From Halopseudomonas laoshanensis (lineage in GTDB: Bacteria; Pseudomonadota; Gammaproteobacteria; Pseudomonadales; Pseudomonadaceae): DNA of 64,000 nucleotides. Both the position numbers and the translations under genes were made by a program. Under the pieces are notes generated by a model. The model did not search any database. It was not told the DNA's origin and saw only the letters and a program-made list of their open reading frames with translations. Numbering within the stretch: the first letter of the stretch is position 1; each line of letters starts with the position of its first letter. Below, piece after piece: positions 1 through 64,000 of the stretch. The stretch spans positions 434,001-498,000 of the forward strand of contig NZ_QOVF01000001.1 of the NCBI RefSeq assembly GCF_008365385.1, given 5' to 3'.

Positions 1-82
1 CAACGCGCCGGCCATGGCCATCGCCATGCGCGCGGCAGAAATCATCGCTGGTGCGAATCAGCCAGGAGCGAACGCAGCATGA
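1..82 (+). CDS. C-terminal end of an unidentified protein (partial)
   Basis: An open frame enters from the left edge and ends at a TGA at 80-82. It leaves 26 residues, rich in alanine (NAPAMAIAMRAAEIIAG then ANQPGANAA). Its stop overlaps the ATG of the next gene in an ATGA arrangement, which is typical of translational coupling in one operon. That overlap is the main reason to call it coding. The visible tail is too short to assign a family, so no function is offered. Confidence 0.5.
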   Translation, partial: NAPAMAIAMRAAEIIAGANQPGANAA

Positions 83-1569
83 TTATTCCTTTTACCCACC
101 TGAACAAACTCTACATAAACGGCCGCTGGGAAGAGGTTAGTGAAGGCGCTGAAGCGATCATTAACCCAGCCACCGAAGAGGTGATTGGCCATGCGCCGGT
201 GGGTGGCGTGGCCGCTGCCGAGGCGGCAATTGCTGCCGCCCGCGAGGCGTTTGATCAGGGCCCGTGGCCCTGGCTGAGCATGGCCGAGCGGGCGGATTAC
301 ATGCGGCGTATGCACGCTGCACTGGTAAGTCGGCGGGAACAGATTGCTGCGCTTATCGTGGCAGAGGTCGGCTGTTCGCAAATGGTCACTCAGGCCATGC
401 AAGTGGATATGCCGCTGGGGCATGTTCTGAAGGCCATCGACCGATCCCTGGTGACCGAAGCCCGGCAGATTCCGGTCGAAGCAGTACCCAATCCGATGAA
501 CCCCGGCGGGCCAATGATCCTGGGAAGCGGCAGCATCGAACGCGAACCCGTGGGCGTGGTGTCGGGTATCACTGGCTACAACTTTCCCTTCCTGCTGAAC
601 CTGGCCAAGGTCTTTCCGGCGCTGCTGGCAGGCAACACCCTGGTGCTCAAGCCGTCACCCTTTACGCCGTACTCGGCCTTGCTGTTCGGCGAGATTGCCG
701 AGGAAATCGGTTTGCCCAAAGGCGTATTGAATATCGTCACCGGTGGTGTCGAGGTGGGCAGCCTGCTGAGCAGTGATCCGCGGGTGGACCTGGTCTCGTT
801 TACCGGCTCGGAGGCGGTCGGCATCAGCATCATGACCCAGGCAGCTGCCACCTTGAAGCGGGTACACCTGGAGCTGGGCGGCAAGTCTGCGCTGATCGTG
901 CGCGCCGATGCCGACATTCAGGCGGCCGCCATGGGCGCCGTTGCCGGACTGATGATCAATGCCGGGCAAGGTTGTGCGCTACTGACGCGTTTCGTAGTGC
1001 ACAACTCGGTCCGCGAGCAGTTTGTGCAGTACGCAAAAGCCACTGCCGGTCAATTCAAGGTGGGGGATCCGTCGGATCCGAGCGTGATGATGGGGCCGCT
1101 CATTCGCGAATCGCAGCGGGCCAAAGTCGAAGGCTTGATCGCCAGCGGACTTGAGCAAGGCGCCAAGCTGGTATGCGGTGGCGGTCGTCCGGCCGGCCAG
1201 GAGAAGGGTTTTTTTGTCGACATCACTCTGTTTGATGACGTCACCAATGACATGACCATCGCCCAGGAAGAGGTCTTTGGTCCGGTTGGGGTAGTGATCG
1301 GTTTCGACACCGACGAAGAGGCTATCGCCATTGCCAATGATTCACGCTTTGGGCTCAACGGCGGCGTAATGACCGCCGATGCTGCCGTTGCGTACAAGAT
1401 GGCCAAACGTATCCGTGCCGGCAGTGTTTACCTCAACGGGGGTGGCGGAACCATGCCCTACGCGCCTATTGGCGGCTTCAAGCGCTCGGGTATAGGTCGT
1501 GAGTTCGGACCTGATTGGCTCAATGAATTCACCGAAGAAAAGTCCATTATCTATCCCATCGGGCGCTGA
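79..1569 (+). CDS. NAD(P)-dependent aldehyde dehydrogenase
   Basis: A 496-residue protein of normal length for the aldehyde dehydrogenase superfamily, oxidising an aldehyde to the acid with NAD(P). Visible catalytic residues are Asn168 (GYNFP), the general base Glu265 (ELGGKS) and the nucleophile Cys299 in GQGC, where most members have GQVC. It overlaps the preceding partial gene by four bases. It lies just ahead of the diterpenoid-type cluster, so an aldehyde from a side chain or ring is a plausible substrate, but that is inference from position only. Superfamily assignment is certain; the substrate is not. Confidence 0.93.
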   Translation: MIIPFTHLNKLYINGRWEEVSEGAEAIINPATEEVIGHAPVGGVAAAEAAIAAAREAFDQGPWPWLSMAERADYMRRMHAALVSRREQIAALIVAEVGCSQMVTQAMQVDMPLGHVLKAIDRSLVTEARQIPVEAVPNPMNPGGPMILGSGSIEREPVGVVSGITGYNFPFLLNLAKVFPALLAGNTLVLKPSPFTPYSALLFGEIAEEIGLPKGVLNIVTGGVEVGSLLSSDPRVDLVSFTGSEAVGISIMTQAAATLKRVHLELGGKSALIVRADADIQAAAMGAVAGLMINAGQGCALLTRFVVHNSVREQFVQYAKATAGQFKVGDPSDPSVMMGPLIRESQRAKVEGLIASGLEQGAKLVCGGGRPAGQEKGFFVDITLFDDVTNDMTIAQEEVFGPVGVVIGFDTDEEAIAIANDSRFGLNGGVMTADAAVAYKMAKRIRAGSVYLNGGGGTMPYAPIGGFKRSGIGREFGPDWLNEFTEEKSIIYPIGR

Positions 1570-1668
1570 ACACTTGACGAGCCCTGGCGCGGCGAGAGTC
1601 GACCGACCGAGTCAGGGCAGGCTGTGTACATACAAACAATAAATACAACAAAGTTCGTAGGAGACACC

Positions 1669-3129
1669 ATGCATAAAGCATTCGGCGCAGGTCTGCTCGC
1701 TGCCACCCTGGCTTTGGTTGGCTGCAACAATGACGACAACAGTGACAGCAAGGACGACGATCTTCGCGCGGAAGTGCCGCGTATCGAAGCCGCTGCCGGC
1801 GGTGCGGGGGAGGCGGCCCTGGCCGCAGACCTGCAGTTTGCGATGGACAGTGTCGGCTACAGTGAAAAGGAATTCATCCTTTCTGGGACTGCTGTTTCTT
1901 ACCTGCCAAAGGGCGGGCAGTCGCTCGGTACGGATGGGCAGTGGGACGTCGAAGAGAATGACAGCGCCGCTTACGTCACGCGGGCGGTTGTCTACCAGCC
2001 ACTGGATGCCGAAGCGTTCAATGGCACTGTTATCATCGAATGGATGAACGTCACCAGCGGGAGCGATTCCAGCCCGGTCTGGACCTATACGCACAACGAA
2101 TTGATTCGCGAAGGTTATGCACTGATCAGCCTGTCCGCGCAGGCAGCCGGGGTGGCCCGCACCAAAGCCATGGATTCCGAGCGATATGCCAGTCTGCTGC
2201 ACCCCGGGGATAACTATTCCTACGACATCTTCTCGCAAGCTGGGCAGGCTGTGCGGGATCATGCTGATGTTCTGCTAAATGGGCTGCGACCCAAGCGGGT
2301 GCTGGCGGCAGGGGAGTCGCAATCAGCCTACCGGCTGGTCTCCTATGCCAACGCTGTCCACCCGTTGGTGACTGTCTATGATGGCTACCTGCTGCAAAGC
2401 CGCCTAGCCAATGCCGCGCCGCTGGCCACAGCCGATGACGTCTCCGGTTCGACAGAAATTCGCTTAGACCTGGGCGTACCGGTCCTGATGTTCCAGACTG
2501 AAACTGATGTCAACGAGGCGACGCGCCAGGCCGATACCTCAACCTACCGGCTCTGGGAAGTCGCCGGAACGGCGCACTTTGACGTGTACGGTGGCGGCAT
2601 TGGATTGATCGACATGGGCGATGGAGAGGGCGCGTTACTTGCGCTAGAGGCACTATTGGAACCGCCGAGCACGGTGTTCGGCTTCATCAACTGCGACAAA
2701 CCAATCAATGCCGGTCCGATGAGTTTCGTGCTCAGCGCTGCGGTGCATGCACTCAATGAATGGATCACAACCGGTACGCCACCGGCCTCGGCAGAGACCT
2801 TACAAGCTATCGACTTCACGCCCTACAGCCCTGGCTATGCGCGCGATGCACAGGGCAATGCCCTCGGTGGCATCCGCACGCCTTTTGTTGATGTGCCGCT
2901 AGCGATGTTGAGCGGCACAGGCAACAGCGGCGGCGAGGGCTTTTGCCGGCTATTCGGAACTACCGAGCCGCTCAGCGCGGATGAGCTGGACACCTTGTAT
3001 CCGACGCAGCAGGCCTTCGTCACGGCGTGGACGGCGGCTACCGAGGCGGCGGTGGAAAGGGGCTATATTCGTCCCGTGGATGGGCAAGCGCTTATTGATG
3101 CCGCGGGCCGAGTGCAGGTGTTACCTTGA
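1669..3129 (+). CDS. lipoprotein alpha/beta hydrolase (Abhydrolase_10-like)
   Basis: The start at 1669 is preferred over an upstream GTG at 1624. It follows a TAGGAG ribosome-binding site and begins a lipoprotein signal peptide with lipobox LVGC (Cys19), followed by an acidic linker (NNDDNSDSKDDD). The 486-residue product has a GESQS nucleophile elbow (Ser217) typical of the secreted 'alpha/beta hydrolase domain' family. A cell-envelope esterase or lactonase is likely. It might release resin acids from esters, but no residue fixes the substrate. The gene ends just before the AT-rich control region of the ferredoxin operon. Confidence 0.8.
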   Translation: MHKAFGAGLLAATLALVGCNNDDNSDSKDDDLRAEVPRIEAAAGGAGEAALAADLQFAMDSVGYSEKEFILSGTAVSYLPKGGQSLGTDGQWDVEENDSAAYVTRAVVYQPLDAEAFNGTVIIEWMNVTSGSDSSPVWTYTHNELIREGYALISLSAQAAGVARTKAMDSERYASLLHPGDNYSYDIFSQAGQAVRDHADVLLNGLRPKRVLAAGESQSAYRLVSYANAVHPLVTVYDGYLLQSRLANAAPLATADDVSGSTEIRLDLGVPVLMFQTETDVNEATRQADTSTYRLWEVAGTAHFDVYGGGIGLIDMGDGEGALLALEALLEPPSTVFGFINCDKPINAGPMSFVLSAAVHALNEWITTGTPPASAETLQAIDFTPYSPGYARDAQGNALGGIRTPFVDVPLAMLSGTGNSGGEGFCRLFGTTEPLSADELDTLYPTQQAFVTAWTAATEAAVERGYIRPVDGQALIDAAGRVQVLP

Positions 3130-3138
3130 GTTAAATTG

Positions 3139-3159
3139 AACATAAATTGTATTTATGTT
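3139..3159. promoter_or_regulatory. putative dit operator 1 (AACAT-N11-ATGTT), upstream of ditA3
   Basis: A dyad with 8-bp arms AACATAAA (3139-3146) and TTTATGTT (3152-3159) lies in the 236-bp AT-rich gap before ditA3. The same half-sites with the same 11-base gap recur before several other operons in this window. In the BKME-9 system, ditA3 transcription is activated by DitR. Whether this dyad binds DitR or the TetR protein at 18051 cannot be told from sequence. Confidence 0.5.
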
Positions 3160-3365
3160 TTTATAAAAAATTCTCTTATAAATCAGCATGAAGCATGATT
3201 TAGCTTTTGATTTTAAACGAATTATTTAGTTATTTTGCTCAAGCGAAACGTTGTCATCACAACGTAAATTGGAAAATTGCGACGTTTAGCCAACTAAAAA
3301 TTTACAAAAATGAATTTATTGTTCATTATCGTCTTGTGGCTGAGCCTGACAAAGAGGATAAGAGT

Positions 3366-3587
3366 ATGAGTTCAGATAACATCATTTATCGTGCCGTAGC
3401 CGATCGCAGCCGCTGCTGTGGTTATGGCTTATGCGCTTCAATCTGTCCAGAGGTTTACAAGCTCGACGCTGAAGGCCTGGTTTACTTTGACGATGACAAA
3501 GTAACTCCAGAGCTGGAAGAGACCGCGCGCGAAGGGGCTGAAGCTTGCCCTGCCGAGGCCATCTGGCTGGAAAAAATCGAAGCTTGA
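3366..3587 (+). CDS. ditA3: ferredoxin component of diterpenoid dioxygenase (DitA3-like)
   Basis: A 73-residue single-cluster ferredoxin. The ATG at 3366 follows an AGAGGA site; the longer upstream frame is AT-rich and unrelated. Ligands are Cys17, Cys23, Cys27 and Cys61, with Tyr20 where the second cysteine of a CxxCxxCxxxCP motif would be. That predicts a [3Fe-4S] cluster or an unusual [4Fe-4S] one. Such ferredoxins more often serve P450s, but the dit dioxygenase is known for using this unusual type. The next genes match ditB, ditC, ditD and ditE in order. It could also serve the P450 at 24369. No dedicated reductase gene is visible. Confidence 0.85.
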   Translation: MSSDNIIYRAVADRSRCCGYGLCASICPEVYKLDAEGLVYFDDDKVTPELEETAREGAEACPAEAIWLEKIEA

Positions 3588-3637
3588 GCGTCGTATTTGC
3601 CAGCAGATAATCAAACAGATGGTCGAGGTAGATTGTT

Positions 3638-4396
3638 ATGGAACGTTTGGAAGGCAAAGTTGCGCTCATCACCGGTACCGGTGGCGGGCAGGGTAGGGTT
3701 GCAGCGCTGCGGTTTGCTCGTGAGGGCGCGACTGTAGTCGGTTGCGATACCAACGAAGACGAAAACAAGATTACCGCGGATCTGATGGCGCAGGAGGGGT
3801 ATATCCTTCATGGCTATGCCCCGGTCGATCTGGGTGACCATGAACAGGCGAAAGCCTGGGTCGAGTCTGCCGTAGCCGAGCATGGCCGGATTGATGTTCT
3901 GTATAACAACGCATCTGCCGCACGCTTTGCGCCGGTACAGGATATGACCATCGAAGACTGGCACTTCACTATTCGCAACGAAGTGGACCTGATCTTCTAC
4001 ACCACCAAATACGCTTGGAATCATCTGGCTGAACGCAAGGGGGTGATTCTGAATGTGTCGTCCACCGCTGCCTGGGGTGGCTCCAAAGTAGCCGGTATCT
4101 CGGCGCATTCGGCTGCCAAGGGGGCCGTGGTTTCCTTTACCCGCCAACTCGCCGTCGAAGGTGCGTCTGCGGGTATTCGTGCGATCAGCATCAGTCCTGG
4201 TTTTGTCGCCACGCCGGGTACCGCCGCGTTCATGGAAAACCCGGTAGCGCGCGCCGCGCTGCTAGACGGCGTGCTGATGGACAGGCCCGGACAGCCCGAA
4301 GAGGTTGTCTCGCTGGCCGTTTACCTGGCATCCGATGAGGCGTCCTTCATCACCGGATCGGATATCGTCATTGATGGTGGATTGCTGGCTATATAA
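3638..4396 (+). CDS. ditB: SDR dehydrogenase, DitB-like (cis-dihydrodiol dehydrogenase)
   Basis: A 252-residue short-chain dehydrogenase with cofactor motif TGTGGGQG (12-19), an NNAS motif (90-93) and the late PGFVATPGT loop. By position it should oxidise the dihydrodiol made by the ring dioxygenase to the catechol cleaved by the next enzyme. The expected YxxxK catalytic pair reads His157-Ser-Ala-Ala-Lys161, so tyrosine is replaced by histidine. Serines 141 and 142 and the lysine are kept. Some SDR subfamilies carry histidine here, so inactivity should not be assumed. It is the second gene of the ditA3 operon. Confidence 0.85.
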   Translation: MERLEGKVALITGTGGGQGRVAALRFAREGATVVGCDTNEDENKITADLMAQEGYILHGYAPVDLGDHEQAKAWVESAVAEHGRIDVLYNNASAARFAPVQDMTIEDWHFTIRNEVDLIFYTTKYAWNHLAERKGVILNVSSTAAWGGSKVAGISAHSAAKGAVVSFTRQLAVEGASAGIRAISISPGFVATPGTAAFMENPVARAALLDGVLMDRPGQPEEVVSLAVYLASDEASFITGSDIVIDGGLLAI

Positions 4397-4433
4397 GCCA
4401 TCCGCCGGCGTCTGATAGAACGAGGAGAAGCAG

Positions 4434-5375
4434 ATGGATATTATTGGACTGGGTTACATGGGCTTTGAAGCCACTGACCTCGAAGCCTGGCGCGATTATG
4501 GCCCGTCGGTAATGGGTTTTGCGATAGGCAAGAATCCGGAAAGCGATCCGGATTCGCTGTATTTCCGTATCGATGATCGCCGCCACCGTTTTGCTTTCCA
4601 CCCTGGCAAGGTTGATCGGCTGGCCTACCTCGGTTGGGAAGCCAAAGGACGGATGCAATTCAAGGCAGCCTGCCAGACGTTTACCGATGCTGGCGTGGAG
4701 TTTAGCGTTGGAGACGCAGATCTGTGCGAGAAGCGCGGCGTCAAGGAACTGATCCGCTTCTTTGACCCGGTCGGTTTTCGGCATGAGCTGTTCTATGGGC
4801 AAAAATGGCTTCCCGACTCATTTGTGCCTGGGCGCCGCCATGGCGGCTACCTGGCTGACAAAAGAGGTCTTGGCCATGTCGTGTTGATGACGCCCGAGTT
4901 TCCGCCGGAACTGGAGCATTTCCTTATCAATATCATGGGCTTTCACTGGTACGGTTCGGGCGCGGGCAAGGGCAAGACCGGCTTTTTCCGCTCCAAGCTG
5001 AATACCTCCACCAGCCATGATATTGCCTACGGACACGCTCCGGGCCGTATGGGGATTCAACACGTCGGCATGTTCGTCGGCAGCCTGCGCGATGTGGGCG
5101 AGACCTACGATATCGTCAAGAAGCGCGAACTGCAGATGATGATGACACTGGGGCAGCATTCCCAGGACCCGCATGTTTCGTTCTACCACTTCAATCCGTC
5201 AGGCTTCGCCTTTGAGTGCATCGCTGAAAGTGAACCATGGCATGACGATGGGTTCGAGCTGAATCCGGAGAAGATGAGCGTGTGGGGCCACGAATTGGTG
5301 GGCCCGATTCTGGGGCCGAGCGTGAAAACCCCGGAAGAGGTGCGCGATCCGGAATTTACCGCCAAGAAAGCCTAG
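4434..5375 (+). CDS. ditC: type I extradiol ring-cleavage dioxygenase (DitC-like)
   Basis: A 313-residue two-domain vicinal-oxygen-chelate dioxygenase of the BphC/HsaC type. The C-terminal domain supplies the iron ligands His148 (LGHVV), His210 (IQHVG) and Glu261 (FAFECI). His195, His242 and Tyr251 stand where the second-sphere acid/base residues lie in this family. It should open the aromatic ring of an 11,12-dihydroxylated diterpenoid by meta cleavage, as described for ditC. The gene follows the SDR by 37 bases, behind a GAGGAGAAG ribosome-binding site. It is only distantly like DmpB at 50716, the second type I extradiol enzyme of the window. Confidence 0.9.
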   Translation: MDIIGLGYMGFEATDLEAWRDYGPSVMGFAIGKNPESDPDSLYFRIDDRRHRFAFHPGKVDRLAYLGWEAKGRMQFKAACQTFTDAGVEFSVGDADLCEKRGVKELIRFFDPVGFRHELFYGQKWLPDSFVPGRRHGGYLADKRGLGHVVLMTPEFPPELEHFLINIMGFHWYGSGAGKGKTGFFRSKLNTSTSHDIAYGHAPGRMGIQHVGMFVGSLRDVGETYDIVKKRELQMMMTLGQHSQDPHVSFYHFNPSGFAFECIAESEPWHDDGFELNPEKMSVWGHELVGPILGPSVKTPEEVRDPEFTAKKA

Positions 5376-5377
5376 CA

Positions 5378-6262
5378 ATGCACTTGGCTCGGGTAGAAGA
5401 CGCGGCGGGTGCGCGGTTCTGGGTTCTGTTGCATCTCGATACCGGGGCCAGCCAGCGCATCAACGCCCCGTTCTCTCAGTGGGCCGGCGAGGTCAATACC
5501 GGGAGTCTCTCGGCGCTTGATCTGTCGTCCACTATGCTCGAGCCGAATACGTTTCGTCTTGTGGCACCCATTGAGCCCGGCGCCCGGGTGTTCGGGGTCG
5601 GGCTCAATTATTTATCGCACCTGACTCGCCTGGGTAGTACCACGCCTGCTCATCCCCTCGCCTATATCAAACCCGATTCTGCCATCGTTGATCCCTACGG
5701 TATGATTTCCTATCCAGCGATGACCTGCGAGCTGGACTATGAGATTGAGCTGGTGGCGGTGGTCGGCAAGCCGCTGGGCGACGCCGCTGCCGCTTCGGCC
5801 TGTTTAATGGGTTACACCGTCGGCAATGATATCAGCGCGCGGGATGCCGGCCGTGCACTGGGGCGGCTTGATCTGTTGACTCAGAAGGGCATGGATGGCA
5901 CGACGCCGCTCGGGCCGTGGATTGCCACGCTTGATCAATGTGGCGGCGGCGGACAACCGCAGTTGGATATGTGCATGACCATCAATGGCGAAGTTCGGCA
6001 GCAGGACAATACTCGGGAAATGATTTTCGCAGTTGATGAACTGCTGAACTATCTGGATGCGCGTATCACGTTGCGCCCAGGGGATCTGGTTTTTACCGGA
6101 TCGACCCACGGGGTTGGACTGGAAGACGGACGTTTCCTGCAGCCAGGAGACGTTCTGGAAGCACAGATTGAGGGCATCGGCATGCTGCGAAATGAAGTTG
6201 GCCCGCAACGTATTCTTGCCCCGGCAAGGCAATCTGGGCGGCTAGGTTATCCCGCTGTCTGA
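5378..6262 (+). CDS. ditD: fumarylacetoacetate hydrolase family protein (DitD-like)
   Basis: The ATG at 5378 lies two bases after the ditC stop, so the 294-residue product is preferred to a longer frame starting inside ditC. It has the FAH fold signature: GLNYLSHL, the metal-binding acidic cluster in CELDYEIELV, GNDISARD and a C-terminal GDLVFTGST. Members hydrolyse C-C bonds of meta-cleavage products or act as isomerases or decarboxylases. Position after ditC suggests it handles the ring-fission product. It is clearly paralogous to the FAH gene at 20238, which shares the short N-terminal domain and GxNYLxHL motif. Confidence 0.85.
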   Translation: MHLARVEDAAGARFWVLLHLDTGASQRINAPFSQWAGEVNTGSLSALDLSSTMLEPNTFRLVAPIEPGARVFGVGLNYLSHLTRLGSTTPAHPLAYIKPDSAIVDPYGMISYPAMTCELDYEIELVAVVGKPLGDAAAASACLMGYTVGNDISARDAGRALGRLDLLTQKGMDGTTPLGPWIATLDQCGGGGQPQLDMCMTINGEVRQQDNTREMIFAVDELLNYLDARITLRPGDLVFTGSTHGVGLEDGRFLQPGDVLEAQIEGIGMLRNEVGPQRILAPARQSGRLGYPAV

Positions 6263-6295
6263 CTCATCAACCCAGTCCCCTGGCAAGAGGCAATC

Positions 6296-7885
6296 ATGAA
6301 TCAAGGGGCCACCTGGTATCCGTTAAAGCACCGTCAGTTTCGCCTGTTCTGGAGCGCCGGTGCAGTCATCAATATTGCGATCTGGATGCAAACAGTAGGT
6401 GCTGCCTGGATCATGGTTGGGCTCACCGATTCAGCCTGGATGGTGTCGCTGGTGCAAACCGCCATGACCCTGCCGGTGTTTCTGTTCGGCTTGCCCGGCG
6501 GAGTGATTGCGGACCTGGTGAATCGCAAATACTGGCTGCTGTTCACTCAGTCGGTGATGCTGACAGCCGCGAGCATACTGTTTATCTTGGCCGCTACCGG
6601 CAGCCTGAGCGCCTGGATGCTGTTGTCGCTGACCTTTTTACTGGGCACCGGAAGCGCGCTGAGCATGTCAGCGTGGATGGCCGTCACTCTTACACTGATC
6701 CCGCGGGAAATCGTGCCTGCGGCGGTCGCGCTCAACGCTATTTCAACCAATGTTGCTCGCGCACTGGGCCCCGCCATCGGCGGCCTGCTTATTGCTGTCG
6801 CAGGCCAGGCTTCGATGTTTCTTTTGATCGCCTGTTGTTTTATGGGGGTGATCCTATTTCTGATTGGTTGGCGGCCTGTCCGAGTCAGTAATGTGCTGCC
6901 CCCTGAGACTTTCCTCGGCGGTATGCGCAGTGGTCTGCGCTATATACGTCATTCCGTCTCCTTGATCAGCTCGCTGAAACAGGTATTTATCTTTACCAGC
7001 TGCGCCAGTGCACTGTGGGCGTTACTGCCTTTGATAGCCAAGGACCAGCTGCAGATGGAAGCGGGCGGCTATGGCCTGTTAATGGGGGCGTTGGGTGCAG
7101 GCGCGGTGATCGCTGCGGTCAATCTCACGCGTCTATATCGTCTTGTGGCGCTGCGCCGGCTGGTTGTTGTGGGGGCAGTTGCTTTTGCGCTGGTCACCGC
7201 AGCGGTGTCGCTGACTGACGTGGTCTGGCTGGTCTGGCTGCTTCTGGTTGTCGCTGGCATTGCCTGGATGGCAGTCAATGCCACGGTCGCTACCATTGTG
7301 CAAACCTGCGCGGCTGATTGGGTTAGAGCCCGAGTCGCTTCGGTATATTTGCTCATGTATATGGGCGCGATGGCGGCTGGCGGCGCGGTGTGGGGGCTGG
7401 TTGCGGATCACCTCGGGCCGACCAATAGCCTGCTGCTGTCTGCGGTAAGTATTGTCCTCGGGCTTTGGTTGACGCGCGATGGCGTCTTCGTATTGGGTAG
7501 CGAGGCTGATTACCGCACGGTATCGCAAACTGACAAGCTGGTGGTGGCCGCCGAGATCAATCACTCTGACGGTCCGGTGTCGGTCGAAATCAGTTATCGG
7601 GCGCTGAATGAGTTCCACCAGGACTTTATAAAGTGTGCTTACGCAGTGGGCCAGTCGCGGCGGCGTAACGGAGCGCGCAACTGGCGACTTTACCGTGACC
7701 TGGCCGACCCAAACCGTTTTGTAGAGCGTTTTATAGTAGAGTCCTGGCTGGGCTACTTGCGGCAAAGAGATAGGGTTACTCAGGCCGATCAGAATACGGA
7801 GAGCCAGTTGCTGCGCTACGTCATCAGTACGGATGTTGCCACCAAGCGCTACATCCATCAGCCGAATGCACTGGGCGAATGGTGA
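6296..7885 (+). CDS. ditE: MFS transporter with C-terminal cytosolic domain (DitE-like permease)
   Basis: A 529-residue major facilitator protein. About 400 residues hold some 11-12 hydrophobic segments. A soluble tail of roughly 110 residues follows (about 420-529), rich in Arg, Tyr and Trp. That layout matches the MFS_3 or 'transmembrane secretion effector' family. The dit cluster of BKME-9 encodes a permease, DitE, at the same place next to the regulator. Uptake or efflux of the diterpenoid are both possible; the family includes exporters. It follows ditD by 33 bases, with a GAGG site before its ATG. Confidence 0.82.
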   Translation: MNQGATWYPLKHRQFRLFWSAGAVINIAIWMQTVGAAWIMVGLTDSAWMVSLVQTAMTLPVFLFGLPGGVIADLVNRKYWLLFTQSVMLTAASILFILAATGSLSAWMLLSLTFLLGTGSALSMSAWMAVTLTLIPREIVPAAVALNAISTNVARALGPAIGGLLIAVAGQASMFLLIACCFMGVILFLIGWRPVRVSNVLPPETFLGGMRSGLRYIRHSVSLISSLKQVFIFTSCASALWALLPLIAKDQLQMEAGGYGLLMGALGAGAVIAAVNLTRLYRLVALRRLVVVGAVAFALVTAAVSLTDVVWLVWLLLVVAGIAWMAVNATVATIVQTCAADWVRARVASVYLLMYMGAMAAGGAVWGLVADHLGPTNSLLLSAVSIVLGLWLTRDGVFVLGSEADYRTVSQTDKLVVAAEINHSDGPVSVEISYRALNEFHQDFIKCAYAVGQSRRRNGARNWRLYRDLADPNRFVERFIVESWLGYLRQRDRVTQADQNTESQLLRYVISTDVATKRYIHQPNALGEW

Positions 7886-7891
7886 TAAAAA

Positions 7892-7921
7892 TTGATTTAA
7901 AAATACAATTCTTGATATAGA
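7892..7921 (+). promoter_or_regulatory. predicted sigma-70 promoter of ditR
   Basis: TTGATT (7892-7897) and TATAGA (7916-7921), separated by 18 bases, lie about 75 bases before the ditR start. The stretch also contains a loose dyad, ATTCT-N6-AGAAT, which could serve autoregulation. Supported by sequence match only. Confidence 0.4.
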
Positions 7922-7994
7922 ATGATTGGCAGGCCATTATTGGTGCGTCATATTCGGGATCTGTTGATCCCTGCGCCTGAGGGGAGATACAAAA

Positions 7995-8789
7995 ATGGAT
8001 GCTGAAGTCAGTATCAGTGATAAAAACGCTGCCAAGTCGTCGTCCTTGGTTACCGTAAAGCCGGTCGTCAACGCTGTTCGTATTCTCCGCTTCCTCAGTC
8101 AGGCTGCTGCTCCAGAGCGCTCCGTGGATATCGCCAGGAAGCTGGATATCAACCCCAGCACTTGCTTCAATATTCTCAGAACCTTGGTCGCCGAAGATAT
8201 GGTCGATTTTAGCCCCATGTCCAAGCGCTATTCCGCTGGGTTGGGGCTCGCCCGGCTGGTTGAACAGTTCGTCACCCAAGGGCAAAAAGTGCAGTTGGCC
8301 AAGCCCTTGTTGGAGAAATTTGCTGCTCGCTCAAAGGTGACCGTCACCTTGTGGCGGCGCATAGGTAACGACCGGATTGTTATCGTCAGCTCTGCTGCGT
8401 GTCCTACCGATGTGCGGATCGACATGAGCGAAGGTCAGCGGTTGCCAATTCTAATGGGCGCCAGTGGGCGTTTATTTGCCTCGCAACTCGATCTGGACCA
8501 GCCGCAGCCCAAGGCTATCTTCGACAATATTCGCTGGAGTGGGGCGCTGTCCTACGAAGAATATTGTGAGCAGGTACGGGATGCGGCCAAGCTCGGCTGG
8601 TCCATCGACGATGGCCACTTTTCAATCGGCATCCTGGCAGTGGCGGCACCGGTTTATTCTCCCTCCGAGACCATCGACTTCACCGTGTCGGCCGTGATGT
8701 TTCGTGGTCAGCGCGATGAAGCCGGAATTGCAGAGTTGGGGCAGTCACTGCGTAATCTGGGCAAGGAGTTGGGAAGCGTGCTGTTCTGA
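7995..8789 (+). CDS. ditR: IclR-family transcriptional regulator (DitR-like)
   Basis: A 264-residue protein with an N-terminal winged helix (about residues 25-80, core VDIARKLDINPSTCFNILRTL) followed by the IclR effector-binding domain. In BKME-9, DitR is an inducer-dependent activator of ditA3. The same neighbours (ditE before, ditF after on the other strand) support orthology. The gene ends three bases from the convergent thiolase-like gene, with no clear terminator between them. The ligand is presumably an abietane acid, by analogy only. Confidence 0.9.
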   Translation: MDAEVSISDKNAAKSSSLVTVKPVVNAVRILRFLSQAAAPERSVDIARKLDINPSTCFNILRTLVAEDMVDFSPMSKRYSAGLGLARLVEQFVTQGQKVQLAKPLLEKFAARSKVTVTLWRRIGNDRIVIVSSAACPTDVRIDMSEGQRLPILMGASGRLFASQLDLDQPQPKAIFDNIRWSGALSYEEYCEQVRDAAKLGWSIDDGHFSIGILAVAAPVYSPSETIDFTVSAVMFRGQRDEAGIAELGQSLRNLGKELGSVLF

Positions 8790-8792
8790 TTA

Positions 8793-9989
8793 TCAGTCGC
8801 GCACCAACAACAGGCTGCCGCCCAGCGGTCCGCCCCCGGCGGCCGTGACCGCTACCTGGTGATCAGCAATCTGGCGCTTGTCGGCGCGCCCCCATAGTTG
8901 CAAACAGGCTTCGTGCACGTAGCCCAGGCCGTGGGTGCGCCCTCCGGAGAGCTGGCCACCATTGGTATTCAACGGTAGCTCACCGTCTAGCGCGATGCGC
9001 TGCCCGCCGTCAACAAAACGCCCGCTCTCCCCTACCGGACACAGTCCCAGAGCCTCTAGCCAGATCATGGTCAGTATCGAGAAGCCATCGTAGAGCTGCG
9101 CGGAGCCGACATCCTTGGGTTTCAGATCGGTACGTGCCCACATCATGCGCCCGACATCGAACGCCGCGCCCTGGGTCAGCGAAATCTGATCCCAGGACCA
9201 GGGCTGGTTAAGCGCTGCACCCATGGCTTCGATCCGGATCGGCGGGTTGCGCCCGTCTTTGGCGACATCACGGCGCGACAGGATGATGGCGGTTGAGGCA
9301 TCACAATGCACATCGCAATCGAACATACGTAATGGTGTGGATATCATCCTCGACTGCATGTAGTCGTCCATGCTCATCGGTGTACGATAAACCGCCTTGG
9401 GGTTGAGCTCGGCGTTGCGCCGGCAGGTCAGAGCGATTTGTGCGAGCTGTTCCGAGGTGGTGCCATAGTCATGAAAATGCCGCTGCGCATACATGGCCAT
9501 CAGATTTGCCGCCGAGAGCACATTGAAAGGGGTGTACCACTGCCAGGCAAAACTGCTGTCCCGTCCCTGAGTTTTATTCGTCAGGGCTGAAGCTTGCTTG
9601 TTGTGTTGCCGGGTAGAGGACTCGGTAATGGTGCGAAATACCAGCACATTTCGACACATGCCGCTGGCAATGGCCATGACCCCATTGATGATGCCGGCTA
9701 GGGGGCCGGGCCCCTCATAGCCGCCGCCAAACCAGTTTACGTTCAAGCCAAGTGCATTTTTAAGCGCGTTCGGCCCGACCGGAGAAAAGCTGTCACCGTT
9801 ATTGTTGTCACCCGGCCAGCACGCTACCCCATCGATCTCGTCCCGGGTCAGTCCCGCATCGGCAATGGCTTCAAGACAGGCGTCTGCGGTCAGCCGCATG
9901 GCTGACAACTGCGAAGGGCGGCCAACCTCGGATTGACCAATACCGGTAATAGCGACATCTTTTTCATACAGACGGTCAAACATGCTCAA
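8793..9989 (-). CDS. ditF: thiolase-fold lipid-transfer protein, Ltp2-like retroaldolase (DitF-like)
   Basis: A 398-residue member of the SCP-x/Ltp thiolase-like family. The nucleophilic cysteine of true thiolases (expected near residue 85-90) is absent; that stretch reads NWFGGGYEG. Tyr300 (QLYDGFS) and Tyr357 (GLGYVHE) fall in the places where Ltp2-type aldolases carry their two catalytic tyrosines, and His353 is nearby. With its DUF35 partner, overlapping by four bases, it is best read as a CoA-thioester retroaldolase rather than a beta-ketothiolase. In steroid degraders the analogous Ltp2-ChsH2 pair removes a short acyl unit. The substrate here is inferred to be a ring-derived beta-hydroxyacyl-CoA. 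Confidence 0.85.
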   Translation of the reverse strand: MSMFDRLYEKDVAITGIGQSEVGRPSQLSAMRLTADACLEAIADAGLTRDEIDGVACWPGDNNNGDSFSPVGPNALKNALGLNVNWFGGGYEGPGPLAGIINGVMAIASGMCRNVLVFRTITESSTRQHNKQASALTNKTQGRDSSFAWQWYTPFNVLSAANLMAMYAQRHFHDYGTTSEQLAQIALTCRRNAELNPKAVYRTPMSMDDYMQSRMISTPLRMFDCDVHCDASTAIILSRRDVAKDGRNPPIRIEAMGAALNQPWSWDQISLTQGAAFDVGRMMWARTDLKPKDVGSAQLYDGFSILTMIWLEALGLCPVGESGRFVDGGQRIALDGELPLNTNGGQLSGGRTHGLGYVHEACLQLWGRADKRQIADHQVAVTAAGGGPLGGSLLLVRD

Positions 9990-10381
9990 TCCTTAACAAA
10001 TAGGGGAAGCCATACATCGTCTTCCTGCTGAAAGTGCACTCTGACGGGCATCCCGATAAAGACGTCTGTCACCGGTATCCCTTCGATATTACTGACGAAG
10101 CGCAGACCTGCCTGCTCTACCAGCTCGACGATGGCAATCACGAAGGGCTCCTGCAGTTCAGGTGTCCAGGGCTGGTGGTTGATGGTAAAGCTGGCGACCT
10201 GGCCTTTTCCCGACACGGCCTCCGGACCTACTTCAAAGCTGTTGCACGCGGGGCAAACGGGACTGGGCGGGTGAAAGTAACGAGTACAGGCGCTGCAGCG
10301 GTGGATCAGCAGCGCGTTGTTTTTACCACCTTGCCAAAAGGCGCGGTTGTCACCGGTGAGGGCGGGCAGCTTTCTCGGCAT
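9986..10381 (-). CDS. DUF35 OB-fold zinc-ribbon partner protein
   Basis: A 131-residue protein with an N-terminal zinc ribbon (Cys29, Cys32, Cys43, Cys46 in CSAC and CPAC) and a C-terminal OB-fold. It is encoded directly upstream of the thiolase-like gene, with an ATGA overlap. DUF35 proteins are obligate partners of Ltp-type aldolases and some thiolases, shaping the active site and binding CoA. It is not itself expected to be an enzyme. The start is 50 bases from the shared operator at 10430. Confidence 0.88.
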   Translation of the reverse strand: MPRKLPALTGDNRAFWQGGKNNALLIHRCSACTRYFHPPSPVCPACNSFEVGPEAVSGKGQVASFTINHQPWTPELQEPFVIAIVELVEQAGLRFVSNIEGIPVTDVFIGMPVRVHFQQEDDVWLPLFVKD

Positions 10382-10429
10382 CGGATAAATCCTGTCTTAA
10401 CAACTTGGATAACCCAAGGTTAGCATTTG

Positions 10430-10450
10430 TACACATATTAAAAAAGTGTT
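10430..10450. promoter_or_regulatory. putative dit operator 2 (TACAC-N11-GTGTT) between divergent ditF and ditG units
   Basis: ACAC (10431-10434), 11 bases, then GTGT (10446-10449), in the 133-bp divergent gap. It lies 50 bases from the DUF35 start and 65 bases from the SDR start, so a single bound protein could govern both directions. Confidence 0.5.
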
Positions 10451-10514
10451 CTAATCTAAATCTACTGGGCCTTGCATTGGCCTATCTAATAAGACTCACT
10501 TGTGGAGGTCGCTC

Positions 10515-11216
10515 ATGACCCTTTCTCTGCAAGGCCGCGCAGTAATAGTCACAGGCGGCTTTGGTGTACTCGGTAGCGCGCTGACCAAATTGTTGCTTGA
10601 GCGGGGGGCTAGAGTAGCGGCCCTGGATCTGAGTGACGTGCCTGCCGCGTTGACAGCTTCCGCTGACTTTCTTCCCCTGGGCATGGTCAATCTGACCGAA
10701 ACGGCGTCCGCCGAGCAAGCGATGAACCAAGTGATTGAGACTTTTGGGCGTATCAACGCGGTCGTCAATGTTGCTGGTGGCTTCGCCTGGGAAACGTTTG
10801 AATCAGGCTCGTTGGACACCTGGGACCGCCTCTATAAGATGAATGTGCGTACGGCCATCGTCAGCACCAAGGCGGCGTTGCCGCACATTCTGAGCGCCGG
10901 CAACGGTCGCGTGATCAACGTCAGTGCGTTGGCTGCCAACAAGGCTGGATTGGGCGTTGCTGCCTATGCAGCGTCCAAGGCCGGCGTGGCGCGCTTTACC
11001 GAATCGCTCGCGGAAGAGTTGAAAGCCCGCGACGTCACGGTCAATGCGGTCATGCCCAGTATTATCGATACACCCACAAACCGGGCTGATATGCCGGATC
11101 AGGATTTCACCTCATGGGTTACACCCGAAGCGCTGTCTGCCGTCATAGCCTTTTTGCTGTCGGCCGAGGGTCAGGTAATCACTGGGGCCTGCCTACCGGT
11201 AAGTGGTCGAGTATGA
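10515..11216 (+). CDS. ditG: SDR-family oxidoreductase (DitG-like)
   Basis: The ATG at 10515 follows a GGAGG site; an earlier TTG at 10500 would remove that spacing. The 233-residue product has cofactor motif TGGFGVLG, an NVAGG motif and the YAASK catalytic pair. It is a canonical NAD(P)-dependent alcohol/ketone oxidoreductase. It heads an operon with the FAH gene and the ring dioxygenase genes. The exact step is unknown; ring hydroxyl oxidation or reduction of an oxo intermediate are both possible. Confidence 0.85.
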   Translation: MTLSLQGRAVIVTGGFGVLGSALTKLLLERGARVAALDLSDVPAALTASADFLPLGMVNLTETASAEQAMNQVIETFGRINAVVNVAGGFAWETFESGSLDTWDRLYKMNVRTAIVSTKAALPHILSAGNGRVINVSALAANKAGLGVAAYAASKAGVARFTESLAEELKARDVTVNAVMPSIIDTPTNRADMPDQDFTSWVTPEALSAVIAFLLSAEGQVITGACLPVSGRV

Positions 11217-11244
11217 ATAGCTTAATGAATGGGAGATTGTTGCC

Positions 11245-12243
11245 ATGAGATTGGTCACTTTTGTAAATAGCGAAGGCCTGGAACTGGCCGGTGCCTTGAT
11301 TGAGCAGGATCAGTCAGTGCTTGATCTGCAACAGGCTTACACCGAGTTGCACGGAGGGCGGGCTGCAGCGCTGTCCAGCGTTCTTTCGCTTGCAGAGGCA
11401 GGCGATGAAGGTATGGAGCTGGCCCGCAATATTGTTGCCAAGGCACCCTCGGCGGCAGTCCAGGCGCGGGCATCTGTGCGCTTGAGAGCGCCTATTCAAC
11501 CACCGCCGCAGATGCGCGATTTTTCCTGTTTTGAGCTGCACTTGCGTCAGAGTTTTGCTGCTGCTCGCCGTCTTCGTGCGATGCGCACCCCTGACCCGGA
11601 AGCGACGCTCAAGGCCATGAATACCAGCGCCGATGACCGTGTAATGGATACCTTCAACCGCCAGCCGATTTACTACAAGTGCAACCGGTTTGCCGTGGTA
11701 GGGGTGGACGATCAGTTCGAGTGGCCTGCCTACAGCAAAGCGCTGGATTTTGAGCTCGAATTTGGCTGCTACATTGGCAAGCGCGGCAAAGACATTACCC
11801 GTGAAAACGCCCGGCAGCACATTTTCGGCTACACGATTTTCAATGACATCAGCGCCCGAGATGCTCAGGCGAAAGAGATGAGCGGCATGCTCGGCCCGGC
11901 GAAGGGCAAGGATTTTGATACCGCCAATATTATGGGTCCCTGCTTGGTTACGGCGGATGAACTCGAAGATCCCTATGATCTGAATATGATCGCCCGAGTG
12001 AATGGCGAAGAGTGGGGCCGGGGTAACACGCGCGATATGCGCTGGCAGTTTGAAGATGTCATTGCCCATGTATCGCAGTCCGAGACCCTGCACAGTGGAG
12101 AGTTTTTGGGCTCGGGCACTGTAGGAAACGGCTGTGGCCTGGAGCAGTTACGTAACCTCAAGCCCGGAGACGTGATTGAGCTGGAAGTAGACGGAATCGG
12201 CATGTTGCGCACTCAAGTGGGGGAGAAAGGCAATCCATTTTGA
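11245..12243 (+). CDS. ditH: fumarylacetoacetate hydrolase family protein (DitH-like)
   Basis: A 332-residue FAH-family protein with a longer N-terminal domain than the other two FAH genes of the window. The core shows ELEFGCYIGKRGKDI, FNDISARDAQ and the C-terminal GNGCGLE, with metal-binding acidic residues retained. This longer form resembles 2-keto-acid or acylpyruvate hydrolases acting on larger substrates. It lies between ditG and ditA1 as in the BKME-9 order. A hydrolytic or decarboxylating step after ring opening is inferred. Confidence 0.82.
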   Translation: MRLVTFVNSEGLELAGALIEQDQSVLDLQQAYTELHGGRAAALSSVLSLAEAGDEGMELARNIVAKAPSAAVQARASVRLRAPIQPPPQMRDFSCFELHLRQSFAAARRLRAMRTPDPEATLKAMNTSADDRVMDTFNRQPIYYKCNRFAVVGVDDQFEWPAYSKALDFELEFGCYIGKRGKDITRENARQHIFGYTIFNDISARDAQAKEMSGMLGPAKGKDFDTANIMGPCLVTADELEDPYDLNMIARVNGEEWGRGNTRDMRWQFEDVIAHVSQSETLHSGEFLGSGTVGNGCGLEQLRNLKPGDVIELEVDGIGMLRTQVGEKGNPF

Positions 12244-12346
12244 AAACGCCTGATGGCAAAATTAAAGTCAAATTGATACAGATCACTAAAATCTGTTCAC
12301 AAATGTCTTTCAATGTGATTTGCTTGGCGCTGAGCTAAGAGTTACC

Positions 12347-12369
12347 AAGCATTAAATCAATTGATGCTT
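12347..12369. promoter_or_regulatory. putative dit operator variant upstream of ditA1 (AAGCAT-N11-ATGCTT)
   Basis: Perfect 6-bp arms AAGCAT (12347-12352) and ATGCTT (12364-12369), with an 11-base centre, lie 42 bases before the ditA1 start. The half-site AGCAT differs from the AACAT of the ditA3 operator at one base and keeps the gap length. The 167-bp gap before ditA1 suggests the dioxygenase genes have their own promoter. Confidence 0.4.
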
Positions 12370-12410
12370 AGCGCGGCCTGATAAGACCCCTAATAAAACT
12401 GGAGGCGAAC

Positions 12411-13814
12411 ATGCTTACTAAAACCAGCCAGGTGCTTTCCGATGGCACCAAGATTTCTGATTTGATCTATCCAGATACGCGTGAAGTGCAAATGCGCGTG
12501 CTCTCTGACCCTGAAATTTATCAGATGGAAATGGAAAAGATTTTCGGCAAGACCTGGGTGTTGCTCGGTCATGAGTCCGAAATCCCCAACGCGAATGATT
12601 TCATGGTCCGCGACATCGGCGGAGACTCCGTTATTGTGGCCCGCGACAAGCAAAATGAGATCCACGTGACTCTGAACGTCTGCCCGCACCGTGGCATGCG
12701 TGTGGCGCTGACCGATTGCGGTAATACACAGATTCATAAATGTATTTATCACGGTTGGGCTTTCCGACCGAATGGCGACTTTATCGGTTCCCCGGTCAAG
12801 CGCGAATGTATGCACGGCACAATGCTGCCTGAGTCCGAACTGGGCTTGAAAAAGGCGCGTTCAGTACTGTATGGCGGATTGATCTTTGCTACCTGGAACA
12901 TTGAAGGTCCGTCATTCGAGGACTTCCTGGGCGACGCAAAGTGGTATTACGACATTCTGTTCCAGCGTACCGATAAGGGGATGGAGGTTCTTGGGCCACC
13001 CCAGCGATTTATGGTCAACGCCAACTGGAAAACCGCTGGTGAGCAGTCGGCAGCTGACGGATTCCATACGCTGACCCTGCACCGTTGGCTGGGTGAGGTA
13101 GGTAACTACGCTAAAAAAGGCGGGGCTGAGACGGATGATGATGAGCCGGACCTGACGCCAGAAATGTACGGTGTTGAGGTGAGTTCGCCGCATGGCCATG
13201 CGCTGCGTTGCATCGATCTGGCGCGCAAAATCCGCCGGTTGACGGGTCTTGAGCCAGACGATCTGTCAGTACAGGAGAAGCTGAATGCGCTTCCACCAGC
13301 GGGCATGACCAAAGAGATGGTCGACCAGTTGGCAGGGAATCTGAGCGAGGATCAGCTCAAGGTATTGACGTCCATGCCGCCTCAGGTAGGTGGCATGTTT
13401 CCTAATATTCTGTTCGGATTCGTCTATATTCCGCAGCCTGATGGTTCAGTCGTCGGTTCGATGACACTGCATACCTATATTCCCCGTGGTCCAAACCAGC
13501 TTGAGTTCTGCAACTGGATCTTTGCCGAGAAGGATGCACCTGAAGAGCTTCGCGAGAAGATGCTCAAACAGACCATTCAGCTGTTCGGGACCTCTGGCAT
13601 GGTTGAGCAGGATGATTCCGACACCTGGCCACATATGACCCTGTCGGCGAAGGGTGCAATGGGCCGCCATATGACCTTGAAGTATCAGGCCGTTTACGAG
13701 ACGGGCAAACCAGAAGGTTGGCCTGGGCCTGGCATCGTCAACGAGGGCTTTACCAAGGATGACACCCAATGGCATTGGTGGCTCTACTGGAACGAGCTGA
13801 TGAACGCCGAATAA
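12411..13814 (+). CDS. ditA1: Rieske ring-hydroxylating dioxygenase, alpha subunit (DitA1-like)
   Basis: A 467-residue oxygenase large subunit. The Rieske [2Fe-2S] ligands are Cys91 and His93 (CPHRG) and Cys111 and His114 (CIYHGW). The mononuclear iron site is His219 and His224 (DGFHTLTLH), with Asp216 as the bridging residue between the two centres and a carboxylate expected near DDSDTW late in the protein. By analogy with DitA it dihydroxylates the aromatic ring of 7-oxodehydroabietic acid. The beta subunit follows. Electrons should come through the ferredoxin at 3366; the reductase is not in this window. Confidence 0.9.
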   Translation: MLTKTSQVLSDGTKISDLIYPDTREVQMRVLSDPEIYQMEMEKIFGKTWVLLGHESEIPNANDFMVRDIGGDSVIVARDKQNEIHVTLNVCPHRGMRVALTDCGNTQIHKCIYHGWAFRPNGDFIGSPVKRECMHGTMLPESELGLKKARSVLYGGLIFATWNIEGPSFEDFLGDAKWYYDILFQRTDKGMEVLGPPQRFMVNANWKTAGEQSAADGFHTLTLHRWLGEVGNYAKKGGAETDDDEPDLTPEMYGVEVSSPHGHALRCIDLARKIRRLTGLEPDDLSVQEKLNALPPAGMTKEMVDQLAGNLSEDQLKVLTSMPPQVGGMFPNILFGFVYIPQPDGSVVGSMTLHTYIPRGPNQLEFCNWIFAEKDAPEELREKMLKQTIQLFGTSGMVEQDDSDTWPHMTLSAKGAMGRHMTLKYQAVYETGKPEGWPGPGIVNEGFTKDDTQWHWWLYWNELMNAE

Positions 13815-13848
13815 ACACACCCCGGACAAATAAAAACAGGAGCTTCTC

Positions 13849-14409
13849 ATGCAGCAAGTTCAAGAAAATATCCCGGCAGCCGCTCCGGGAAAAGCAATCG
13901 CGGTGGGGTCGGCCGAATACAACGCAGTGCTGACTTTCATGTACGAAGAGGCGGCGTTATTGGATCAGCTACGTCTCGGGGAATGGGGTCAGCTACTGGC
14001 CACCGACCTGATCTATACGGCGCCATTGCGCCATACGCGCCTTGGCGCGGACCATGCCAAAAGTTTTATTCGCACGGTTCAGCATTTCCATGATGATTAC
14101 CGCTCGGTTATGGGTCGTATCCTGCGACTGTCTGGCAAGAGCGCCTGGGCTGAGGATCCGCCATCGCGGACTCGCCGCCTGGTGACCAACGTGATGGTGC
14201 GTGAAACAGACAAGCCTGACGAGCTGGCGGTAGTCAGCTATCTGCTGCTGACGCGTAGCCGTTTCAGTGAGCATCATGTTGATGTGATCAGCTGTGAACG
14301 CCATGACATCCTGCGCCGTGAGACGGACGGCAGTTTCAAGCTGGCACGTCGAGAGGCGCTCCTCGATCAATCTGTGCTGGGAACGGCCAATCTGGCCATC
14401 TTCCTTTAA
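13849..14409 (+). CDS. ditA2: ring-hydroxylating dioxygenase, beta subunit (DitA2-like)
   Basis: A 186-residue SnoaL/NTF2-fold small subunit (conserved EEAALLDQLRLGEW, then RRLVTNVMV and YLLLTRSR). It is structural in these alpha3-beta3 dioxygenases. It starts 34 bases after ditA1, behind an AGGAG site, and is followed by a strong terminator. Its identity is secure from both the fold motifs and the position. Confidence 0.9.
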   Translation: MQQVQENIPAAAPGKAIAVGSAEYNAVLTFMYEEAALLDQLRLGEWGQLLATDLIYTAPLRHTRLGADHAKSFIRTVQHFHDDYRSVMGRILRLSGKSAWAEDPPSRTRRLVTNVMVRETDKPDELAVVSYLLLTRSRFSEHHVDVISCERHDILRRETDGSFKLARREALLDQSVLGTANLAIFL

Positions 14410-14448
14410 GGGTTTGGCCGGCTGTGGTCACAGCCGACCATGCGGGGG

Positions 14449-14483
14449 ACAAAGCCTGTCTTGCAAAAGACAGGCTTTGTTTT
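14449..14483. terminator. bidirectional intrinsic terminator between ditA2 and the DUF2889 gene
   Basis: A perfect 14-bp stem (ACAAAGCCTGTCTT at 14449-14462 with 14467-14480) has a GCAA loop, with T-rich sequence on the plus side and A-rich bases in the stem base for the reverse direction. It separates two converging genes. Confidence 0.8.
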
Positions 14484-14507
14484 ATCCAGGAAAGGGAAAC
14501 AATCACC

Positions 14508-15260
14508 TCAACGCTGAGTTTGAATGATTTCCGGCTCGTTACCGGCGAACCAATCCTGATCGCTTGCGCAAAGTTGGCTTGCACGTTCAGTAAAATCCTC
14601 TGTAGAGCCTTTCATGCGCATGGCCTGCTGTGCTCTAACGGGTTGTTGGGCGTAGCAGAGGCCAGTCACCCTGGCGTGAGGCATTTCGTCCAGATCGTAC
14701 TCGCGCCCGCGGGAGATGGTCGTACAGCGGCGTAATATCAAAGCCGCTTGCGCCTCTTCAGTAGGCAGGTTGGCAATAGCCCAGCCGGCCATGCCGTGGT
14801 TCAAATCGATTCCTCGGTACGGCTCTGGATCCTGAATAAACGTATCGGTAGTTGTCCATTGCAAGAAAATCTTGCCGTCGCGCAGGAGGGTGGAGGTAGT
14901 AACCCCGGCCACGCGCATAGGAACGGTTACGTCATATACGCGCTGGGTCAGCTTGCCGGCGGCCGCAGCAACGGCAAGGCCTGCCAGGTCGAGCATGTGA
15001 GTGCATTGATGCCTGGCGTCGGTTGCCCGTGTCACGCTGTGAGCTACTTCTGACAACGGCATGCCAATCAGCGACTGAAGAGGCGCTGCGGCGCCTGGAC
15101 AGGCTGTATAGGGAAAACGTACAGCGTAGCCGCGCACATCGGTGACCAGGCCCTGAGCGTGCCGGATACTGACCCGGAAGTGATGAAAGTCGTCCTCCAG
15201 AGCGGCTCGCATTTCGCCGTCGGAGTGCTGGTGAATTTCAATACGTCGACGAAAAAGCAT
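14508..15260 (-). CDS. DUF2889 domain protein
   Basis: A 250-residue protein matching the DUF2889 pattern: an early LEDDFHHFRVSIRH core, YAVRFPYTACPGA, a cluster of His and Thr residues (HSVTRATDARHQCTHMLD), and a C-terminal ARVTGLCYAQQP. The family is found beside aromatic and terpenoid degradation genes and has no assigned activity. The conserved His/Asp/Cys clusters look more like an enzyme or metal-binding site than a structural protein. It is divergent from ditI and shares the operator at 15326. It could act on a dit intermediate; this is inference from context. Confidence 0.75.
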   Translation of the reverse strand: MLFRRRIEIHQHSDGEMRAALEDDFHHFRVSIRHAQGLVTDVRGYAVRFPYTACPGAAAPLQSLIGMPLSEVAHSVTRATDARHQCTHMLDLAGLAVAAAAGKLTQRVYDVTVPMRVAGVTTSTLLRDGKIFLQWTTTDTFIQDPEPYRGIDLNHGMAGWAIANLPTEEAQAALILRRCTTISRGREYDLDEMPHARVTGLCYAQQPVRAQQAMRMKGSTEDFTERASQLCASDQDWFAGNEPEIIQTQR

Positions 15261-15325
15261 GCTGTTGACCTTTATGATAATGATGGATTAGTGCTGTATG
15301 TCCATCCTGAATATGATTTAATATG

Positions 15326-15346
15326 AACATTAACAAAAAAAGTGTT
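15326..15346. promoter_or_regulatory. putative dit operator 3 (AACAT-N11-GTGTT) between DUF2889 and ditI
   Basis: AACAT (15326-15330), 11 bases, GTGTT (15342-15346). It lies 20 bases before the ditI start and 66 bases from the divergent DUF2889 start. The close position to ditI would suit a repressor better than an activator for that gene. Confidence 0.5.
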
Positions 15347-15365
15347 TATTAAAAAGGTTGCCGAT

Positions 15366-16166
15366 ATGAGACTACTTGAAGATAAAGTCGCCCTGATCAC
15401 CGGCGCTGGTGGTGGAATAGGTGAAGGCGTCGCCCGCTACTTCGTCAAACAAGGTGCCAGTGTTGTGGTGGCGGAGCTTAACGAAAGCTTGGGTAACGCA
15501 GTTACCGCCGATCTCCGGGCTCTGGGCGGGAAAGCGCTCTTTTTCAAGACGGACGTCTCAAGCAAAGACAGCATCAATGCTGCCATTCAGGCCGCTGTCG
15601 ACGAGTTCGGTGGGCTTGATACCTTAGTAAACAATGCCTTTGCGCCAACACCCAATGTGTTGATGGAAGACAAGACTGACGAAATGCTCAAGCAGACCCT
15701 GGACACCACTGTTTGGGCTGCATGGTGGTCGATGCGTGCTGCGTTACCCCACATGCGTGCCCGTGGGGGCGGATCGATCATCAACTTCTACTCGATCGAT
15801 ACGGAAATTGGCGCTTGGCTACACTCGGACTATAACACCGCCAAATCTGCCATCGTCGGACTGACGCGGAGCGCGGCGGCTGAATGGGGCCGCTTTAATG
15901 TCCGCGTGAACGCTATTGCCCCGACTGCCATGGGAGCCACTTTCCACAAACTGGCGGCTGAAAACCCCGGATTTGCTGAACGGTCTGCGGCCATGCGACC
16001 TTTGGGTCGCAGCGGTGATCCAGAGGATGATATCGGGCCAGTAGTTGCTTTTCTGGCTTCTGAAATGTCGCGCTACATGACTGGGGAATCCCTGCATGTG
16101 GACGGGGGTATTCATTTGCCTCGCTACAATTCGCGCCCTGCAGATGTGCCGGTGCGGGAGTACTAA
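15366..16166 (+). CDS. ditI: SDR-family oxidoreductase (DitI-like)
   Basis: The ATG at 15366 is chosen because the longer frame would begin inside the operator; an AAGG site lies eight bases ahead. The 266-residue product has TGAGGGIG, NNA and the YNTAK catalytic pair. It is a canonical NAD(P)-dependent SDR. In the dit system an SDR is needed to oxidise the C7 alcohol to the 7-oxo acid, and this gene is one candidate beside ditG. A terminator separates it from the convergent ligase. Confidence 0.83.
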   Translation: MRLLEDKVALITGAGGGIGEGVARYFVKQGASVVVAELNESLGNAVTADLRALGGKALFFKTDVSSKDSINAAIQAAVDEFGGLDTLVNNAFAPTPNVLMEDKTDEMLKQTLDTTVWAAWWSMRAALPHMRARGGGSIINFYSIDTEIGAWLHSDYNTAKSAIVGLTRSAAAEWGRFNVRVNAIAPTAMGATFHKLAAENPGFAERSAAMRPLGRSGDPEDDIGPVVAFLASEMSRYMTGESLHVDGGIHLPRYNSRPADVPVREY

Positions 16167-16194
16167 GATCCTTCAGGTCTAGTAGGTTGTACAT

Positions 16195-16223
16195 ATCAAA
16201 GCCCGCGTTGAAGCGGGCTTGAT
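16195..16223. terminator. terminator between ditI and ditJ (convergent)
   Basis: ATCAA-AGCCCGC (16195-16206) pairs with GCGGGCTTGAT (16213-16223) around a six-base loop, with one bulged A. It lies in the 71-bp gap between converging genes and is followed by TGTTG on the plus strand. Confidence 0.65.
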
Positions 16224-16237
16224 TGTTGTGGGTGTTA

Positions 16238-17869
16238 TCAGCGCTTTTTCACACTGATATCTGTCGCTTCCAAATCCCAGGTTGTAGGCGTTTTTCCCTC
16301 GTCACGGAGCAGATACTTGAGTACTCGCCCCTGAGGATTTTTTGGCAATGAGCTACGAAACTCGATGTAGCGGGGCAGGGCATAGTAAGGCACGCAGTCC
16401 GTAGCCCAGTGAAACAGCTCTTCCTCACTAAGTTTGGCACCGTCATTTAGAATGGCTGTGACCTTGACGTCGTCCTCACCCTTGTCCGAGAGCACCGCGT
16501 GTACCGCCACTTCTGAGATGGCTGGGTGCACGGCAAAAGCTGATTCCATCTCAAAACTGGAAATATTTTCGCCGCGACGGCGCAGATAGTCTTTTTTGCG
16601 ATCAACAAAAAAGAAGAATCCGTCTTCATCAAACTTGCCAATGTCACCGGTGTGGAACCACATGTTCCTCATGAGCTTGAGGGTTTCTTCAGGCCGACGC
16701 CAATAGCCTTGAAACATGATATCCGGCCGTAGGGGCCGAACGACTATTTCGCCAGCGGTGTTTGCTGGCAATTCCTGATCGTTCTCGTCGACAATCCGTA
16801 CATCAAAATCAGCAATGCGTTTGCCGGATGAGCCGGGTTTCGCGTACTCGCCGGCAGCCAAGGTAGTGATGACGCAAGCTTCAGTTAGGCCGTAACCATT
16901 GCCGCCAACGAGCGGCGTACCAAAGCGTTCACGCCAAATTGATTTGGTCTCTTCGGTATAGGGGTTACCGCGGGCAGTGTGGATTTGACCAAAGCAGCGA
17001 CGCATGGCGTCATTATCAGGCGCCTGCGCCAGTAGTCCGCCCATGCCGCCAAGTATGGATGCAATGGTGGCGCCGCTTCGCTCAACCTCTGGCCAGAAAT
17101 TGGAGACCGAGAAACGCGGCAGAATGGCTGCTCTTGCGCCCACCAGAACACTGGCGATGATGGTGACGCAGAGCGCATTCATATGAAATAGCGGCAAGGG
17201 CGTAATGGTTACGTCGTTTGCCGTAGCTGGTCCTGCACGCAACTGCAGTCGTGCCAGGTTGCACATGAAGTTATAGCTCACCATACAGCCCTTAGACGGT
17301 CCAGTGGTGCCAGAAGTGTAGATCAGGCACGACAGGTCAGAGGGTTTCGGTTTGCTCGGTATCGGCGTGGTTTTGTTATCGCGGTATTGATCCAACGGCT
17401 CGACCGTAATAGGACCGTCAACGGAGGCCTGCAGGGCTTCGCGGTGCAAGATGCGCTTAAGTGCTGGCAGCTGCTCACACACGGCCGTAATCCTGTCCAT
17501 GTACGCGGCCTCGCAAATCACCAGCTGAGTATCCGCATCGGCAATTTGATGCCGGAGAAACTCGCCACGCAAAGCGGTATTAATCGGCACGCTGACAGCA
17601 CTGAGTTTGTTGATCGCTAGCCAGCTCACTACCGCATCAATATTGTTGTCCAGCATGGTGACAACCGTCTGGCCTGCACATACACCCAGCGATGAGAGGG
17701 AGTGAGCCATCATGGTTGAAATTGAGTCAATTTCACTATATGTGTATAGTTTTCCACTGAAGTCGAGGAATACACGGTCTGGATGGCTTGCTACTGCTCG
17801 GTCCAGGGCTGCAATGATGGTGTCCTGTTCTCCGAGTGACCAGGTGTCGGGGTTACCAGTACCGCTCAT
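16238..17869 (-). CDS. ditJ: acyl-CoA synthetase / AMP-dependent ligase (DitJ-like)
   Basis: A 543-residue ANL-superfamily enzyme. The P-loop-like motif YTSGTTGPSKG is at residues 184-194, an A5-type motif GYGLTEA near 325, and the hinge region FVDRKKDYLRRRGENIS near 430. It activates a carboxylic acid to its CoA thioester with ATP. In the dit context the substrate is likely the diterpenoid carboxyl or a ring-opened acid, which explains the beta-oxidation genes nearby. It is transcribed away from the TetR regulator through a shared 181-bp intergenic region. Confidence 0.88.
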   Translation of the reverse strand: MSGTGNPDTWSLGEQDTIIAALDRAVASHPDRVFLDFSGKLYTYSEIDSISTMMAHSLSSLGVCAGQTVVTMLDNNIDAVVSWLAINKLSAVSVPINTALRGEFLRHQIADADTQLVICEAAYMDRITAVCEQLPALKRILHREALQASVDGPITVEPLDQYRDNKTTPIPSKPKPSDLSCLIYTSGTTGPSKGCMVSYNFMCNLARLQLRAGPATANDVTITPLPLFHMNALCVTIIASVLVGARAAILPRFSVSNFWPEVERSGATIASILGGMGGLLAQAPDNDAMRRCFGQIHTARGNPYTEETKSIWRERFGTPLVGGNGYGLTEACVITTLAAGEYAKPGSSGKRIADFDVRIVDENDQELPANTAGEIVVRPLRPDIMFQGYWRRPEETLKLMRNMWFHTGDIGKFDEDGFFFFVDRKKDYLRRRGENISSFEMESAFAVHPAISEVAVHAVLSDKGEDDVKVTAILNDGAKLSEEELFHWATDCVPYYALPRYIEFRSSLPKNPQGRVLKYLLRDEGKTPTTWDLEATDISVKKR

Positions 17870-17943
17870 GATAAATTTCCTCCGGGTGCGGCTCGCAGCA
17901 TGGAGCCTGACTTTTATATTTCTGATAGAGAATCACATTCTAT

Positions 17944-17971
17944 ATTGTATTTTTTGCGATGTCTCTATCAA
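17944..17971 (-). promoter_or_regulatory. predicted sigma-70 promoter of ditJ
   Basis: On the minus strand TTGATA (17971-17966) and TACAAT (17949-17944) are 16 bases apart, about 75 bases before the ligase start. An inverted repeat, AGAAT-CAC-ATTCT, lies just downstream and could be a regulator site. It differs from the AACAY-N11-RTGTT dyads. Confidence 0.4.
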
Positions 17972-18050
17972 GAGTTGAACAGAAATTGGCTATAGTGATT
18001 AGTTAATCTGCTAGAATCGCAAAAACTAGGCTTAAAAAGGGGGGGTGCAT

Positions 18051-18776
18051 ATGCTGGATAATGAGGCCGAAGGTGCTATACCGCCTGTTGGAAAGGGCGT
18101 GAAAGCAGAGTCAACAGGCAAAGGTAATAAAGGTGTTCCACTTCCCAGCAAATCGACGTCCCCGGCGGTAGGTAAAGCCCGGGCAGTTAAGCCTAATCGT
18201 CGTTCGGAAGAGACCATTAACAGTATCCTGCAGTCCACTGAGGAAGTTGTTCTGCGCTCAGGCGCTGATCGGATATCGATCTTGGACGTGTGCAAGCTGG
18301 CCGGTGTTTCCCGCGGCACCTTCTACCGGTATTTTTCATCTCAGGAAGATTTGCTTGATACCTTTTCCAGGCATAAGCGCGATAATTTTCACCAGATTAT
18401 GGTCAATACCATAGGTGTGGTTGAGGATCCGGAAGCGCGGTTGAATGCCCTTATCAATTTTATCGATGACTACCTTGAGGAAAGTCGGGCTCAGCGACTT
18501 CTTATGGTGGCCCCAGAATATGCTCTTGGATTTTTCCGGCGCATTTTCCACGACTCGATCCTGCGTTTCCAGGATACATTGGATATAGTTTTTGATGACT
18601 GGGACGCCAGGCTGGGGGTCAAGCTTGACCGTGAGTTGATTTGTGAAATGATCATCCGTTATGTGTTGAGCGAGATATTGGTTCCAGAAAATACCGGCAG
18701 ACGCCTGCTTCCCGCGCGGGTCAAGCGCCTTGTGGCTTCGCTCATCACCGGCTCTACTTCTCGCACACGCCGCTGA
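18051..18776 (+). CDS. TetR-family transcriptional regulator
   Basis: A 241-residue regulator. An ATG at 18051 sits after a G-rich AAGGGGGGG site; a GTG six bases earlier is an alternative. The first 50 residues are low-complexity, rich in Gly, Lys and Pro. The helix-turn-helix follows near residues 82-110 (ISILDVCKLAGVSRGTFYRYF), then a helical ligand-binding domain. It is divergent from the CoA ligase, a usual place for a TetR repressor sensing an acyl-CoA. It is the main candidate, with DitR, to bind the repeated dyads. Its own upstream region lacks that dyad. Confidence 0.87.
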   Translation: MLDNEAEGAIPPVGKGVKAESTGKGNKGVPLPSKSTSPAVGKARAVKPNRRSEETINSILQSTEEVVLRSGADRISILDVCKLAGVSRGTFYRYFSSQEDLLDTFSRHKRDNFHQIMVNTIGVVEDPEARLNALINFIDDYLEESRAQRLLMVAPEYALGFFRRIFHDSILRFQDTLDIVFDDWDARLGVKLDRELICEMIIRYVLSEILVPENTGRRLLPARVKRLVASLITGSTSRTRR

Positions 18777-19161
18777 TTGAATGGGAGGTATGGCAAATAC
18801 CTCCCCGGTTTGCTGTTGGTTATTCTAAGTCGCCTTAGACATAAGATATCAATATGTCGCTTTAACCTCCCCGTTCTTCCTTCCCACGTTTTCCACCTAT
18901 AGCGGATTCTGCGTTTTTTGTATCCTCGTTATATTTTATTAATCGTATATTTATCAAAAGCCTATATGACTTTCGTGTGGTCACTGCGCGTCCCTGGCCT
19001 AGGTTGAAATTCGGGTTGTTGTTGTGCTGGCTTCATAAATAACTTGAACAGTTTTGCCATTTATGATCAATTTACATAATGCTAGCGCATATGAGCTCAG
19101 CCGCGCCTGTTCTGCGGCCGCTGGACTCTCATCCAATAGAACAACACTGAGGCTAACTATC
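18777..19161. other. 385-bp intergenic region
   Basis: The only clear structure is a hairpin at 18783-18805 (GGGAGGTAT / ATACCTCCC, five-base loop), likely the 3' end of the TetR transcript. The rest is AT-rich, without a convincing ORF. It presumably holds the promoter of the amidohydrolase operon. A weak dyad-like TACAT-N11-ATATG lies at 19073-19093. Confidence 0.5.
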
Positions 19162-20238
19162 ATGCTAATCGATCTGCACGCCCACGCCCCCCACCCCGAG
19201 TACTATGACCAGCACCCCCATTGGGGCCCTGCGTTTGAATCCCAGCCAGATGGCGACATCAAACTGCGGGTTGGTGAATGGATACTCTCGTTGGGCGCGC
19301 CGGAGCGCAAAGTGGCGCTGCGCGAAGCGCATGCCCGCGGTGAAACCCTGCAGGTAGCTGAATATATGGCGAAATGGGCCGATCCCAAGCACCGGCTCGC
19401 CAGCATGGATGCAGCAGGACAGAATGCGCAGGTGTTGTCGGTACCAAGCCATTGCTACATGTATTGGGCTGAGGCTGAGTTCGGTATCCCCTTCGCCAGA
19501 ACGGTCAACGATTCCCTCGCCAAATATTGTTCAGGCGCGCCAGATAGACTGATGTTCTGGGCTCACGCACCCTTGAATGTGCCGGTTGAGGCGGCAAAAG
19601 AGATCCGCCGTGCTTGCACAGAACTGGGCGCCAAAGGTTTGGTAGCGGGCGGCTCCAACTTTGGTGGACTTGAGTTTGATTCGCCTGAGATGGACCCGGT
19701 ATGGGAAGCGTTGTGCGATCTCGATCTACCGATGTTTGTGCACGGTTATAACCAGTCGGTGACTTGGGGCAAAGATGCCAACACTGACCGTTATGAAACG
19801 ACTGCCATCGTGGGTATGAATTACGATGAAGCAAAGTGCTTCTGGTACATGATCAATGGTGGTGTGTTTGATCGATTCCCCAACCTGAAGGTATACATCA
19901 CCCACGGCGGTGGCTTTGTCCCTTATCAGTTAGGGCGCATGGCGCAGACCAATCCGAATCTGGATGTGTCATACAACAAGAAGCCGTTCCTTGAGTACCT
20001 GCGCAACTTCTACTTTGACGTAGAGCTGCACGAAGTTCCGATGCGCCAGGCGATGGTGGAAGTCATTGGCGCTGATCGTGTGCTCTATGGGTCTAACTTC
20101 GGCGGTAGCGATGCGGTACGTCACGACCTGACCGATGACCTGAAGCTGTCTTCTGAAGATATGGATCGCATTCGCTGGAAGAACGCTTGCGAGTTGTTGC
20201 ATCTTGATCCAGCCAAGATTGGCAAGGTAGGTGCGTAA
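19162..20238 (+). CDS. amidohydrolase-2 family protein (decarboxylase/hydrolase, ACMSD-like fold)
   Basis: The start at 19162 follows a GAGG site and begins directly with the metal-binding motif DLHAHAPH; the longer frame upstream is not family-like. The 358-residue TIM-barrel product also shows FVHGYN, the ITHGGG motif and a late YGSNFGGSD aspartate. These are the metal and catalytic residues of the family that includes gamma-resorcylate and ACMS decarboxylases. A decarboxylation or C-C hydrolysis of a ring-fission product is likely. It overlaps the next gene in a TAATG arrangement, starting a tight operon. Confidence 0.85.
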   Translation: MLIDLHAHAPHPEYYDQHPHWGPAFESQPDGDIKLRVGEWILSLGAPERKVALREAHARGETLQVAEYMAKWADPKHRLASMDAAGQNAQVLSVPSHCYMYWAEAEFGIPFARTVNDSLAKYCSGAPDRLMFWAHAPLNVPVEAAKEIRRACTELGAKGLVAGGSNFGGLEFDSPEMDPVWEALCDLDLPMFVHGYNQSVTWGKDANTDRYETTAIVGMNYDEAKCFWYMINGGVFDRFPNLKVYITHGGGFVPYQLGRMAQTNPNLDVSYNKKPFLEYLRNFYFDVELHEVPMRQAMVEVIGADRVLYGSNFGGSDAVRHDLTDDLKLSSEDMDRIRWKNACELLHLDPAKIGKVGA

Positions 20239-21089
20239 TGCGCCTGGCGAGATGCTCTTACAAGAGTGGAGCGCCTTTCTGGGCTGTGGTTGATCTGGAG
20301 CATGAGGCGGTTAATCCAATTCACGGTAGCTTCAAGGATTGGGCGCCGTTGGTGACTGCGGGCCAGGGCATAAGTGCGCTGTCTTTCTCGGCCGATCCGA
20401 TTGCGATGCAGGATATTCAACTGCTGGCTCCGGTTGATCCGATCAACCGGGTGGTGGTCGCCGGGGCCAACTATCTTGCCCACCTGATCAAGGACTTCGG
20501 TCTTGATGCACCCAAGCAGCCAGTAGCATTCCTAAAGGCATATGGCGCTTTGATAGGCGCTCATGACCCGATTCGATATCCGCCATTGACCGAAGAGCTT
20601 GATCACGAAGTAGAGCTAGTGGCGGTCATAGGCAAGGATGAAATCGATCCTGCTGATCCCCTGGCGTCGGTACTCGGTTACACGGTGGGCAACGACGTCA
20701 GCTCGCGCGATCTTCAGCGCAGCGGGGCAAAAGGGATTGGGATGGACCTTTTCGCCGCCAAAAGCCAGGACCTTACTACAGGTGTGGGACCGTGGATCGT
20801 GACCCGAGATGAGTTTCCACAGGGCTCCCCGCAATTGCGCTTGACCCTGGCAGTCAACGGGGAAGTGCGTCAGGACGGCAATACTGCCGAGATGACCTGG
20901 GACGTGGGCGAGTTGATTGCCTTCGTTCAGGCCCGCTCCAGTTTCCGTTGTGGAGACATTCTGTTTACCGGATCGCCTGCGGGCGTAGGCATGGGTACCG
21001 GCCGCTTTCTCAATCCGGGTGATGTGGTGGAAGCCTCGGTTGAGGGCATCGGTACGCTGCGCAATGTGGTGAGTGAAAAGAACGCTTAA
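20238..21089 (+). CDS. fumarylacetoacetate hydrolase family protein
   Basis: A 283-residue FAH protein with GANYLAHL, ELDHEVELVAVIG, GNDVSSRD and GDILFTGSPAGVG. Its start overlaps the amidohydrolase stop by one base. It resembles the ditD product along its full length and in the small N-terminal domain, so the two look like paralogues from one duplication. Such enzymes cleave or isomerise oxo-acids; here it probably works with the amidohydrolase on a later intermediate. Confidence 0.85.
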   Translation: MRLARCSYKSGAPFWAVVDLEHEAVNPIHGSFKDWAPLVTAGQGISALSFSADPIAMQDIQLLAPVDPINRVVVAGANYLAHLIKDFGLDAPKQPVAFLKAYGALIGAHDPIRYPPLTEELDHEVELVAVIGKDEIDPADPLASVLGYTVGNDVSSRDLQRSGAKGIGMDLFAAKSQDLTTGVGPWIVTRDEFPQGSPQLRLTLAVNGEVRQDGNTAEMTWDVGELIAFVQARSSFRCGDILFTGSPAGVGMGTGRFLNPGDVVEASVEGIGTLRNVVSEKNA

Positions 21090-21102
21090 TGAGGTTTTTA
21101 CA

Positions 21103-22008
21103 ATGACTGCGAATAAAACGAACAAGGTGGTGGTAGTCGGTGCCGGTCTGATGGGCACGGGGATCGCCCATGCCTTCGCCAGTTCCGGGTTCCCGACGGT
21201 GATTGTGGATACCAATCCTGAGTCACTAAAGCAGGCTTACAACAGTATCGAAAAAATCCTCGGCGATGGCGTGCGTCTGGGCAAGGTATCTGAAGATAGC
21301 GCTCGGTCGTCCCTGGAGCGTTTGACTGTGAGCGAAGACTTGAGCGTGGCTGCCAGCGGCGCCAATCTTGTGCTTGAAACGGTTTCAGAGCAGCTTGCTG
21401 TCAAGAAGGCGGTGGTCACTCAAGCGGCTGCTGTCATGGCTGAAAACGGCATCATAGCCAGCAACACCTCTGCGCTTAGCGTGACCGAAATCGCAGCGTC
21501 TGTGCCGTCGCCCGAGCGTTTTATCGGCATGCATTTTTTCAATCCCGTACACAAGATGAAACTGGTCGAGATCGTGTTGGGCTTGGCGACCAATGATGAA
21601 ACGGTAGCTATTACCCGCGATTACTGTGAGGCGCTGGGCAAGACGTCCATTGTCGTCAATGAATCGCCTGGCCTTACCACTAGCCGGATGTCTGCTCTGC
21701 TGGGTAACGAGGCCATGTATATGTTGCAGGAAGGTACTGCGACTGCCGAGGACATCGATACAGCATTGCGAATGGGCTTCAATCATCCGATGGGGCCATT
21801 GGAACTGGGTGATCTGACGGGGTGGGATACCCGCTTGTCCGTACTGCGCTACCTGCACAGTACCCTGGGTGAGAAGTTTCGCCCGTGCCCATTGATCATA
21901 AAGATGGTTGCAGCCGGCCGGCTAGGGCGGAAAACCGGCCACGGCGTTTATCGGTATGAAGACGGAAAAGCCGTGCCAGGTTCTGGGCTCAAAGGCAGTT
22001 ACCTATGA
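21103..22008 (+). CDS. 3-hydroxyacyl-CoA dehydrogenase
   Basis: The start at 21103 follows a TGAGG site; an upstream start would overlap the FAH gene. The 301-residue product has the NAD motif GAGLMGTGIAHAF near the N-terminus, SNTSAL, the catalytic HFFNP histidine and the C-terminal NHPMGPLELGDLTG of the PaaH/FadB2 type. It oxidises a 3-hydroxyacyl-CoA to the 3-oxo form. Its stop overlaps the following thiolase start by four bases, so the two steps are coupled. Confidence 0.92.
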   Translation: MTANKTNKVVVVGAGLMGTGIAHAFASSGFPTVIVDTNPESLKQAYNSIEKILGDGVRLGKVSEDSARSSLERLTVSEDLSVAASGANLVLETVSEQLAVKKAVVTQAAAVMAENGIIASNTSALSVTEIAASVPSPERFIGMHFFNPVHKMKLVEIVLGLATNDETVAITRDYCEALGKTSIVVNESPGLTTSRMSALLGNEAMYMLQEGTATAEDIDTALRMGFNHPMGPLELGDLTGWDTRLSVLRYLHSTLGEKFRPCPLIIKMVAAGRLGRKTGHGVYRYEDGKAVPGSGLKGSYL

Positions 22009-23180
22009 ACGATATCGTCATTGTAGATGCGGTACGCACTCCGGTAGGACGCTTTCGCGGCAGTTTGGCTGGCGTTCGAGCGGACCACATGGGCGCTTTG
22101 GTACTCAACGAACTGTTGAAGCGCACGGGCTTAACGGCACAACAAATCGATGATGTAATTTTTGGCTGTGTCACCCAGATCGGCGAACAATCGGCCAATA
22201 TAGCGCGCACAGCATTGCTGAGTGCGGGCTGGCCAGCGACTGTTCCGGGTCTTACGCTGGATCGAAAATGCGGATCCGGTGAGGCTGCTGTGCATGCCGC
22301 GGTCGGAGCTATTGCTTGTGGGGCGGCTGATATCGTTATCGCTGGCGGGGCTGAGGCGATGAGCAGAGTGCCGATGGGTAGCAACCGTGATATTCACGGT
22401 GAAGCATTCGGTTGGCAGGCCATGGAGCGTTACGAGCTGACCTCGCAAGGCGAGGCCGCTGAGCGTATGGCGGAAAAATGGCAGATCAGCCGCGATGAAC
22501 TGGACGCCTATGCCCTGGAAAGCCACCGGCGAGCCGGAGCGGCGGCAGATGCGGGGTACTTCGCTAGTGAAATCGCGCCTATGCCCATTGCCGACCTCTG
22601 CGAGAAAGATCACGACGGTTTCACCGGCTTGTTTTTCGCAGATGAAACCATCAGGCGCGACACGTCGCTGGAAAAGTTGGCGACCTTGAAAACCAGCTTC
22701 CGTCCGGAGAACGGCCGCATTACCGCAGGTAATTCCTCGCAGATATCCGATGGTGCGGCGGCGTTGCTGGTGATGTCGGCAGACACCGCAAAGCGTTTGG
22801 GTCTGAGGGCTCGTGCTCGCATCAAGACCATTACCACGGTGGGTGCGGATCCTACGTTGATGCTGACCGGGCCTATTGCAGCTACGCAAAAAATTCTGCA
22901 AAAGGCTGGGCTCCGCACGGACGACATCGACTTGTTCGAGATCAATGAGGCGTTTGCTTCAGTGCCGATAGCCTGGATGCGTGAGATGGGTGTGTCTGCT
23001 GAGCGATTGAACGTCAACGGGGGGGCTATTGCACTAGGTCACCCGCTAGGTGCCAGCGGCGCGCGTATCATGACCTCCATGTTGAATGAGCTTGAGCGCC
23101 GCAAGGGACGCTATGCCCTCCAGGCTATCTGTTGTGCTGGCGGACTGGGCACAGCTACCTTGATTGAGCGGCTTTCCTGA
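22005..23180 (+). CDS. acetyl-CoA acetyltransferase / 3-ketoacyl-CoA thiolase
   Basis: A 391-residue classical thiolase with nucleophile Cys89 (DRKCGSG), the catalytic histidine in GGAIALGHPLG and the second cysteine Cys377 (CCAGGLG). Unlike the Ltp2-like protein at 8793 it retains the full thiolase triad, so it can perform thiolytic release of acetyl-CoA. It directly follows the hydroxyacyl-CoA dehydrogenase. Confidence 0.93.
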   Translation: MNDIVIVDAVRTPVGRFRGSLAGVRADHMGALVLNELLKRTGLTAQQIDDVIFGCVTQIGEQSANIARTALLSAGWPATVPGLTLDRKCGSGEAAVHAAVGAIACGAADIVIAGGAEAMSRVPMGSNRDIHGEAFGWQAMERYELTSQGEAAERMAEKWQISRDELDAYALESHRRAGAAADAGYFASEIAPMPIADLCEKDHDGFTGLFFADETIRRDTSLEKLATLKTSFRPENGRITAGNSSQISDGAAALLVMSADTAKRLGLRARARIKTITTVGADPTLMLTGPIAATQKILQKAGLRTDDIDLFEINEAFASVPIAWMREMGVSAERLNVNGGAIALGHPLGASGARIMTSMLNELERRKGRYALQAICCAGGLGTATLIERLS

Positions 23181-23185
23181 CTACC

Positions 23186-23695
23186 ATGTCCAGAATTACG
23201 CCATTACCCCTATCGTCGCTTCCGGAGTCGCTGGCTATTGCGCTGCAACGTGGCCTGGACTCCGGCATGCTGAGTTCCAGCGTGCCTGTGCTGGTTTGGG
23301 CGCATCGTCCTGCGTTGGCCGAGGCCTGGTTAGCCGTGCTTGAGCTGTTTTACAGTCAGAGTCTGTTGAGCGAGCGGCTACGTGAGTTGGTACGCCTGAA
23401 AATCGCCAGCGTAACGACCTGCAAAGCCTGTCAGTTAGCCAGAAAATCAGATGATGTAAACGATCTGGATATCGCTTGCCTGGCGTCAGACAGTGATCAC
23501 TTTACTCAACAAGAACAGGCCGCTTTGCAGTTCGCTGAATTGTTTGCCGGCGATTACATGACGGTAGGTGATGTGCATTTTGAAGCGCTGGCAAGGTTTT
23601 TCAGCCCAGCGCAGATAACAGAACTCAACATGTATTGTGCCCTGATGCTTGCTGGCGGGCGAATGACCTACGTCCAGCAGGCTTACGAGGAATAA
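23186..23695 (+). CDS. carboxymuconolactone decarboxylase / AhpD-like protein
   Basis: A 169-residue helical protein with the AhpD-like redox motif Cys79-Lys-Ala-Cys82 after REL(V)RLKIA, preceded by an SxVP...ALAEAW helix. The CxxC points to an alkylhydroperoxidase-type redox role rather than lactone decarboxylation. It is followed one base later by a glutathione peroxidase, which supports a peroxide or thiol function inside this catabolic operon. Confidence 0.75.
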   Translation: MSRITPLPLSSLPESLAIALQRGLDSGMLSSSVPVLVWAHRPALAEAWLAVLELFYSQSLLSERLRELVRLKIASVTTCKACQLARKSDDVNDLDIACLASDSDHFTQQEQAALQFAELFAGDYMTVGDVHFEALARFFSPAQITELNMYCALMLAGGRMTYVQQAYEE

Positions 23696-23696
23696 A

Positions 23697-24248
23697 ATGA
23701 ATACCCCATTGCATAGCTGCGCTTTAAAAAAAATGGATGGTACTGACACTAGTCTGATCGCCTACACCGGCAAGGTGTTGTTGATAGTCAATGTGGCTTC
23801 GCGCTGCGGCCTGACGCCGCAGTATCAAGCACTCGAACAGCTGTATAGAGAGCGACAAAACAATGGATTCGCAATCCTGGGCTTTCCGGCCAATGATTTT
23901 CGCGAACAGGAGCCTGGCAGCGACGAAGATATTGCGGCGTTCTGCCAAAGCAAATACAGCGTCAGCTTCCCTCTTTTCTCCAAGATCAGCGTCACCGGCG
24001 CAGATCGCCATCCGCTGTACTCGGCGCTCACCGCAGCCGCTCCAACGGCAGTGGGTGAGGGGCCCATGCGCACCAAGCTGGAAAGCTTCGGCATTAAAAC
24101 CAGCCCTGCACCTGAGGTGGTATGGAATTTTGAGAAGTTTTTGCTTAACCGTCAGGGCGAAGTGGTAGCGCGCTTTGCCCCAGATGTGGAGGTCACTGAG
24201 CCACGCTTCCTGACGGTTTTGAATGGTTTGTTGAATACTGAAACATAG
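23697..24248 (+). CDS. glutathione peroxidase family protein
   Basis: A 183-residue member of the GPx/BtuE family with the peroxidatic cysteine Cys37 (ASRCGLT), the WNFEKFL tryptophan motif and the QEPG element. The usual FPCNQF segment reads FPANDF (Ala65, Asp67), so the resolving cysteine and the canonical glutamine are both missing. It starts one base after the AhpD-like gene. It may remove peroxides produced by the P450 or by acyl-CoA oxidation; this is inference. Confidence 0.88.
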   Translation: MNTPLHSCALKKMDGTDTSLIAYTGKVLLIVNVASRCGLTPQYQALEQLYRERQNNGFAILGFPANDFREQEPGSDEDIAAFCQSKYSVSFPLFSKISVTGADRHPLYSALTAAAPTAVGEGPMRTKLESFGIKTSPAPEVVWNFEKFLLNRQGEVVARFAPDVEVTEPRFLTVLNGLLNTET

Positions 24249-24254
24249 TAATTA

Positions 24255-24275
24255 TGCATTTATGTAAAAAGAGTT
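24255..24275. promoter_or_regulatory. weak dit operator-like site upstream of the P450 gene
   Basis: TGCAT-N11-GAGTT has the common gap and similar half-sites but is no longer a true dyad. It lies about 94 bases before the P450 start, in a 120-bp gap that must contain the P450 promoter. Confidence 0.25.
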
Positions 24276-24368
24276 CAATTCTTTCCTTTTCAGGAATAGT
24301 CTGAATTGTCCGTGTGGTCTTCTTGGCAGAAGCCCACCTGAGAGTCAAAACAACAAAAGGAGAACGTC

Positions 24369-25646
24369 ATGACTGACAGTTCCAAGAGCAACCTGGAAAC
24401 CGTGTTTGCCGATGTAGCCAGTAACTACAAGGGCAGCGATATTGATTTGCATGCTACGTACGCTGAAATGCGCAAGACCTCGCCGGTTATGGAAGGTAAC
24501 TTCATGGAGCGCTTGGGCGTTCCGTCCATTGCCGGTGTAGATCCTGACCGCCCTTGTTTCACGCTTTTCAAGTATGACGATGTTATGCACGTGATGCGTG
24601 ACGCCAAGCACTTCACCAGCGGCTTTATTGCTGAAGGCCTGGGTGCTTTTTTTGACGGTTTGATCCTGACGGCGATGGACGGCGATCAACACAAGAACAT
24701 GCGTAACCTGCTACAGCCAGTGTTTATGCCGGATACGGTTAACCGCTGGAAGGAAGAACGTATCGACAAGGTTATACGTGAAGAATTTCTGCAGCCGATG
24801 GCTGGGCAAAAAAGTGCAGACCTGATGGACTTTGCTCTGTACTTTCCGATCCGGGTGATCTACTCGCTTATCGGTTTTCCGAATGACCAGCCTGAAAAGA
24901 TCAAGCAGTATGCTGCGTGGGCGCTGGCCATTCTTGCCGGTCCGCAAGTTGATCCGGCCAAAGCAGCAGCGGCCAAGAAAGCCGCCATGGAAGCGGTTGT
25001 GGCGCTTTATGATGCTATCAAGATTGTGGTGGCAGAGCGCCGCGCAGAAGGCGGCGAAGGGGATGATCTTATCAGCCGCTTGATTCGTGCAGAGTACGAG
25101 GGGCGCTCGCTGGATGATCATGAGATCACCACTTTTGTGCGTTCTCTGTTGCCTGCAGCAGGCGAAACCACCACGCGTACTTTCGGTACGCTGATGACAC
25201 TGCTTCTGGAAAATCCTTCTTTGTTGGAGCGGGTACGAAATGACCGCAGCCTGGTCAACAAGGCTATTGACGAGTCTATCCGTTTTGAGCCGGTCGCCAC
25301 CTTCAAGGTGCGCCAAACGGCAGAGGCAACCGAGATTCGAGGGGTGGCGATTCCCAAAGGCGCGATGGTGTCATGCATTGTCAGCTCAGCCAACAGAGAC
25401 GAAGAGTTCTTTGAAAACGCCAATACCTTTGACATTGATCGGCGCCAGCGGCCTTCATTCGGTTTTGGCTTTGGCCCGCATATGTGCATAGGGCAATTTG
25501 TTGCCAAAACCGAGATCAACTGTGCCCTGAACGCGGTGTTGGACATGTTGCCCAATATCCGTCTCGATCCTTCCAAGCCGGGACCGCAAATTACCGGTGC
25601 ACAGCTTCGCGGTCCCCATCAGCTGCATGTAATCTGGGACCGATAA
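24369..25646 (+). CDS. ditQ: cytochrome P450 (DitQ/CYP226-like)
   Basis: A 425-residue soluble bacterial P450. The I-helix oxygen-activation motif AAGETTTR, the ExxR motif (ESIR) and the heme loop FGFGPHMCIG with ligand Cys373 are all intact. CYP226 enzymes of dit clusters hydroxylate C7 of abietanes on the way to 7-oxodehydroabietic acid, and this gene sits where such a P450 is expected. Assignment to CYP226 is by context, not by a search. The only nearby ferredoxin is the one at 3366. The gene is probably transcribed alone, since gaps of 120 and 225 bases flank it. Confidence 0.83.
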   Translation: MTDSSKSNLETVFADVASNYKGSDIDLHATYAEMRKTSPVMEGNFMERLGVPSIAGVDPDRPCFTLFKYDDVMHVMRDAKHFTSGFIAEGLGAFFDGLILTAMDGDQHKNMRNLLQPVFMPDTVNRWKEERIDKVIREEFLQPMAGQKSADLMDFALYFPIRVIYSLIGFPNDQPEKIKQYAAWALAILAGPQVDPAKAAAAKKAAMEAVVALYDAIKIVVAERRAEGGEGDDLISRLIRAEYEGRSLDDHEITTFVRSLLPAAGETTTRTFGTLMTLLLENPSLLERVRNDRSLVNKAIDESIRFEPVATFKVRQTAEATEIRGVAIPKGAMVSCIVSSANRDEEFFENANTFDIDRRQRPSFGFGFGPHMCIGQFVAKTEINCALNAVLDMLPNIRLDPSKPGPQITGAQLRGPHQLHVIWDR

Positions 25647-25665
25647 ACGTCTTCTCCCGAAGTCC

Positions 25666-25702
25666 TCGCAATCTGCCTGAGCAAGGCTTAGGCAGATTGC
25701 GA
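25666..25702. terminator. long hairpin after the P450 gene
   Basis: A 17-bp stem with one G-U pair (TCGCAATCTGCCTGAGC at 25666-25682 with 25686-25702) and a three-base loop. No immediate T-run follows, though a TTTTT occurs about 20 bases on. It probably ends or stabilises the P450 mRNA. Confidence 0.55.
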
Positions 25703-25782
25703 CTCCCTACTCTGATAGCCAGTTTTTAGGACTTGCTCCAAAACGGAAGCAGGGGTCTCTTTGCTGGTAACAAAAAGATATA

Positions 25783-25803
25783 AACACAAATAAGAAATGT
25801 GTT
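25783..25803. promoter_or_regulatory. putative dit operator 4 (AACAC-N11-GTGTT) upstream of the amidohydrolase
   Basis: AACAC (25783-25787), 11 bases, GTGTT (25799-25803). The arms extend to AAACACA / TGTGTTT, making it among the best dyads of the set. It lies 69 bases before the gene start. Confidence 0.5.
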
Positions 25804-25871
25804 TAAATTAGGGCTTGGCTCAACTACTATCTAGCTACAAACAAAATCCGCTATAAGCGAAGGGGAATACC

Positions 25872-27179
25872 ATGAATCTTGAAGATCTCATCCTCGTCAG
25901 TGTGGACGATCACGCTATCGAGCCGCCAGATGCCTTCAAACACCACATGCCTGAAAAATTCAAAGGTCGTGAGCCGCACGTAGAAAAGCGTGGTGACCGC
26001 GATGTTTGGATTTTTGAAGACGAGGCTACGGGGTACATGGGTCTTAATTCCGTCGTCGGTCGACCCAAGGAAGAGTACGGTATGGAGCCGCTTGGCTATG
26101 ATCAGATGCGCCGAGGCACCTGGAACGTCAAGGACCGAGTTGATGACATGAATGCCAACGGCGTTTTGGGCTCGCTGTGCTTTCCGACCTTTCCCGGCTT
26201 CGCCGGTCAACGCTTTCAAGCGCATGGCAATCGTGAGATCGCCTTAGCGGCCATCCGTGCCTACAACGACTGGCATCTGTATGACTGGTGTAATGCGGCA
26301 CCCGGGCGGTTCATCCCGCTGATGTTGGTACCCTATTGGGATATGCCGGCCGCCGTGGCTGAGGTCAAGCGTCTTTCGGCCCAGGGTGTTCACGCGCTGT
26401 CGTTTTCTGACAACCCTGCGCGCCTGGGCTTCCCATCAATTCATGATGACTATTGGGATCCTTTGTGGAAGGCGTGTGCAGATAACAACGTAGTGGTCTG
26501 CTGTCACATCGGCTCCGGTGGTAAAGCCGAGCACGCGTCCGATCTGTCACCGATCGATGCATGGATTACCACCATGCCCATCTCGATTGCCAACGCGGCG
26601 GCGGACTGGATATGGGCGCCGATGTGGAAGAAGTTTCCTACGCTACGCATGGCTTTGTCTGAGGGCAGTATCGGCTGGGTCCCTTATCTGCTGGAGCGCG
26701 CCGACTTTACTCATCGCCACCATAATGCATGGACCAACGCCGATTTCGGCGGAAAAATGCCGAGCGATATTTTCTTCAAGCACTTCATTACTTGCTTTAT
26801 TGAAGACAATTTTGGTCTGCAAAATCTTAAGTTCATGAACGAAGACATGGTTACCTGGGAAAGCGATTACCCACATTCCGATTGCACCTGGCCGCATTCA
26901 CCAGAAACCACCTGGGCGCATTTGAAGAATCTGACTGATACGCAGATCAACAAGGTTACCCACCTGAATGCGATGCGCGAGTTCTCCTATGATCCGTTCC
27001 CGCTGATCGGTCGCGAAAATTGCACAGTGGGCGCGCTACGTGCCCAGGCAACGCACGTGATTACCGAGCCAGCATTGGGTCTGGGCGGTGCCGAGGTGAC
27101 CCGCAAGGACGGCAAGCCTGTTACCTCCGGCGACATCAACGCGATGTTCGCCCAAGCTGACGCAAAAACTGCGATCTGA
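25872..27179 (+). CDS. amidohydrolase-2 family protein
   Basis: A 435-residue protein with the family opening SVDDHAIEPPDAF, a CCHIGSGG segment and a late aspartate in WESDYPHSDCTWPHSP. It is longer than the 358-residue family member at 19162 and belongs to the subgroup often found in steroid and terpene clusters. Those proteins are putative CoA-ester hydrolases or decarboxylases of unknown substrate. It has its own operator-like dyad and a downstream hairpin, so it may be transcribed alone. Confidence 0.85.
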   Translation: MNLEDLILVSVDDHAIEPPDAFKHHMPEKFKGREPHVEKRGDRDVWIFEDEATGYMGLNSVVGRPKEEYGMEPLGYDQMRRGTWNVKDRVDDMNANGVLGSLCFPTFPGFAGQRFQAHGNREIALAAIRAYNDWHLYDWCNAAPGRFIPLMLVPYWDMPAAVAEVKRLSAQGVHALSFSDNPARLGFPSIHDDYWDPLWKACADNNVVVCCHIGSGGKAEHASDLSPIDAWITTMPISIANAAADWIWAPMWKKFPTLRMALSEGSIGWVPYLLERADFTHRHHNAWTNADFGGKMPSDIFFKHFITCFIEDNFGLQNLKFMNEDMVTWESDYPHSDCTWPHSPETTWAHLKNLTDTQINKVTHLNAMREFSYDPFPLIGRENCTVGALRAQATHVITEPALGLGGAEVTRKDGKPVTSGDINAMFAQADAKTAI

Positions 27180-27195
27180 TTAGATCCTGCGCTAA

Positions 27196-27225
27196 ACCCA
27201 CTGCTGTCGTAATCCGGCAGTGGGT
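27196..27225. terminator. hairpin between the amidohydrolase and acyl-CoA dehydrogenase genes
   Basis: ACCCACTGC (27196-27204) pairs with GCAGTGGGT (27217-27225) around a 12-base loop. It lacks a T-run. It could be a weak terminator or mRNA-stabilising structure dividing two operons. Confidence 0.4.
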
Positions 27226-27287
27226 GTGCAGGTTGGTCATTTAACTTGCTTTCTGGGTTGTTTCAATCAGCCGAAGGTGTCTTGTTG

Positions 27288-28439
27288 ATGAGTATTTCCC
27301 AGTTTAAATACAGCGTTATTCCCGAAGAAGCCGAAGCTCTGCGTGCCGATGTACGTTGCTTTCTCAAGGAATCGCTGGAAAATTACCCGGCTGTCAAAAA
27401 AGCCCATTCATGGATGGGCTTTGATGCGCAGTTCAGCCGTCAGCTTGGCCAGAAGGGTTGGCTTGGCATGGCGCTGCCGAAACAGTACGGCGGGGCTGAT
27501 GCCAGCCCTTTTGCCCGTTACGTGATTATCGAGGAACTCTTGGCAGCGGGTGCACCGGTATCGGCGCACTGGATTGCTGATCGTCAGAGTGCACCATTGA
27601 TACTTCGTTTTGGTACACCAGCACAGAAAGAGAAATACTTGCCGCCTATCTGCCGTGGCGAGAGTTACTTCTGCATTGGCATGTCGGAACCCAATTCGGG
27701 GTCTGATCTGGCGTCGATCAAAACCAATGCTCAGCGTGTCGACGCTGGCTGGTTACTGAATGGACAGAAGGTCTGGACTACCAATGCCCAGCATTCGCAT
27801 TACATGATTGCGCTGGTTCGCACCGGCAGTCAGGCCGAGAGCGGGCGGCATGGTGGTATGTCTCAATTCATCATCGACCTTACGCTGCCCGGCATCACCG
27901 TGCGTCCGATAGCGGATCTCGCCGGCGGCGAGCACTTCAATGAGGTCTTTTTCGATAACGTTCGGTTGGATGCCGATGCGCTTATCGGAGAAGAGGGTAA
28001 GGGGTGGGATCAGGTCACGGCAGAGCTGGCCTTCGAGCGCAGTGGGCCAGAACGCTTCCTCAGTAGTATTGCGCTTATGCATACGGCACTGGCATTGATT
28101 GGGCCGCGACCAGATGCGTTGCAGGCGCGTGATATTGGCCGTATCACCGCCCGCTTGTTGACCTTGCGCAACATGTCGCTGGCGGTCACTCAGCAATTGG
28201 TTGATGGAAACAACCCGGCCTGGGCTGCCTCATGTGTCAAGGATCTGGGCAATGTATTCGAACAGGAGCTGCCAGAAACGCTGCAGCTCTTATTGGAAGA
28301 GCAGGCACAGGTGAACGGCGGCTCTGATCATGCGCAGGTGCTTGCCTATCTGACCCAGATGGCGCCTTCATTCTCGTTACGCGGGGGTACTCGTGAAATT
28401 TTGCGCGGCATTATTGCGCGTGGACTGGGGTTGAGATAA
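27288..28439 (+). CDS. acyl-CoA dehydrogenase, subunit with catalytic region
   Basis: The ATG at 27288 after an AAGG site gives 383 residues; the TTG-started longer frame is unlikely. Flavin and substrate motifs of the family are present: GMSEPNSGSDLASIKT, WLLNGQKVWTTNAQ and a C-terminal RGGTREILRGIIARGLG. A glutamate in the AFERSGPER segment matches the position used for catalysis by steroid-type heteromeric dehydrogenases. It overlaps the next, shorter dehydrogenase by one base (TAATG), suggesting two subunits of one enzyme. Confidence 0.88.
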   Translation: MSISQFKYSVIPEEAEALRADVRCFLKESLENYPAVKKAHSWMGFDAQFSRQLGQKGWLGMALPKQYGGADASPFARYVIIEELLAAGAPVSAHWIADRQSAPLILRFGTPAQKEKYLPPICRGESYFCIGMSEPNSGSDLASIKTNAQRVDAGWLLNGQKVWTTNAQHSHYMIALVRTGSQAESGRHGGMSQFIIDLTLPGITVRPIADLAGGEHFNEVFFDNVRLDADALIGEEGKGWDQVTAELAFERSGPERFLSSIALMHTALALIGPRPDALQARDIGRITARLLTLRNMSLAVTQQLVDGNNPAWAASCVKDLGNVFEQELPETLQLLLEEQAQVNGGSDHAQVLAYLTQMAPSFSLRGGTREILRGIIARGLGLR

Positions 28440-29497
28440 TGCGAGAACTTTTTGAGTCAACCATTGAGCGGCTGTTGAGCGATATATCGACTGCGGACTA
28501 TATCCGCTCTGCCGAAGGCGGCATGTGGAGCGCTGATCTCTGGCGCGCATTGGAAGAAAATGGTTTTCAGTTGGCCGGCGCACCTGAAGCGATTGGTGGT
28601 GCAGAGGCAGGCTGGGAAGATCTGTTTGTAATCGTCCGTGCGGCAGGGCGCTACGCCGCTCCAGTTCCATTGGTGGAAATGTTGCTGGGTAACTGGCTTC
28701 TTGAAGCAAGCGGGATAGGTGCGCGCAGCGGCGTATTGACTATCGCCGCTCAGGGTACCCTGCGTTGGGAAGGGGAACGACTATCCGGGGACCTGTATCA
28801 CGTGCCGTGGGGACGGCACGCCGAATGGGTAGTAACGGTGGTTGGAGATCAGGTGGTGTTGTTGGATATGGCTTGCGCTGACGGTGTTGTTCCCGGTAGC
28901 AACATTGCCGGAGAGCCACGCGACAATCTGCTTTTCAAGGCCGCCCACTGCGCCGCGTCGGCCAAGTTGCCTAGCGCAATGCCGGCCTCTGTATTGCAGA
29001 TTGGTGGCGCTATGCTGCGCTCTGCCCAGATGGCTGGTGCGCTGACTGCATTGCTGGAACTTACTTCGGGCTATGCGGCAGAGCGCAAGCAATTCGGAAA
29101 ACCGATTGCCTCGTTTCAGGCCATCCAGCAGCAGCTTGCGGTTCTCGCTGAGCAAACGGCAGCGGCCAATGTTGCTGCGGAAACCGCTTTTTCTGAGTCC
29201 GGTGACCAGCTTGCGTCATTCAGTATCGCTGTGGCCAAGATCAGTACGGCCGATGCGGCCAGCATAGGCGCGGGTATTGGGCATTCGGTACACGGTGCGA
29301 TCGGTTTTACTCAGGAATATTCTCTACACCTGTTGACCCGCAGGCTTTGGGCATGGCGCAGCGAATTCGGTTCGTCTACCTTCTGGAGTACGCAGTTGGG
29401 CAAGTATGTCTGTGCAGCGGGTGAACAGGCTTTCTGGCCAATGATCACGCATTCAAAACAACATCAGCTCCCGGTAGCTGAAATAGGATCTGTGTAA
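28439..29497 (+). CDS. acyl-CoA dehydrogenase-like subunit (probable partner)
   Basis: A 352-residue acyl-CoA dehydrogenase-fold protein. It retains the C-terminal helical half (ERKQFGKPIASFQAIQQQLA, HSVHGAIGFTQEYSLHLLTRRLW). Its middle beta domain is divergent: it lacks the MSEPxxGSD flavin motif and the ERxGxER glutamate. It resembles the non-catalytic half of alpha2-beta2 dehydrogenases such as the ChsE4-ChsE5 type of steroid degraders. Both ends overlap neighbours by one base. Confidence 0.85.
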   Translation: MRELFESTIERLLSDISTADYIRSAEGGMWSADLWRALEENGFQLAGAPEAIGGAEAGWEDLFVIVRAAGRYAAPVPLVEMLLGNWLLEASGIGARSGVLTIAAQGTLRWEGERLSGDLYHVPWGRHAEWVVTVVGDQVVLLDMACADGVVPGSNIAGEPRDNLLFKAAHCAASAKLPSAMPASVLQIGGAMLRSAQMAGALTALLELTSGYAAERKQFGKPIASFQAIQQQLAVLAEQTAAANVAAETAFSESGDQLASFSIAVAKISTADAASIGAGIGHSVHGAIGFTQEYSLHLLTRRLWAWRSEFGSSTFWSTQLGKYVCAAGEQAFWPMITHSKQHQLPVAEIGSV

Positions 29498-30297
29498 TGA
29501 ACCCCTTTCTCCAGGTTGAACGGCACGGTGCTGTAGTAATGGTCCGCATGAATAGCCCTGAAACCCGCAACGCATTGTCAGAGCCGGGACAAATTCAGGA
29601 GTTCGTCGATCTATGTGCTGGCTTGCGTCGAGATCAGAGTGTCAGGGCCGTTGTGCTGACAGGCAACGGCAAAGCCTTCTGTGCAGGTGGCAACATCAAG
29701 GACATGCAAAACCGTGAGGGTATTTTTGCTGGTTCGCCTTATGAGCTGCGCGATACCTACCGCAACGGCATTCAGCAGATTCCCCTGGCGCTTTACGAGC
29801 TGGACATCCCGATCATTGCCGCAGTGAACGGTGCCGCCATCGGTGCTGGGTTGGATCTGGCGTGTATGTGCGATATCCGTATTGCCAGCGAAAAAGCCGT
29901 GTTTGCGGAAAGCTTTGTCAAGCTAGGGATTGTGCCTGGCGACGGTGGTGCTTGGCTTTTGCCGCGTATTATTGGCATCCCGAAGGCTAGTCTAATGGCC
30001 TTCACTGGCGACACCATTGGTGCTGATAAAGCCCTCGAATGGGGGCTTGTTGAGCAATTGTGTTCGGCAGAGGAGCTGGAGACCGAAGCGCTTGAGCTGG
30101 CTCAGCGTATCGCCCAAAACCCGGGCCACGCCTTGAGACTGTGTAAGCGTCTCCTGCGTGAGGGGCAGCATATGCGGCTTGACTCCCTGCTTGAACTATC
30201 GGCGGCCTATCAATCGCTGGCGCATCACACCCAGGACCATAGTGAAGCGGTAAACGCGTTTGTCGAGAAGCGCAAACCGAACTTCAAAGACCAATAA
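29497..30297 (+). CDS. enoyl-CoA hydratase/isomerase
   Basis: A 266-residue crotonase-fold protein with the oxyanion-hole segments GKAFCAGGNIKDM and NGAAIGAGLDLACMCD, and a glutamate in FAESFVKLGIVPGDGG. It hydrates the enoyl-CoA made by the neighbouring dehydrogenases. The start overlaps the preceding stop (TAATG). Hydratase versus isomerase activity cannot be decided here. Confidence 0.9.
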   Translation: MNPFLQVERHGAVVMVRMNSPETRNALSEPGQIQEFVDLCAGLRRDQSVRAVVLTGNGKAFCAGGNIKDMQNREGIFAGSPYELRDTYRNGIQQIPLALYELDIPIIAAVNGAAIGAGLDLACMCDIRIASEKAVFAESFVKLGIVPGDGGAWLLPRIIGIPKASLMAFTGDTIGADKALEWGLVEQLCSAEELETEALELAQRIAQNPGHALRLCKRLLREGQHMRLDSLLELSAAYQSLAHHTQDHSEAVNAFVEKRKPNFKDQ

Positions 30298-30322
30298 CAA
30301 AACTATTCGAGGAGAGGTCACG

Positions 30323-31447
30323 ATGCGTAGGGTTTTTCGTGAAGATCACAATATGTTCAGGGAGCAGGCCCGACGTTTCGTTGAACGGGAAATAACACCG
30401 TACCTGCATGAGTGGGAAAAGCAGGGCATCGTTCCGAAGGATGTTTGGCGCAAAGCTGGCGAAATGGGTCTGCTGTGTTCAACCGTACCCGAAGAGTACG
30501 GTGGCGCTGGAGGCGATTACGGCCATTCGGCGGTAATGATTGAAGAGCTGGCGCGTGCCAATGCTACCGCGGTTGGCTTCACTACCCACTCTGAAATTGT
30601 TGCCCCGTATCTGATTGCCTACGGCTCCGAAGAGCAAAAGCTGAAGTGGCTACCTGAGATGGTCAGCGGCAACATCATCGGTGTGATAGCGATGAGTGAG
30701 CCGGGAATAGGCAGTGACTTACGCTCAATGCGCACGCAGGTCCGCCGTGAGGGCGATGAGTATGTGGTCAGTGGGCAGAAAACCTTTATCACCAACGGCG
30801 GCAACGCAGATCTGGTGGTGACTGCGACTAAACTTGATCCGGCCAGCAGAGATTTAACGCTCATCTGTATCGAAACGGATCGCCAGGGATTTTCCAAGGG
30901 AAAACTGCTGGACAAGATCGGCCTCAAAGGCCAGGACACCGCCGAGCTGTTCTTCGACGAGGTGCGGGTGCCGGTCAGCAATCGGCTGGGAGAGGAGAAT
31001 AAAGGATTTAAATACCTCACTCATCAGTTGGCCTGGGAACGCCTGATTATCGGCCTGCGAGCCGCACAATCGATCGAAACACTGTTTGAAGAGACCTTGG
31101 AATATACCCGTGAGCGCAAGGTATTCGGTCATAGCGTGTTTGATTTTCAGAACACGCGATTCAAGCTGGCCGAGGTCAAGGCTCAGGCCACTATGCTGCG
31201 CGTTTTTGTAGATGACTGCCTGGAGCGCGTTATGCGTGATGAGCTGCCCGCAGACGTGGCAGCTATGGCCAAGCTGTTGGGATCGGAGCTGCAGGGTAAA
31301 ATGCTGGATGAGTTGTTGCAGTTACACGGCGGCTACGGCTTTATGAGTGAATACAAGATCGGTCGTGCCTGGGTGGATGCACGTGTTGCACGCATCTATG
31401 GCGGCACTTCAGAAATCATGAAGGAAATCATCAGCCGCAACTTTTGA
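30323..31447 (+). CDS. acyl-CoA dehydrogenase (third, LCAD/IVD-like)
   Basis: The start at 30323 follows GAGGAGAGG. The 374-residue product has MSEPGIGSDLRSMRT, the FITNGG flavin motif and RIYGGTSEIMKEIISR. The catalytic glutamate appears to be the one in the LAWERL helix, as in long-chain and isovaleryl dehydrogenases, since YGGT replaces the YEGT of short-chain types. It looks like a self-sufficient homotetrameric enzyme, unlike the pair just upstream. Confidence 0.9.
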   Translation: MRRVFREDHNMFREQARRFVEREITPYLHEWEKQGIVPKDVWRKAGEMGLLCSTVPEEYGGAGGDYGHSAVMIEELARANATAVGFTTHSEIVAPYLIAYGSEEQKLKWLPEMVSGNIIGVIAMSEPGIGSDLRSMRTQVRREGDEYVVSGQKTFITNGGNADLVVTATKLDPASRDLTLICIETDRQGFSKGKLLDKIGLKGQDTAELFFDEVRVPVSNRLGEENKGFKYLTHQLAWERLIIGLRAAQSIETLFEETLEYTRERKVFGHSVFDFQNTRFKLAEVKAQATMLRVFVDDCLERVMRDELPADVAAMAKLLGSELQGKMLDELLQLHGGYGFMSEYKIGRAWVDARVARIYGGTSEIMKEIISRNF

Positions 31448-31501
31448 ACCGGCCCGGTGCGTCGATACTCTGGCGTCCAAAACAATAACAATAGGGGAGT
31501 A

Positions 31502-32371
31502 ATGACTATGTTGCTGATTTGTCGAAATATCCTGATTGTAGCCACCCTGTTTGTGGTGGCTAACGTTTTTGGCCAAGGCATACCTGAGGATCGTTACGCT
31601 GAAGAAGCTGATAGGGCAAAAAGCCTGCTTCGCAAAGCGATAGCACACTATCGGGCCGAAGGGGAGAGCTCACTTGCTGCCTTCAGTCGGCAGGGTGAGT
31701 TCGTCGACGAAGAGCTTTACGTCTACGTTATTGGCACTGACGGCGTCATGCTTGCGAGTGGCGGCCCGTCGTCCAATCTGATTGGCAGGGATGTCGGCTC
31801 CGCGCTGAATGACGACCTGAATAAAGGTTTCAAGGCAGCGCTGGCATTGCCAGAAAGCGAGCAGATTCATCATGCTGATTATCGCTGGATGAACTGGCAG
31901 ATAGGGCGGGTAGAACGCAAAAGGGTCTTCTACCAGAGAGTGGACGACAAGATTTTTTCAGTCGGTTATTACATTGAGCGCTCAAGCGAGACAGAGGCGC
32001 AAGTACTGCTGGACTACGTCATCAAAGCTGTTGCTGAACAGCCCGAGCAGACCTTTGAACGCATAAACGAATTGGATGCTGAGTTTCTCAAAGATGATCT
32101 TTACGCCTTTGTGGTTGATCGTGAATCACAGAGGTTTATCGCCCATGGATACAATCTGAGGCTGGTAGGAAGTGATTTTCGTCGAGTCCAGTCGGCGGAT
32201 CGCCAACCGATTGGGCAGGAGATCTTAGATGCTGCAGCTAAAGCGGGTAGCGGCCGTATCGGCTATCTATGGCCCAATCCGGTCACAGACAAGAACGAAC
32301 CCAAGACGACACTGTTCCAGGTAGTTGGTAACTACATTGTCGCTGTCGGTTTCTACTCGAAAGCTGAATAA
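31502..32371 (+). CDS. periplasmic Cache-domain protein without a signalling module
   Basis: The start at 31502 follows AGGGGAG. The 289-residue product begins with a signal peptide (MTMLLICRNILIVATLFVVA...) cleaved near FGQG. It then has two similar Cache units: LYVYVIGTDGVMLASGG...LIGRDVGS, and LYAFVVDRESQRFIAHGYN...LVGSDF. No second membrane segment, HAMP, kinase or methyl-accepting region is present, so it is a free periplasmic ligand binder. It might deliver a ligand to a chemoreceptor or transporter, or sense pathway substrates. It lies 54 bases after the dehydrogenase. Confidence 0.75.
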   Translation: MTMLLICRNILIVATLFVVANVFGQGIPEDRYAEEADRAKSLLRKAIAHYRAEGESSLAAFSRQGEFVDEELYVYVIGTDGVMLASGGPSSNLIGRDVGSALNDDLNKGFKAALALPESEQIHHADYRWMNWQIGRVERKRVFYQRVDDKIFSVGYYIERSSETEAQVLLDYVIKAVAEQPEQTFERINELDAEFLKDDLYAFVVDRESQRFIAHGYNLRLVGSDFRRVQSADRQPIGQEILDAAAKAGSGRIGYLWPNPVTDKNEPKTTLFQVVGNYIVAVGFYSKAE

Positions 32372-32382
32372 CCCTCCAGGTT

Positions 32383-33099
32383 ATGCAAAAGATGAACTCA
32401 ACACCTGCCATCTTGATTACGGGTGGCGCCCAGAGGGTGGGCTGGCACTCTGCTCAGCGTCTGGCCAGTGACGGCTTCCGAGTTATTATTACTTGCCGTC
32501 ACTGGCGCGCAGAGTGGCCAGAGCAAGGGCCGGCGGGTATTGAAGTTATCCTGGCTGACTTTTCAACCAATGAAGGTATTGAGCTGTTTATCGAGGAGCT
32601 GAAAACCCAGGTTTGTTCATTGCGAGCGATTGTTCATAACGCCTCAACATGGTGTGCTGATACTGATCTGACCTCGGATGATTTTCAGGCTATGTACGCG
32701 GTTCACATGCTAGCGCCATATATGATCAATAAGGCCTGCTCCAGTCTGCTAAACCAGGCGCAAGCAGACATCGTTCATATTACCGATCATGATGCCTTGA
32801 GCAACGACCCCGACTACGTGGCTTACCTAGCGACCAAAGCAGGACTTGAAAGTATGACTCGCTCGTTTGCGAGACGTTTCGCTCCTGCGATCAAAGTAAA
32901 CAGCATAGCTCCGGCGTTGATCATGTTTAACATCTCGGATACTGCTGAGCATAAACAACATATTCTCGAGCAGTCTTTGTTGGGGTTTGAACCTGGGCCA
33001 GAGGTATTCTATCGCACCCTGAGATACCTGCTTGAAAACCCGTACATCACAGGAACCTGCCTCGACTTAAATGGCGGCGGCAGGCTTAAATATGCTTGA
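32383..33099 (+). CDS. folM: FolM-like dihydromonapterin/dihydrofolate reductase (SDR)
   Basis: A 238-residue SDR with the pteridine-reductase style opening ILITGGAQRVGWHSAQRL, NASTW, the YLATKAGLE catalytic pair and an ending GTCLDLNGGGRL. An ATG at 32392 is an alternative start. Directly after it lies folE. The pair is the usual gene set for making tetrahydromonapterin, the cofactor of bacterial phenylalanine hydroxylase. Its presence at the end of a terpenoid beta-oxidation operon is unexplained. Confidence 0.8.
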   Translation: MQKMNSTPAILITGGAQRVGWHSAQRLASDGFRVIITCRHWRAEWPEQGPAGIEVILADFSTNEGIELFIEELKTQVCSLRAIVHNASTWCADTDLTSDDFQAMYAVHMLAPYMINKACSSLLNQAQADIVHITDHDALSNDPDYVAYLATKAGLESMTRSFARRFAPAIKVNSIAPALIMFNISDTAEHKQHILEQSLLGFEPGPEVFYRTLRYLLENPYITGTCLDLNGGGRLKYA

Positions 33100-33111
33100 G
33101 AGATGGTACCT

Positions 33112-33672
33112 ATGAGCTTGGAAAAACTGACCGATTGTTACCGGGGGATTCTAACAGAGCTGGACGAAGAGCCTGGCCGTGAAGGATTGGTGGGCACCCC
33201 TTTGCGGGCAGCAAAAGCGATGCAGTTTATGTGTCGAGGTTATGGGCAGTCGCTGGACGAAATTGTGAATAATGCTTTGTTCGATTCCGATAATGACGAG
33301 ATGGTTATCGTCAAGGATATTGAGCTGTATTCCCTTTGTGAGCATCACATGTTGCCGTTTATAGGAAAGGCCCATGTCGCCTATATCCCCACTGGCAAGG
33401 TCATCGGTCTGTCCAAGGTAGCCCGCATTGTCGACATGTTTGCCCGACGTTTGCAGATACAGGAAAACCTCACGCGACAAATTGCAGAGGCATTGCAACA
33501 GGTGACTCAAGCTGAAGGTGTGGCCGTAGTGATTGAGGCGAAACACATGTGCATGATGATGCGCGGCGTTGAGAAGCAAAACTCCACTATGTTCAGCTCG
33601 GTAATGCTAGGTGCTTTCCGTGAATCGGGTAATACTCGGCAGGAGTTTCTGCAGTTGATCAGCCGGGGTTAA
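33112..33672 (+). CDS. folE: GTP cyclohydrolase I
   Basis: Of two in-frame ATGs (33103 and 33112), the second is preferred: the GAGAG at 33098-33102 is nine bases from it and directly abuts the first. The 186-residue product has the zinc ligands of type I GTP cyclohydrolase (LCEHHMLPF and [12 protein letters not shown]) and the GTP-binding [10 protein letters not shown]. It converts GTP to dihydroneopterin triphosphate, the first step of pterin synthesis. It follows folM closely, giving a pterin cofactor module. Confidence 0.93.
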
Positions 33673-33683
33673 TTGCCCCGGCT
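33661..33683. terminator. hairpin over the folE stop codon
   Basis: AGCCGGGG (33661-33668) and CCCCGGCT (33676-33683) enclose TTAATTG, which contains the folE stop. It lies between converging genes and could end transcripts from both sides, though no clear T-run follows. Confidence 0.5.
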
Positions 33684-33694
33684 ATGCGAGGAAC

Positions 33695-34525
33695 TCAGGC
33701 GTCAGTTGAGACCGCTAAATGCCGCCAGCGCTGCAATTCATCTTTTCTTGAGGCTGACCGGGTTTCAGCCAGCGAGATGGCATCGGAGCCCACGATAAAA
33801 TGAAGCGGGGCCTTTGGATTCAGTGCTAGTTCGATAAGCGCTTGGCCGAGCTTTTCTGGTGCGCCAGGCTGGTTGTGGTTGTTGTTGGCGGAGGATGACC
33901 GAACCTTGCTAGAGAACTCCTCATATTCGGCAAGGGGAGCGCTGCCAAAGCGAGCGGAGCTGTCGTCCAGAAAATCAGTGCGAAAGGCGCCGGGTGCAAC
34001 CAAAGTTACTTGGACGCCAAAACCCGCCACTTCCTGCGCCAATGACTCAGAAAACCCAACGACGGCAAACTTCGAGGCGCAATACACACTTGCACCGGGC
34101 ATCCCGGCAAGGCCGGCAATTGATGCAATATTAAAAATGTGGCCTTGACGTTGATTGCGCATTACCGGCAGCACCGCTCGACACATAGCGAACAAGCCAA
34201 AGACGTTAGTCGCAAACTGACTTTCAATATCGCTTGCGCTGTTATCTTCAAATGGGCCTAACTGACCATACCCAGCATTGTTGACCAAAATATCAATGTT
34301 CCCGAATTTGGCGATGGTCGCGTCTACTGCCTTTTGGATCTGATCTGTTGCAGTCACATCGAGAGAGAGGGTTAGAACCCGACTTGTATCGTGGCTCCTG
34401 TAAGCGTCGCTGATATTCGCCTGCGTCCGTCCCGTAACGACCACGTTGTCGCCTGCCGCAATGGCGGCTTGAGCTATATGCCAGCCGAGGCCTCTATTTG
34501 CTCCGGTGATGAGCCATGTACGCAT
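33695..34525 (-). CDS. SDR-family oxidoreductase
   Basis: A 276-residue short-chain dehydrogenase with TGANRGLG at the N-terminus, NNAGYG and the YCASK catalytic pair, of the common 'oxidoreductase, NAD-binding' type. It converges on folE. A dyad of the dit type lies 50 bases before its start (34575-34595), so it may belong to the diterpenoid regulon despite its orientation. Substrate unknown. Confidence 0.87.
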   Translation of the reverse strand: MRTWLITGANRGLGWHIAQAAIAAGDNVVVTGRTQANISDAYRSHDTSRVLTLSLDVTATDQIQKAVDATIAKFGNIDILVNNAGYGQLGPFEDNSASDIESQFATNVFGLFAMCRAVLPVMRNQRQGHIFNIASIAGLAGMPGASVYCASKFAVVGFSESLAQEVAGFGVQVTLVAPGAFRTDFLDDSSARFGSAPLAEYEEFSSKVRSSSANNNHNQPGAPEKLGQALIELALNPKAPLHFIVGSDAISLAETRSASRKDELQRWRHLAVSTDA

Positions 34526-34574
34526 TTACACATCCTCGAATTGGTAGGTAGCTTACAGCTTGGCTAAGAAACTA

Positions 34575-34595
34575 TACATAATGTTAAAAAGTGTC
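34575..34595. promoter_or_regulatory. putative dit operator 5 (TACAT-N11-GTGTC)
   Basis: ACAT (34576-34579), 11 bases, GTGT (34591-34594), upstream of the minus-strand SDR gene. It marks the right-hand limit of the repeated dyads seen in this window. Confidence 0.4.
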
Positions 34596-34675
34596 AATAT
34601 GTTCCGACTAAAGCGTAGGCGAGCCTTGAATTGATGCTAACTAGGCCCCCGTTAAAACAGCTTCGCCGGTAAACT

Positions 34676-34882
34676 TCAATCCAACGGTGGTTCTACAAAC
34701 CTCACTAGCTCTCCACGCGAATTAATAATAGATAGAGGTCCTATGGTGGATTTGCTCATGGTTTCGTCTTGGGCCTTAGGCATGACCGTGCCATAAATTT
34801 TCAGCCAGCCCTTTTGGCCAAAGTCTCCCTCAATAAACACAGCAGATTTCCTGGTCTCAGGGTAGTTTTCGCCATATCGGTT
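34676..34882 (-). pseudogene. C-terminal remnant of an unknown protein
   Basis: On the minus strand a 68-residue frame, with no start codon at its head, runs into a stop at 34676. Its composition is protein-like (KSAVFIEGDFGQKGWLKIYG, then VMPKAQDETMSK, ending GELVRFVEPPLD). It begins right after an in-frame stop at 34883-34885, so it looks like the decayed 3' end of a gene. The family is not recognised. Confidence 0.4.
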
Positions 34883-35100
34883 TCACCCAAATCTGATCCG
34901 CGGGACGGTATGACTCACGCAATGCCGATTTAAGCACAGAGTGCTGAGAAAGCTGTTACCACCTCACAATCTGTCGCTGGCCCTGCTGACTCGGCAGGAA
35001 GGCATGTCCTGGCAGACGCTATCTAATTGTCGCCAACAAGCCAAGGCTTGAGGGGCTGCTGTGCCAGGAGATCAAAAGCCGACTAACTCTTTTCCGGAAA

Positions 35101-35394
35101 TTGAAGTTCTGCCCTCAATGGAAGCAGAACGGCTTTGCCCGTCTGGAAGAGGCCAGGGTCAGTGACTTTATGCGCTTGTACGGCCACGAGCACCGGCATC
35201 AGGGCCTAGATGCTACCGTTCTTGCAAAGCGACACGAAGTGTATGAGCGGGCCTATGCTGAACGCCCGAGGCGCTGCTCACGACACAAGAGAAACTGGCA
35301 GCCTGTCAGGGGTGTAGCACTGAACCCTGAGAGGCTTGAAGTAGCGCAGAAAGAAGCTGACACATGCTTGGTTAGCTTTCTTCCAGGCATATGA
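35101..35394 (+). pseudogene. truncated IS3-family transposase (OrfB C-terminus)
   Basis: The frame reads LYGHEHRHQGL, then LAKRHEVYERAYAERPRRCS and RNWQPVRGVALNPE. This is the integrase C-terminal region of IS3-group transposases: a variant of wYNxEHRHSGL followed by the PxRWSxxtRxWxPvxxVxLNPE tail. The catalytic DDE core upstream and the usual KFVTPAQRH segment are missing, so only a scar remains. Terminal inverted repeats were not found. Confidence 0.65.
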
Positions 35395-35673
35395 GTCGTT
35401 GCTGTGCATCGCAGGCCATGAACGGTTGGTTGTGGATAGCCTTCTGCATGCTCTGCAAACCTTTGCCAACTCAGTATTGGTAACGTACGAACTCAAGGAG
35501 GAGAGGTTAAAGTGCGGCGGGGAAGCCAGTAACTAACACTGCTCCCAGAAGTTTGACTGTAGACACGGGCGGCGGCGTCCGCAAACCAGAGAATAGTTTA
35601 TAAGCCCATCTTCTGGTGGTTCCGGAGCAACCGCCTTTGGCTAAGTTCGAGGAACTCGTGTCTGGTAACGGTG

Positions 35674-35859
35674 CTAGGAACGACCAGCCGCCGCATTCAA
35701 GATCCAAGCTTCAACCTCATGCTTCAGCCAACGACTGGCTTTACCGATTTTAACCTGCCTCGGAAATTCTCCATTCTTAATCCGTGCGTAGATGGATTTT
35801 CTACTTAGACTGACTTTATCTGACACCTCGTGGAAGTTCAGCAGAACCAGATCAGTCAT
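35674..35859 (-). CDS. AlpA-family phage/island transcriptional regulator
   Basis: The start at 35859 follows GGAGGCGCACC. The 61-residue product has the AlpA helix-turn-helix (VSDKVSLSRKSIYARIKNGEF, then WLKHEVEAWI). Proteins of this family control integrase or excision genes of prophages and genomic islands. No integrase is present beside it, so it is probably an orphan of a decayed element near the island edge. Confidence 0.75.
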   Translation of the reverse strand: MTDLVLLNFHEVSDKVSLSRKSIYARIKNGEFPRQVKIGKASRWLKHEVEAWILNAAAGRS

Positions 35860-36172
35860 GGTGCGCCTCCCCATTAACTCCTAGAAGAGGTAATACAGTT
35901 TTATTATTGATCTTTTTTCGGTTAAACATTTTATTTGCCCTTAGCCAGGGCATCCGTGCGTTATTTCTACCCGTTCAATTCGACTGCGTGCCCAAGGGAT
36001 AGATGGCATCGCAGTAGCACGCGGGAGGTTCTGGCAAGACCTCATAGACAAATACTATTGTAATGAGCCTAATCGGTCAATAAATAATCCTTGACATTTT
36101 TATAGCCACCTATTTCCATGCTGTCAACTCTTAAGAGCGCTGAGTTGTAGGTGTGCTTTCCAAGGAGAGTTA

Positions 36173-36223
36173 ATGTGTATGCTGGTTTGTATGCTGTATT
36201 TTATAAAATTCATAATATGTTGA
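36173..36223 (+). CDS. possible 16-residue hydrophobic leader peptide
   Basis: ATG at 36173 follows AAGGAGAG at six-base spacing. It encodes MCMLVCMLYFIKFIIC and stops. The strong ribosome-binding site is the only evidence; no gene follows downstream on this strand for it to regulate. It may be a chance ORF or a remnant of an element. Confidence 0.2.
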   Translation: MCMLVCMLYFIKFIIC

Positions 36224-36249
36224 TATACATATAAAAATACATGTAAATA

Positions 36250-36269
36250 GAATCCAGTCTCCCCGACCA
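36250..36269 (+). other. tRNA-Pro 3'-end fragment, candidate attachment site
   Basis: The 20 bases GAATCC...CCCCGACCA reproduce the T-arm 3' half, acceptor strand and CCA of a proline-type tRNA. The sequence just upstream is AT-rich and contains no anticodon or D-arm. Such isolated 3' fragments are made when an island integrates in a tRNA gene, leaving the intact tRNA at the other end. Given the orientation, the intact copy and the island would lie to the left. Confidence 0.5.
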
Positions 36270-36480
36270 AATCCTTTTTCAGGTGTTCCCACTCTGTCTC
36301 ACCGCCGCCCTGGACCCGCTGGGGCGAGCCTTGCGGCTCTCAGCCTTTTCTCGTTATGTCTCTTTGTAGCTATCCATTGGAGAAACCGAGAGCATTGGTA
36401 TCCCTTAACCGGAAGATCAAAGCTTAGTTTATATACTGGAAATGTAGGGCTCGCCATTGCCTGAAGAGATTTGTCTGGGC

Positions 36481-36505
36481 AAAAAAAAGCCCGCTAAGCG
36501 GGCTT
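36481..36505 (-). terminator. intrinsic terminator of the DUF1329 operon
   Basis: On the minus strand an 8-bp stem AAGCCCGC / GCGGGCTT (36487-36505) is followed by a run of T (36488-36481 complement). It lies 30 bases after the DUF1329 stop. Confidence 0.8.
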
Positions 36506-36534
36506 AAAGGGGAGCAGCTTACTCCACAACAAAA

Positions 36535-37863
36535 TCAGTTGCCGGTAGCACGCATATGCTGAACGCTGAACATTTCCGGTGTGCTAAGGCTAGGATCAAC
36601 CTGACCCTTGAACTGACCGGTGGTGCAATGCATCGCCTGAACGTCGATCATGCTGAAGCTGTCATCAATTGACACGCCTGTGCCCTTGTTGGCAGGCAGG
36701 TGGTGGTCCGGATGCGCCTGGCCGATGGTAAAGGTCTTCCACAGCTTTCCGCTGCGATCATAAGAGACGGTGCGTGGAATGGTGAAGGTCTGCGCATCGA
36801 TGAAATGCACGCGCTTGGAAAGAGGATGGCTGTCATCAACCGGAGAAGCCTCCACTTCATAGACCTTGCGTAACTGCCAGGTTATGTTCGGGAAACAGCC
36901 GCCTTGGCCTCCAAAAGCCACCACCTGATAGCCATCGCTGTCGCTATGGGTTTCTGCGTCCAGTGTCAGGTCATTGTGGTTGTAGAAGGGCATCAGCATG
37001 TGCCGCGTTCCCTTATAGTTCCAGTTCATGTCGGAGATACGGCCATTGTATCCCTCAAAATCTTCGATCATCAGGTCGGAACCCAAGAAAGCGTCAGTGA
37101 CCTGGCCAGTGGCCAGGCGACGCACACGCCGCTGAAACCCCAGATACAGCCAGGAATTGTCTCGCTTGAGATCATCCTGCGCACGGTGAATCAACAGCTG
37201 AGTATTGCGCACGTCGTATGGCTCGAGTACCTGCACGTAGATACCACGAAACAGTTCTGAGGGGTTTGGGGTTATTGTCGGAACAGGCTCATGGTTGACG
37301 CGACCAGTAAAGTTCAGGAAGTGAAAGTTGAACTTAATGGTACGCTCCAGCTTGCCGGAGTTCATGTCTCGATATTTCCAATAAAATGGTGCAATCGCGG
37401 CGCTGTCTCCCCAGTTGTAGCCGTATTTGTAGTTCCATGCGAGCTTTTCACCTGCTCTGGGATCATTAGTATCGGGCTCTTCAAGAAATGGCCGTCCAGC
37501 GACCCAACCGTTTATTTCACCGACGCTATCCCCCAGTGAGACCTGTCCGAGACCATTGCGGCTAGCCTCGATATAGCCTGGGTGCAGATCGAAGGAAGTG
37601 GTCTCGCCTACAGTAACCTCCAACCAGCCCTGCTCGATAAAATTGGCGAAGGCAGGATCAATGATGTCCTTGAACTGCGCCAGATTGTCCTGGTTGATGA
37701 CCATTCCCGCCTGCAATCCATCATGGGAGGGAACGTCGTCCTGGTAGGGATGAAAACTATTATTGATCAGGACATCGTTCGCCAGCACGCTAGTGCTGAA
37801 CAGGCTGACGAGCATGCTGCCAGCGAGGGCGGAACGGGTGAAATGCTTGAGTGTTATGTTCAT
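36535..37863 (-). CDS. DUF1329 periplasmic protein
   Basis: A 442-residue secreted protein with a signal peptide cleaved near SVLAND. It carries the DUF1329 pattern (NGWVAGRPFLEEPDTNDPRAGEKLAWN, RRVRRLATGQ, FTIPRTVSYDRSGKLWK). Members have a LolB-like beta fold and are thought to handle lipids or hydrophobic substrates at the outer membrane. The gene is last in a four-gene operon with DUF1302, RND and YCF48 genes and ends before a terminator. Confidence 0.88.
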   Translation of the reverse strand: MNITLKHFTRSALAGSMLVSLFSTSVLANDVLINNSFHPYQDDVPSHDGLQAGMVINQDNLAQFKDIIDPAFANFIEQGWLEVTVGETTSFDLHPGYIEASRNGLGQVSLGDSVGEINGWVAGRPFLEEPDTNDPRAGEKLAWNYKYGYNWGDSAAIAPFYWKYRDMNSGKLERTIKFNFHFLNFTGRVNHEPVPTITPNPSELFRGIYVQVLEPYDVRNTQLLIHRAQDDLKRDNSWLYLGFQRRVRRLATGQVTDAFLGSDLMIEDFEGYNGRISDMNWNYKGTRHMLMPFYNHNDLTLDAETHSDSDGYQVVAFGGQGGCFPNITWQLRKVYEVEASPVDDSHPLSKRVHFIDAQTFTIPRTVSYDRSGKLWKTFTIGQAHPDHHLPANKGTGVSIDDSFSMIDVQAMHCTTGQFKGQVDPSLSTPEMFSVQHMRATGN

Positions 37864-37878
37864 AGTTATTCCTCGTAA

Positions 37879-39759
37879 TCAGAAGCTGTAACGTACGGTC
37901 AACTGGAGTTCGTCTTCTTTTTGGGCCATGCCGATAGGGCCTGCGCGGAAACGTCCCAAAGGCTCATAGCCACCCAGTCCAAGAGTTTGTCCTTCGGCAT
38001 GGCCAGGTGCGCCGGCGGTAAAGGGGTCCCAAGGGTTACAGCTACGGCAATCATCGAACTCGCGGGCGCCACGGCCAACTTTGATATTTGCGCCACCGAC
38101 AATTTTCAGGTTGTCGCTGACCAACCATTCAATGCTGGGAGCGATGGCGGTGGCTTCTGCCTTGAAGTCGTGTGCTGCGAGAATTTGTGGGCTCAAACGA
38201 TCGTTCATCCACCAGCCCTTGATCAGCAGGGTGCCGATGAAGTTCTCTTCCCAGTCAGGCATCCCGGCCTTGCCCAGCGGACGATCTTCGAGCTGGTGCT
38301 CGTGGATCTTCTGCCCGAACAATTGGCCGGAGAACAGGAAAGCTCGATTGCTGTTGAGGAAGGGCAGGAAGATGTTCTTGTCGGCACCGACCACGAAGCG
38401 GGTTACGTCCGACTCCGAATACAGACGTGTCTGCAAAGTATTGGCGAACTCTTCCCCGTCGGTGTGGGCTACTTCCATGCGAAATACGGTATCGATACTC
38501 TGAGCGTAGTAATCCAGTGATCCACCGATCAGGTTGACTCGAGGAAAGTGGATGTCGAAAGCGATCAGGCTCGGCCATACCGCGGTTTCACCAGTGAAGC
38601 CATTCTGGCCCGGAATGCCGCCGCGCAATGAAGGCAATTGCGAGCGGTAGGTGAGGGCGTTCAATGAGAAGCCGATATCGCCATACACACCCTCCAGCTT
38701 AAGGCCGAACTGGCCGTTGGACAGACTCCAGGCCGGCATATGCGCCTTGCGGACGCCGATCTGACCGGGTCCGAAGTCAGTCGCGAACACTCCGCCTGCG
38801 AAGTTGGCGACGGTACCGCCGTTTTCCCACAGGTTGTTCATGCCGCGGAAGAAGCAAGCTGCATCAAGGATATTGTTCGGCGAACCGCACTGTCCAATGT
38901 CATGGGGGCGGAAGCGGTCGAAGTTCCAGACGAAGGACAGGTTCAAGTCGTCAAAAATCTCGCCAGGTCCCATCCGGTAGTCGGTCTTCAGAATCCACAT
39001 GGGGATGCGAATGTCCTGCAGCTCGTCATAGATGTTGTTGCGTGAGAAATCCACCGGGTTGATCACGTCAAGCACGCGGAATAGATCGGTGCGGCCCCAG
39101 ACCACTTGCTGCTTACCCAGGCGGGTGCTGAGGATATGGCCGTTGCCCAGCCCGTAATCGAAGTCCACGTACAGCTCGCGGATGAAGTCCAGCCGGTCGT
39201 TGAACTCGCCGTAGCGCAGGTCGTTAGTGTCCTTGTCGAGGTAACCGTTGATACAGCCACGGCTGTCCACGTCACAGGGGCGAACTGGTACGCCGAAAGC
39301 GACGCCGCCATCGGTATCATGCAGCTGTTCGCCCAGCACTATCATGCCTTCGTTAGGGTTGTTGGCCTCGTCAAAGGAGTTGGGCAAGGCCAGGCCGCTG
39401 CCATGCGGGACGCTATTGCCCCCGCCGATATTTTCGATCATTACCGGCCCGCCGGCATTGCGTCCGTATTCATTCTTGTTCAGGTCATATACGCCGTCAT
39501 AAGAACCGCGCAGGACAGCGTTCCAGGAGACGTTGCTGAACAGTCCAAACTCGCCGATTTTGCGCTCGGCATTCAATTGCATGGTGTTGCGGAATTTGGA
39601 CAACCCCACGCTATCGCGAACGAAGGTGGCATTTTCGTAGTAGCCGGAGTATCTGATCTCCTCATCAGCGACCGCGCTGGCGAGGGGAGTCAGAGCCAGA
39701 CCGGCGCTTCCAAGCAGAGTCAGGCTCCAGTGCTTCAGGCCTATTATTGTTGTTTGCAT
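37879..39759 (-). CDS. DUF1302 outer-membrane protein
   Basis: A 626-residue protein with a signal peptide (cleavage near ASAVADEE), many short alternating beta segments and a terminal phenylalanine (TVRYSF) typical of outer-membrane barrels. It contains RLGKQQVVWGRTDLFRVLDVINP, the DUF1302 hallmark. It lies 15 bases upstream of the DUF1329 gene. The two are regularly found together with an RND transporter in degraders of hydrophobic compounds; a channel or lipid-linked transport role is inferred. Confidence 0.88.
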   Translation of the reverse strand: MQTTIIGLKHWSLTLLGSAGLALTPLASAVADEEIRYSGYYENATFVRDSVGLSKFRNTMQLNAERKIGEFGLFSNVSWNAVLRGSYDGVYDLNKNEYGRNAGGPVMIENIGGGNSVPHGSGLALPNSFDEANNPNEGMIVLGEQLHDTDGGVAFGVPVRPCDVDSRGCINGYLDKDTNDLRYGEFNDRLDFIRELYVDFDYGLGNGHILSTRLGKQQVVWGRTDLFRVLDVINPVDFSRNNIYDELQDIRIPMWILKTDYRMGPGEIFDDLNLSFVWNFDRFRPHDIGQCGSPNNILDAACFFRGMNNLWENGGTVANFAGGVFATDFGPGQIGVRKAHMPAWSLSNGQFGLKLEGVYGDIGFSLNALTYRSQLPSLRGGIPGQNGFTGETAVWPSLIAFDIHFPRVNLIGGSLDYYAQSIDTVFRMEVAHTDGEEFANTLQTRLYSESDVTRFVVGADKNIFLPFLNSNRAFLFSGQLFGQKIHEHQLEDRPLGKAGMPDWEENFIGTLLIKGWWMNDRLSPQILAAHDFKAEATAIAPSIEWLVSDNLKIVGGANIKVGRGAREFDDCRSCNPWDPFTAGAPGHAEGQTLGLGGYEPLGRFRAGPIGMAQKEDELQLTVRYSF

Positions 39760-39806
39760 GGCAGTTCCTCTTGCAGGGTGGGAGGGGCGAGCTGACGGCG
39801 GTGCCG

Positions 39807-42260
39807 TCAGGAAGCACCCTGTATCAGCCCGTTTTCCGCCCCATGCCGGGCAGATGACGGGAATGCTAGGTCGGATGAAAGATCGGCATGCAGCACGCCG
39901 TCGTCATCCACGTAAACATCGGTAATGAAGCGCGGACGCATGACCAGCACCCAAGCCGGTACCAGCAGCATGGCGGCAATGCCGTTGATGACGATCATCA
40001 CGCACAGCAGCATCGCGGCATCGGCCTGAAAGCGCAGATCGGAGAGAATGACCCACATGATGATTCCGGCCATCAGCGTGATCGCGGTGAAGCTGATCGC
40101 CATACCCGTGGTAGCGATGGAGCGCCGCACCGCATCGCGCAGATCGCCGGTTTTGGCCATTTCTTCGCGGATGCGATCCATCATGTAGATTGAGTAGTCG
40201 ATGCCTACCCCGATACCCACTGCGATCACCGGCACCGTATTGATATCAATGCCCAGTCCGCTGATGCCCATATAGGCGTAGGTCAGAGCTGTGGCGAAAA
40301 GCATCGCCAGCAGCATCATCAGGCCGGCGTGCCAGGAGGTGTAGAACAGCATCACGAAACCAAAGATCAGCAGAAACACCAAGGGCAGCACGATCAGGTT
40401 GGTCTCGAATGCGGACTCGTTCATGGCCGCCGCGACACCCATGGTGCCACCAGCCAGGCGAATGCTCAGCCCCTCGACCTTGCCTTCATTGGCGTCGATC
40501 CATTGTTGGGCCATATGGATTGCTCGGCGGATGGTCTCGCCCTGGCGGTCCTTGTAATAGAAAACCAGATTGGCGATGCGGTCGTCGGTGTCGTTGAACT
40601 CGTTCAGCGCACCGGGGATGGGGCTGGAGGCCATGTAGGTAAACATCAATCCACCGACATAGTCCGCATCGTGTGGGATCTGGAACCAGCGCGGATCATC
40701 GTTATGCATCAGCCGGTTGACCTGCTTGACCAGGTCGGGCAACCCCTTGCTGCCGCCCACGCCCGGGTCGCCAAGCATATGCGCCTGCAAATCACCTAGC
40801 GCACGCAGAACCTCTGGCTGCTTCAAGCCGCCGACCTGCTCGTGCTCAGCGATGATGTACAGCTCCTCCGAACCGGGGAAGCGATCATTCACCTCCTTCG
40901 AGGAGACGTTGTAATCATGTTCTGGGTAGAGGATTGGGGAGCCTGGCTCCGAGTCACCGATGCGTACGTTGGAGGCGGAGAACAGTCCTGCCACGATTGC
41001 CAGCGCTGCGATGCCGAGCATCACTGGTGCGGCACCGGGACGCGACACCATGCGCGAGCAGGCACCGCCGATATAACGTAAAGCGGTTTCACGCAGCTCA
41101 GGATTTTTCGGCGTCGGCAGAATCGACAGCAGTAATGGCACCCCGATCAGTACCGTCAGGATCACAGTCGAGGCCCAGAGCGAGGCATAGATTCCCAGTT
41201 TGGTGTTCAGCGCGATGGAGCCGATGGCAATAAGCGATAGCCCGACCGCATCCGATACCACGCCCAGCGAGCCCGGCCGGAACAGACTTTCAAAGGTGGC
41301 ACGAGCGGCCTGCTGACCGTTGCCCGACACGCGAACTTCAGCGTAATACCGTTCAACTAACTGCACCCCGTGACTCATGGCGCGAGCGGCAATCAGAAAG
41401 GGAATAACTAGGCCCAGCGGGTCGAGATTAAATCCCAACAGACTGATAATTCCGAGCCCCCAGATGGTCGACACCATCACCCCGCCGAGCGGGATCAATA
41501 CGCCATAGGCCTTGCGGAAATGGAAGATCAGCAGGGCGAGCATGATCAGCACGGTGAAGATGAAGATCTGCAGGATCTGGTCCATATAGGTATAGGCCCA
41601 GCCGACCAGCACCGGTTGACCGGTGGCGTAGATGGTCATCCCGTCGCGGGCTTCGTTATCGCGCAGCAATTGCAGTTGGGCAAAGGTGTTTTCGTAGTCC
41701 AGCTGGCCCTCGATCAACTGCGCCTTGACCAATGCCATCTTGAAATCTGGCGAGACTAGCGGCCCGTAGATCCGGGGATTGGCGGCTACATCAGCGCGCA
41801 TGGCGGCCAGTTGCTCTTCGCTATAGTCGTTCTGCTGCGCATCAAAGTAGGGTTCGGAGTTGATCGAACCCACTTCGGTCAGCCAGATCTTGCGAGAGTT
41901 GCGATGGGTTACGCTGGTGACCAGGTTGTGGTTTACGCCGGGCAAGTTATCGACCGCGTGCGTGATACGGTCGATGGTCGCCAGATTCTCATTGCTGAAG
42001 ATGTCCCCGTCTTCGAAGGCAACGCCAACCACTAGCACATTGGCGCCGCCGAAGCTGTCCTTGATGCTATTATGCAACTCTATGTAGGGATGCTGCTGGG
42101 GCAGCAGATCGGCAAAATCGGTGTATATCTTCAGCCCAGGTATGCGCAGAGCGAACAACAGGGTGAGTAGTGCGATGGCGGCCAGTACCTTGCGTGGGTT
42201 GTTGAATATCCACACTTCGAGGCTGTGCATGGCATGGGTAAATCGATGCATTCCAGGCAT
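39807..42260 (-). CDS. RND/MMPL-family transporter (HAE3-type)
   Basis: An 817-residue inner-membrane protein with two halves, each a large periplasmic loop plus about six membrane helices. Motifs such as VGIGVGIDYSIYMMDRIREE and a cytosolic DAVRRSIATTGMAI fit the hydrophobe/amphiphile efflux-3 branch. It lacks the tripartite AcrB partners; no membrane-fusion gene is nearby. It probably moves hydrophobic molecules, and export or import is not known. It lies between the lipoprotein and the DUF1302 barrel genes. Confidence 0.9.
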   Translation of the reverse strand: MPGMHRFTHAMHSLEVWIFNNPRKVLAAIALLTLLFALRIPGLKIYTDFADLLPQQHPYIELHNSIKDSFGGANVLVVGVAFEDGDIFSNENLATIDRITHAVDNLPGVNHNLVTSVTHRNSRKIWLTEVGSINSEPYFDAQQNDYSEEQLAAMRADVAANPRIYGPLVSPDFKMALVKAQLIEGQLDYENTFAQLQLLRDNEARDGMTIYATGQPVLVGWAYTYMDQILQIFIFTVLIMLALLIFHFRKAYGVLIPLGGVMVSTIWGLGIISLLGFNLDPLGLVIPFLIAARAMSHGVQLVERYYAEVRVSGNGQQAARATFESLFRPGSLGVVSDAVGLSLIAIGSIALNTKLGIYASLWASTVILTVLIGVPLLLSILPTPKNPELRETALRYIGGACSRMVSRPGAAPVMLGIAALAIVAGLFSASNVRIGDSEPGSPILYPEHDYNVSSKEVNDRFPGSEELYIIAEHEQVGGLKQPEVLRALGDLQAHMLGDPGVGGSKGLPDLVKQVNRLMHNDDPRWFQIPHDADYVGGLMFTYMASSPIPGALNEFNDTDDRIANLVFYYKDRQGETIRRAIHMAQQWIDANEGKVEGLSIRLAGGTMGVAAAMNESAFETNLIVLPLVFLLIFGFVMLFYTSWHAGLMMLLAMLFATALTYAYMGISGLGIDINTVPVIAVGIGVGIDYSIYMMDRIREEMAKTGDLRDAVRRSIATTGMAISFTAITLMAGIIMWVILSDLRFQADAAMLLCVMIVINGIAAMLLVPAWVLVMRPRFITDVYVDDDGVLHADLSSDLAFPSSARHGAENGLIQGAS

Positions 42261-42270
42261 GTCGGTTTCC

Positions 42271-43272
42271 TCAGTTAGTACTGGCCGCTAAGGCCTTTGG
42301 GAGTGGAATATTCAGCAGGAGCCCTCGGCCACCAGCCGCCAGAAGGTGCTGATTGGGAAGCAAACGCCCTGCGCGCAGATAGAGGGGTTGATCAGGCGTG
42401 GTCAGGGGCGTCCAGCGCTGGCCGCGCAGTTGCAGCACGGTGGCGTTTTCACCTACCGCGTAGAGTCCTTGCGGGCCATCAATAAAGCCAAAGATGGGTG
42501 CTTCGGTGCCGGTACGCTGACGTTGCCAGGTCACTCCGGCATCGCTGGTGTGCCAGATAAACCCATTCAGTCCGCCGACCCACCCTTGCTCCAGAGAGGT
42601 GTAGTGACTGGCGTGCGGATAGAACTCATCCGGCAGGCTGCCGGAAGTCTCCCAATTGCGGCCACCGTCTACGGTAACGAACCGCAAGCCGTACTCCCCG
42701 GTGACGATAGCTTGCTCGTCATTGACGAACTGCAGGGTGGTAAATATGGCATCCTCGTCGAGGCTCATCTCATCCCAGGTCTGACCTTGATCGGCACTGC
42801 TTTGCAAGGTGCTGAATGCGCCTGCCGCCCACCAGCTGCCATCAGGCGCGCAAGTCGCCGCCATCATCTGTTCACTGCTGGGCAGTGCGTGAGCAGTCCA
42901 GTTCTGTGCCTGGGGATCGGCATGCCAGAGTTGGTTATCGAAGCTCAGGGCAATAAAACTGCCATCGGGGCAGACATCCAGATCGATCAGACTCATATCG
43001 GTAGGTAGCTGTTGGCGCTGCCATTGCTGCCCGTTATCCAGGCTGCTTACAGCCACACCTTGATTACCAACCAACAGGGTGACCTGTGCATTGCTGGCCA
43101 TTGCCTGATAGAAATCGGTACGCTGATTTGGCTGTTTTGCCTGTTGGGTAACGGCATCCAGGTCAAGAGCGGCTTCGCAACCGCTCAATACCACCCCAAG
43201 GCTGACAAGGGCGATAGAAGGGAAAAGACGTATTAACGGAGGGCGCTCAAAGCGCCGTAGGGCAATTAACAT
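42271..43272 (-). CDS. YCF48-like lipoprotein with BNR-type repeats
   Basis: The start at 43272 is favoured over an ORF start at 43371 because the sigma-54 promoter at 43324-43339 places transcription start near 43313. The 333-residue product then begins with a lipoprotein signal (LVSLGVVLSGC). Repeats with the Asp-box pattern (DQGQTWDE, DGGRNWET, DAGVTWQR) form a beta-propeller as in photosystem-II assembly factor YCF48. It is likely an envelope scaffold for the RND transporter and barrel. Confidence 0.82.
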   Translation of the reverse strand: MLIALRRFERPPLIRLFPSIALVSLGVVLSGCEAALDLDAVTQQAKQPNQRTDFYQAMASNAQVTLLVGNQGVAVSSLDNGQQWQRQQLPTDMSLIDLDVCPDGSFIALSFDNQLWHADPQAQNWTAHALPSSEQMMAATCAPDGSWWAAGAFSTLQSSADQGQTWDEMSLDEDAIFTTLQFVNDEQAIVTGEYGLRFVTVDGGRNWETSGSLPDEFYPHASHYTSLEQGWVGGLNGFIWHTSDAGVTWQRQRTGTEAPIFGFIDGPQGLYAVGENATVLQLRGQRWTPLTTPDQPLYLRAGRLLPNQHLLAAGGRGLLLNIPLPKALAASTN

Positions 43273-43323
43273 GTACGCCACCACTGTTTGTTTTTGTATA
43301 AGCAAAGCGACTACGCAGCATGT

Positions 43324-43339
43324 AGCAACGCCCATGCCA
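43324..43339 (-). promoter_or_regulatory. sigma-54 (-24/-12) promoter of the RND/DUF1302/DUF1329 operon
   Basis: On the minus strand TGGCATGGGCGTTGCT has GG at 43338-43337 and GC at 43326-43325 with exactly ten bases between them, matching consensus TGGCAY-N5-TTGCW. Transcription would start near 43313, 41 bases before the lipoprotein ATG. Confidence 0.75.
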
Positions 43340-43448
43340 GCATGCTGGGCGCGCCCGATTTCTGATTTCAAGTTATTGTAAAGTTTGAGTTTTATTGTTT
43401 TGTTCGTGCTGAGGAATGGGCTCAGGAGAGCCTAGGCGTCCAAGAAAT

Positions 43449-43464
43449 TTGATCAATTGATCAA
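43449..43464. promoter_or_regulatory. DmpR/XylR-type upstream activating site 1 for the RND operon
   Basis: TTGATCAATTGATCAA is a perfect 16-bp palindrome. Its centre is about 130 bases upstream of the -12 element of the minus-strand sigma-54 promoter, the normal distance for XylR/DmpR activators. It lies downstream of the dmpR stop, so it does not serve dmpR. Confidence 0.7.
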
Positions 43465-43484
43465 CTCTCCTGGAGCTGTTTCTC

Positions 43485-43496
43485 TTTTGATCAAAA
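43485..43496. promoter_or_regulatory. DmpR/XylR-type upstream activating site 2 (partial)
   Basis: TTTTGATCAAAA is a 12-bp palindrome centred 34 bases upstream of site 1, about three helical turns away on the same face. Paired sites of this kind are the rule for XylR-class enhancers. Confidence 0.5.
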
Positions 43497-43554
43497 GCGC
43501 AAAATGCCAGTCGTCGTGACGAAGAGCAGGTCTAGGGGGGAGGAGCGGAAAGCG

Positions 43555-45264
43555 TCAGAGGGTATGTGAAACGTCACTTTTTTTCAGTCGGTAAGCTAGT
43601 GCCGGTCGGCTCAGGCCAAGCAGCCGGGCAGCTTTTGATACGTTCTGTTCGGCCATCTGCATGGCTTTGTGCATCAGTTGCTGCTCTAGTGTTTCAAGGC
43701 TGATGCCTTCCGCGATGATACGGCTGGCCCAATCGCCCTCCGCCACCGCCGTCGACTGCACGTCGACAAGCTGTCCCGTGGCGTTAAGACGTTCCTCGTG
43801 TTTGCTGTCCGGATCGTCGGGGAATACCGCAAATAACGAGTCCTGGCTGATTGTTTCGTTGCTGTCGGTCAGGATCACTCCGCGCTCGATCACATTCTCG
43901 AGTTCACGAATATTACCCGGCCAACGATAACGAAGGCATAGCTCCAGTGCTTTGTCTGAAAAGCCCAACGTGCGTTTGCTGTATTCGTTATGGAATTTTT
44001 TCAGAAAGTGTTCTGCCAATAGCGGAAGGTCTTCCAAGCGCTCGCGCAAGGGAGGAATCTTGACCGGGAACACATTCAATCGGTAGTACAGGTCTGCGCG
44101 GAAGCGCCCGTTCTCCACCGCTTCGGCAAGTGATTCGTTGGTGGCGGCAATGACGCGAACGTCAATGCTGCGGGTGCGATGATCGCCGACCCGTTCGAGC
44201 TCGCCTTCCTGCAGAACCCGCAACAAGGTCGCTTGCGCGCGGGGGGACAGCTCAACCACTTCATCGAGGAAAATGGTACCGCCGTGAGCTCGTTCAAAAC
44301 GGCCCTGGCGAGACTGGCTGGCGCCGGTGTAGGCGCCTTTTTCCACGCCGAACAGTTCTGCCTCAATCAGGTCCGGCGGGATAGCGGCGCAGTTCACTGC
44401 TACGAAGGGTTGCTCAGCGCGCTCACTGCTTAGGTGCACGCTGCGTGCGATAACTTCCTTGCCAACCCCGGTTTCACCAAGCAACAGCACCGAAACCTTG
44501 CCTTTGGCGGCCTTGTCGATCATCTGACACACGGTCTTGTAGGCGTGGGACTGGCCTATACCATAATACTGCCCCTGCTGCTTTTCCAGGCTGGTACGCA
44601 GTGAACTCACCTGGCTCTGCAGGTCGTATAACTCCTCGATAATCGGGTCGCTGCGAAAGTACTGCTTGAACTCCTCTGCGTCCTCCCACTCTTCTGCAGG
44701 CTTGCCGGTAATCAGGCATTTTTCATCTCCGCAGCCACGGCAACTGGTCTCACGGAAGATGATTTCTCGGCCCATAAAAGAAGAGGTATAGGCGCATGCA
44801 TATCCCAGCAGCGCCCAACACGCGGGATCTTCCATCATGCCCAGTTCAGTTTGGCAGATCTCTACTTCGAAAGAGTCGATCCACTCCAACTCACCGTAAA
44901 AATGGCCGGATTGCTGATCCAGGTCGATCTGAATCGGCCGCACCTTGACCATGCCCTTGAGTGAATGCAGTTGAGGGCCAGCGAGAAAGATGTCCAGCTC
45001 GCTGGAGTGGGGTCGCAGATGGCGCGCAAGTTCGGCGTCCTTTACTCCGGACTGGTAGCCCATGCGCATGAAGAAGCCCTTGGCCCGTTCAATCCCCAGG
45101 CTATTGACCAACTCGCGGCGGAAATTCGCCATGGAGGATACCTGCATCAGAAGCATCCGCTGTTCGCCAAACCAGATTTTCCCTTCAGCACTTTGAAAGC
45201 GAATTTGCTCGCTCAGATCAAGGTAATCCGAGTATTGGACCTGGGGCTTGTAGCTGATCGCCAT
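43555..45264 (-). CDS. dmpR: sigma-54-dependent phenol-responsive activator DmpR
   Basis: A 569-residue regulator. It has the XylR N-terminal aromatic-sensing domain (about 20-120), a V4R domain with the zinc-type cysteines (CRGCGDEKC, near 175-185), an AAA+ domain with Walker A GETGVGKE and the sigma-54 contact loop GAYTGA, and a Fis-type HTH at the C-terminus (SKAARLLGLSRPALAYRL). The loop has Tyr where GAFTGA is usual. It binds phenols directly and activates sigma-54 promoters. It is divergent from dmpK, as in known dmp systems. Confidence 0.95.
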   Translation of the reverse strand: MAISYKPQVQYSDYLDLSEQIRFQSAEGKIWFGEQRMLLMQVSSMANFRRELVNSLGIERAKGFFMRMGYQSGVKDAELARHLRPHSSELDIFLAGPQLHSLKGMVKVRPIQIDLDQQSGHFYGELEWIDSFEVEICQTELGMMEDPACWALLGYACAYTSSFMGREIIFRETSCRGCGDEKCLITGKPAEEWEDAEEFKQYFRSDPIIEELYDLQSQVSSLRTSLEKQQGQYYGIGQSHAYKTVCQMIDKAAKGKVSVLLLGETGVGKEVIARSVHLSSERAEQPFVAVNCAAIPPDLIEAELFGVEKGAYTGASQSRQGRFERAHGGTIFLDEVVELSPRAQATLLRVLQEGELERVGDHRTRSIDVRVIAATNESLAEAVENGRFRADLYYRLNVFPVKIPPLRERLEDLPLLAEHFLKKFHNEYSKRTLGFSDKALELCLRYRWPGNIRELENVIERGVILTDSNETISQDSLFAVFPDDPDSKHEERLNATGQLVDVQSTAVAEGDWASRIIAEGISLETLEQQLMHKAMQMAEQNVSKAARLLGLSRPALAYRLKKSDVSHTL

Positions 45265-45443
45265 GGCGTCTGCCTATTTTTTATTAGCGGGCTGCGTCCG
45301 GCTGGGTGTGTCTCATAGTGATCCAGGAGCCGGCGGTTTTATCTCTTTATCTTCTACTCGTATTTACCAAAAAATCAACCAGATGATGAAAAAGTGGGCC
45401 GCTGCAGTCAGGGCTGAGCATTTGAGTGAACAGGGGTAGCAAC

Positions 45444-45459
45444 TTGATCAAATGATCAA
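45444..45459. promoter_or_regulatory. DmpR upstream activating site of the dmp operon
   Basis: TTGATCAAATGATCAA, a near-perfect palindrome in the 370-bp dmpR-dmpK gap. It is centred about 144 bases upstream of the -12 element. A second, weaker candidate lies near 45375-45390. Confidence 0.75.
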
Positions 45460-45580
45460 AAAAAGCCAACCCCCTGCTGCTTTTACTTCTACCTAATACG
45501 GCGCGTGTATTTTGGTGAAAATACGAAATATATAAATAAATCAATCGTATACATCGAATTTACGCATGCTTTTTGTTTCT

Positions 45581-45595
45581 TGGCACAAGCGTTGC
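45581..45595 (+). promoter_or_regulatory. sigma-54 (-24/-12) promoter of the dmp operon
   Basis: TGGCACAAGCGTTGC: GG and GC are ten bases apart, and both half-elements match the sigma-54 consensus exactly. Transcription would start near 45607, 28 bases before dmpK. Confidence 0.85.
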
Positions 45596-45634
45596 TCTGT
45601 TGCTTTCACAACACCAAGCACAGGTCCCGACCTT

Positions 45635-45886
45635 ATGAGCCAGCCCGCACAAACTTTTGATCAGATGCCACGTTATGTCCGTGTGCGCAGTGAGCCTGGG
45701 GCTCGCCTGGTCGAGTTCGACTTCGCCATCGGCCATCCCGATTTGTTTGTAGAACTGGTTCTTCCCAGTGCCGCCTTCGAGCATTTTTGTCAGCACAACC
45801 GTGTTCAGCATATGAGCGAAGAGATGGCTCGGGCGGTGGATGAAGAAATGATCAAGTGGCGATTTGGTGAACATGGAAGTCGCTGA
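45635..45886 (+). CDS. dmpK: phenol hydroxylase assembly subunit DmpK
   Basis: The ATG at 45635 gives 83 residues; the longer frame starts upstream of the predicted transcription start. The sequence (YVRVRSEPGARLVEFDFAIGHPDLFVELVLP) is the DmpK/PoxA phenol-hydroxylase accessory family. DmpK is needed to load iron into the oxygenase and is not part of the active enzyme. First gene of the operon. Confidence 0.92.
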   Translation: MSQPAQTFDQMPRYVRVRSEPGARLVEFDFAIGHPDLFVELVLPSAAFEHFCQHNRVQHMSEEMARAVDEEMIKWRFGEHGSR

Positions 45887-45933
45887 TTCAGCTGATCCGA
45901 ACACCCTTCCAACAACAATACGGTAGCGTTGAT

Positions 45934-46935
45934 ATGAGCATCGAAATCAAGACTACATCGGTCGAGCCGATTCGAAACACCTACAGCAATATCAAAAGGC
46001 GTTTTGGTGATAAACCGGCGACCCGGTATCAGGAAGCCAGCTTCGATATCGAAGCGGTGACCAACTTCCACTACAAGCCGTTGTGGGATCCGGAGCACAT
46101 GCTCAATGACCCGACCCGCACCTGCATTCGCATGGCCGATTGGCACAGCGTGACCGATCCTCGGCAATTCTATTACGGCGCCTATGTGCAGAACCGCGCC
46201 AAGATGCAGGAAGCTACCGAACACAGTTACAGCTTTTGCGACAAGCGTGGCTTGATTACGCGCTTGCCTGAAGACCTGCAAGAGACGCTGTTGCGCTTTC
46301 TCGTGCCGCTGCGGCATGTGGAGCTGGGTGCGAACATGAATAACAGCGGTGTCGCCGGTGATTGCATCGCTGGCACCGTCACCCAAATGCATATCTACCA
46401 GGCCATGGACCGTCTGGGTGCAGGTCAGTATCTCTCGCGTATCGCGCTGATTATCGATGGCGGTACCGGCGAAGCGCTCGACCGCTCCAAAACCTACTGG
46501 ATGGATGATGCGCTGTGGCAACCCATGCGTCGCCTGGTTGAAGACACGCTGGTGATCAAGGATTGGTTCGAATTAAGCCTGACGCAGAATCTGATCATCG
46601 ATGGCCTGATGTACCCGCTGATGTACGAGGCCTTCGATCAGTGGCTGGATGAGCAAGGCGCAGCCGACGTGTCCATGCTTACTGAGTTCATGCGCGACTG
46701 GTCTAAGGAGACCGTTCGCTGGGTCGATGCGATGGTCAAGACCGTGATGGCCGAAAACGAAGCCAACGCCGTTCAGCTGCAGGCATGGGTCGAGCATTGG
46801 GAGCCGCGCGCCTATGAGGCGCTGGCGCCCTTGGCCGATGAAAGCATGGGCCGTGACGCGCTGGATACAGTTCGCGCCCAGTTTGCCACTCGTTTGAAAA
46901 AGCTTGGCCTCACTAGCCAGGGAGTACAGGCATGA
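45934..46935 (+). CDS. dmpL: phenol hydroxylase beta subunit DmpL
   Basis: A 333-residue ferritin-like subunit (FHYKPLWDPEHMLNDPTRT, NNSGVAGDCIAGTVTQ) of the multicomponent phenol hydroxylase. It pairs with DmpN and DmpO in the hydroxylase heterohexamer and has no diiron site of its own. The stop overlaps dmpM by four bases. Confidence 0.94.
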   Translation: MSIEIKTTSVEPIRNTYSNIKRRFGDKPATRYQEASFDIEAVTNFHYKPLWDPEHMLNDPTRTCIRMADWHSVTDPRQFYYGAYVQNRAKMQEATEHSYSFCDKRGLITRLPEDLQETLLRFLVPLRHVELGANMNNSGVAGDCIAGTVTQMHIYQAMDRLGAGQYLSRIALIIDGGTGEALDRSKTYWMDDALWQPMRRLVEDTLVIKDWFELSLTQNLIIDGLMYPLMYEAFDQWLDEQGAADVSMLTEFMRDWSKETVRWVDAMVKTVMAENEANAVQLQAWVEHWEPRAYEALAPLADESMGRDALDTVRAQFATRLKKLGLTSQGVQA

Positions 46936-47204
46936 GCCAGCTCGCTTTTATCGTCTTCCAGGACAACGACAACGCTCGTTACATCGTGGAAGCCATTGCG
47001 CAGGACAACCCCCACGCCGAAGTGCAGCACCAACCCGCACTGATCCGAATCCAGGCCGAAAAACGCCTGGTGATCAACCGAGCAACGGTTGAAGAGAAGA
47101 TCGGTCGGGAATGGGACGTTCAGGAAATGCTCCTGGATGTGATCAGTATCGGCGGCAACGTGGATGAGGATGAAGACCATTTCATTCTCGAGTGGAAAAA
47201 TTAG
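46932..47204 (+). CDS. dmpM: phenol hydroxylase effector protein DmpM
   Basis: A 90-residue MmoB/DmpM-family protein (IVEAIAQDNPHAEV, LLDVISIGGNVDEDEDHFILEW). It binds the hydroxylase and gates substrate and oxygen activation without any cofactor. It starts in an ATGA overlap with dmpL. Confidence 0.94.
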   Translation: MSQLAFIVFQDNDNARYIVEAIAQDNPHAEVQHQPALIRIQAEKRLVINRATVEEKIGREWDVQEMLLDVISIGGNVDEDEDHFILEWKN

Positions 47205-47214
47205 GAGATCGATC

Positions 47215-48762
47215 ATGGCGACCAATAAGAAGAAACTCAGTCTCAAAGACAAGTACCAGTATCTGACGCGCGACATGGCCTGGGAACCCAGCTACCAGTC
47301 GAAAAAAGACATCTTCCCGCAGGAAGATTTCGAAGGCATCAAAATTACCGACTGGGACAAGTGGGAAGATCCCTTCCGCTTGACCATGGATGCTTACTGG
47401 AAATACCAGGCCGAAAAGGAAAAGAAGCTGTATGCGATCTTCGACGCCTTTGCACAGAACAACGGTCATCAGAATATCTCCGATGCCCGTTATGTGAATG
47501 CGCTCAAGCTGTTTTTGACCGGCGTGTCCCCGCTTGAGTATGGCGCCTTCCAGGGCTACTCAAGAGTCGGCCGGCAGTTCAGCGGCGCTGGTGCGCGTAC
47601 TGCCTGTCAGATGCAAGCGATTGATGAGTTGCGCCACGTGCAGACGCAGATTCACGCGATGAGCCATTACAACAAGCACTTCAATGGTTTGCATGACTTT
47701 GCCCATATGCACGATCGCGTCTGGTTCCTTTCGGTGCCCAAATCGTTTTTCGATGATGCGCGCAGTGCAGGTCCGTTCGAATTTCTCACGGCGATCTCGT
47801 TTTCTTTCGAATACGTCCTGACCAATCTGTTGTTCGTGCCCTTTATGTCCGGCGCCGCTTACAACGGCGATATGGCCACAGTCACTTTCGGCTTCTCAGC
47901 TCAGTCCGATGAAGCCCGGCATATGACCCTGGGCCTGGAAGTGATCAAATTCATGCTTGAGCAGCATGAAGATAACGTGCCGATTATCCAGCACTGGATC
48001 GACAAATGGTTCTGGCGCGGTTATCGCCTGCTCAGCCTGGTCAGCATGATGATGGACTATATGTTGCCCAACAAGGTGATGTCCTGGAAGGACGCTTGGG
48101 AGGTGTACTACGAGCAGAACGGCGGGGCCTTGTTCAAGGACCTTGAGCGTTACGGTATTCGTCCTCCCAAATATCAGGACGAGGCAAACAAGGGTAAAGA
48201 GCACATCAGCCACCAGCTGTGGGCGACCTTCTACCAGTACAGCCAGGCTACCAACTTCCATACCTGGATTCCCAGTGAAGAAGAAATGAACTGGCTCTCG
48301 GAGCAGTACCCGGACACCTTCGATCAGTACTACCGTCCGCGCTTCGAGCATTGGCAGGCGCTGCAGGAGAAAGGTGAGCGTTTCTACAACAACACTTTGC
48401 CGCAACTGTGCCAGGTGTGCCAGGTGCCGGCTCTGTTCACCGAACCTGATGATCCGACCAAGCTGAGTCATCGCAGTCTGGAACATGAGGGTGAGCGTTA
48501 TCACTTCTGCTCGGATGGCTGCTGCGACATCTTCAAATATGAGCCTGATAAATACATCCAGGCCTGGCTGCCGGTGCACCAGATCTACCAGGGCAATTGT
48601 GAAGGCGCAGACGTCGAGACGGTGGTGACCAAGTATTACCACATCGACGCTGGCCGGGACAATTTCGAGTATCTGGGTTCACCGGACCACAAGCGCTGGC
48701 AGGCGATCAAGGGGCAGAAACCTGCCGAGCCTCAGGCGAGCAAACCCAAGAACGCGGCCTGA
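47215..48762 (+). CDS. dmpN: phenol hydroxylase alpha (oxygenase) subunit DmpN
   Basis: The start at 47215 follows TTAGGAG. The 515-residue product carries the two halves of the diiron carboxylate site, DELRH and DEARH, plus a C-terminal YHS-type zinc region (CQVCQVP, YHFCSDGCCDIFKYEPDKY). It inserts one oxygen atom into phenol to give catechol. Length and motifs match DmpN/PoxD. Confidence 0.95.
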   Translation: MATNKKKLSLKDKYQYLTRDMAWEPSYQSKKDIFPQEDFEGIKITDWDKWEDPFRLTMDAYWKYQAEKEKKLYAIFDAFAQNNGHQNISDARYVNALKLFLTGVSPLEYGAFQGYSRVGRQFSGAGARTACQMQAIDELRHVQTQIHAMSHYNKHFNGLHDFAHMHDRVWFLSVPKSFFDDARSAGPFEFLTAISFSFEYVLTNLLFVPFMSGAAYNGDMATVTFGFSAQSDEARHMTLGLEVIKFMLEQHEDNVPIIQHWIDKWFWRGYRLLSLVSMMMDYMLPNKVMSWKDAWEVYYEQNGGALFKDLERYGIRPPKYQDEANKGKEHISHQLWATFYQYSQATNFHTWIPSEEEMNWLSEQYPDTFDQYYRPRFEHWQALQEKGERFYNNTLPQLCQVCQVPALFTEPDDPTKLSHRSLEHEGERYHFCSDGCCDIFKYEPDKYIQAWLPVHQIYQGNCEGADVETVVTKYYHIDAGRDNFEYLGSPDHKRWQAIKGQKPAEPQASKPKNAA

Positions 48763-48777
48763 ACTCCGCCACCTGTG

Positions 48778-48810
48778 TCATCCGGCGGGGGCTGTACCTT
48801 CGCCGGATGA
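48778..48810. repeat. intraoperonic hairpin between dmpN and dmpO
   Basis: TCATCCGGCG (48778-48787) and CGCCGGATGA (48801-48810) form a perfect 10-bp stem with a 13-base loop, without a T-run. It probably affects mRNA processing or stability within the dmp transcript rather than ending it. Confidence 0.6.
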
Positions 48811-48835
48811 ATTGGAACAAGAAGAGGTACGCATC

Positions 48836-49195
48836 ATGAGCGTCAAAGCTATATCCGAATACATCACCCAGCCGAAGGACACGGTCGCCAACTTCAACGG
48901 TATGCAGGTTGTCTACGTGTACTGGGAAAAACATCTGATGTACGCGTCGCCCTTAGCCTTCCTCGTCGCCCCCGACATGACGCTGGAGGACTTCCTCGAA
49001 GACGTGTTGCGCCCAGCTATTGCGGCCCATCCAGACAGCGTCCGTCTGGATTTCAGCCAAGCGCAGTGGCAGCTCAATGGTCAGGCGTTTAATCCGGAAC
49101 CGAGTGCGGAGCTGCTGGGGCAAGGTGTGGACCACAAGAGCATGCTCACGCTGAACACCCCCGGCCTGAACGGCATCAACGGCTGCGCCAGCTGA
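48836..49195 (+). CDS. dmpO: phenol hydroxylase gamma subunit DmpO
   Basis: The start at 48836 follows AAGAGG. The 119-residue product matches the DmpO/PoxE family (YVYWEKHLMYASPLAFLVAPDMT). It completes the hydroxylase with DmpL and DmpN. Confidence 0.93.
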   Translation: MSVKAISEYITQPKDTVANFNGMQVVYVYWEKHLMYASPLAFLVAPDMTLEDFLEDVLRPAIAAHPDSVRLDFSQAQWQLNGQAFNPEPSAELLGQGVDHKSMLTLNTPGLNGINGCAS

Positions 49196-49205
49196 GGTCG
49201 AGCAT

Positions 49206-50267
49206 ATGAGCTACTCACTGACAATCGAGCCTATCGGCGAGCAGATTAACGTCGAAGAAGGCCAAACCATCCTGCAGGCCGCATTGCGCCAGGGTGTGTG
49301 GCTGCCCTTTGCCTGCGGGCATGGCACTTGTGCCACCTGCAAGATTCAGGTGGTCGAAGGCGATGTAGACATTGGCGACGCCTCACCCTTTGCGCTGATG
49401 GATGGCGAGCGTGACGAAGGCAAGGTACTGGCTTGCTGCGCGACGCTACAGAGTGATGCGGTCATTGAAGCCGATATTGATGTCGACGACGACTTCGAGG
49501 GTTACCCGGTCGAGGATTACGTAGCCACTGTGACGCGCATCGTCACGCTGTCTCCGACTATCAAGGGTGTGCATCTGAAGCTTGACCGGCCCATGACTTT
49601 CCAGGCCGGCCAGTACATCAACCTGGTCTTGCCTGGTATCGAAGGTAGCCGCGCGTTCTCACTGGCCAATCCACCCAGTCGTGCTGATGAGGTCGAACTG
49701 CATATCCGATTGGTTGAAGGTGGTGCTGCGACGACACATGTCCATCAGCAACTCAAAGCCGGAGATCAACTCAGTCTGTCCGGCCCTTATGGCCAATATT
49801 TCGTGCGCCGCTCGCAACCCGGTGATCTGATTTTTATCGCGGGCGGATCGGGTTTGTCGAGCCCGCAATCGATGATCCTTGACTTGCTGGAGCAAGGCGA
49901 CACACGGCAGATGACCCTGTTCCAGGGCGCACGCAACCGCGCGGAGCTTTACAACCATGACCTGTTTCAGGGGTTGGCCGCCAAGCACAGCAATTTCACC
50001 TATGTCCCCGCGCTCAGTCAGGCGGAAAAGGATGATCAATGGGCAGGCTTTTGCGGTTACGTGCACGAGGCGGCCAGGGAACATTTTGGCGGTCGCTTTG
50101 CTGGCAACAAGGCCTACCTCTGCGGGCCGCCGCCGATGATCGACTCGGCCATCAGCGCATTGATGCAAGGCCGACTATTTGAACGCGATATTTTCATGGA
50201 ACGCTTCTTCACAGCCGCCGACGGCGCCGAAGAAACGACCAGGTCGGCACTCTTCAAGAAAATCTGA
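49206..50267 (+). CDS. dmpP: phenol hydroxylase reductase DmpP
   Basis: A 353-residue FAD- and [2Fe-2S]-containing reductase. The N-terminal plant-type ferredoxin has Cys37, Cys42, Cys45 and Cys77. The FAD domain shows SRAFSLANPP and the NADH domain GGSGLSSPQS with a late CGPPPMID. It transfers electrons from NADH to DmpN. It might also cross-feed the dit dioxygenase ferredoxin, but nothing in the sequence shows this. Confidence 0.95.
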   Translation: MSYSLTIEPIGEQINVEEGQTILQAALRQGVWLPFACGHGTCATCKIQVVEGDVDIGDASPFALMDGERDEGKVLACCATLQSDAVIEADIDVDDDFEGYPVEDYVATVTRIVTLSPTIKGVHLKLDRPMTFQAGQYINLVLPGIEGSRAFSLANPPSRADEVELHIRLVEGGAATTHVHQQLKAGDQLSLSGPYGQYFVRRSQPGDLIFIAGGSGLSSPQSMILDLLEQGDTRQMTLFQGARNRAELYNHDLFQGLAAKHSNFTYVPALSQAEKDDQWAGFCGYVHEAAREHFGGRFAGNKAYLCGPPPMIDSAISALMQGRLFERDIFMERFFTAADGAEETTRSALFKKI

Positions 50268-50293
50268 AGGGGCCCGAAGAAATGCCTGCGGCG

Positions 50294-50338
50294 TCAGGTA
50301 ACTGTCTGCGCTGCCGTGAACACGGCGGCCTGACCTGA
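50294..50338. repeat. inverted repeats between dmpP and dmpQ
   Basis: TCAGGT (50294-50299) pairs with ACCTGA (50333-50338), enclosing GCCGTG-AA-CACGGC (50313-50326). No T-run follows. The structure lies in a 117-bp gap and may modulate expression of the lower pathway. Confidence 0.4.
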
Positions 50339-50384
50339 ACGTCAGATTAGGTAGAGCGAAACATTAACAGTCGAGAACAAAAAA

Positions 50385-50705
50385 ATGACTGTGAACTATG
50401 AAATTACCGAGCGAGTCAGCGGCAGCCGTTTTAGCTGCGAACCTGAGCAGAGCGTGCTTAAAGCGATGGAGCAGCGGGCTAAACGCTGCGTCCCCGTCGG
50501 TTGTCGGGGTGGTGGTTGCGGCTTGTGCAAGGTTCAGGTGATCAGCGGCGAATATCACTGTGGGCCGATGAGCCGTAAACATGTGTCCGACGCTGCTCTT
50601 GCCTGCGGCGAAGCGCTGGCTTGCCGTCTTTACCCGCTGAGCGACTTGACGATTGAGTGCCGCACGCCCAAGGCCGCGGCCGAAATACAACAACAAATCC
50701 AATGA
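50385..50705 (+). CDS. dmpQ: plant-type ferredoxin DmpQ
   Basis: A 106-residue [2Fe-2S] ferredoxin with ligands Cys40, Cys45, Cys48 and Cys80 (CRGGGCGLC and ALACRLY). In dmp and xyl (XylT) systems this protein reactivates the catechol 2,3-dioxygenase by re-reducing its iron. It directly precedes dmpB, as expected. Confidence 0.93.
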
Positions 50706-50715
50706 GGTGATAGTC

Positions 50716-51636
50716 ATGAGAAAAGGTGTAATGCGCCCCGGTCACGTACAGCTTCGCGTCCTGGACATCGATGCTGCAGTTAAACACTACACGGAGTTGA
50801 TGGGCCTGATCGAAATGGATCGCGACCCACAGGGCCGTGTGTACCTGAAAGCCTGGACCGAGGTCGATAAATATTCCTTGGTGTTACGCGCTGCCGAAGA
50901 GCCTGGCATGGACTTCATGGGATTCAAGTGCATTAGTGAGGAAGTACTGGATAACCTGCGCGCCGGCCTCGTTGCCTTCGGTTGCGAGGTGGAGGACATA
51001 CCGGCGGGGGATCTGCAGGACTGTGGTCGCAGGGTGCGCTTCGTAGCGCCGACCGGGCATAACTTCGAGCTGTTTGCGAGTAAGAAACAGACCGGCAAAT
51101 GGGGCGTCAATAACCGCAATCCGGAAGCCTGGCCCCGCGAGTTGGGTGGTATGCGAGCCACCCGCTTCGACCACTGCCTGCTGTACGGCCCGAATTTGGC
51201 GGAGACTTACGAGCTGTTCCGCGACGTGCTGGGGTTCGATCTGGCTGAACAGGTACTGACACCAGAGGGGAAGCGGGTAGCACAGTTTCTCACGGTGAGT
51301 ACCAAGGCCCACGACGTGGCGTTTATCGAGCACCCCGAGCCGAAATTTCACCATGCGTCCTTCTATCTGGACAACTGGACTGACGTGCTCCGCGCGGCTG
51401 ACCTGATTTCAATGACCGATACCTCGATAGATATAGGCCCGACTCGGCATGGTCTTACTCATGGGCAGACCATCTATTTCTTCGATCCATCGGGTAATCG
51501 TAACGAAGTGTTTGCCGGTGGCGACTACCACTATCCGGATCACGAGCCTGTGACCTGGGATGCCGAGTCATTGGGCAAAGCTATTTTCTATCACGACCGG
51601 GTTCTGAACGAGCGGTTCCTGACCGTACTGACCTGA
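50716..51636 (+). CDS. dmpB: catechol 2,3-dioxygenase DmpB
   Basis: The start at 50716 follows GAGGTGAT; the longer frame overlaps dmpQ. The 306-residue extradiol enzyme has iron ligands His153 (FDHCL), His213 (HHASFY) and Glu264 (GNRNEVF), the XylE/DmpB pattern. It cleaves catechol to 2-hydroxymuconic semialdehyde. Confidence 0.96.
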
Positions 51637-51667
51637 CTATTTCGTTTGTCACCAGGATTGCGCAGCT

Positions 51668-53128
51668 ATGAAAGACATCAAACATTTTATTAACGGCGAG
51701 TACGTCGGGTCGGCCAGCGGCAAGACCTTCGATAACGTCAATCCGGCCAATGGCCGGGTGCTGAGCCGTGTACATGAAGCAGGGCGCGAGGAAGTCAATG
51801 CGGCAGTGAATGCCGCGCGAGCTGCTTTCAATGGACCTTGGGGGCGGATGACCGTCGACCAGCGCACTGAAATACTGCACAAAGTGGCAGACGGCATCAA
51901 TGCTCGGTTTGAAGAGTTTCTCGATGCTGAATGTCAGGACACCGGCAAACCCAGATCATTGGCCAGCCATATCGACATTCCCCGTGGCGCCGCCAACTTC
52001 AAGGTGTTCGCCGATCTGATCAAGAATGTTCCTGCCGAGTCATTCGAGATGCCCACCCCCGATGGCACTGGCGCCTTGAATTATGGCATCCGTCGACCCA
52101 AAGGTGTGATTGGTGTTATCAGCCCATGGAATTTGCCGCTGTTGCTGATGACATGGAAGGTTGGTCCCGCATTGGCCTGTGGCAACACCGTGGTGGTCAA
52201 GCCTTCGGAAGAAACACCCACTACGACGGCGCTGCTCGGCGAAGTGATGAAAGCGGCTGGCGTTCCTGATGGGGTCTATAACGTGGTGCATGGTTTCGGT
52301 GGCAACTCCGCTGGCGCTTTCCTCACCGAACATCCGGATGTGGATGCATTCACTTTTACCGGTGAAACCGGTACTGGCGAAACCATCATGAAGGCTGCAG
52401 CTAAGGGTGTGCGTCAGGTCTCTCTGGAGTTGGGCGGCAAGAACGCCGGCATCGTGTTTGCCGATTGTGATATGGATAAAGCCATCGAAGGCACGCTGCG
52501 CTCGGTGTTCGCCAACTGCGGTCAGGTCTGTCTGGGCACTGAGCGTGTGTATGTCGAACGCTCTATTTTCGACGAGTTCGTCGCACGTCTGAAGGCCGGA
52601 GCGGAAAGTCTGGTGATCGGCCCGCCGGATGATGAAACCAGCAATTTCGGTCCGCTCATCAGTCTTAAGCACCGCGAGAAGGTCCTGTCTTACTACCAGA
52701 AAGCCATTGACGAGGGCGCCACTGTGATTACCGGTGGCGGCGTTCCCGACATGCCCGCCGAGCTGGCGCACGGTGCTTGGGTACAGCCGACAATCTGGAC
52801 CGGGCTGAAGGATGATTCGCCGGTGGTGACTGAAGAGATCTTTGGCCCCTGCTGCCATATCCGCCCGTTTGACAGCGAGGCCGAAGCAGTCCAACTGGCC
52901 AACAGTCTGCCTTACGGCCTGGCGTCGGCAATCTGGACCGAGAACGTCACCCGCGCGCACCGCGTTGCGGCGCAAGTCGAAGCAGGCATTGTCTGGGTCA
53001 ACAGCTGGTTTCTGCGTGACCTGCGCACCTCCTTTGGTGGTAGCAAGCAGTCCGGCATCGGTCGTGAAGGGGGTGTGCACTCGCTGGAGTTTTACACCGA
53101 ACTTAAAAACATCTGCATAAAACTATGA
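51668..53128 (+). CDS. dmpC: 2-hydroxymuconic semialdehyde dehydrogenase DmpC
   Basis: A 486-residue aldehyde dehydrogenase with Asn in PWNLP, the base glutamate in LELGGKNAG and the nucleophile cysteine in NCGQVCLG. It oxidises the ring-cleavage product to 2-hydroxymuconate and starts the oxalocrotonate branch. Order and length match dmpC. Confidence 0.95.
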   Translation: MKDIKHFINGEYVGSASGKTFDNVNPANGRVLSRVHEAGREEVNAAVNAARAAFNGPWGRMTVDQRTEILHKVADGINARFEEFLDAECQDTGKPRSLASHIDIPRGAANFKVFADLIKNVPAESFEMPTPDGTGALNYGIRRPKGVIGVISPWNLPLLLMTWKVGPALACGNTVVVKPSEETPTTTALLGEVMKAAGVPDGVYNVVHGFGGNSAGAFLTEHPDVDAFTFTGETGTGETIMKAAAKGVRQVSLELGGKNAGIVFADCDMDKAIEGTLRSVFANCGQVCLGTERVYVERSIFDEFVARLKAGAESLVIGPPDDETSNFGPLISLKHREKVLSYYQKAIDEGATVITGGGVPDMPAELAHGAWVQPTIWTGLKDDSPVVTEEIFGPCCHIRPFDSEAEAVQLANSLPYGLASAIWTENVTRAHRVAAQVEAGIVWVNSWFLRDLRTSFGGSKQSGIGREGGVHSLEFYTELKNICIKL

Positions 53129-53135
53129 GGCGGCC

Positions 53136-54002
53136 ATGAACGCACCCCTGAATACCAATCCAACCAGCCCCGAACTGGGTCGTGAAATTCTCGCTGGCGG
53201 GTACCGCACTAACGTACACGACAACGGCCAGGGCTTCCCGGTGATGCTGATTCACGGCTCTGGCCCCGGCGTCACGGCCTGGGCTAATTGGCGGCTGATT
53301 ATGCCGGAGCTAGCGCAACAGCGCCGTGTGATAGCACCTGACATGCTCGGTTTCGGTTACAGCGAACGCCCGGAATCGCCCAATTACTGTCGCGATACCT
53401 GGGTCGAACATGCCATCGGTGTGCTTGATGCGCTCGGCATTGAGCAGGCCGATGTGGTTGGCAACTCCTTCGGCGGCGGTATAGCGCTGGCGTTGGCAAT
53501 CAAGTATCCCCAACGGGTACGACGGTTAGTGCTGATGGGTAGCGTCGGGGTCAGTTTTCCTATCACTAAAGGGCTTGACGAGGTGTGGGGCTACGAACCG
53601 TCTTTTGCTCTGATGCGCCGACTGATGAGTGTGTTCGCCTTTGACCGCAATCTGGTGACTGACGAGCTGGCCGAATTGCGTTACCAGGCCAGTATTCGAC
53701 CCGGCTTTCAGGAGTCGTTTGCGCAAATGTTCCCCGCACCTCGCCAGCGCTGGGTAGATGGCTTGGCCAGTGACCCTGCGGCAATACAGGCTTTGCGCCA
53801 TGAAACCTTGGTGATTCATGGCCGTGAAGACCTAGTCATTCCCCTTCAGGCTTCGCTGGATCTGGCCAACCTGATTGAGCGAGCACAGCTGCATGTCTTT
53901 GGCCAGTGCGGACACTGGACGCAGATTGAGCACGCCGGGCGCTTTGCGCGGCTGGTTAACGATTTTCTCACCGAAGCGGATAGCGCTTCAGGAGCGCACT
54001 GA
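53136..54002 (+). CDS. dmpD: 2-hydroxymuconic semialdehyde hydrolase DmpD
   Basis: A 288-residue alpha/beta hydrolase of the meta-cleavage type: oxyanion GSGPG, nucleophile Ser111 in GNSFGG, a late aspartate in HGREDLVIP and the histidine in CGHWTQIEH. It hydrolyses the C-C bond of the ring-fission product. It lies seven bases after dmpC. Confidence 0.94.
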   Translation: MNAPLNTNPTSPELGREILAGGYRTNVHDNGQGFPVMLIHGSGPGVTAWANWRLIMPELAQQRRVIAPDMLGFGYSERPESPNYCRDTWVEHAIGVLDALGIEQADVVGNSFGGGIALALAIKYPQRVRRLVLMGSVGVSFPITKGLDEVWGYEPSFALMRRLMSVFAFDRNLVTDELAELRYQASIRPGFQESFAQMFPAPRQRWVDGLASDPAAIQALRHETLVIHGREDLVIPLQASLDLANLIERAQLHVFGQCGHWTQIEHAGRFARLVNDFLTEADSASGAH

Positions 54003-54004
54003 CA

Positions 54005-54790
54005 ATGGAACAGCAACAGATCGAACAGCTCGGAGATGAGCTGTATCAGGCCATGAGCAAGCGCGAGATGGTCAGCCCCCTGACCAGTCGTGGTTTCGAC
54101 ATCAGCCTTGATGACGCCTACCACATTTCTTTGCGCATGCTGCAGCGCCGCCTTGACGCTGGTGAGCGGGTAATCGGCAAGAAAATCGGTGTTACCAGCA
54201 AAGCAGTGCAGAACATGCTGAACGTGCACCAGCCGGACTTCGGCTACCTGACCGATAGCATGGTTTACAACAGTGGTGAAGCAGTGCCCATCAGTGAGCG
54301 GCTCATTCAGCCTCGCGCCGAGGGCGAGATCGCTTTCATCCTGAAAAAAGATCTGACCGGTCCGGGTGTAACCAATGCTGACGTCCTGGCTGCCACCGAG
54401 TGCGTGATGCCTTGTTTCGAGATTGTCGATTCACGCATCCAGGATTGGAAGATCGCGATTGAAGACACCGTAGCGGATAACGCGTCTTGCGGCCTTTTTG
54501 TATTGGGCGACCAGGCGATTTCCCCGCGCAAGGTCGATCTGGTCACCTGCGGCATGGTGGTCGAAAAGAACGGCCAGGTTATCAGCACCGGCGCTGGCGC
54601 AGCGGCGCTGGGCTCGCCAGTCAATTGTGTGGCTTGGCTGGCGAACACCCTTGGCCGATTCGGCATTTCACTGAAAGCCGGAGAGGTCATCCTGTCAGGT
54701 TCTCTGGTTCCGCTTGAACCGGTCAAGGCCGGTGACTTCATGCGCGTGGATATCGGCGGCATGGGCAGCGCCAGTGTGAGATTCATTTGA
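54005..54790 (+). CDS. dmpE: 2-hydroxypent-2,4-dienoate hydratase DmpE
   Basis: A 261-residue hydratase of the FAH superfamily, paralogous to DmpH below (shared GKKIGVTSKAVQ, IVDSRIQDWKIAIEDTVADNAS). It adds water to 2-oxopent-4-enoate to give 4-hydroxy-2-oxovalerate. It follows dmpD by two bases. Confidence 0.94.
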   Translation: MEQQQIEQLGDELYQAMSKREMVSPLTSRGFDISLDDAYHISLRMLQRRLDAGERVIGKKIGVTSKAVQNMLNVHQPDFGYLTDSMVYNSGEAVPISERLIQPRAEGEIAFILKKDLTGPGVTNADVLAATECVMPCFEIVDSRIQDWKIAIEDTVADNASCGLFVLGDQAISPRKVDLVTCGMVVEKNGQVISTGAGAAALGSPVNCVAWLANTLGRFGISLKAGEVILSGSLVPLEPVKAGDFMRVDIGGMGSASVRFI

Positions 54791-54844
54791 CCTGAATTCC
54801 AGGTCATTGGAACAGACAGCATTTCCCCTAGAGGGTAATACATC

Positions 54845-55783
54845 ATGAGCAAGAAACTGAAAGCCGCGATCATCGGTTCAGGCAATATCGGTACCGATCT
54901 GATGATCAAGATTTTGCGTAACAGCCAGCATATCGCCATGGGCGCCATGGTCGGCATCGACCCGGAGTCCGATGGCCTGGCGCGCGCCATGCGCATGGGT
55001 GTGGCTACCACCCACGAAGGAGTGGATGGCCTGGTCAAGATGCCGGAATTCGCCGACATAGACTTCATTTTTGATGCCACCTCGGCCGGTGCCCACAGGC
55101 ACAACGAGGTGCTTCTGCGCGGCCACAAGCCGGGTTTGCGGATCATCGACCTGACGCCGGCTGCCATCGGCCCTTACTGTGTGCCGGTAGTTAATCTGGA
55201 GCAGAACCTGCATGAAACCAACGTCAATATGGTCACCTGCGGTGGCCAGGCAACCATACCCATGGTCGCGGCGGTCTCGCGCGTAGCCAAGGTGCACTAT
55301 GGCGAGATCGTCGCCTCGATCAGCAGCAAATCTGCGGGACCTGGCACCCGCGCTAATATCGACGAATTCACCGAAACCACTTCCAAGGCGATTGAGGTGA
55401 TTGGTGGTGCAACACGTGGCAAGGCGATCATCATCATGAATCCTGCCGAGCCGCCACTGATCATGCGCGACACCGTGTATGTACTCAGCGAGTTGGCAGA
55501 TCAGGCCGCAGTCGAGGCTTCTGTTGAAGAGATGGTCCAGGCGGTGAACAGCTACGTGCCGGGCTATCGGCTTAAGCAAAAAGTGCAGTTCGACATCATC
55601 CCCGAAGATCAGCCGCTGAACATTCCCGGCCTCGGCCATCTGAGTGGATTGAAAACCTCAATCTTCCTCGAAGTCGAAGGTGCCGCCCATTACCTGCCGG
55701 CCTACGCCGGTAACCTCGACATCATGACCTCCGCAGCGCTGGCGACCGCCGAGCGCATGGCGCAGTCGATGAATCAGGCCTGA
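54845..55783 (+). CDS. dmpF: acetaldehyde dehydrogenase (acylating) DmpF
   Basis: A 312-residue enzyme with the NAD motif GSGNIGTDL and the catalytic cysteine in [10 protein letters not shown]. It converts acetaldehyde, channelled from DmpG, to acetyl-CoA. It follows dmpE by 54 bases with AGAGGGT ahead of the ATG. Confidence 0.95.
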
Positions 55784-55796
55784 GGAGGACAAGACC

Positions 55797-56834
55797 ATGA
55801 CATTCAATCCCGGCAAGAAACTTTATATTTCCGACGTGACCCTGCGTGACGGCAGCCATGCCATTCGTCACCAGTATTCGATCAAGAATGTGCAGGACAT
55901 TGCTCGCGCGCTGGACAAGGCCAAAGTCGACTCCATCGAAGTCGCCCACGGTGATGGTCTGCAGGGCTCCAGTTTCAACTATGGCTTTGGCGCTCATACC
56001 GATCTGGAGTGGATCGAAGCCGTCGCTGAAGTTATCAGCCATGCCAAGATTGCCACGCTACTGCTGCCTGGGATCGGCACTATCCATGATCTGGATAACG
56101 CCTATCAGGCGGGCGCGCGCATTGTGCGTGTGGCCACCCACTGTACAGAGGCTGACGTATCCAAGCAGCATATCGAACACGCTCGGAAACTGGGTATGGA
56201 CACCGTCGGTTTCCTGATGATGAGCCACATGCAAACTCCGCAGGGTCTCGCGCAACAGGCGAAGATGATGGAGGACTACGGCGCTACCTGCCTGTACGTG
56301 GTCGACTCCGGTGGGGCAATGAGCATGCAGGATATTCGTGATCGCTTTCGAGCCTTGAAAGATGTGCTCAAGCCTGAAACCCACACCGGTATGCACGCTC
56401 ACCACAACCTCAGCCTGGGTGTGGCCAACTCCATCGTCGCGGTGGAAGAGGGCTGTGACCGTATCGACGCAAGCCTCGCAGGCATGGGCGCCGGCGCCGG
56501 CAATGCGCCTTTGGAGGTCTTCATTGCCGCCGCTGAGCGCCTGGGTTGGGAGCATGGCACCGATCTGTATACGCTGATGGATGCGGCTGACGACATCGTT
56601 CGCCCCCTGCAGGACCGGCCGGTGCGGGTTGACCGCGAAACCCTGGCGCTGGGTTATGCCGGGGTTTACTCCAGCTTCCTGCGCCACTCTGAAGTAGCCG
56701 CACAAAAGTACGGCCTCAAGGCCGTGGATATTCTCGTCGAGCTGGGCAAACGCCGCATGGTCGGTGGCCAGGAGGACATGATCGTCGACGTGGCGCTGGA
56801 CCTGCTGGCCGCCCGCAAGGAGCAAACAGCATGA
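55797..56834 (+). CDS. dmpG: 4-hydroxy-2-oxovalerate aldolase DmpG
   Basis: A 345-residue HMGL-like aldolase with the metal-binding [13 protein letters not shown] and [11 protein letters not shown] motifs. It splits 4-hydroxy-2-oxovalerate to pyruvate and acetaldehyde, and works as a complex with DmpF. The stop overlaps dmpH by four bases. Confidence 0.95.
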
Positions 56835-57634
56835 GTGAACAACAACGTACCCTGACCCGTGATCAGGTGCTGGCACTGGCCGAGCATGTGGAAAGCGCCG
56901 AGCTGAACCGCCAGGACATCACCAAGGTCACCAATGACTACCCAGACATGACCTTTGCCGATGCCTACGACGTGCAATGGGAAATTCGCCGCCGCAAGGA
57001 GTCCCGTGGCAACCGCATAGTGGGCATGAAAATGGGCCTGACATCCTGGGCGAAAATGGCTCAGATGGGCGTTGAAACACCGATCTATGGTTTTCTGGCC
57101 GATTATTTCAGCGTACCGGACGGCGGGGTGGTGAATACCGCAGAGCTGATCCATCCGAAGATCGAAGCCGAGATCTCTTTTGTGACCAAAGCTCCGCTTA
57201 AAGGGCCCGGTTGTCATATTGGCGATGTGCTGGCGGCGACCGATTTTGTGGTGCCGACCGTCGAGGTGATCGATTCGCGCTACGAGAACTTCAAGTTTGA
57301 TCTTATCAGCGTGGTGGCCGATAACGCCTCTTCTACGCGATTCATTACTGGTGGCCAGATGGCCAGTGTCGAAGATGTTGATCTGAAGAATTTTGGTGTT
57401 GTGGTTGAAAAGAACGGTGAAGTGGTAGATGTCGGTGCGGGCGCTGCGGTTCTCGGCCACCCGGCCTCAAGCGTGGCCATGTTGGCCAATCTGCTGGCCG
57501 AACGTGGCGAACATATCCCGGCCGGCACATTCATCATGACCGGCGGCATTACTGCGGCGATATCGGTACAGGCGGGTGACAATATCATCGTGCGCTATCA
57601 AGGACTGGGCAGCGTGTCGGCCCGCTTTATCTGA
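56831..57634 (+). CDS. dmpH: 4-oxalocrotonate decarboxylase DmpH
   Basis: A 267-residue FAH-superfamily decarboxylase, with [16 protein letters not shown] and the metal-binding EAEISF and [13 protein letters not shown] segments. It decarboxylates 4-oxalocrotonate and forms a complex with the hydratase DmpE, which it resembles. Confidence 0.94.
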
Positions 57635-57644
57635 GGAATTCAGC

Positions 57645-57836
57645 ATGCCAATTGCACAACTACATATTCTCGAAGGACGCAGTGACGAACAGAAGGAAAG
57701 ACTGATCCGTGAGGTTAGCGAAGCGATCGCTCGTGCGCTGGATGCTCCGATGCCCAGCATCCGGGTAATCATCAGCGAAATGCCCAGAACACATTTTGGA
57801 ATTGGGGGCGAACCAGCAAGCAAGGTCAAGCGCTGA
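57645..57836 (+). CDS. dmpI: 4-oxalocrotonate tautomerase DmpI
   Basis: The start at 57645 follows TGAGGAAT. The 63-residue product begins with catalytic Pro1 (after Met removal) in [12 protein letters not shown] and matches the 4-OT family. It isomerises 2-hydroxymuconate. Its stop overlaps the ATG of the next gene, which binds that gene into the operon. Confidence 0.95.
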
Positions 57837-58555
57837 TGGATGGGGTGGGTGTGCAGCAGAGGGCAGCGCCTACGCGCTTGCCGTCTCTGTATCTATCCTG
57901 CCGCGACGGTCTGACCGAAACATCAAGCAGACTTCTGCTTATTGATCGGCTGATCGAGCCGGACAGCCACATAGAAGGGGTGGTTTTCATTACCGCATGC
58001 GCAGGCCTTGCTCAGCCACAACTGTGCGGTGGAAGCGTCGGCGAGCTAGGGACGCAGCTGTCGGCGCTGCTGTTTGAACTGGGCTATTCGTTGCCGACCA
58101 AAGCTGGAGCGGAGAAAATTGAGGCCCTAACGTCAATGCTGTTTGATTCCTCTCCAGTTGAATGCATGGAAATACGGCTGGGGACAGATATGAGTGTTCG
58201 GCAGTGTCGAGAGCTGGGCCAGGCTCTGCAATCATGGCGTGCGCGTAGGGTATTGATGATATGTCTGGATGAGATCCCGGTAGATGCCGAACCGGGTAGC
58301 TACCGCAGTCCACATGACCCTTATTGGCGTAATCTGATGAGCCGCTGGGTGGATGAGCAACAGTGGTTCGAAGCACTATCCGACACAACGTGGCAAGCCC
58401 GTCCAGGTACCCAGCAGCGCACATTGGGTGACGCTACGCTGTGTCTGTTACATGCGGCTTTTGGGCTAGGCGGTTCGCAAATGCCGGAGCGGTTGTTCGG
58501 CTTCGATCTGGATGATGATCAGCGAACACTGTCCGGTTATGGCTGGATGAACTGA
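57836..58555 (+). CDS. LigB/DODA-fold protein lacking metal histidines (putative pseudo-dioxygenase)
   Basis: A 239-residue protein translationally coupled to dmpI (TGATGG overlap). It aligns from end to end with class III DODA-type extradiol dioxygenases: LPSLYLSC for the strand before the first ligand, GVVFITAC, a GSVGELGTQLSALL helix, CRELGQALQSWRARRVLMIC and a final TLSGYGW. All four histidine ligands of that family appear replaced (Cys22, Cys55, about Pro148 and Ala200). It is therefore unlikely to be a dioxygenase. A regulatory or chaperone role in the dmp pathway is possible. The assignment rests on pattern alignment by eye. Confidence 0.6.
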   Translation: MDGVGVQQRAAPTRLPSLYLSCRDGLTETSSRLLLIDRLIEPDSHIEGVVFITACAGLAQPQLCGGSVGELGTQLSALLFELGYSLPTKAGAEKIEALTSMLFDSSPVECMEIRLGTDMSVRQCRELGQALQSWRARRVLMICLDEIPVDAEPGSYRSPHDPYWRNLMSRWVDEQQWFEALSDTTWQARPGTQQRTLGDATLCLLHAAFGLGGSQMPERLFGFDLDDDQRTLSGYGWMN

Positions 58556-58690
58556 CGCACCTCAATTTTGTTTGAAGCTGACCACAGGCTTCAGTGGCGC
58601 TGGCCGGTAGCCGTATCATCTTATTGCGGGGCACAAAAAGTAACGGTTGTTTTCCTAAGCAATCTTACGGCTACCCACGATGCAGGATAA

Positions 58691-58737
58691 GGTAGGTTTA
58701 TTTGCAAGGTCGTATCGGCCTTGCAAATACACCTACC
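58691..58737. promoter_or_regulatory. long hairpin just upstream of the beta-lactamase-like gene
   Basis: Arms 58691-58709 and 58719-58737 (GGTAGGT and TTTGCAAGG with their complements) pair over 19 positions with one mismatch around a nine-base loop. The arm ends four bases before the GAGGAG ribosome-binding site of the next gene. It could be the dmp operon terminator, but no T-run follows, so an operator or leader structure is equally likely. Confidence 0.5.
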
Positions 58738-58751
58738 CGTGAGGAGAGTAA

Positions 58752-59792
58752 GTGTTCGCATTTATCCCCAGGCAGAAGCGCCCTTTGCAGGGCATTTTGG
58801 CTAGCTTGATGCTAATGCTGTTCTGCATCTGCGCTCACGCGTCAGAGAATCTGCACGACGAAACCTTGAGTAAGATCCTCGACCAGGCGCAGACATTGGA
58901 GCCCCTGGAAACAGTAGTTATCTCCCACAACGGCTCAATCGTGGCCGAACGTGGCTATAGTGGGCATACCACCACCCAGCCAACCAACATCAAGTCGGCT
59001 TCAAAACTGGTGATGTCGGCGCTAGTCGGCATTGCGATTGACAAGGGCGTTCTACAAGGTGCCGATCAGCAAATTGCCCCTTTGCTAGCGCGTGATTTGC
59101 CGGCGGAGCCGGACCCTCGTTTGCAAAAGGTGACCATTGGTGACCTGCTAACGATGCAAGCAGGACTGGGCTCGACGTCGGGAGCAAACTATGGGGCTTG
59201 GGTGACCAGTTCCAATTGGGTACGTGCTGCATTGGCTCGACCTTTTGAGGACGAACCAGGCGGCCGGATGATCTATTCCACTGGCTCAACTCATTTATTA
59301 TCCGCGATTCTGTCGCGCCAGACAGAACGCACTACCTTGCAGCTCGCGCGTGACTGGCTCGGTCCGCTTGAGGCGTTTTCGATTACCTCCTGGGAGCGTG
59401 ACCCTCAGGGCACTTATATGGGCGGAAACCAGATGGCCATGAGTCCGCGATCCTTGCTTGCATTTGGCGAGTTGTATCGCAATGGCGGGGTTACGGCTGA
59501 AGGGGGGCGCCTGATCTCTGAAGCTTGGATCCGATCATCATGGCAGCGTCATACCCAATCGCGGTGGACCGGGCATGGTCATGGATATGCCTGGTTTCTG
59601 ACCAGAATTGCCGATCAGGACGTACGCTACGGCTGGGGATATGGAGGGCAGATGCTGTATGTGGTGCCTGACCTGGGGCTGACGGTGGTCATGACCTCGG
59701 ATGAAAGTGGTTCGGCAGCGCGCAGCGGGCATCGAAATGACCTTCATCGCCTTCTTGCAAAAATCATCGGCAATTTGACCGAGCGCACCTAG
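58752..59792 (+). CDS. serine beta-lactamase-like hydrolase
   Basis: A 346-residue secreted protein with a GTG start after GAGGAG and a signal peptide cleaved near CAHASEN. The SxxK nucleophile is in SASKLV, followed by a YSTGS tyrosine motif. The third motif is YGGQ instead of KTG or HTG. It belongs to the class C/esterase EstB-like family of penicillin-binding fold proteins. An esterase role is more likely than resistance. Confidence 0.85.
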   Translation: MFAFIPRQKRPLQGILASLMLMLFCICAHASENLHDETLSKILDQAQTLEPLETVVISHNGSIVAERGYSGHTTTQPTNIKSASKLVMSALVGIAIDKGVLQGADQQIAPLLARDLPAEPDPRLQKVTIGDLLTMQAGLGSTSGANYGAWVTSSNWVRAALARPFEDEPGGRMIYSTGSTHLLSAILSRQTERTTLQLARDWLGPLEAFSITSWERDPQGTYMGGNQMAMSPRSLLAFGELYRNGGVTAEGGRLISEAWIRSSWQRHTQSRWTGHGHGYAWFLTRIADQDVRYGWGYGGQMLYVVPDLGLTVVMTSDESGSAARSGHRNDLHRLLAKIIGNLTERT

Positions 59793-60003
59793 TCGCCAGA
59801 TCATCTAGGTCAGTAGCCACCATTTTGAGCGCCATCGTGGGGCATTATGTGGGCATAATGTTCGATTATGGTGCCTTTGTTGGCGAACGTGATTTTCTTC
59901 TGCGGCATTCCGATGCTTTTGTGTACAATTCCGCTTTATTACCCCTCTTGCCCTCGTCGTTGCTACTTCGCGTGCATCTGCTTTGCAGTGGTTAAGGAGA
60001 ATC

Positions 60004-62010
60004 ATGTTCGTTTTCAAGCCAGTACTGGCACTCATGTCCCGGGCTCGCTATGCCCAGAAATTCCTCATCATTCTTGTGGTATTCATGGTGCCCTTCTGCA
60101 TGTTGTCAGCGGGTAAGCTTGGCGATTTGAACGATGACCTGAACGAAGCCGAGGCTGAACTGCAAGGTGTGGCGATAATTGCAGATTATCTGGGCGTTTA
60201 TCAGTTGGCCCTGGAGGTTGCGACCGTCAACGTTGTACGTGGAGCTCGAGATGAGCCTGACCTGCAAAGCGAATTGTCTGAGCGGGTTGAAGCTTATGAG
60301 CAGCGGGCGCTCGCCTTGAATGCTCGGCTTGAGGAGCTTGGTCTGGGCGATCAGCAGGCTCAGATGCCTGCCGACCAGAATGCGAAGCCTGTAGCTGAGC
60401 AAGGGGCTTCGCTGGACACACTTTTTATCAATGAGATGCCGCCTGTTGAGGCGCAGCAGGCCGCGATCAAGGCCATCGCCGCCCAATCACGGCTCAGCCA
60501 GGATAGCGATCCCGTGGTTTATCGAGAGGTCGATCTGCTCATCAATCACGTGCTCCCGTTTCAGCAGACATTCGCCCAGACTCAGGCCTACAGCGCGTAC
60601 ATGATGGCATTTGGATTTCTGGAGTCTTCCTCAAGACCTTCTGTGCTGAACCTTGCCAGCCAGATTGAACGGCTAGTGGAAGCGGCTTCCCATCAGGGCG
60701 GGCAAGCGGCGAGCGGCGCTGGTGCTACTCTGGCCGAAGCGGGGGCGGCACTGGGTGAGCTGTACAAGACCAAGACACTGGATATTTACACCCAGGCCTG
60801 GTTTTCCGATCTGGATTCCACCGTTAACTGGATGAGTAGCATCAACGCTTATCAGCCCGCCGAGCAGCTGCTTGAGGCGGCCACTCAAGAGACGCTCCGG
60901 CAACTCGAAAGCCGGCTGGCTGAACGTGTGCAGGCGAGGCAGACCAGCCTCTGGTTATGGTCGGCTGGATTGTTGCTGGCGGTGCTGGTAATCCTTTATC
61001 TGTTTACCGGCTTTTACCTGTCTGTGCATGGCGCGATTAGCGATATTGTGGGCGCTACCCGGCGGATGGCCGGTGGCGATATGCGCGGTGACGTGATCAC
61101 CAGCGCCAAGGATGAGCTGGGCGACCTTGCGCTGGATTTCAATCGAATGCAGAACCAGATGCGCCAGTTGATCAGCGAGGTGGCCAGTGTTTCCAGCGCT
61201 ACCTCTCAGCGTGCGGATAGCGTCACCAGCAGTGCCGACGCGAGCCAGCGCAGTATCAGCCAGCAGACCGCCGAGCTTGAGTTGATCGCCAGCTCCATGA
61301 GTGAGCTGGTCAACAGTGTGCATGAGGTTAGCCGCAGCTCGCACACCTCAGCCCAGCGCGCGACCGGTGTCGGCGATCAATGCAAGGAAGGCAGCGTGCA
61401 GATTGGGCGCGCTGTAAAACAGATTAACCAGTTCTATCGGGAAATGGATAACTCACTGGAAGGTATAGCCGCAGTGAAGGTCGAGAGCCAGTCGATCGAC
61501 AAGGCGGTGTCCGTTATCCAGAGCATCGCCGATCAAACCAACCTTCTGGCTCTCAATGCGGCTATCGAAGCCGCTAGAGCGGGGGAGCAAGGGCGTGGTT
61601 TTGCGGTGGTGGCCGATGAAGTCAGAAATCTCGCCCAGCGCTCAAAGACGCTCACCGATGAAATCTACGGCACGATCGCGCGTTTGCAGCAACAGGTCGA
61701 CAGTACGGTCAAAACCATCCAGTCCAGCCATACCAGCGCGACAGCGACCGTGAAGGAAGTGAGCCTGGCAGCCAATATCTTTGAATCCATTACGGGCAGC
61801 ATGGGCGAGATTGTAGACCACAGCACACAGATTGCTTCCGCCGCCGAACAACAGGCGGCCGTAGTAGAAAGCGTTGAACGCAACACCCTCGCGATCAAGG
61901 CATTGAGTGAAGTTAACGCCGATGAAGCAGGACGCACCTTGAGTGCCAGCAGCGAAGTGGCAGATATGACCCGGAAGCTGAATGGCATGATCGGTAATTT
62001 CAGGGTCTGA
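60004..62010 (+). CDS. methyl-accepting chemotaxis protein
   Basis: The start at 60004 follows AAGGAGA. The 668-residue receptor has one membrane helix near residues 20-40, a helical periplasmic sensor of about 275 residues, a second helix near 318-340, a HAMP domain, and the methyl-accepting core with hairpin tip [38 protein letters not shown] (residues 502-540). The long helical sensor is larger than a 4HB domain, but the class is not certain. Its place beside the phenol operon suggests chemotaxis to aromatic compounds; that is inference. No CheR-docking pentapeptide is seen at the C-terminus. Confidence 0.92.
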
Positions 62011-62165
62011 TCTACGGTTGGCAATTCTGATTTCGCGATTAATCTGCCCGGTTGGGCTGATTGCCGTTATTTCTGTGGCGCATATCTAGCGCTGATCTGT
62101 ATCTGTGCGCCGCCGCTGAGTCTGACTAGCATAGTCACAATAACTCACCCTCGGAGTAGCGGCAC

Positions 62166-63002
62166 ATGCCTTCTTCATTCTCGTTTCAACAGGTCGATGT
62201 ATTTGCTGAAAAGCCTCTGCAAGGCAACGCGTTGGCTGTAGTCAGTAACGCCGACGCGTTGACTGAGGATCAGATGGCCGCATTCGCGCGCTGGACCAAC
62301 CTCAGCGAAACCACTTTTCTGCTGCGTCCAACCTTGCCAGATGCCGATTACCGCGTGCGTATTTTCACCCCTCAGCGAGAGCTGCCTTTTGCCGGGCATC
62401 CCACGTTGGGCAGCTGCCATGTATGGCTGGACAACGGCGGCGTGCCGCAGGCCAAGGAAATCGTGCAGGAGTGTGGCGCGGGCCTGGTACGCATCCGCCG
62501 TGACGGCGCCCGCCTGGCTTTCGCCGCGCCCCCTATGGTACGCAGCGGCAAGGTGGACGACGCAACACTTGCACGGGTATCTCATGGGCTGGGCATCTCG
62601 CTGGAGAGTGTGCTGGACAGTAACTGGGTGGACAACGGCCCGGGCTGGGTCGCCGTACTGCTTTCATCGCGTGAAGACGCGCTCGCCATCCGTGCGGATT
62701 ACTCCGCGCTCAAAGGCTTGAATGTCGGCGTGGTGGCTCCTTGGACAGGTGCTGGCGCTGAAGCTGATGTGGAAGTGCGCGCCTTCATCGGTGACGAATA
62801 CACCGAAGACCCGGTCACCGGCAGCCTGAATGCCAGCCTCGCGCAGTGGTTGATAGCTGCCGGCAAGCTGCCACAGCGCTACGTTTCCAGTCAGGGCACG
62901 GTTATTGGGCGGCGGGGCAGGGTGCATATCGAGAAAGTGGGTGATGATGTCTGGGTAGGTGGGGAAGTGCAGCGTTGTGTGGCTGGGGAGGTTTGGTTTT
63001 AA
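62166..63002 (+). CDS. PhzF-family isomerase-like protein
   Basis: A 278-residue protein of the PhzF/trans-2,3-dihydro-3-hydroxyanthranilate isomerase family (QQVDVFAEKPLQGNALAVV, FAGHPTLGSCH, EDPVTGSLNASLAQWL). It has the catalytic glutamate region (LSETTF) expected for this diaminopimelate-epimerase fold. Members are common and mostly uncharacterised; phenazine synthesis genes are absent here. Confidence 0.88.
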   Translation: MPSSFSFQQVDVFAEKPLQGNALAVVSNADALTEDQMAAFARWTNLSETTFLLRPTLPDADYRVRIFTPQRELPFAGHPTLGSCHVWLDNGGVPQAKEIVQECGAGLVRIRRDGARLAFAAPPMVRSGKVDDATLARVSHGLGISLESVLDSNWVDNGPGWVAVLLSSREDALAIRADYSALKGLNVGVVAPWTGAGAEADVEVRAFIGDEYTEDPVTGSLNASLAQWLIAAGKLPQRYVSSQGTVIGRRGRVHIEKVGDDVWVGGEVQRCVAGEVWF

Positions 63003-63047
63003 TCTCGTTGAACCGGTCCGACTCGTTGCACTTGGAAGCTTCGTAGC

Positions 63048-63992
63048 TCATTGCCTGGATTTAATTGGCTCAGGGCTCTGAACGGCACAGCGAAAAGTAT
63101 ATTCCGCAACACTTTCCCATTCTGGATTCATCATGCTAGGTAAAGATTCGGATATACCTGTCCGTGAAAAGCTGAAGTCCAGCGAATCAGTGCCTAGATT
63201 ACGAACGACACGCTGTGTTCCTTCCTCTGGGCCCTTCGGGTCTACCCTGGTGGGACGCTCTTGGTAGTATTCCTTAGAAAACCAGTCTTGTACCCATTCC
63301 ATACCATTGCCGGCCATGTCAAAAAGTCCGAGGGGATTGGCTGGCAGTTGGGAGCCGACCGGTACGAAACTGCTGGTTTCATCTACTTCTTTAGCCAACT
63401 CTGGATGATTATGTAAAGGTTGCCCGTCATGAGTAGGGTAGACCCAATCCTGGCTGCCTCGATTGCGAGCAGCGAACTCCCATTGAGCAGAGGTTGGCAG
63501 CGTTACCGGGACGCCAATTTTTTCTCCCAGCCATCCACAATAATTATTAGCTTCCTGCCAAGTTACCTGAGCAGGTTTACTGCCATAGAAGCGGCTCGTC
63601 GGTTCTTGCTCGAAAGGTTTTCTTGCCCAGGTCTTGGATAAGCCGCGCTCTATAGGCTCTAAATGATTGGCTAATAGGTAATTATCAAAGTCCTCCCAGG
63701 TTATTTTGAAGCGCCCCAGTGAATAACTGGATAGTGTGACTTCGTGCGCAGCATTCTGCTCCATGGCGGCAGGAAAGTAGGGTCGCCAAACACCATCTTT
63801 CCCAGTTGCCCCGAAGTCGCCCATGACAAAGACGCCGCCCTCAATGTGGACCATATCGGGAATGATCGGTTCTTTCTCTTCACCGAGTTTCTCAGCCTCT
63901 CCAGCCTGGCGAATATTATAAGAATCGTCATTGCAACCGTATAAAAATGACAACCCTGTCACCAAGATGGGGATGGATAAGAAGTTACGCAT
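63048..63992 (-). CDS. formylglycine-generating-enzyme-like lipoprotein (SUMF1 family)
   Basis: A 314-residue lipoprotein with lipobox LYGC (Cys20). The FGE-sulfatase fold runs from HIEGGVFVMGDFG through LPTSAQWEFAARNR to FDMAGNGMEWVQDWF. Active-site cysteines of true formylglycine-generating enzymes are not obvious, so it is more likely a non-enzymatic or differently acting family member. The start is near the window edge but appears complete. Confidence 0.82.
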   Translation of the reverse strand: MRNFLSIPILVTGLSFLYGCNDDSYNIRQAGEAEKLGEEKEPIIPDMVHIEGGVFVMGDFGATGKDGVWRPYFPAAMEQNAAHEVTLSSYSLGRFKITWEDFDNYLLANHLEPIERGLSKTWARKPFEQEPTSRFYGSKPAQVTWQEANNYCGWLGEKIGVPVTLPTSAQWEFAARNRGSQDWVYPTHDGQPLHNHPELAKEVDETSSFVPVGSQLPANPLGLFDMAGNGMEWVQDWFSKEYYQERPTRVDPKGPEEGTQRVVRNLGTDSLDFSFSRTGISESLPSMMNPEWESVAEYTFRCAVQSPEPIKSRQ

Positions 63993-64000
63993 AATGAGTT

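Follow-up and report, generated by a model that had tools for sequence, protein, structure and literature searches.

A predicted DmpR/sigma54-type promoter before a probable exporter operon beside the phenol hydroxylase genes of Halopseudomonas laoshanensis

In the 64,000-nucleotide stretch of the H. laoshanensis genome that was analysed here (the window), a dmpR gene sits between phenol-degradation genes and the genes of a probable pump. The phenol hydroxylase operon runs on the plus strand from position 45635, divergently from dmpR, and the gene of a YCF48-type protein, the first of the presumed efflux operon, follows dmpR on the same minus strand at a spacing of 282 bp. A Pfam scan of the window found all four families of this operon (DUF1302, DUF1329, YCF48 and MMPL) in one cassette, and no Rfam match to a structured RNA reached the gathering score between 33600 and 46000. 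The genes concerned are the following.

45635-45886, plus strand: dmpK-type gene, first in the phenol hydroxylase operon (Pfam PF06099)
45264-43555, minus strand: dmpR, XylR/DmpR-type sigma54 activator, 569 amino acids (Pfam XylR_N, V4R, Sigma54_activat, HTH_8)
43272-42271, minus strand: YCF48-type protein, 333 amino acids, with a lipobox-like LSGC; gene 1 of the efflux operon (Pfam PF14870)
42260-39807, minus strand: RND/MMPL inner-membrane transporter, 817 amino acids (Pfam PF03176)
39759-37879, minus strand: DUF1302 protein, 626 amino acids, presumed outer-membrane component by analogy with AmeA (Pfam PF06980)
37863-36535, minus strand: DUF1329/LolA-like protein, 442 amino acids, presumed periplasmic by analogy with AmeB (Pfam PF07044, PF17131)

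The original prediction for this DNA had fixed the start of the YCF48 gene at the ATG at 43272, a choice supported by a GGTGG sequence in the window and by a ribosome-binding site of the GGTGA type in relatives; an alternative, longer reading frame (TTG, 43371) would start upstream of the promoter of the operon. Putative promoter elements were found on both sides of dmpR.

43339-43324, minus strand: sigma54 -24/-12 element TGGCATGGGCGTTGCT (GG-N10-GC) of the efflux operon, read directly
43464-43449, minus strand: proximal DmpR-type upstream activating site TTGATCAATTGATCAA, read directly, a perfect match to TTGATCAANTGATCAA
43494-43479, minus strand: distal, degenerate DmpR-type site TTGATCAAAAGAGAAA with 4 mismatches, from the site-pair scan
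45414-45429, plus strand: distal, degenerate DmpR-type site CTGAGCATTTGAGTGA of the dmp promoter with 6 mismatches, from the site-pair scan
45444-45459, plus strand: proximal DmpR-type site TTGATCAAATGATCAA of the dmp operon promoter, read directly
45581-45596, plus strand: sigma54 -24/-12 element TGGCACAAGCGTTGCT of the dmp operon, read directly

The efflux element TGGCATGGGCGTTGCT matches the consensus at 10 of 11 positions and lies exactly where the original prediction had placed it; a transcription start of the efflux operon is predicted near 43313. The site at 45444 and the element at 45581, which had been claimed to be of the same kind, are both present in the dmp promoter. The two palindromes proposed upstream of the efflux element are found at the positions given for them, but they are really one double site, composed of two abutting copies of TTGATCAA, plus one half-degenerate site. 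The centre of TTGATCAATTGATCAA lies 131 bp before the centre of the -12 GC, that of the distal 16-bp site lies 161 bp before it and 30 bp above the proximal site, and an 8-mer TTGATCAA at 43494-43487 (minus strand) is centred 165 bp from the -12 GC. This layout agrees with the rule for DmpR promoters, namely paired palindromes and a -24/-12 element with GG-N10-GC, the centres of the pair being 29-42 bp apart and usually 100-200 bp upstream according to PMC6449761. An IHF site was rejected as a defining part of these promoters; of the 22 promoters scanned on either side, eight efflux and eight dmp promoters have it without mismatch, yet the IHF-like site in the window has 1 mismatch and is equalled by 12% of shuffles, which is chance level.

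The window contains five copies of the octamer TTGATCAA, where 1.17 would be expected and none of 100 shuffles had as many; four of the five copies fall in the efflux and dmp promoters. The -24/-12 pattern TGGCNYN5TTGCW alone is unenriched, with three occurrences against 1.23 expected, a count reached by 13 of 100 shuffles. When the whole assembly (4,106,373 bases) was scanned, TTGATCAANTGATCAA was found without mismatch at two places, both adjoining dmpR, and with one mismatch at three more. The strict pattern TGGCAYN5TTGCW has 23 matches in the genome versus 3 for the reversed pattern; when DmpR sites were sought 90-170 bp upstream of each, only two of the 23, those flanking dmpR, proved to have a good one (0 and 1 mismatch), and the best upstream DmpR site of the remaining 21 has 6-10 mismatches. 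By these strict criteria, to which the count is restricted, the genome would possess two DmpR promoters. The rarity of the combination in the genome, together with its conservation among relatives, argues against palindromes that arose by chance. Nor does the arrangement appear to be common to DUF1329 cassettes: of the 11 DUF1329 genes in the genome, all ten outside this operon are more than 10 kb away from all five DmpR places with 0-1 mismatches. One strict -24/-12 match (C1:1356786, minus strand) lies about 4 kb from an opposite-strand DUF1329 gene, and a DmpR site is absent there (8 mismatches).

With a cut-off of E<=1e-30, the YCF48 gene was found in 22 of 298 genomes of the family Pseudomonadaceae, H. 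laoshanensis itself being counted; in a second collection, the named YCF48 relatives belong to five Halopseudomonas, two Pseudomonas sp. strains and Marinobacter zhejiangensis (8 loci). The gene order was read from stretches around the 21 other YCF48 genes and from two additional stretches. In 20 of the 22 family genomes, the first recognised gene upstream of the YCF48 gene is a co-directional dmpR, at a gap of 240-775 bp. The contig of G058 ends between the two genes, and in G171 (locus L060) dmpR shares a contig with the cassette but is 9-10 kb away from it, the cassette being on the other strand. Twenty-two efflux promoters were scanned along with shuffles, those of 21 of the 22 YCF48 genomes (without G058) and that of M. 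zhejiangensis (L035); the search admitted site pairs spaced 29-32 bp apart whose proximal member lies 100-160 bp from the -12, and it treated the shuffles identically. All 22 promoters have a -24/-12 element scoring 10-11 of 11 and a best DmpR-site pair 29-31 bp apart, and in each of the 22 loci none of 400 dinucleotide shuffles was as good. The distance of the proximal site from the -12 GC falls into two classes, 118-122 bp in 8 loci and 130-134 bp in 14, which differ by about one helical turn. Its mismatches among relatives range from 0 to 5, and the distal site is weak, with 4-5 mismatches in 19 of the 22 promoters; the weakest pairs, those of L048 and L050, have 5 mismatches in each site. 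On the dmp side, the -24/-12 score is likewise 10-11 in all 22 promoters scanned, and 120-154 bp separate the proximal site from the -12. The contig end behind dmpR in G058, assessed without shuffles, has an 11-of-11 element and, at 133 bp, a site with 2 mismatches; a -24/-12 element and a DmpR-like site are kept in all 22 YCF48 genomes of the family and in M. zhejiangensis. In an alignment of ten of the 22 promoters, of which L041 and L042 stop short of the DmpR sites, the -24/-12 core is invariant and the surrounding DNA has diverged, and element and site pair persist down to a YCF48 identity of 54-58%. Part of this conservation is shared descent: the genomes are related and the 22 loci form 11 groups at 80% YCF48 identity, and therefore neither the counts nor the Fisher value given below represent independent events.

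These comparisons bear on an alternative in which the -24/-12 element and the palindromes are irrelevant, and the efflux operon owes its expression mainly to an unnoticed sigma70 promoter or to transcription that reads through from dmpR. Because no terminator-like site was found in 43200-43700, read-through is possible, and the chance-level frequency of -24/-12 matches alone in the window would be in keeping with it. However, no sigma70-like site was found in 43200-43700 either, element and pair are kept in all 22 promoters with the two distance classes separated by about one helical turn, and both are retained in the promoter of L060, whose operon lies on the other strand at 9-10 kb from dmpR. 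We regard this alternative as very improbable; the best reading of the DNA is that a DmpR/sigma54 promoter would drive the efflux operon.

More distant cassettes of the same class are present at 8 loci in 7 of 368 other genomes, at 36-41% identity. No full dmpR was found near these eight; at L146, the edge of the stretch contains a piece of 39% identity, about 7.8 kb off. Only L144 has a -24/-12 element with a possible DmpR site before its cassette, and a wider DmpR-efflux link across the class was not seen in the eight, with L144 as a possible exception. The cassettes of L139, L141 and L142 lie near genes for phenol-hydroxylase-type enzymes or extradiol dioxygenases.

The large subunit of phenol hydroxylase (cut-off E<=1e-100) was found in 53 of the 298 family genomes, with 21 of the 22 YCF48 genomes having it versus 32 of the 276 others (Fisher p 7e-17, calculated without regard to relatedness). 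The one YCF48 genome in which it was not found, G187, is a fragmented assembly in which a 5.3-kb contig carries part of dmpR along with YCF48 and RND. One stretch was examined for each of the 32 hydroxylase genomes without YCF48. In Pseudomonas CF600, dmpR is divergent from the dmp operon, with an upstream site pair and a -24/-12 element, as is the case here; unlike the H. laoshanensis locus, 21 of these dmp-type loci, with a 55-65% identical DmpR, show no efflux cassette within the 11.6-16 kb read. A lone 27% identical DUF1329 match was seen in L113, and no dmpR was found within the stretches of L096 and L118. Nine loci have a less similar hydroxylase (62-66%), and eight of these possess a 44-46% identical, LapR-like regulator of the DmpR family together with a distant RND/YCF48/DUF1329 set (24-35% identity) running in the same direction; L119, the sole such locus that was Pfam-scanned, also contains a chemotaxis receptor and a DUF1302 protein. 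In this they are similar to the LapR locus that PMC6449761 describes in Azoarcus BH72.

The DmpR protein of the window comprises a sensor with XylR_N and V4R domains, a sigma54-interaction AAA+ domain and a Fis-type HTH domain, and rpoN is present in the genome. The alignment of this DmpR with the CapR/DmpR chain 6iy8, which covers residues 19-478, is free of gaps. The residues on either side of the phenol hydroxyl in the 6iy8 structure, His100 and Trp128 (PMC7264223), are retained, as are the pocket residues Phe93, Phe122, Tyr155 and Tyr159 named in the same paper; Tyr90 is replaced by Leu and Val113 by Ile. Since Leu90 and Ile113 differ from DmpR, a compound other than phenol may be the best inducer. 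The operon could thus be sigma54-dependent and yet respond predominantly to a cresol, an alkylphenol, a metabolite or a second activator rather than to phenol, a reading favoured not only by the two pocket replacements but also by the variation of effector range among DmpR-family members (PMC4630880), by the predicted control of the same four families through AphS, AphR or AphT elsewhere (PMC6449761), and by the LapR-like regulator beside these families in eight of the nine loci just mentioned. It is countered by the finding of only one DmpR-like protein in the genome at E<=1e-80, by the match of the efflux site to its counterpart in the dmp promoter of H. laoshanensis itself, and by the preservation of His100 and Trp128 in a gap-free alignment; we consider it quite unlikely. 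Because both sides of dmpR carry the same kind of sensor-controlled switch, phenol probably induces breakdown and pumping together. The co-induction of the transport and dmp operons by phenol through DmpR and sigma54, as originally predicted, gains support at the sequence level from the rarity of the sites, the promoters, the gene order, His100/Trp128 and the co-occurrence with phenol hydroxylase.

A scan of the mRNA leaders pointed to a possible further layer of control.

43295-43288, minus strand: AANAANAA (CA) motif AAAAACAA in the YCF48 mRNA leader, after the -12 element and before the ribosome-binding site; a candidate site for Hfq/Crc
45285-45278, minus strand: AANAANAA motif AATAAAAA in the dmpR leader

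AANAANAA corresponds to the CA motif of Hfq/Crc near translation starts (PMC5429807 and PMC3003667). It occurs in the YCF48 leaders of all 22 loci (17 of 17 unique ones), against 1.08 expected from shuffles and 0 of 22 for the complement pattern, and it is present in the leader of G058 as well, giving 23 of 23 efflux leaders. It was found in 5 of 22 dmpK leaders, and in the dmpR leader stretch of all 22 loci (scored without shuffles), although in L048 and L050 it is confined to the first codons. As a background rate, the motif stands no more than 50 nt before the longest start in 5 of 46 long frames of the window and, with dmpR itself counted, in 57 of 412 frames from the loci of relatives; a single copy is therefore weak evidence, and it is the conservation that carries weight. 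CrcZ was found in the genome. The conserved motif suggests a second, translational lock on the efflux operon. Leader control of dmpR is reportedly the subject of Madhushani et al. 2015. The literature passages covered make no mention of Hfq/Crc control of this cassette.

As to the function of the cassette, the AmeABCD system of Castellaniella comprises a DUF1302 outer-membrane protein, a DUF1329 and a COG4447 periplasmic protein and a COG1033 HAE3 RND protein, and its deletion lowers monoterpene tolerance and raises the accumulation of Nile Red (PMC6394551). Like the H. laoshanensis cassette, it unites DUF1302, DUF1329, COG4447 (YCF48-type) and COG1033 (HAE3 RND) beside a degradation pathway, a likeness that was judged here by Pfam families and not by COGs; unlike it, AmeABCD concerns monoterpenes and has another gene order, and a DmpR-type control is not described in the passages available of PMC6394551. 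Since the four families match AmeABCD and its exporter-like deletion phenotype, export appears the likelier direction, and by this analogy the four proteins most likely form a tetrapartite HAE3-type exporter of hydrophobic compounds. It is conceivable that the regulation is as proposed and that the cassette nevertheless takes up or moves a hydrophobic substrate or outer-membrane material instead of exporting; against uptake stands the fact that phenol enters cells without a carrier. For such a role one may cite the DUF1302 and DUF1329 proteins in the nanopods of phenanthrene-grown Delftia (PMC3110197), the impaired growth on phenanthrene after deletion of a Delftia DUF1329 gene, the benzene-transport role proposed for a similar cluster (both PMC13101534), and the reduced growth on monoterpenes of an ameB transposon insertion (PMC6394551). 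The lower tolerance and stronger Nile Red accumulation of the AmeABCD deletion in that same paper fit export, and we judge the uptake reading to be unlikely, although it merits some attention; the exporter remains our preferred reading.

The supposition that the link between phenol degradation and such a transport system had not been described is refuted by two earlier studies. The study of the AphR/AphS/AphT regulons we take to be that of Suvorova and Gelfand 2019. It lists COG4447, COG1033, PF07044 and DUF1302 among the predicted members of the AphS, AphR and AphT regulons in Betaproteobacteria, and suggests that they play a role in coping with toxic aromatics (PMC6449761, 2019). The closest case is AphR of Burkholderia sp. 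383, in which, as here, a XylR/DmpR-type phenol hydroxylase regulator is associated with the same four families; the paired palindromes of the AphR regulon are, similarly, mostly three helical turns apart. It differs from the present system in its betaproteobacterial host and in being a prediction, the cassette is elsewhere under AphS or AphT, and the passages available of PMC6449761 leave an Hfq/Crc motif unmentioned. In Aromatoleum aromaticum EbN1 (2015), it was shown genetically that EtpR is needed for the expression of a catabolic and an efflux cluster, the transcripts of both being absent upon its deletion (PMC4630880). As in H. laoshanensis, the gene of an NtrC-type regulator lies between catabolic and efflux clusters with sigma54 motifs at both; in contrast, EtpR serves an anaerobic p-ethylphenol pathway, a narrow effector range is suggested for it, and its efflux cluster is ebA326-ebA335 (PMC4630880). 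Among the matches listed from the openly licensed literature, no report of DmpR control of this cassette in Pseudomonadaceae was found. The finding is already known in kind; what is added is the instance in the Pseudomonadaceae, its conservation, the Hfq/Crc-type motif and a plasmid copy.

We suggest that DmpR, once bound to a phenolic effector, would act from upstream sites on two sigma54 promoters that flank its own gene, the right-hand one driving the dmp phenol hydroxylase operon and the left-hand one (43339-43324) driving the YCF48-RND-DUF1302-DUF1329 operon. The exporter would lower the cell's load of phenols or alkylphenols during degradation, as is thought of AmeABCD for monoterpenes, and through AANAANAA in the dmpR and efflux leaders Hfq/Crc would probably hold down translation for as long as better carbon sources last. 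The model as a whole, with DmpR controlling both the dmp and the exporter operons and Hfq/Crc acting on activator and pump, is one that we hold with considerable confidence.

The 3' side of dmpR is also used in other ways. A -24/-12 element is present there in L097, L104 and L106, with a DmpR site of 2 mismatches some 86 bp before it in L097 and L106, and a Pfam scan identified the gene after the element as a catechol 1,2-dioxygenase gene in L097 and L104. The Pseudomonas veronii plasmid NZ_CP142043.1 (L130), which is typed as conjugative, carries dmpK-P, dmpR and a gene of the YCF48 type; an 11-of-11 -24/-12 element is preceded there, at 133 bp, by two sites that are 29 bp apart, and the AANAANAA motif is present too. 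Since its annotated YCF48 frame begins about 200 bp past the predicted start, this gene may be broken; the record stops short of any further genes of the cassette. A blastn search found no plasmid copies of the window's own intergenic DNA. We tentatively propose, with slightly more doubt than conviction, that the region 3' of dmpR serves as a slot into which a second unit under DmpR control can be placed, either the exporter or catechol 1,2-dioxygenase, the exporter version being a doubly locked, mobile module. The exporter would be carried by Halopseudomonas-like genera, M. zhejiangensis and, at least with its first gene, a conjugative Pseudomonas plasmid, and the catechol 1,2-dioxygenase gene by some Pseudomonas; with Hfq/Crc acting on the mRNAs of activator and pump, the two locks would be effector and carbon status.

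DmpR is a model sensor for biosensors and enzyme screens. The locus offers a testable case of one regulator with two promoters flanking its gene that differ in spacing and, apparently, in translational control. If our reading is true, the DUF1302, DUF1329 and YCF48 proteins would gain an inducer and a likely role, and degradation and tolerance would be wired together in the Pseudomonadaceae, as they are in Aromatoleum.

Judged against the IHF consensus, an IHF-like site lies 29-42 bp upstream of the -24 element in 21 of the 22 scanned promoters of the efflux operon (YCF48, RND/MMPL, DUF1302 and DUF1329 genes), and is perfect in eight of the 22; its spacing to the -24 element falls mostly into two classes, 29-31 and 39-42 bp. 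The IHF-like site of the window's own efflux promoter is weak. Candidate Hfq/Crc-type motifs are present in the leaders of both the efflux operon and dmpR:

43288-43295, minus strand, candidate Hfq/Crc-type motif AANAANAA, efflux operon leader
45278-45285, minus strand, candidate Hfq/Crc-type motif AANAANAA, dmpR leader

Among the loci scanned, this motif was found in all 22 efflux operon leaders and in all 22 dmpR leaders.

The DmpR protein itself carries GAYTGA, rather than GAFTGA, as its sigma54-contact motif (residues 310-315; window 44320-44337). Tyrosine occupies the variable position in 14 and phenylalanine in seven of the 25 loci that possess the cassette or its dmpR (the search pattern was unmatched in four), and tyrosine is likewise found in 21 of the 31 loci without the cassette (unmatched in ten).

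In some relatives' dmp-type loci lacking the efflux cassette, -24/-12 elements are also found 3' of dmpR, namely in L097 (5165-6281), L106 (5202-5297) and L104 (5319-6285), all of which contain dmp genes; a DmpR-like site accompanies the element in L097 and L106, and catechol 1,2-dioxygenase is the next gene in L097 and L104. Locus L107 has a DmpR-type site with one mismatch immediately 3' of dmpR (6307-6322), no -24/-12 element scoring at least 10 (of 11) near it, and a next long frame (4625-6172) without a match in a Pfam scan.

At the other end of the window's operon, the approximately 2 kb past DUF1329 (34526-36534) contain no open reading frame above 97 amino acids and no Rfam match. The 4.1-Mb genome encodes 11 DUF1329 genes, among which the window's copy has the lowest family-profile score.

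In Pseudomonas veronii, dmp genes occur with dmpR and a YCF48 gene on a plasmid (NZ_CP142043.1, 262804-275089) that has been typed as conjugative; the plasmid's source was groundwater at a site contaminated with aniline. This YCF48 gene, which is possibly broken, has the same promoter anatomy as the efflux promoters of the window and its relatives.

In loci L119-L121 and L123-L127, a LapR-like regulator with 44-46% identity to DmpR adjoins a distant form of the efflux cassette and another type of phenol hydroxylase. These loci are a second lineage of the association between cassette, regulator and phenol hydroxylase.
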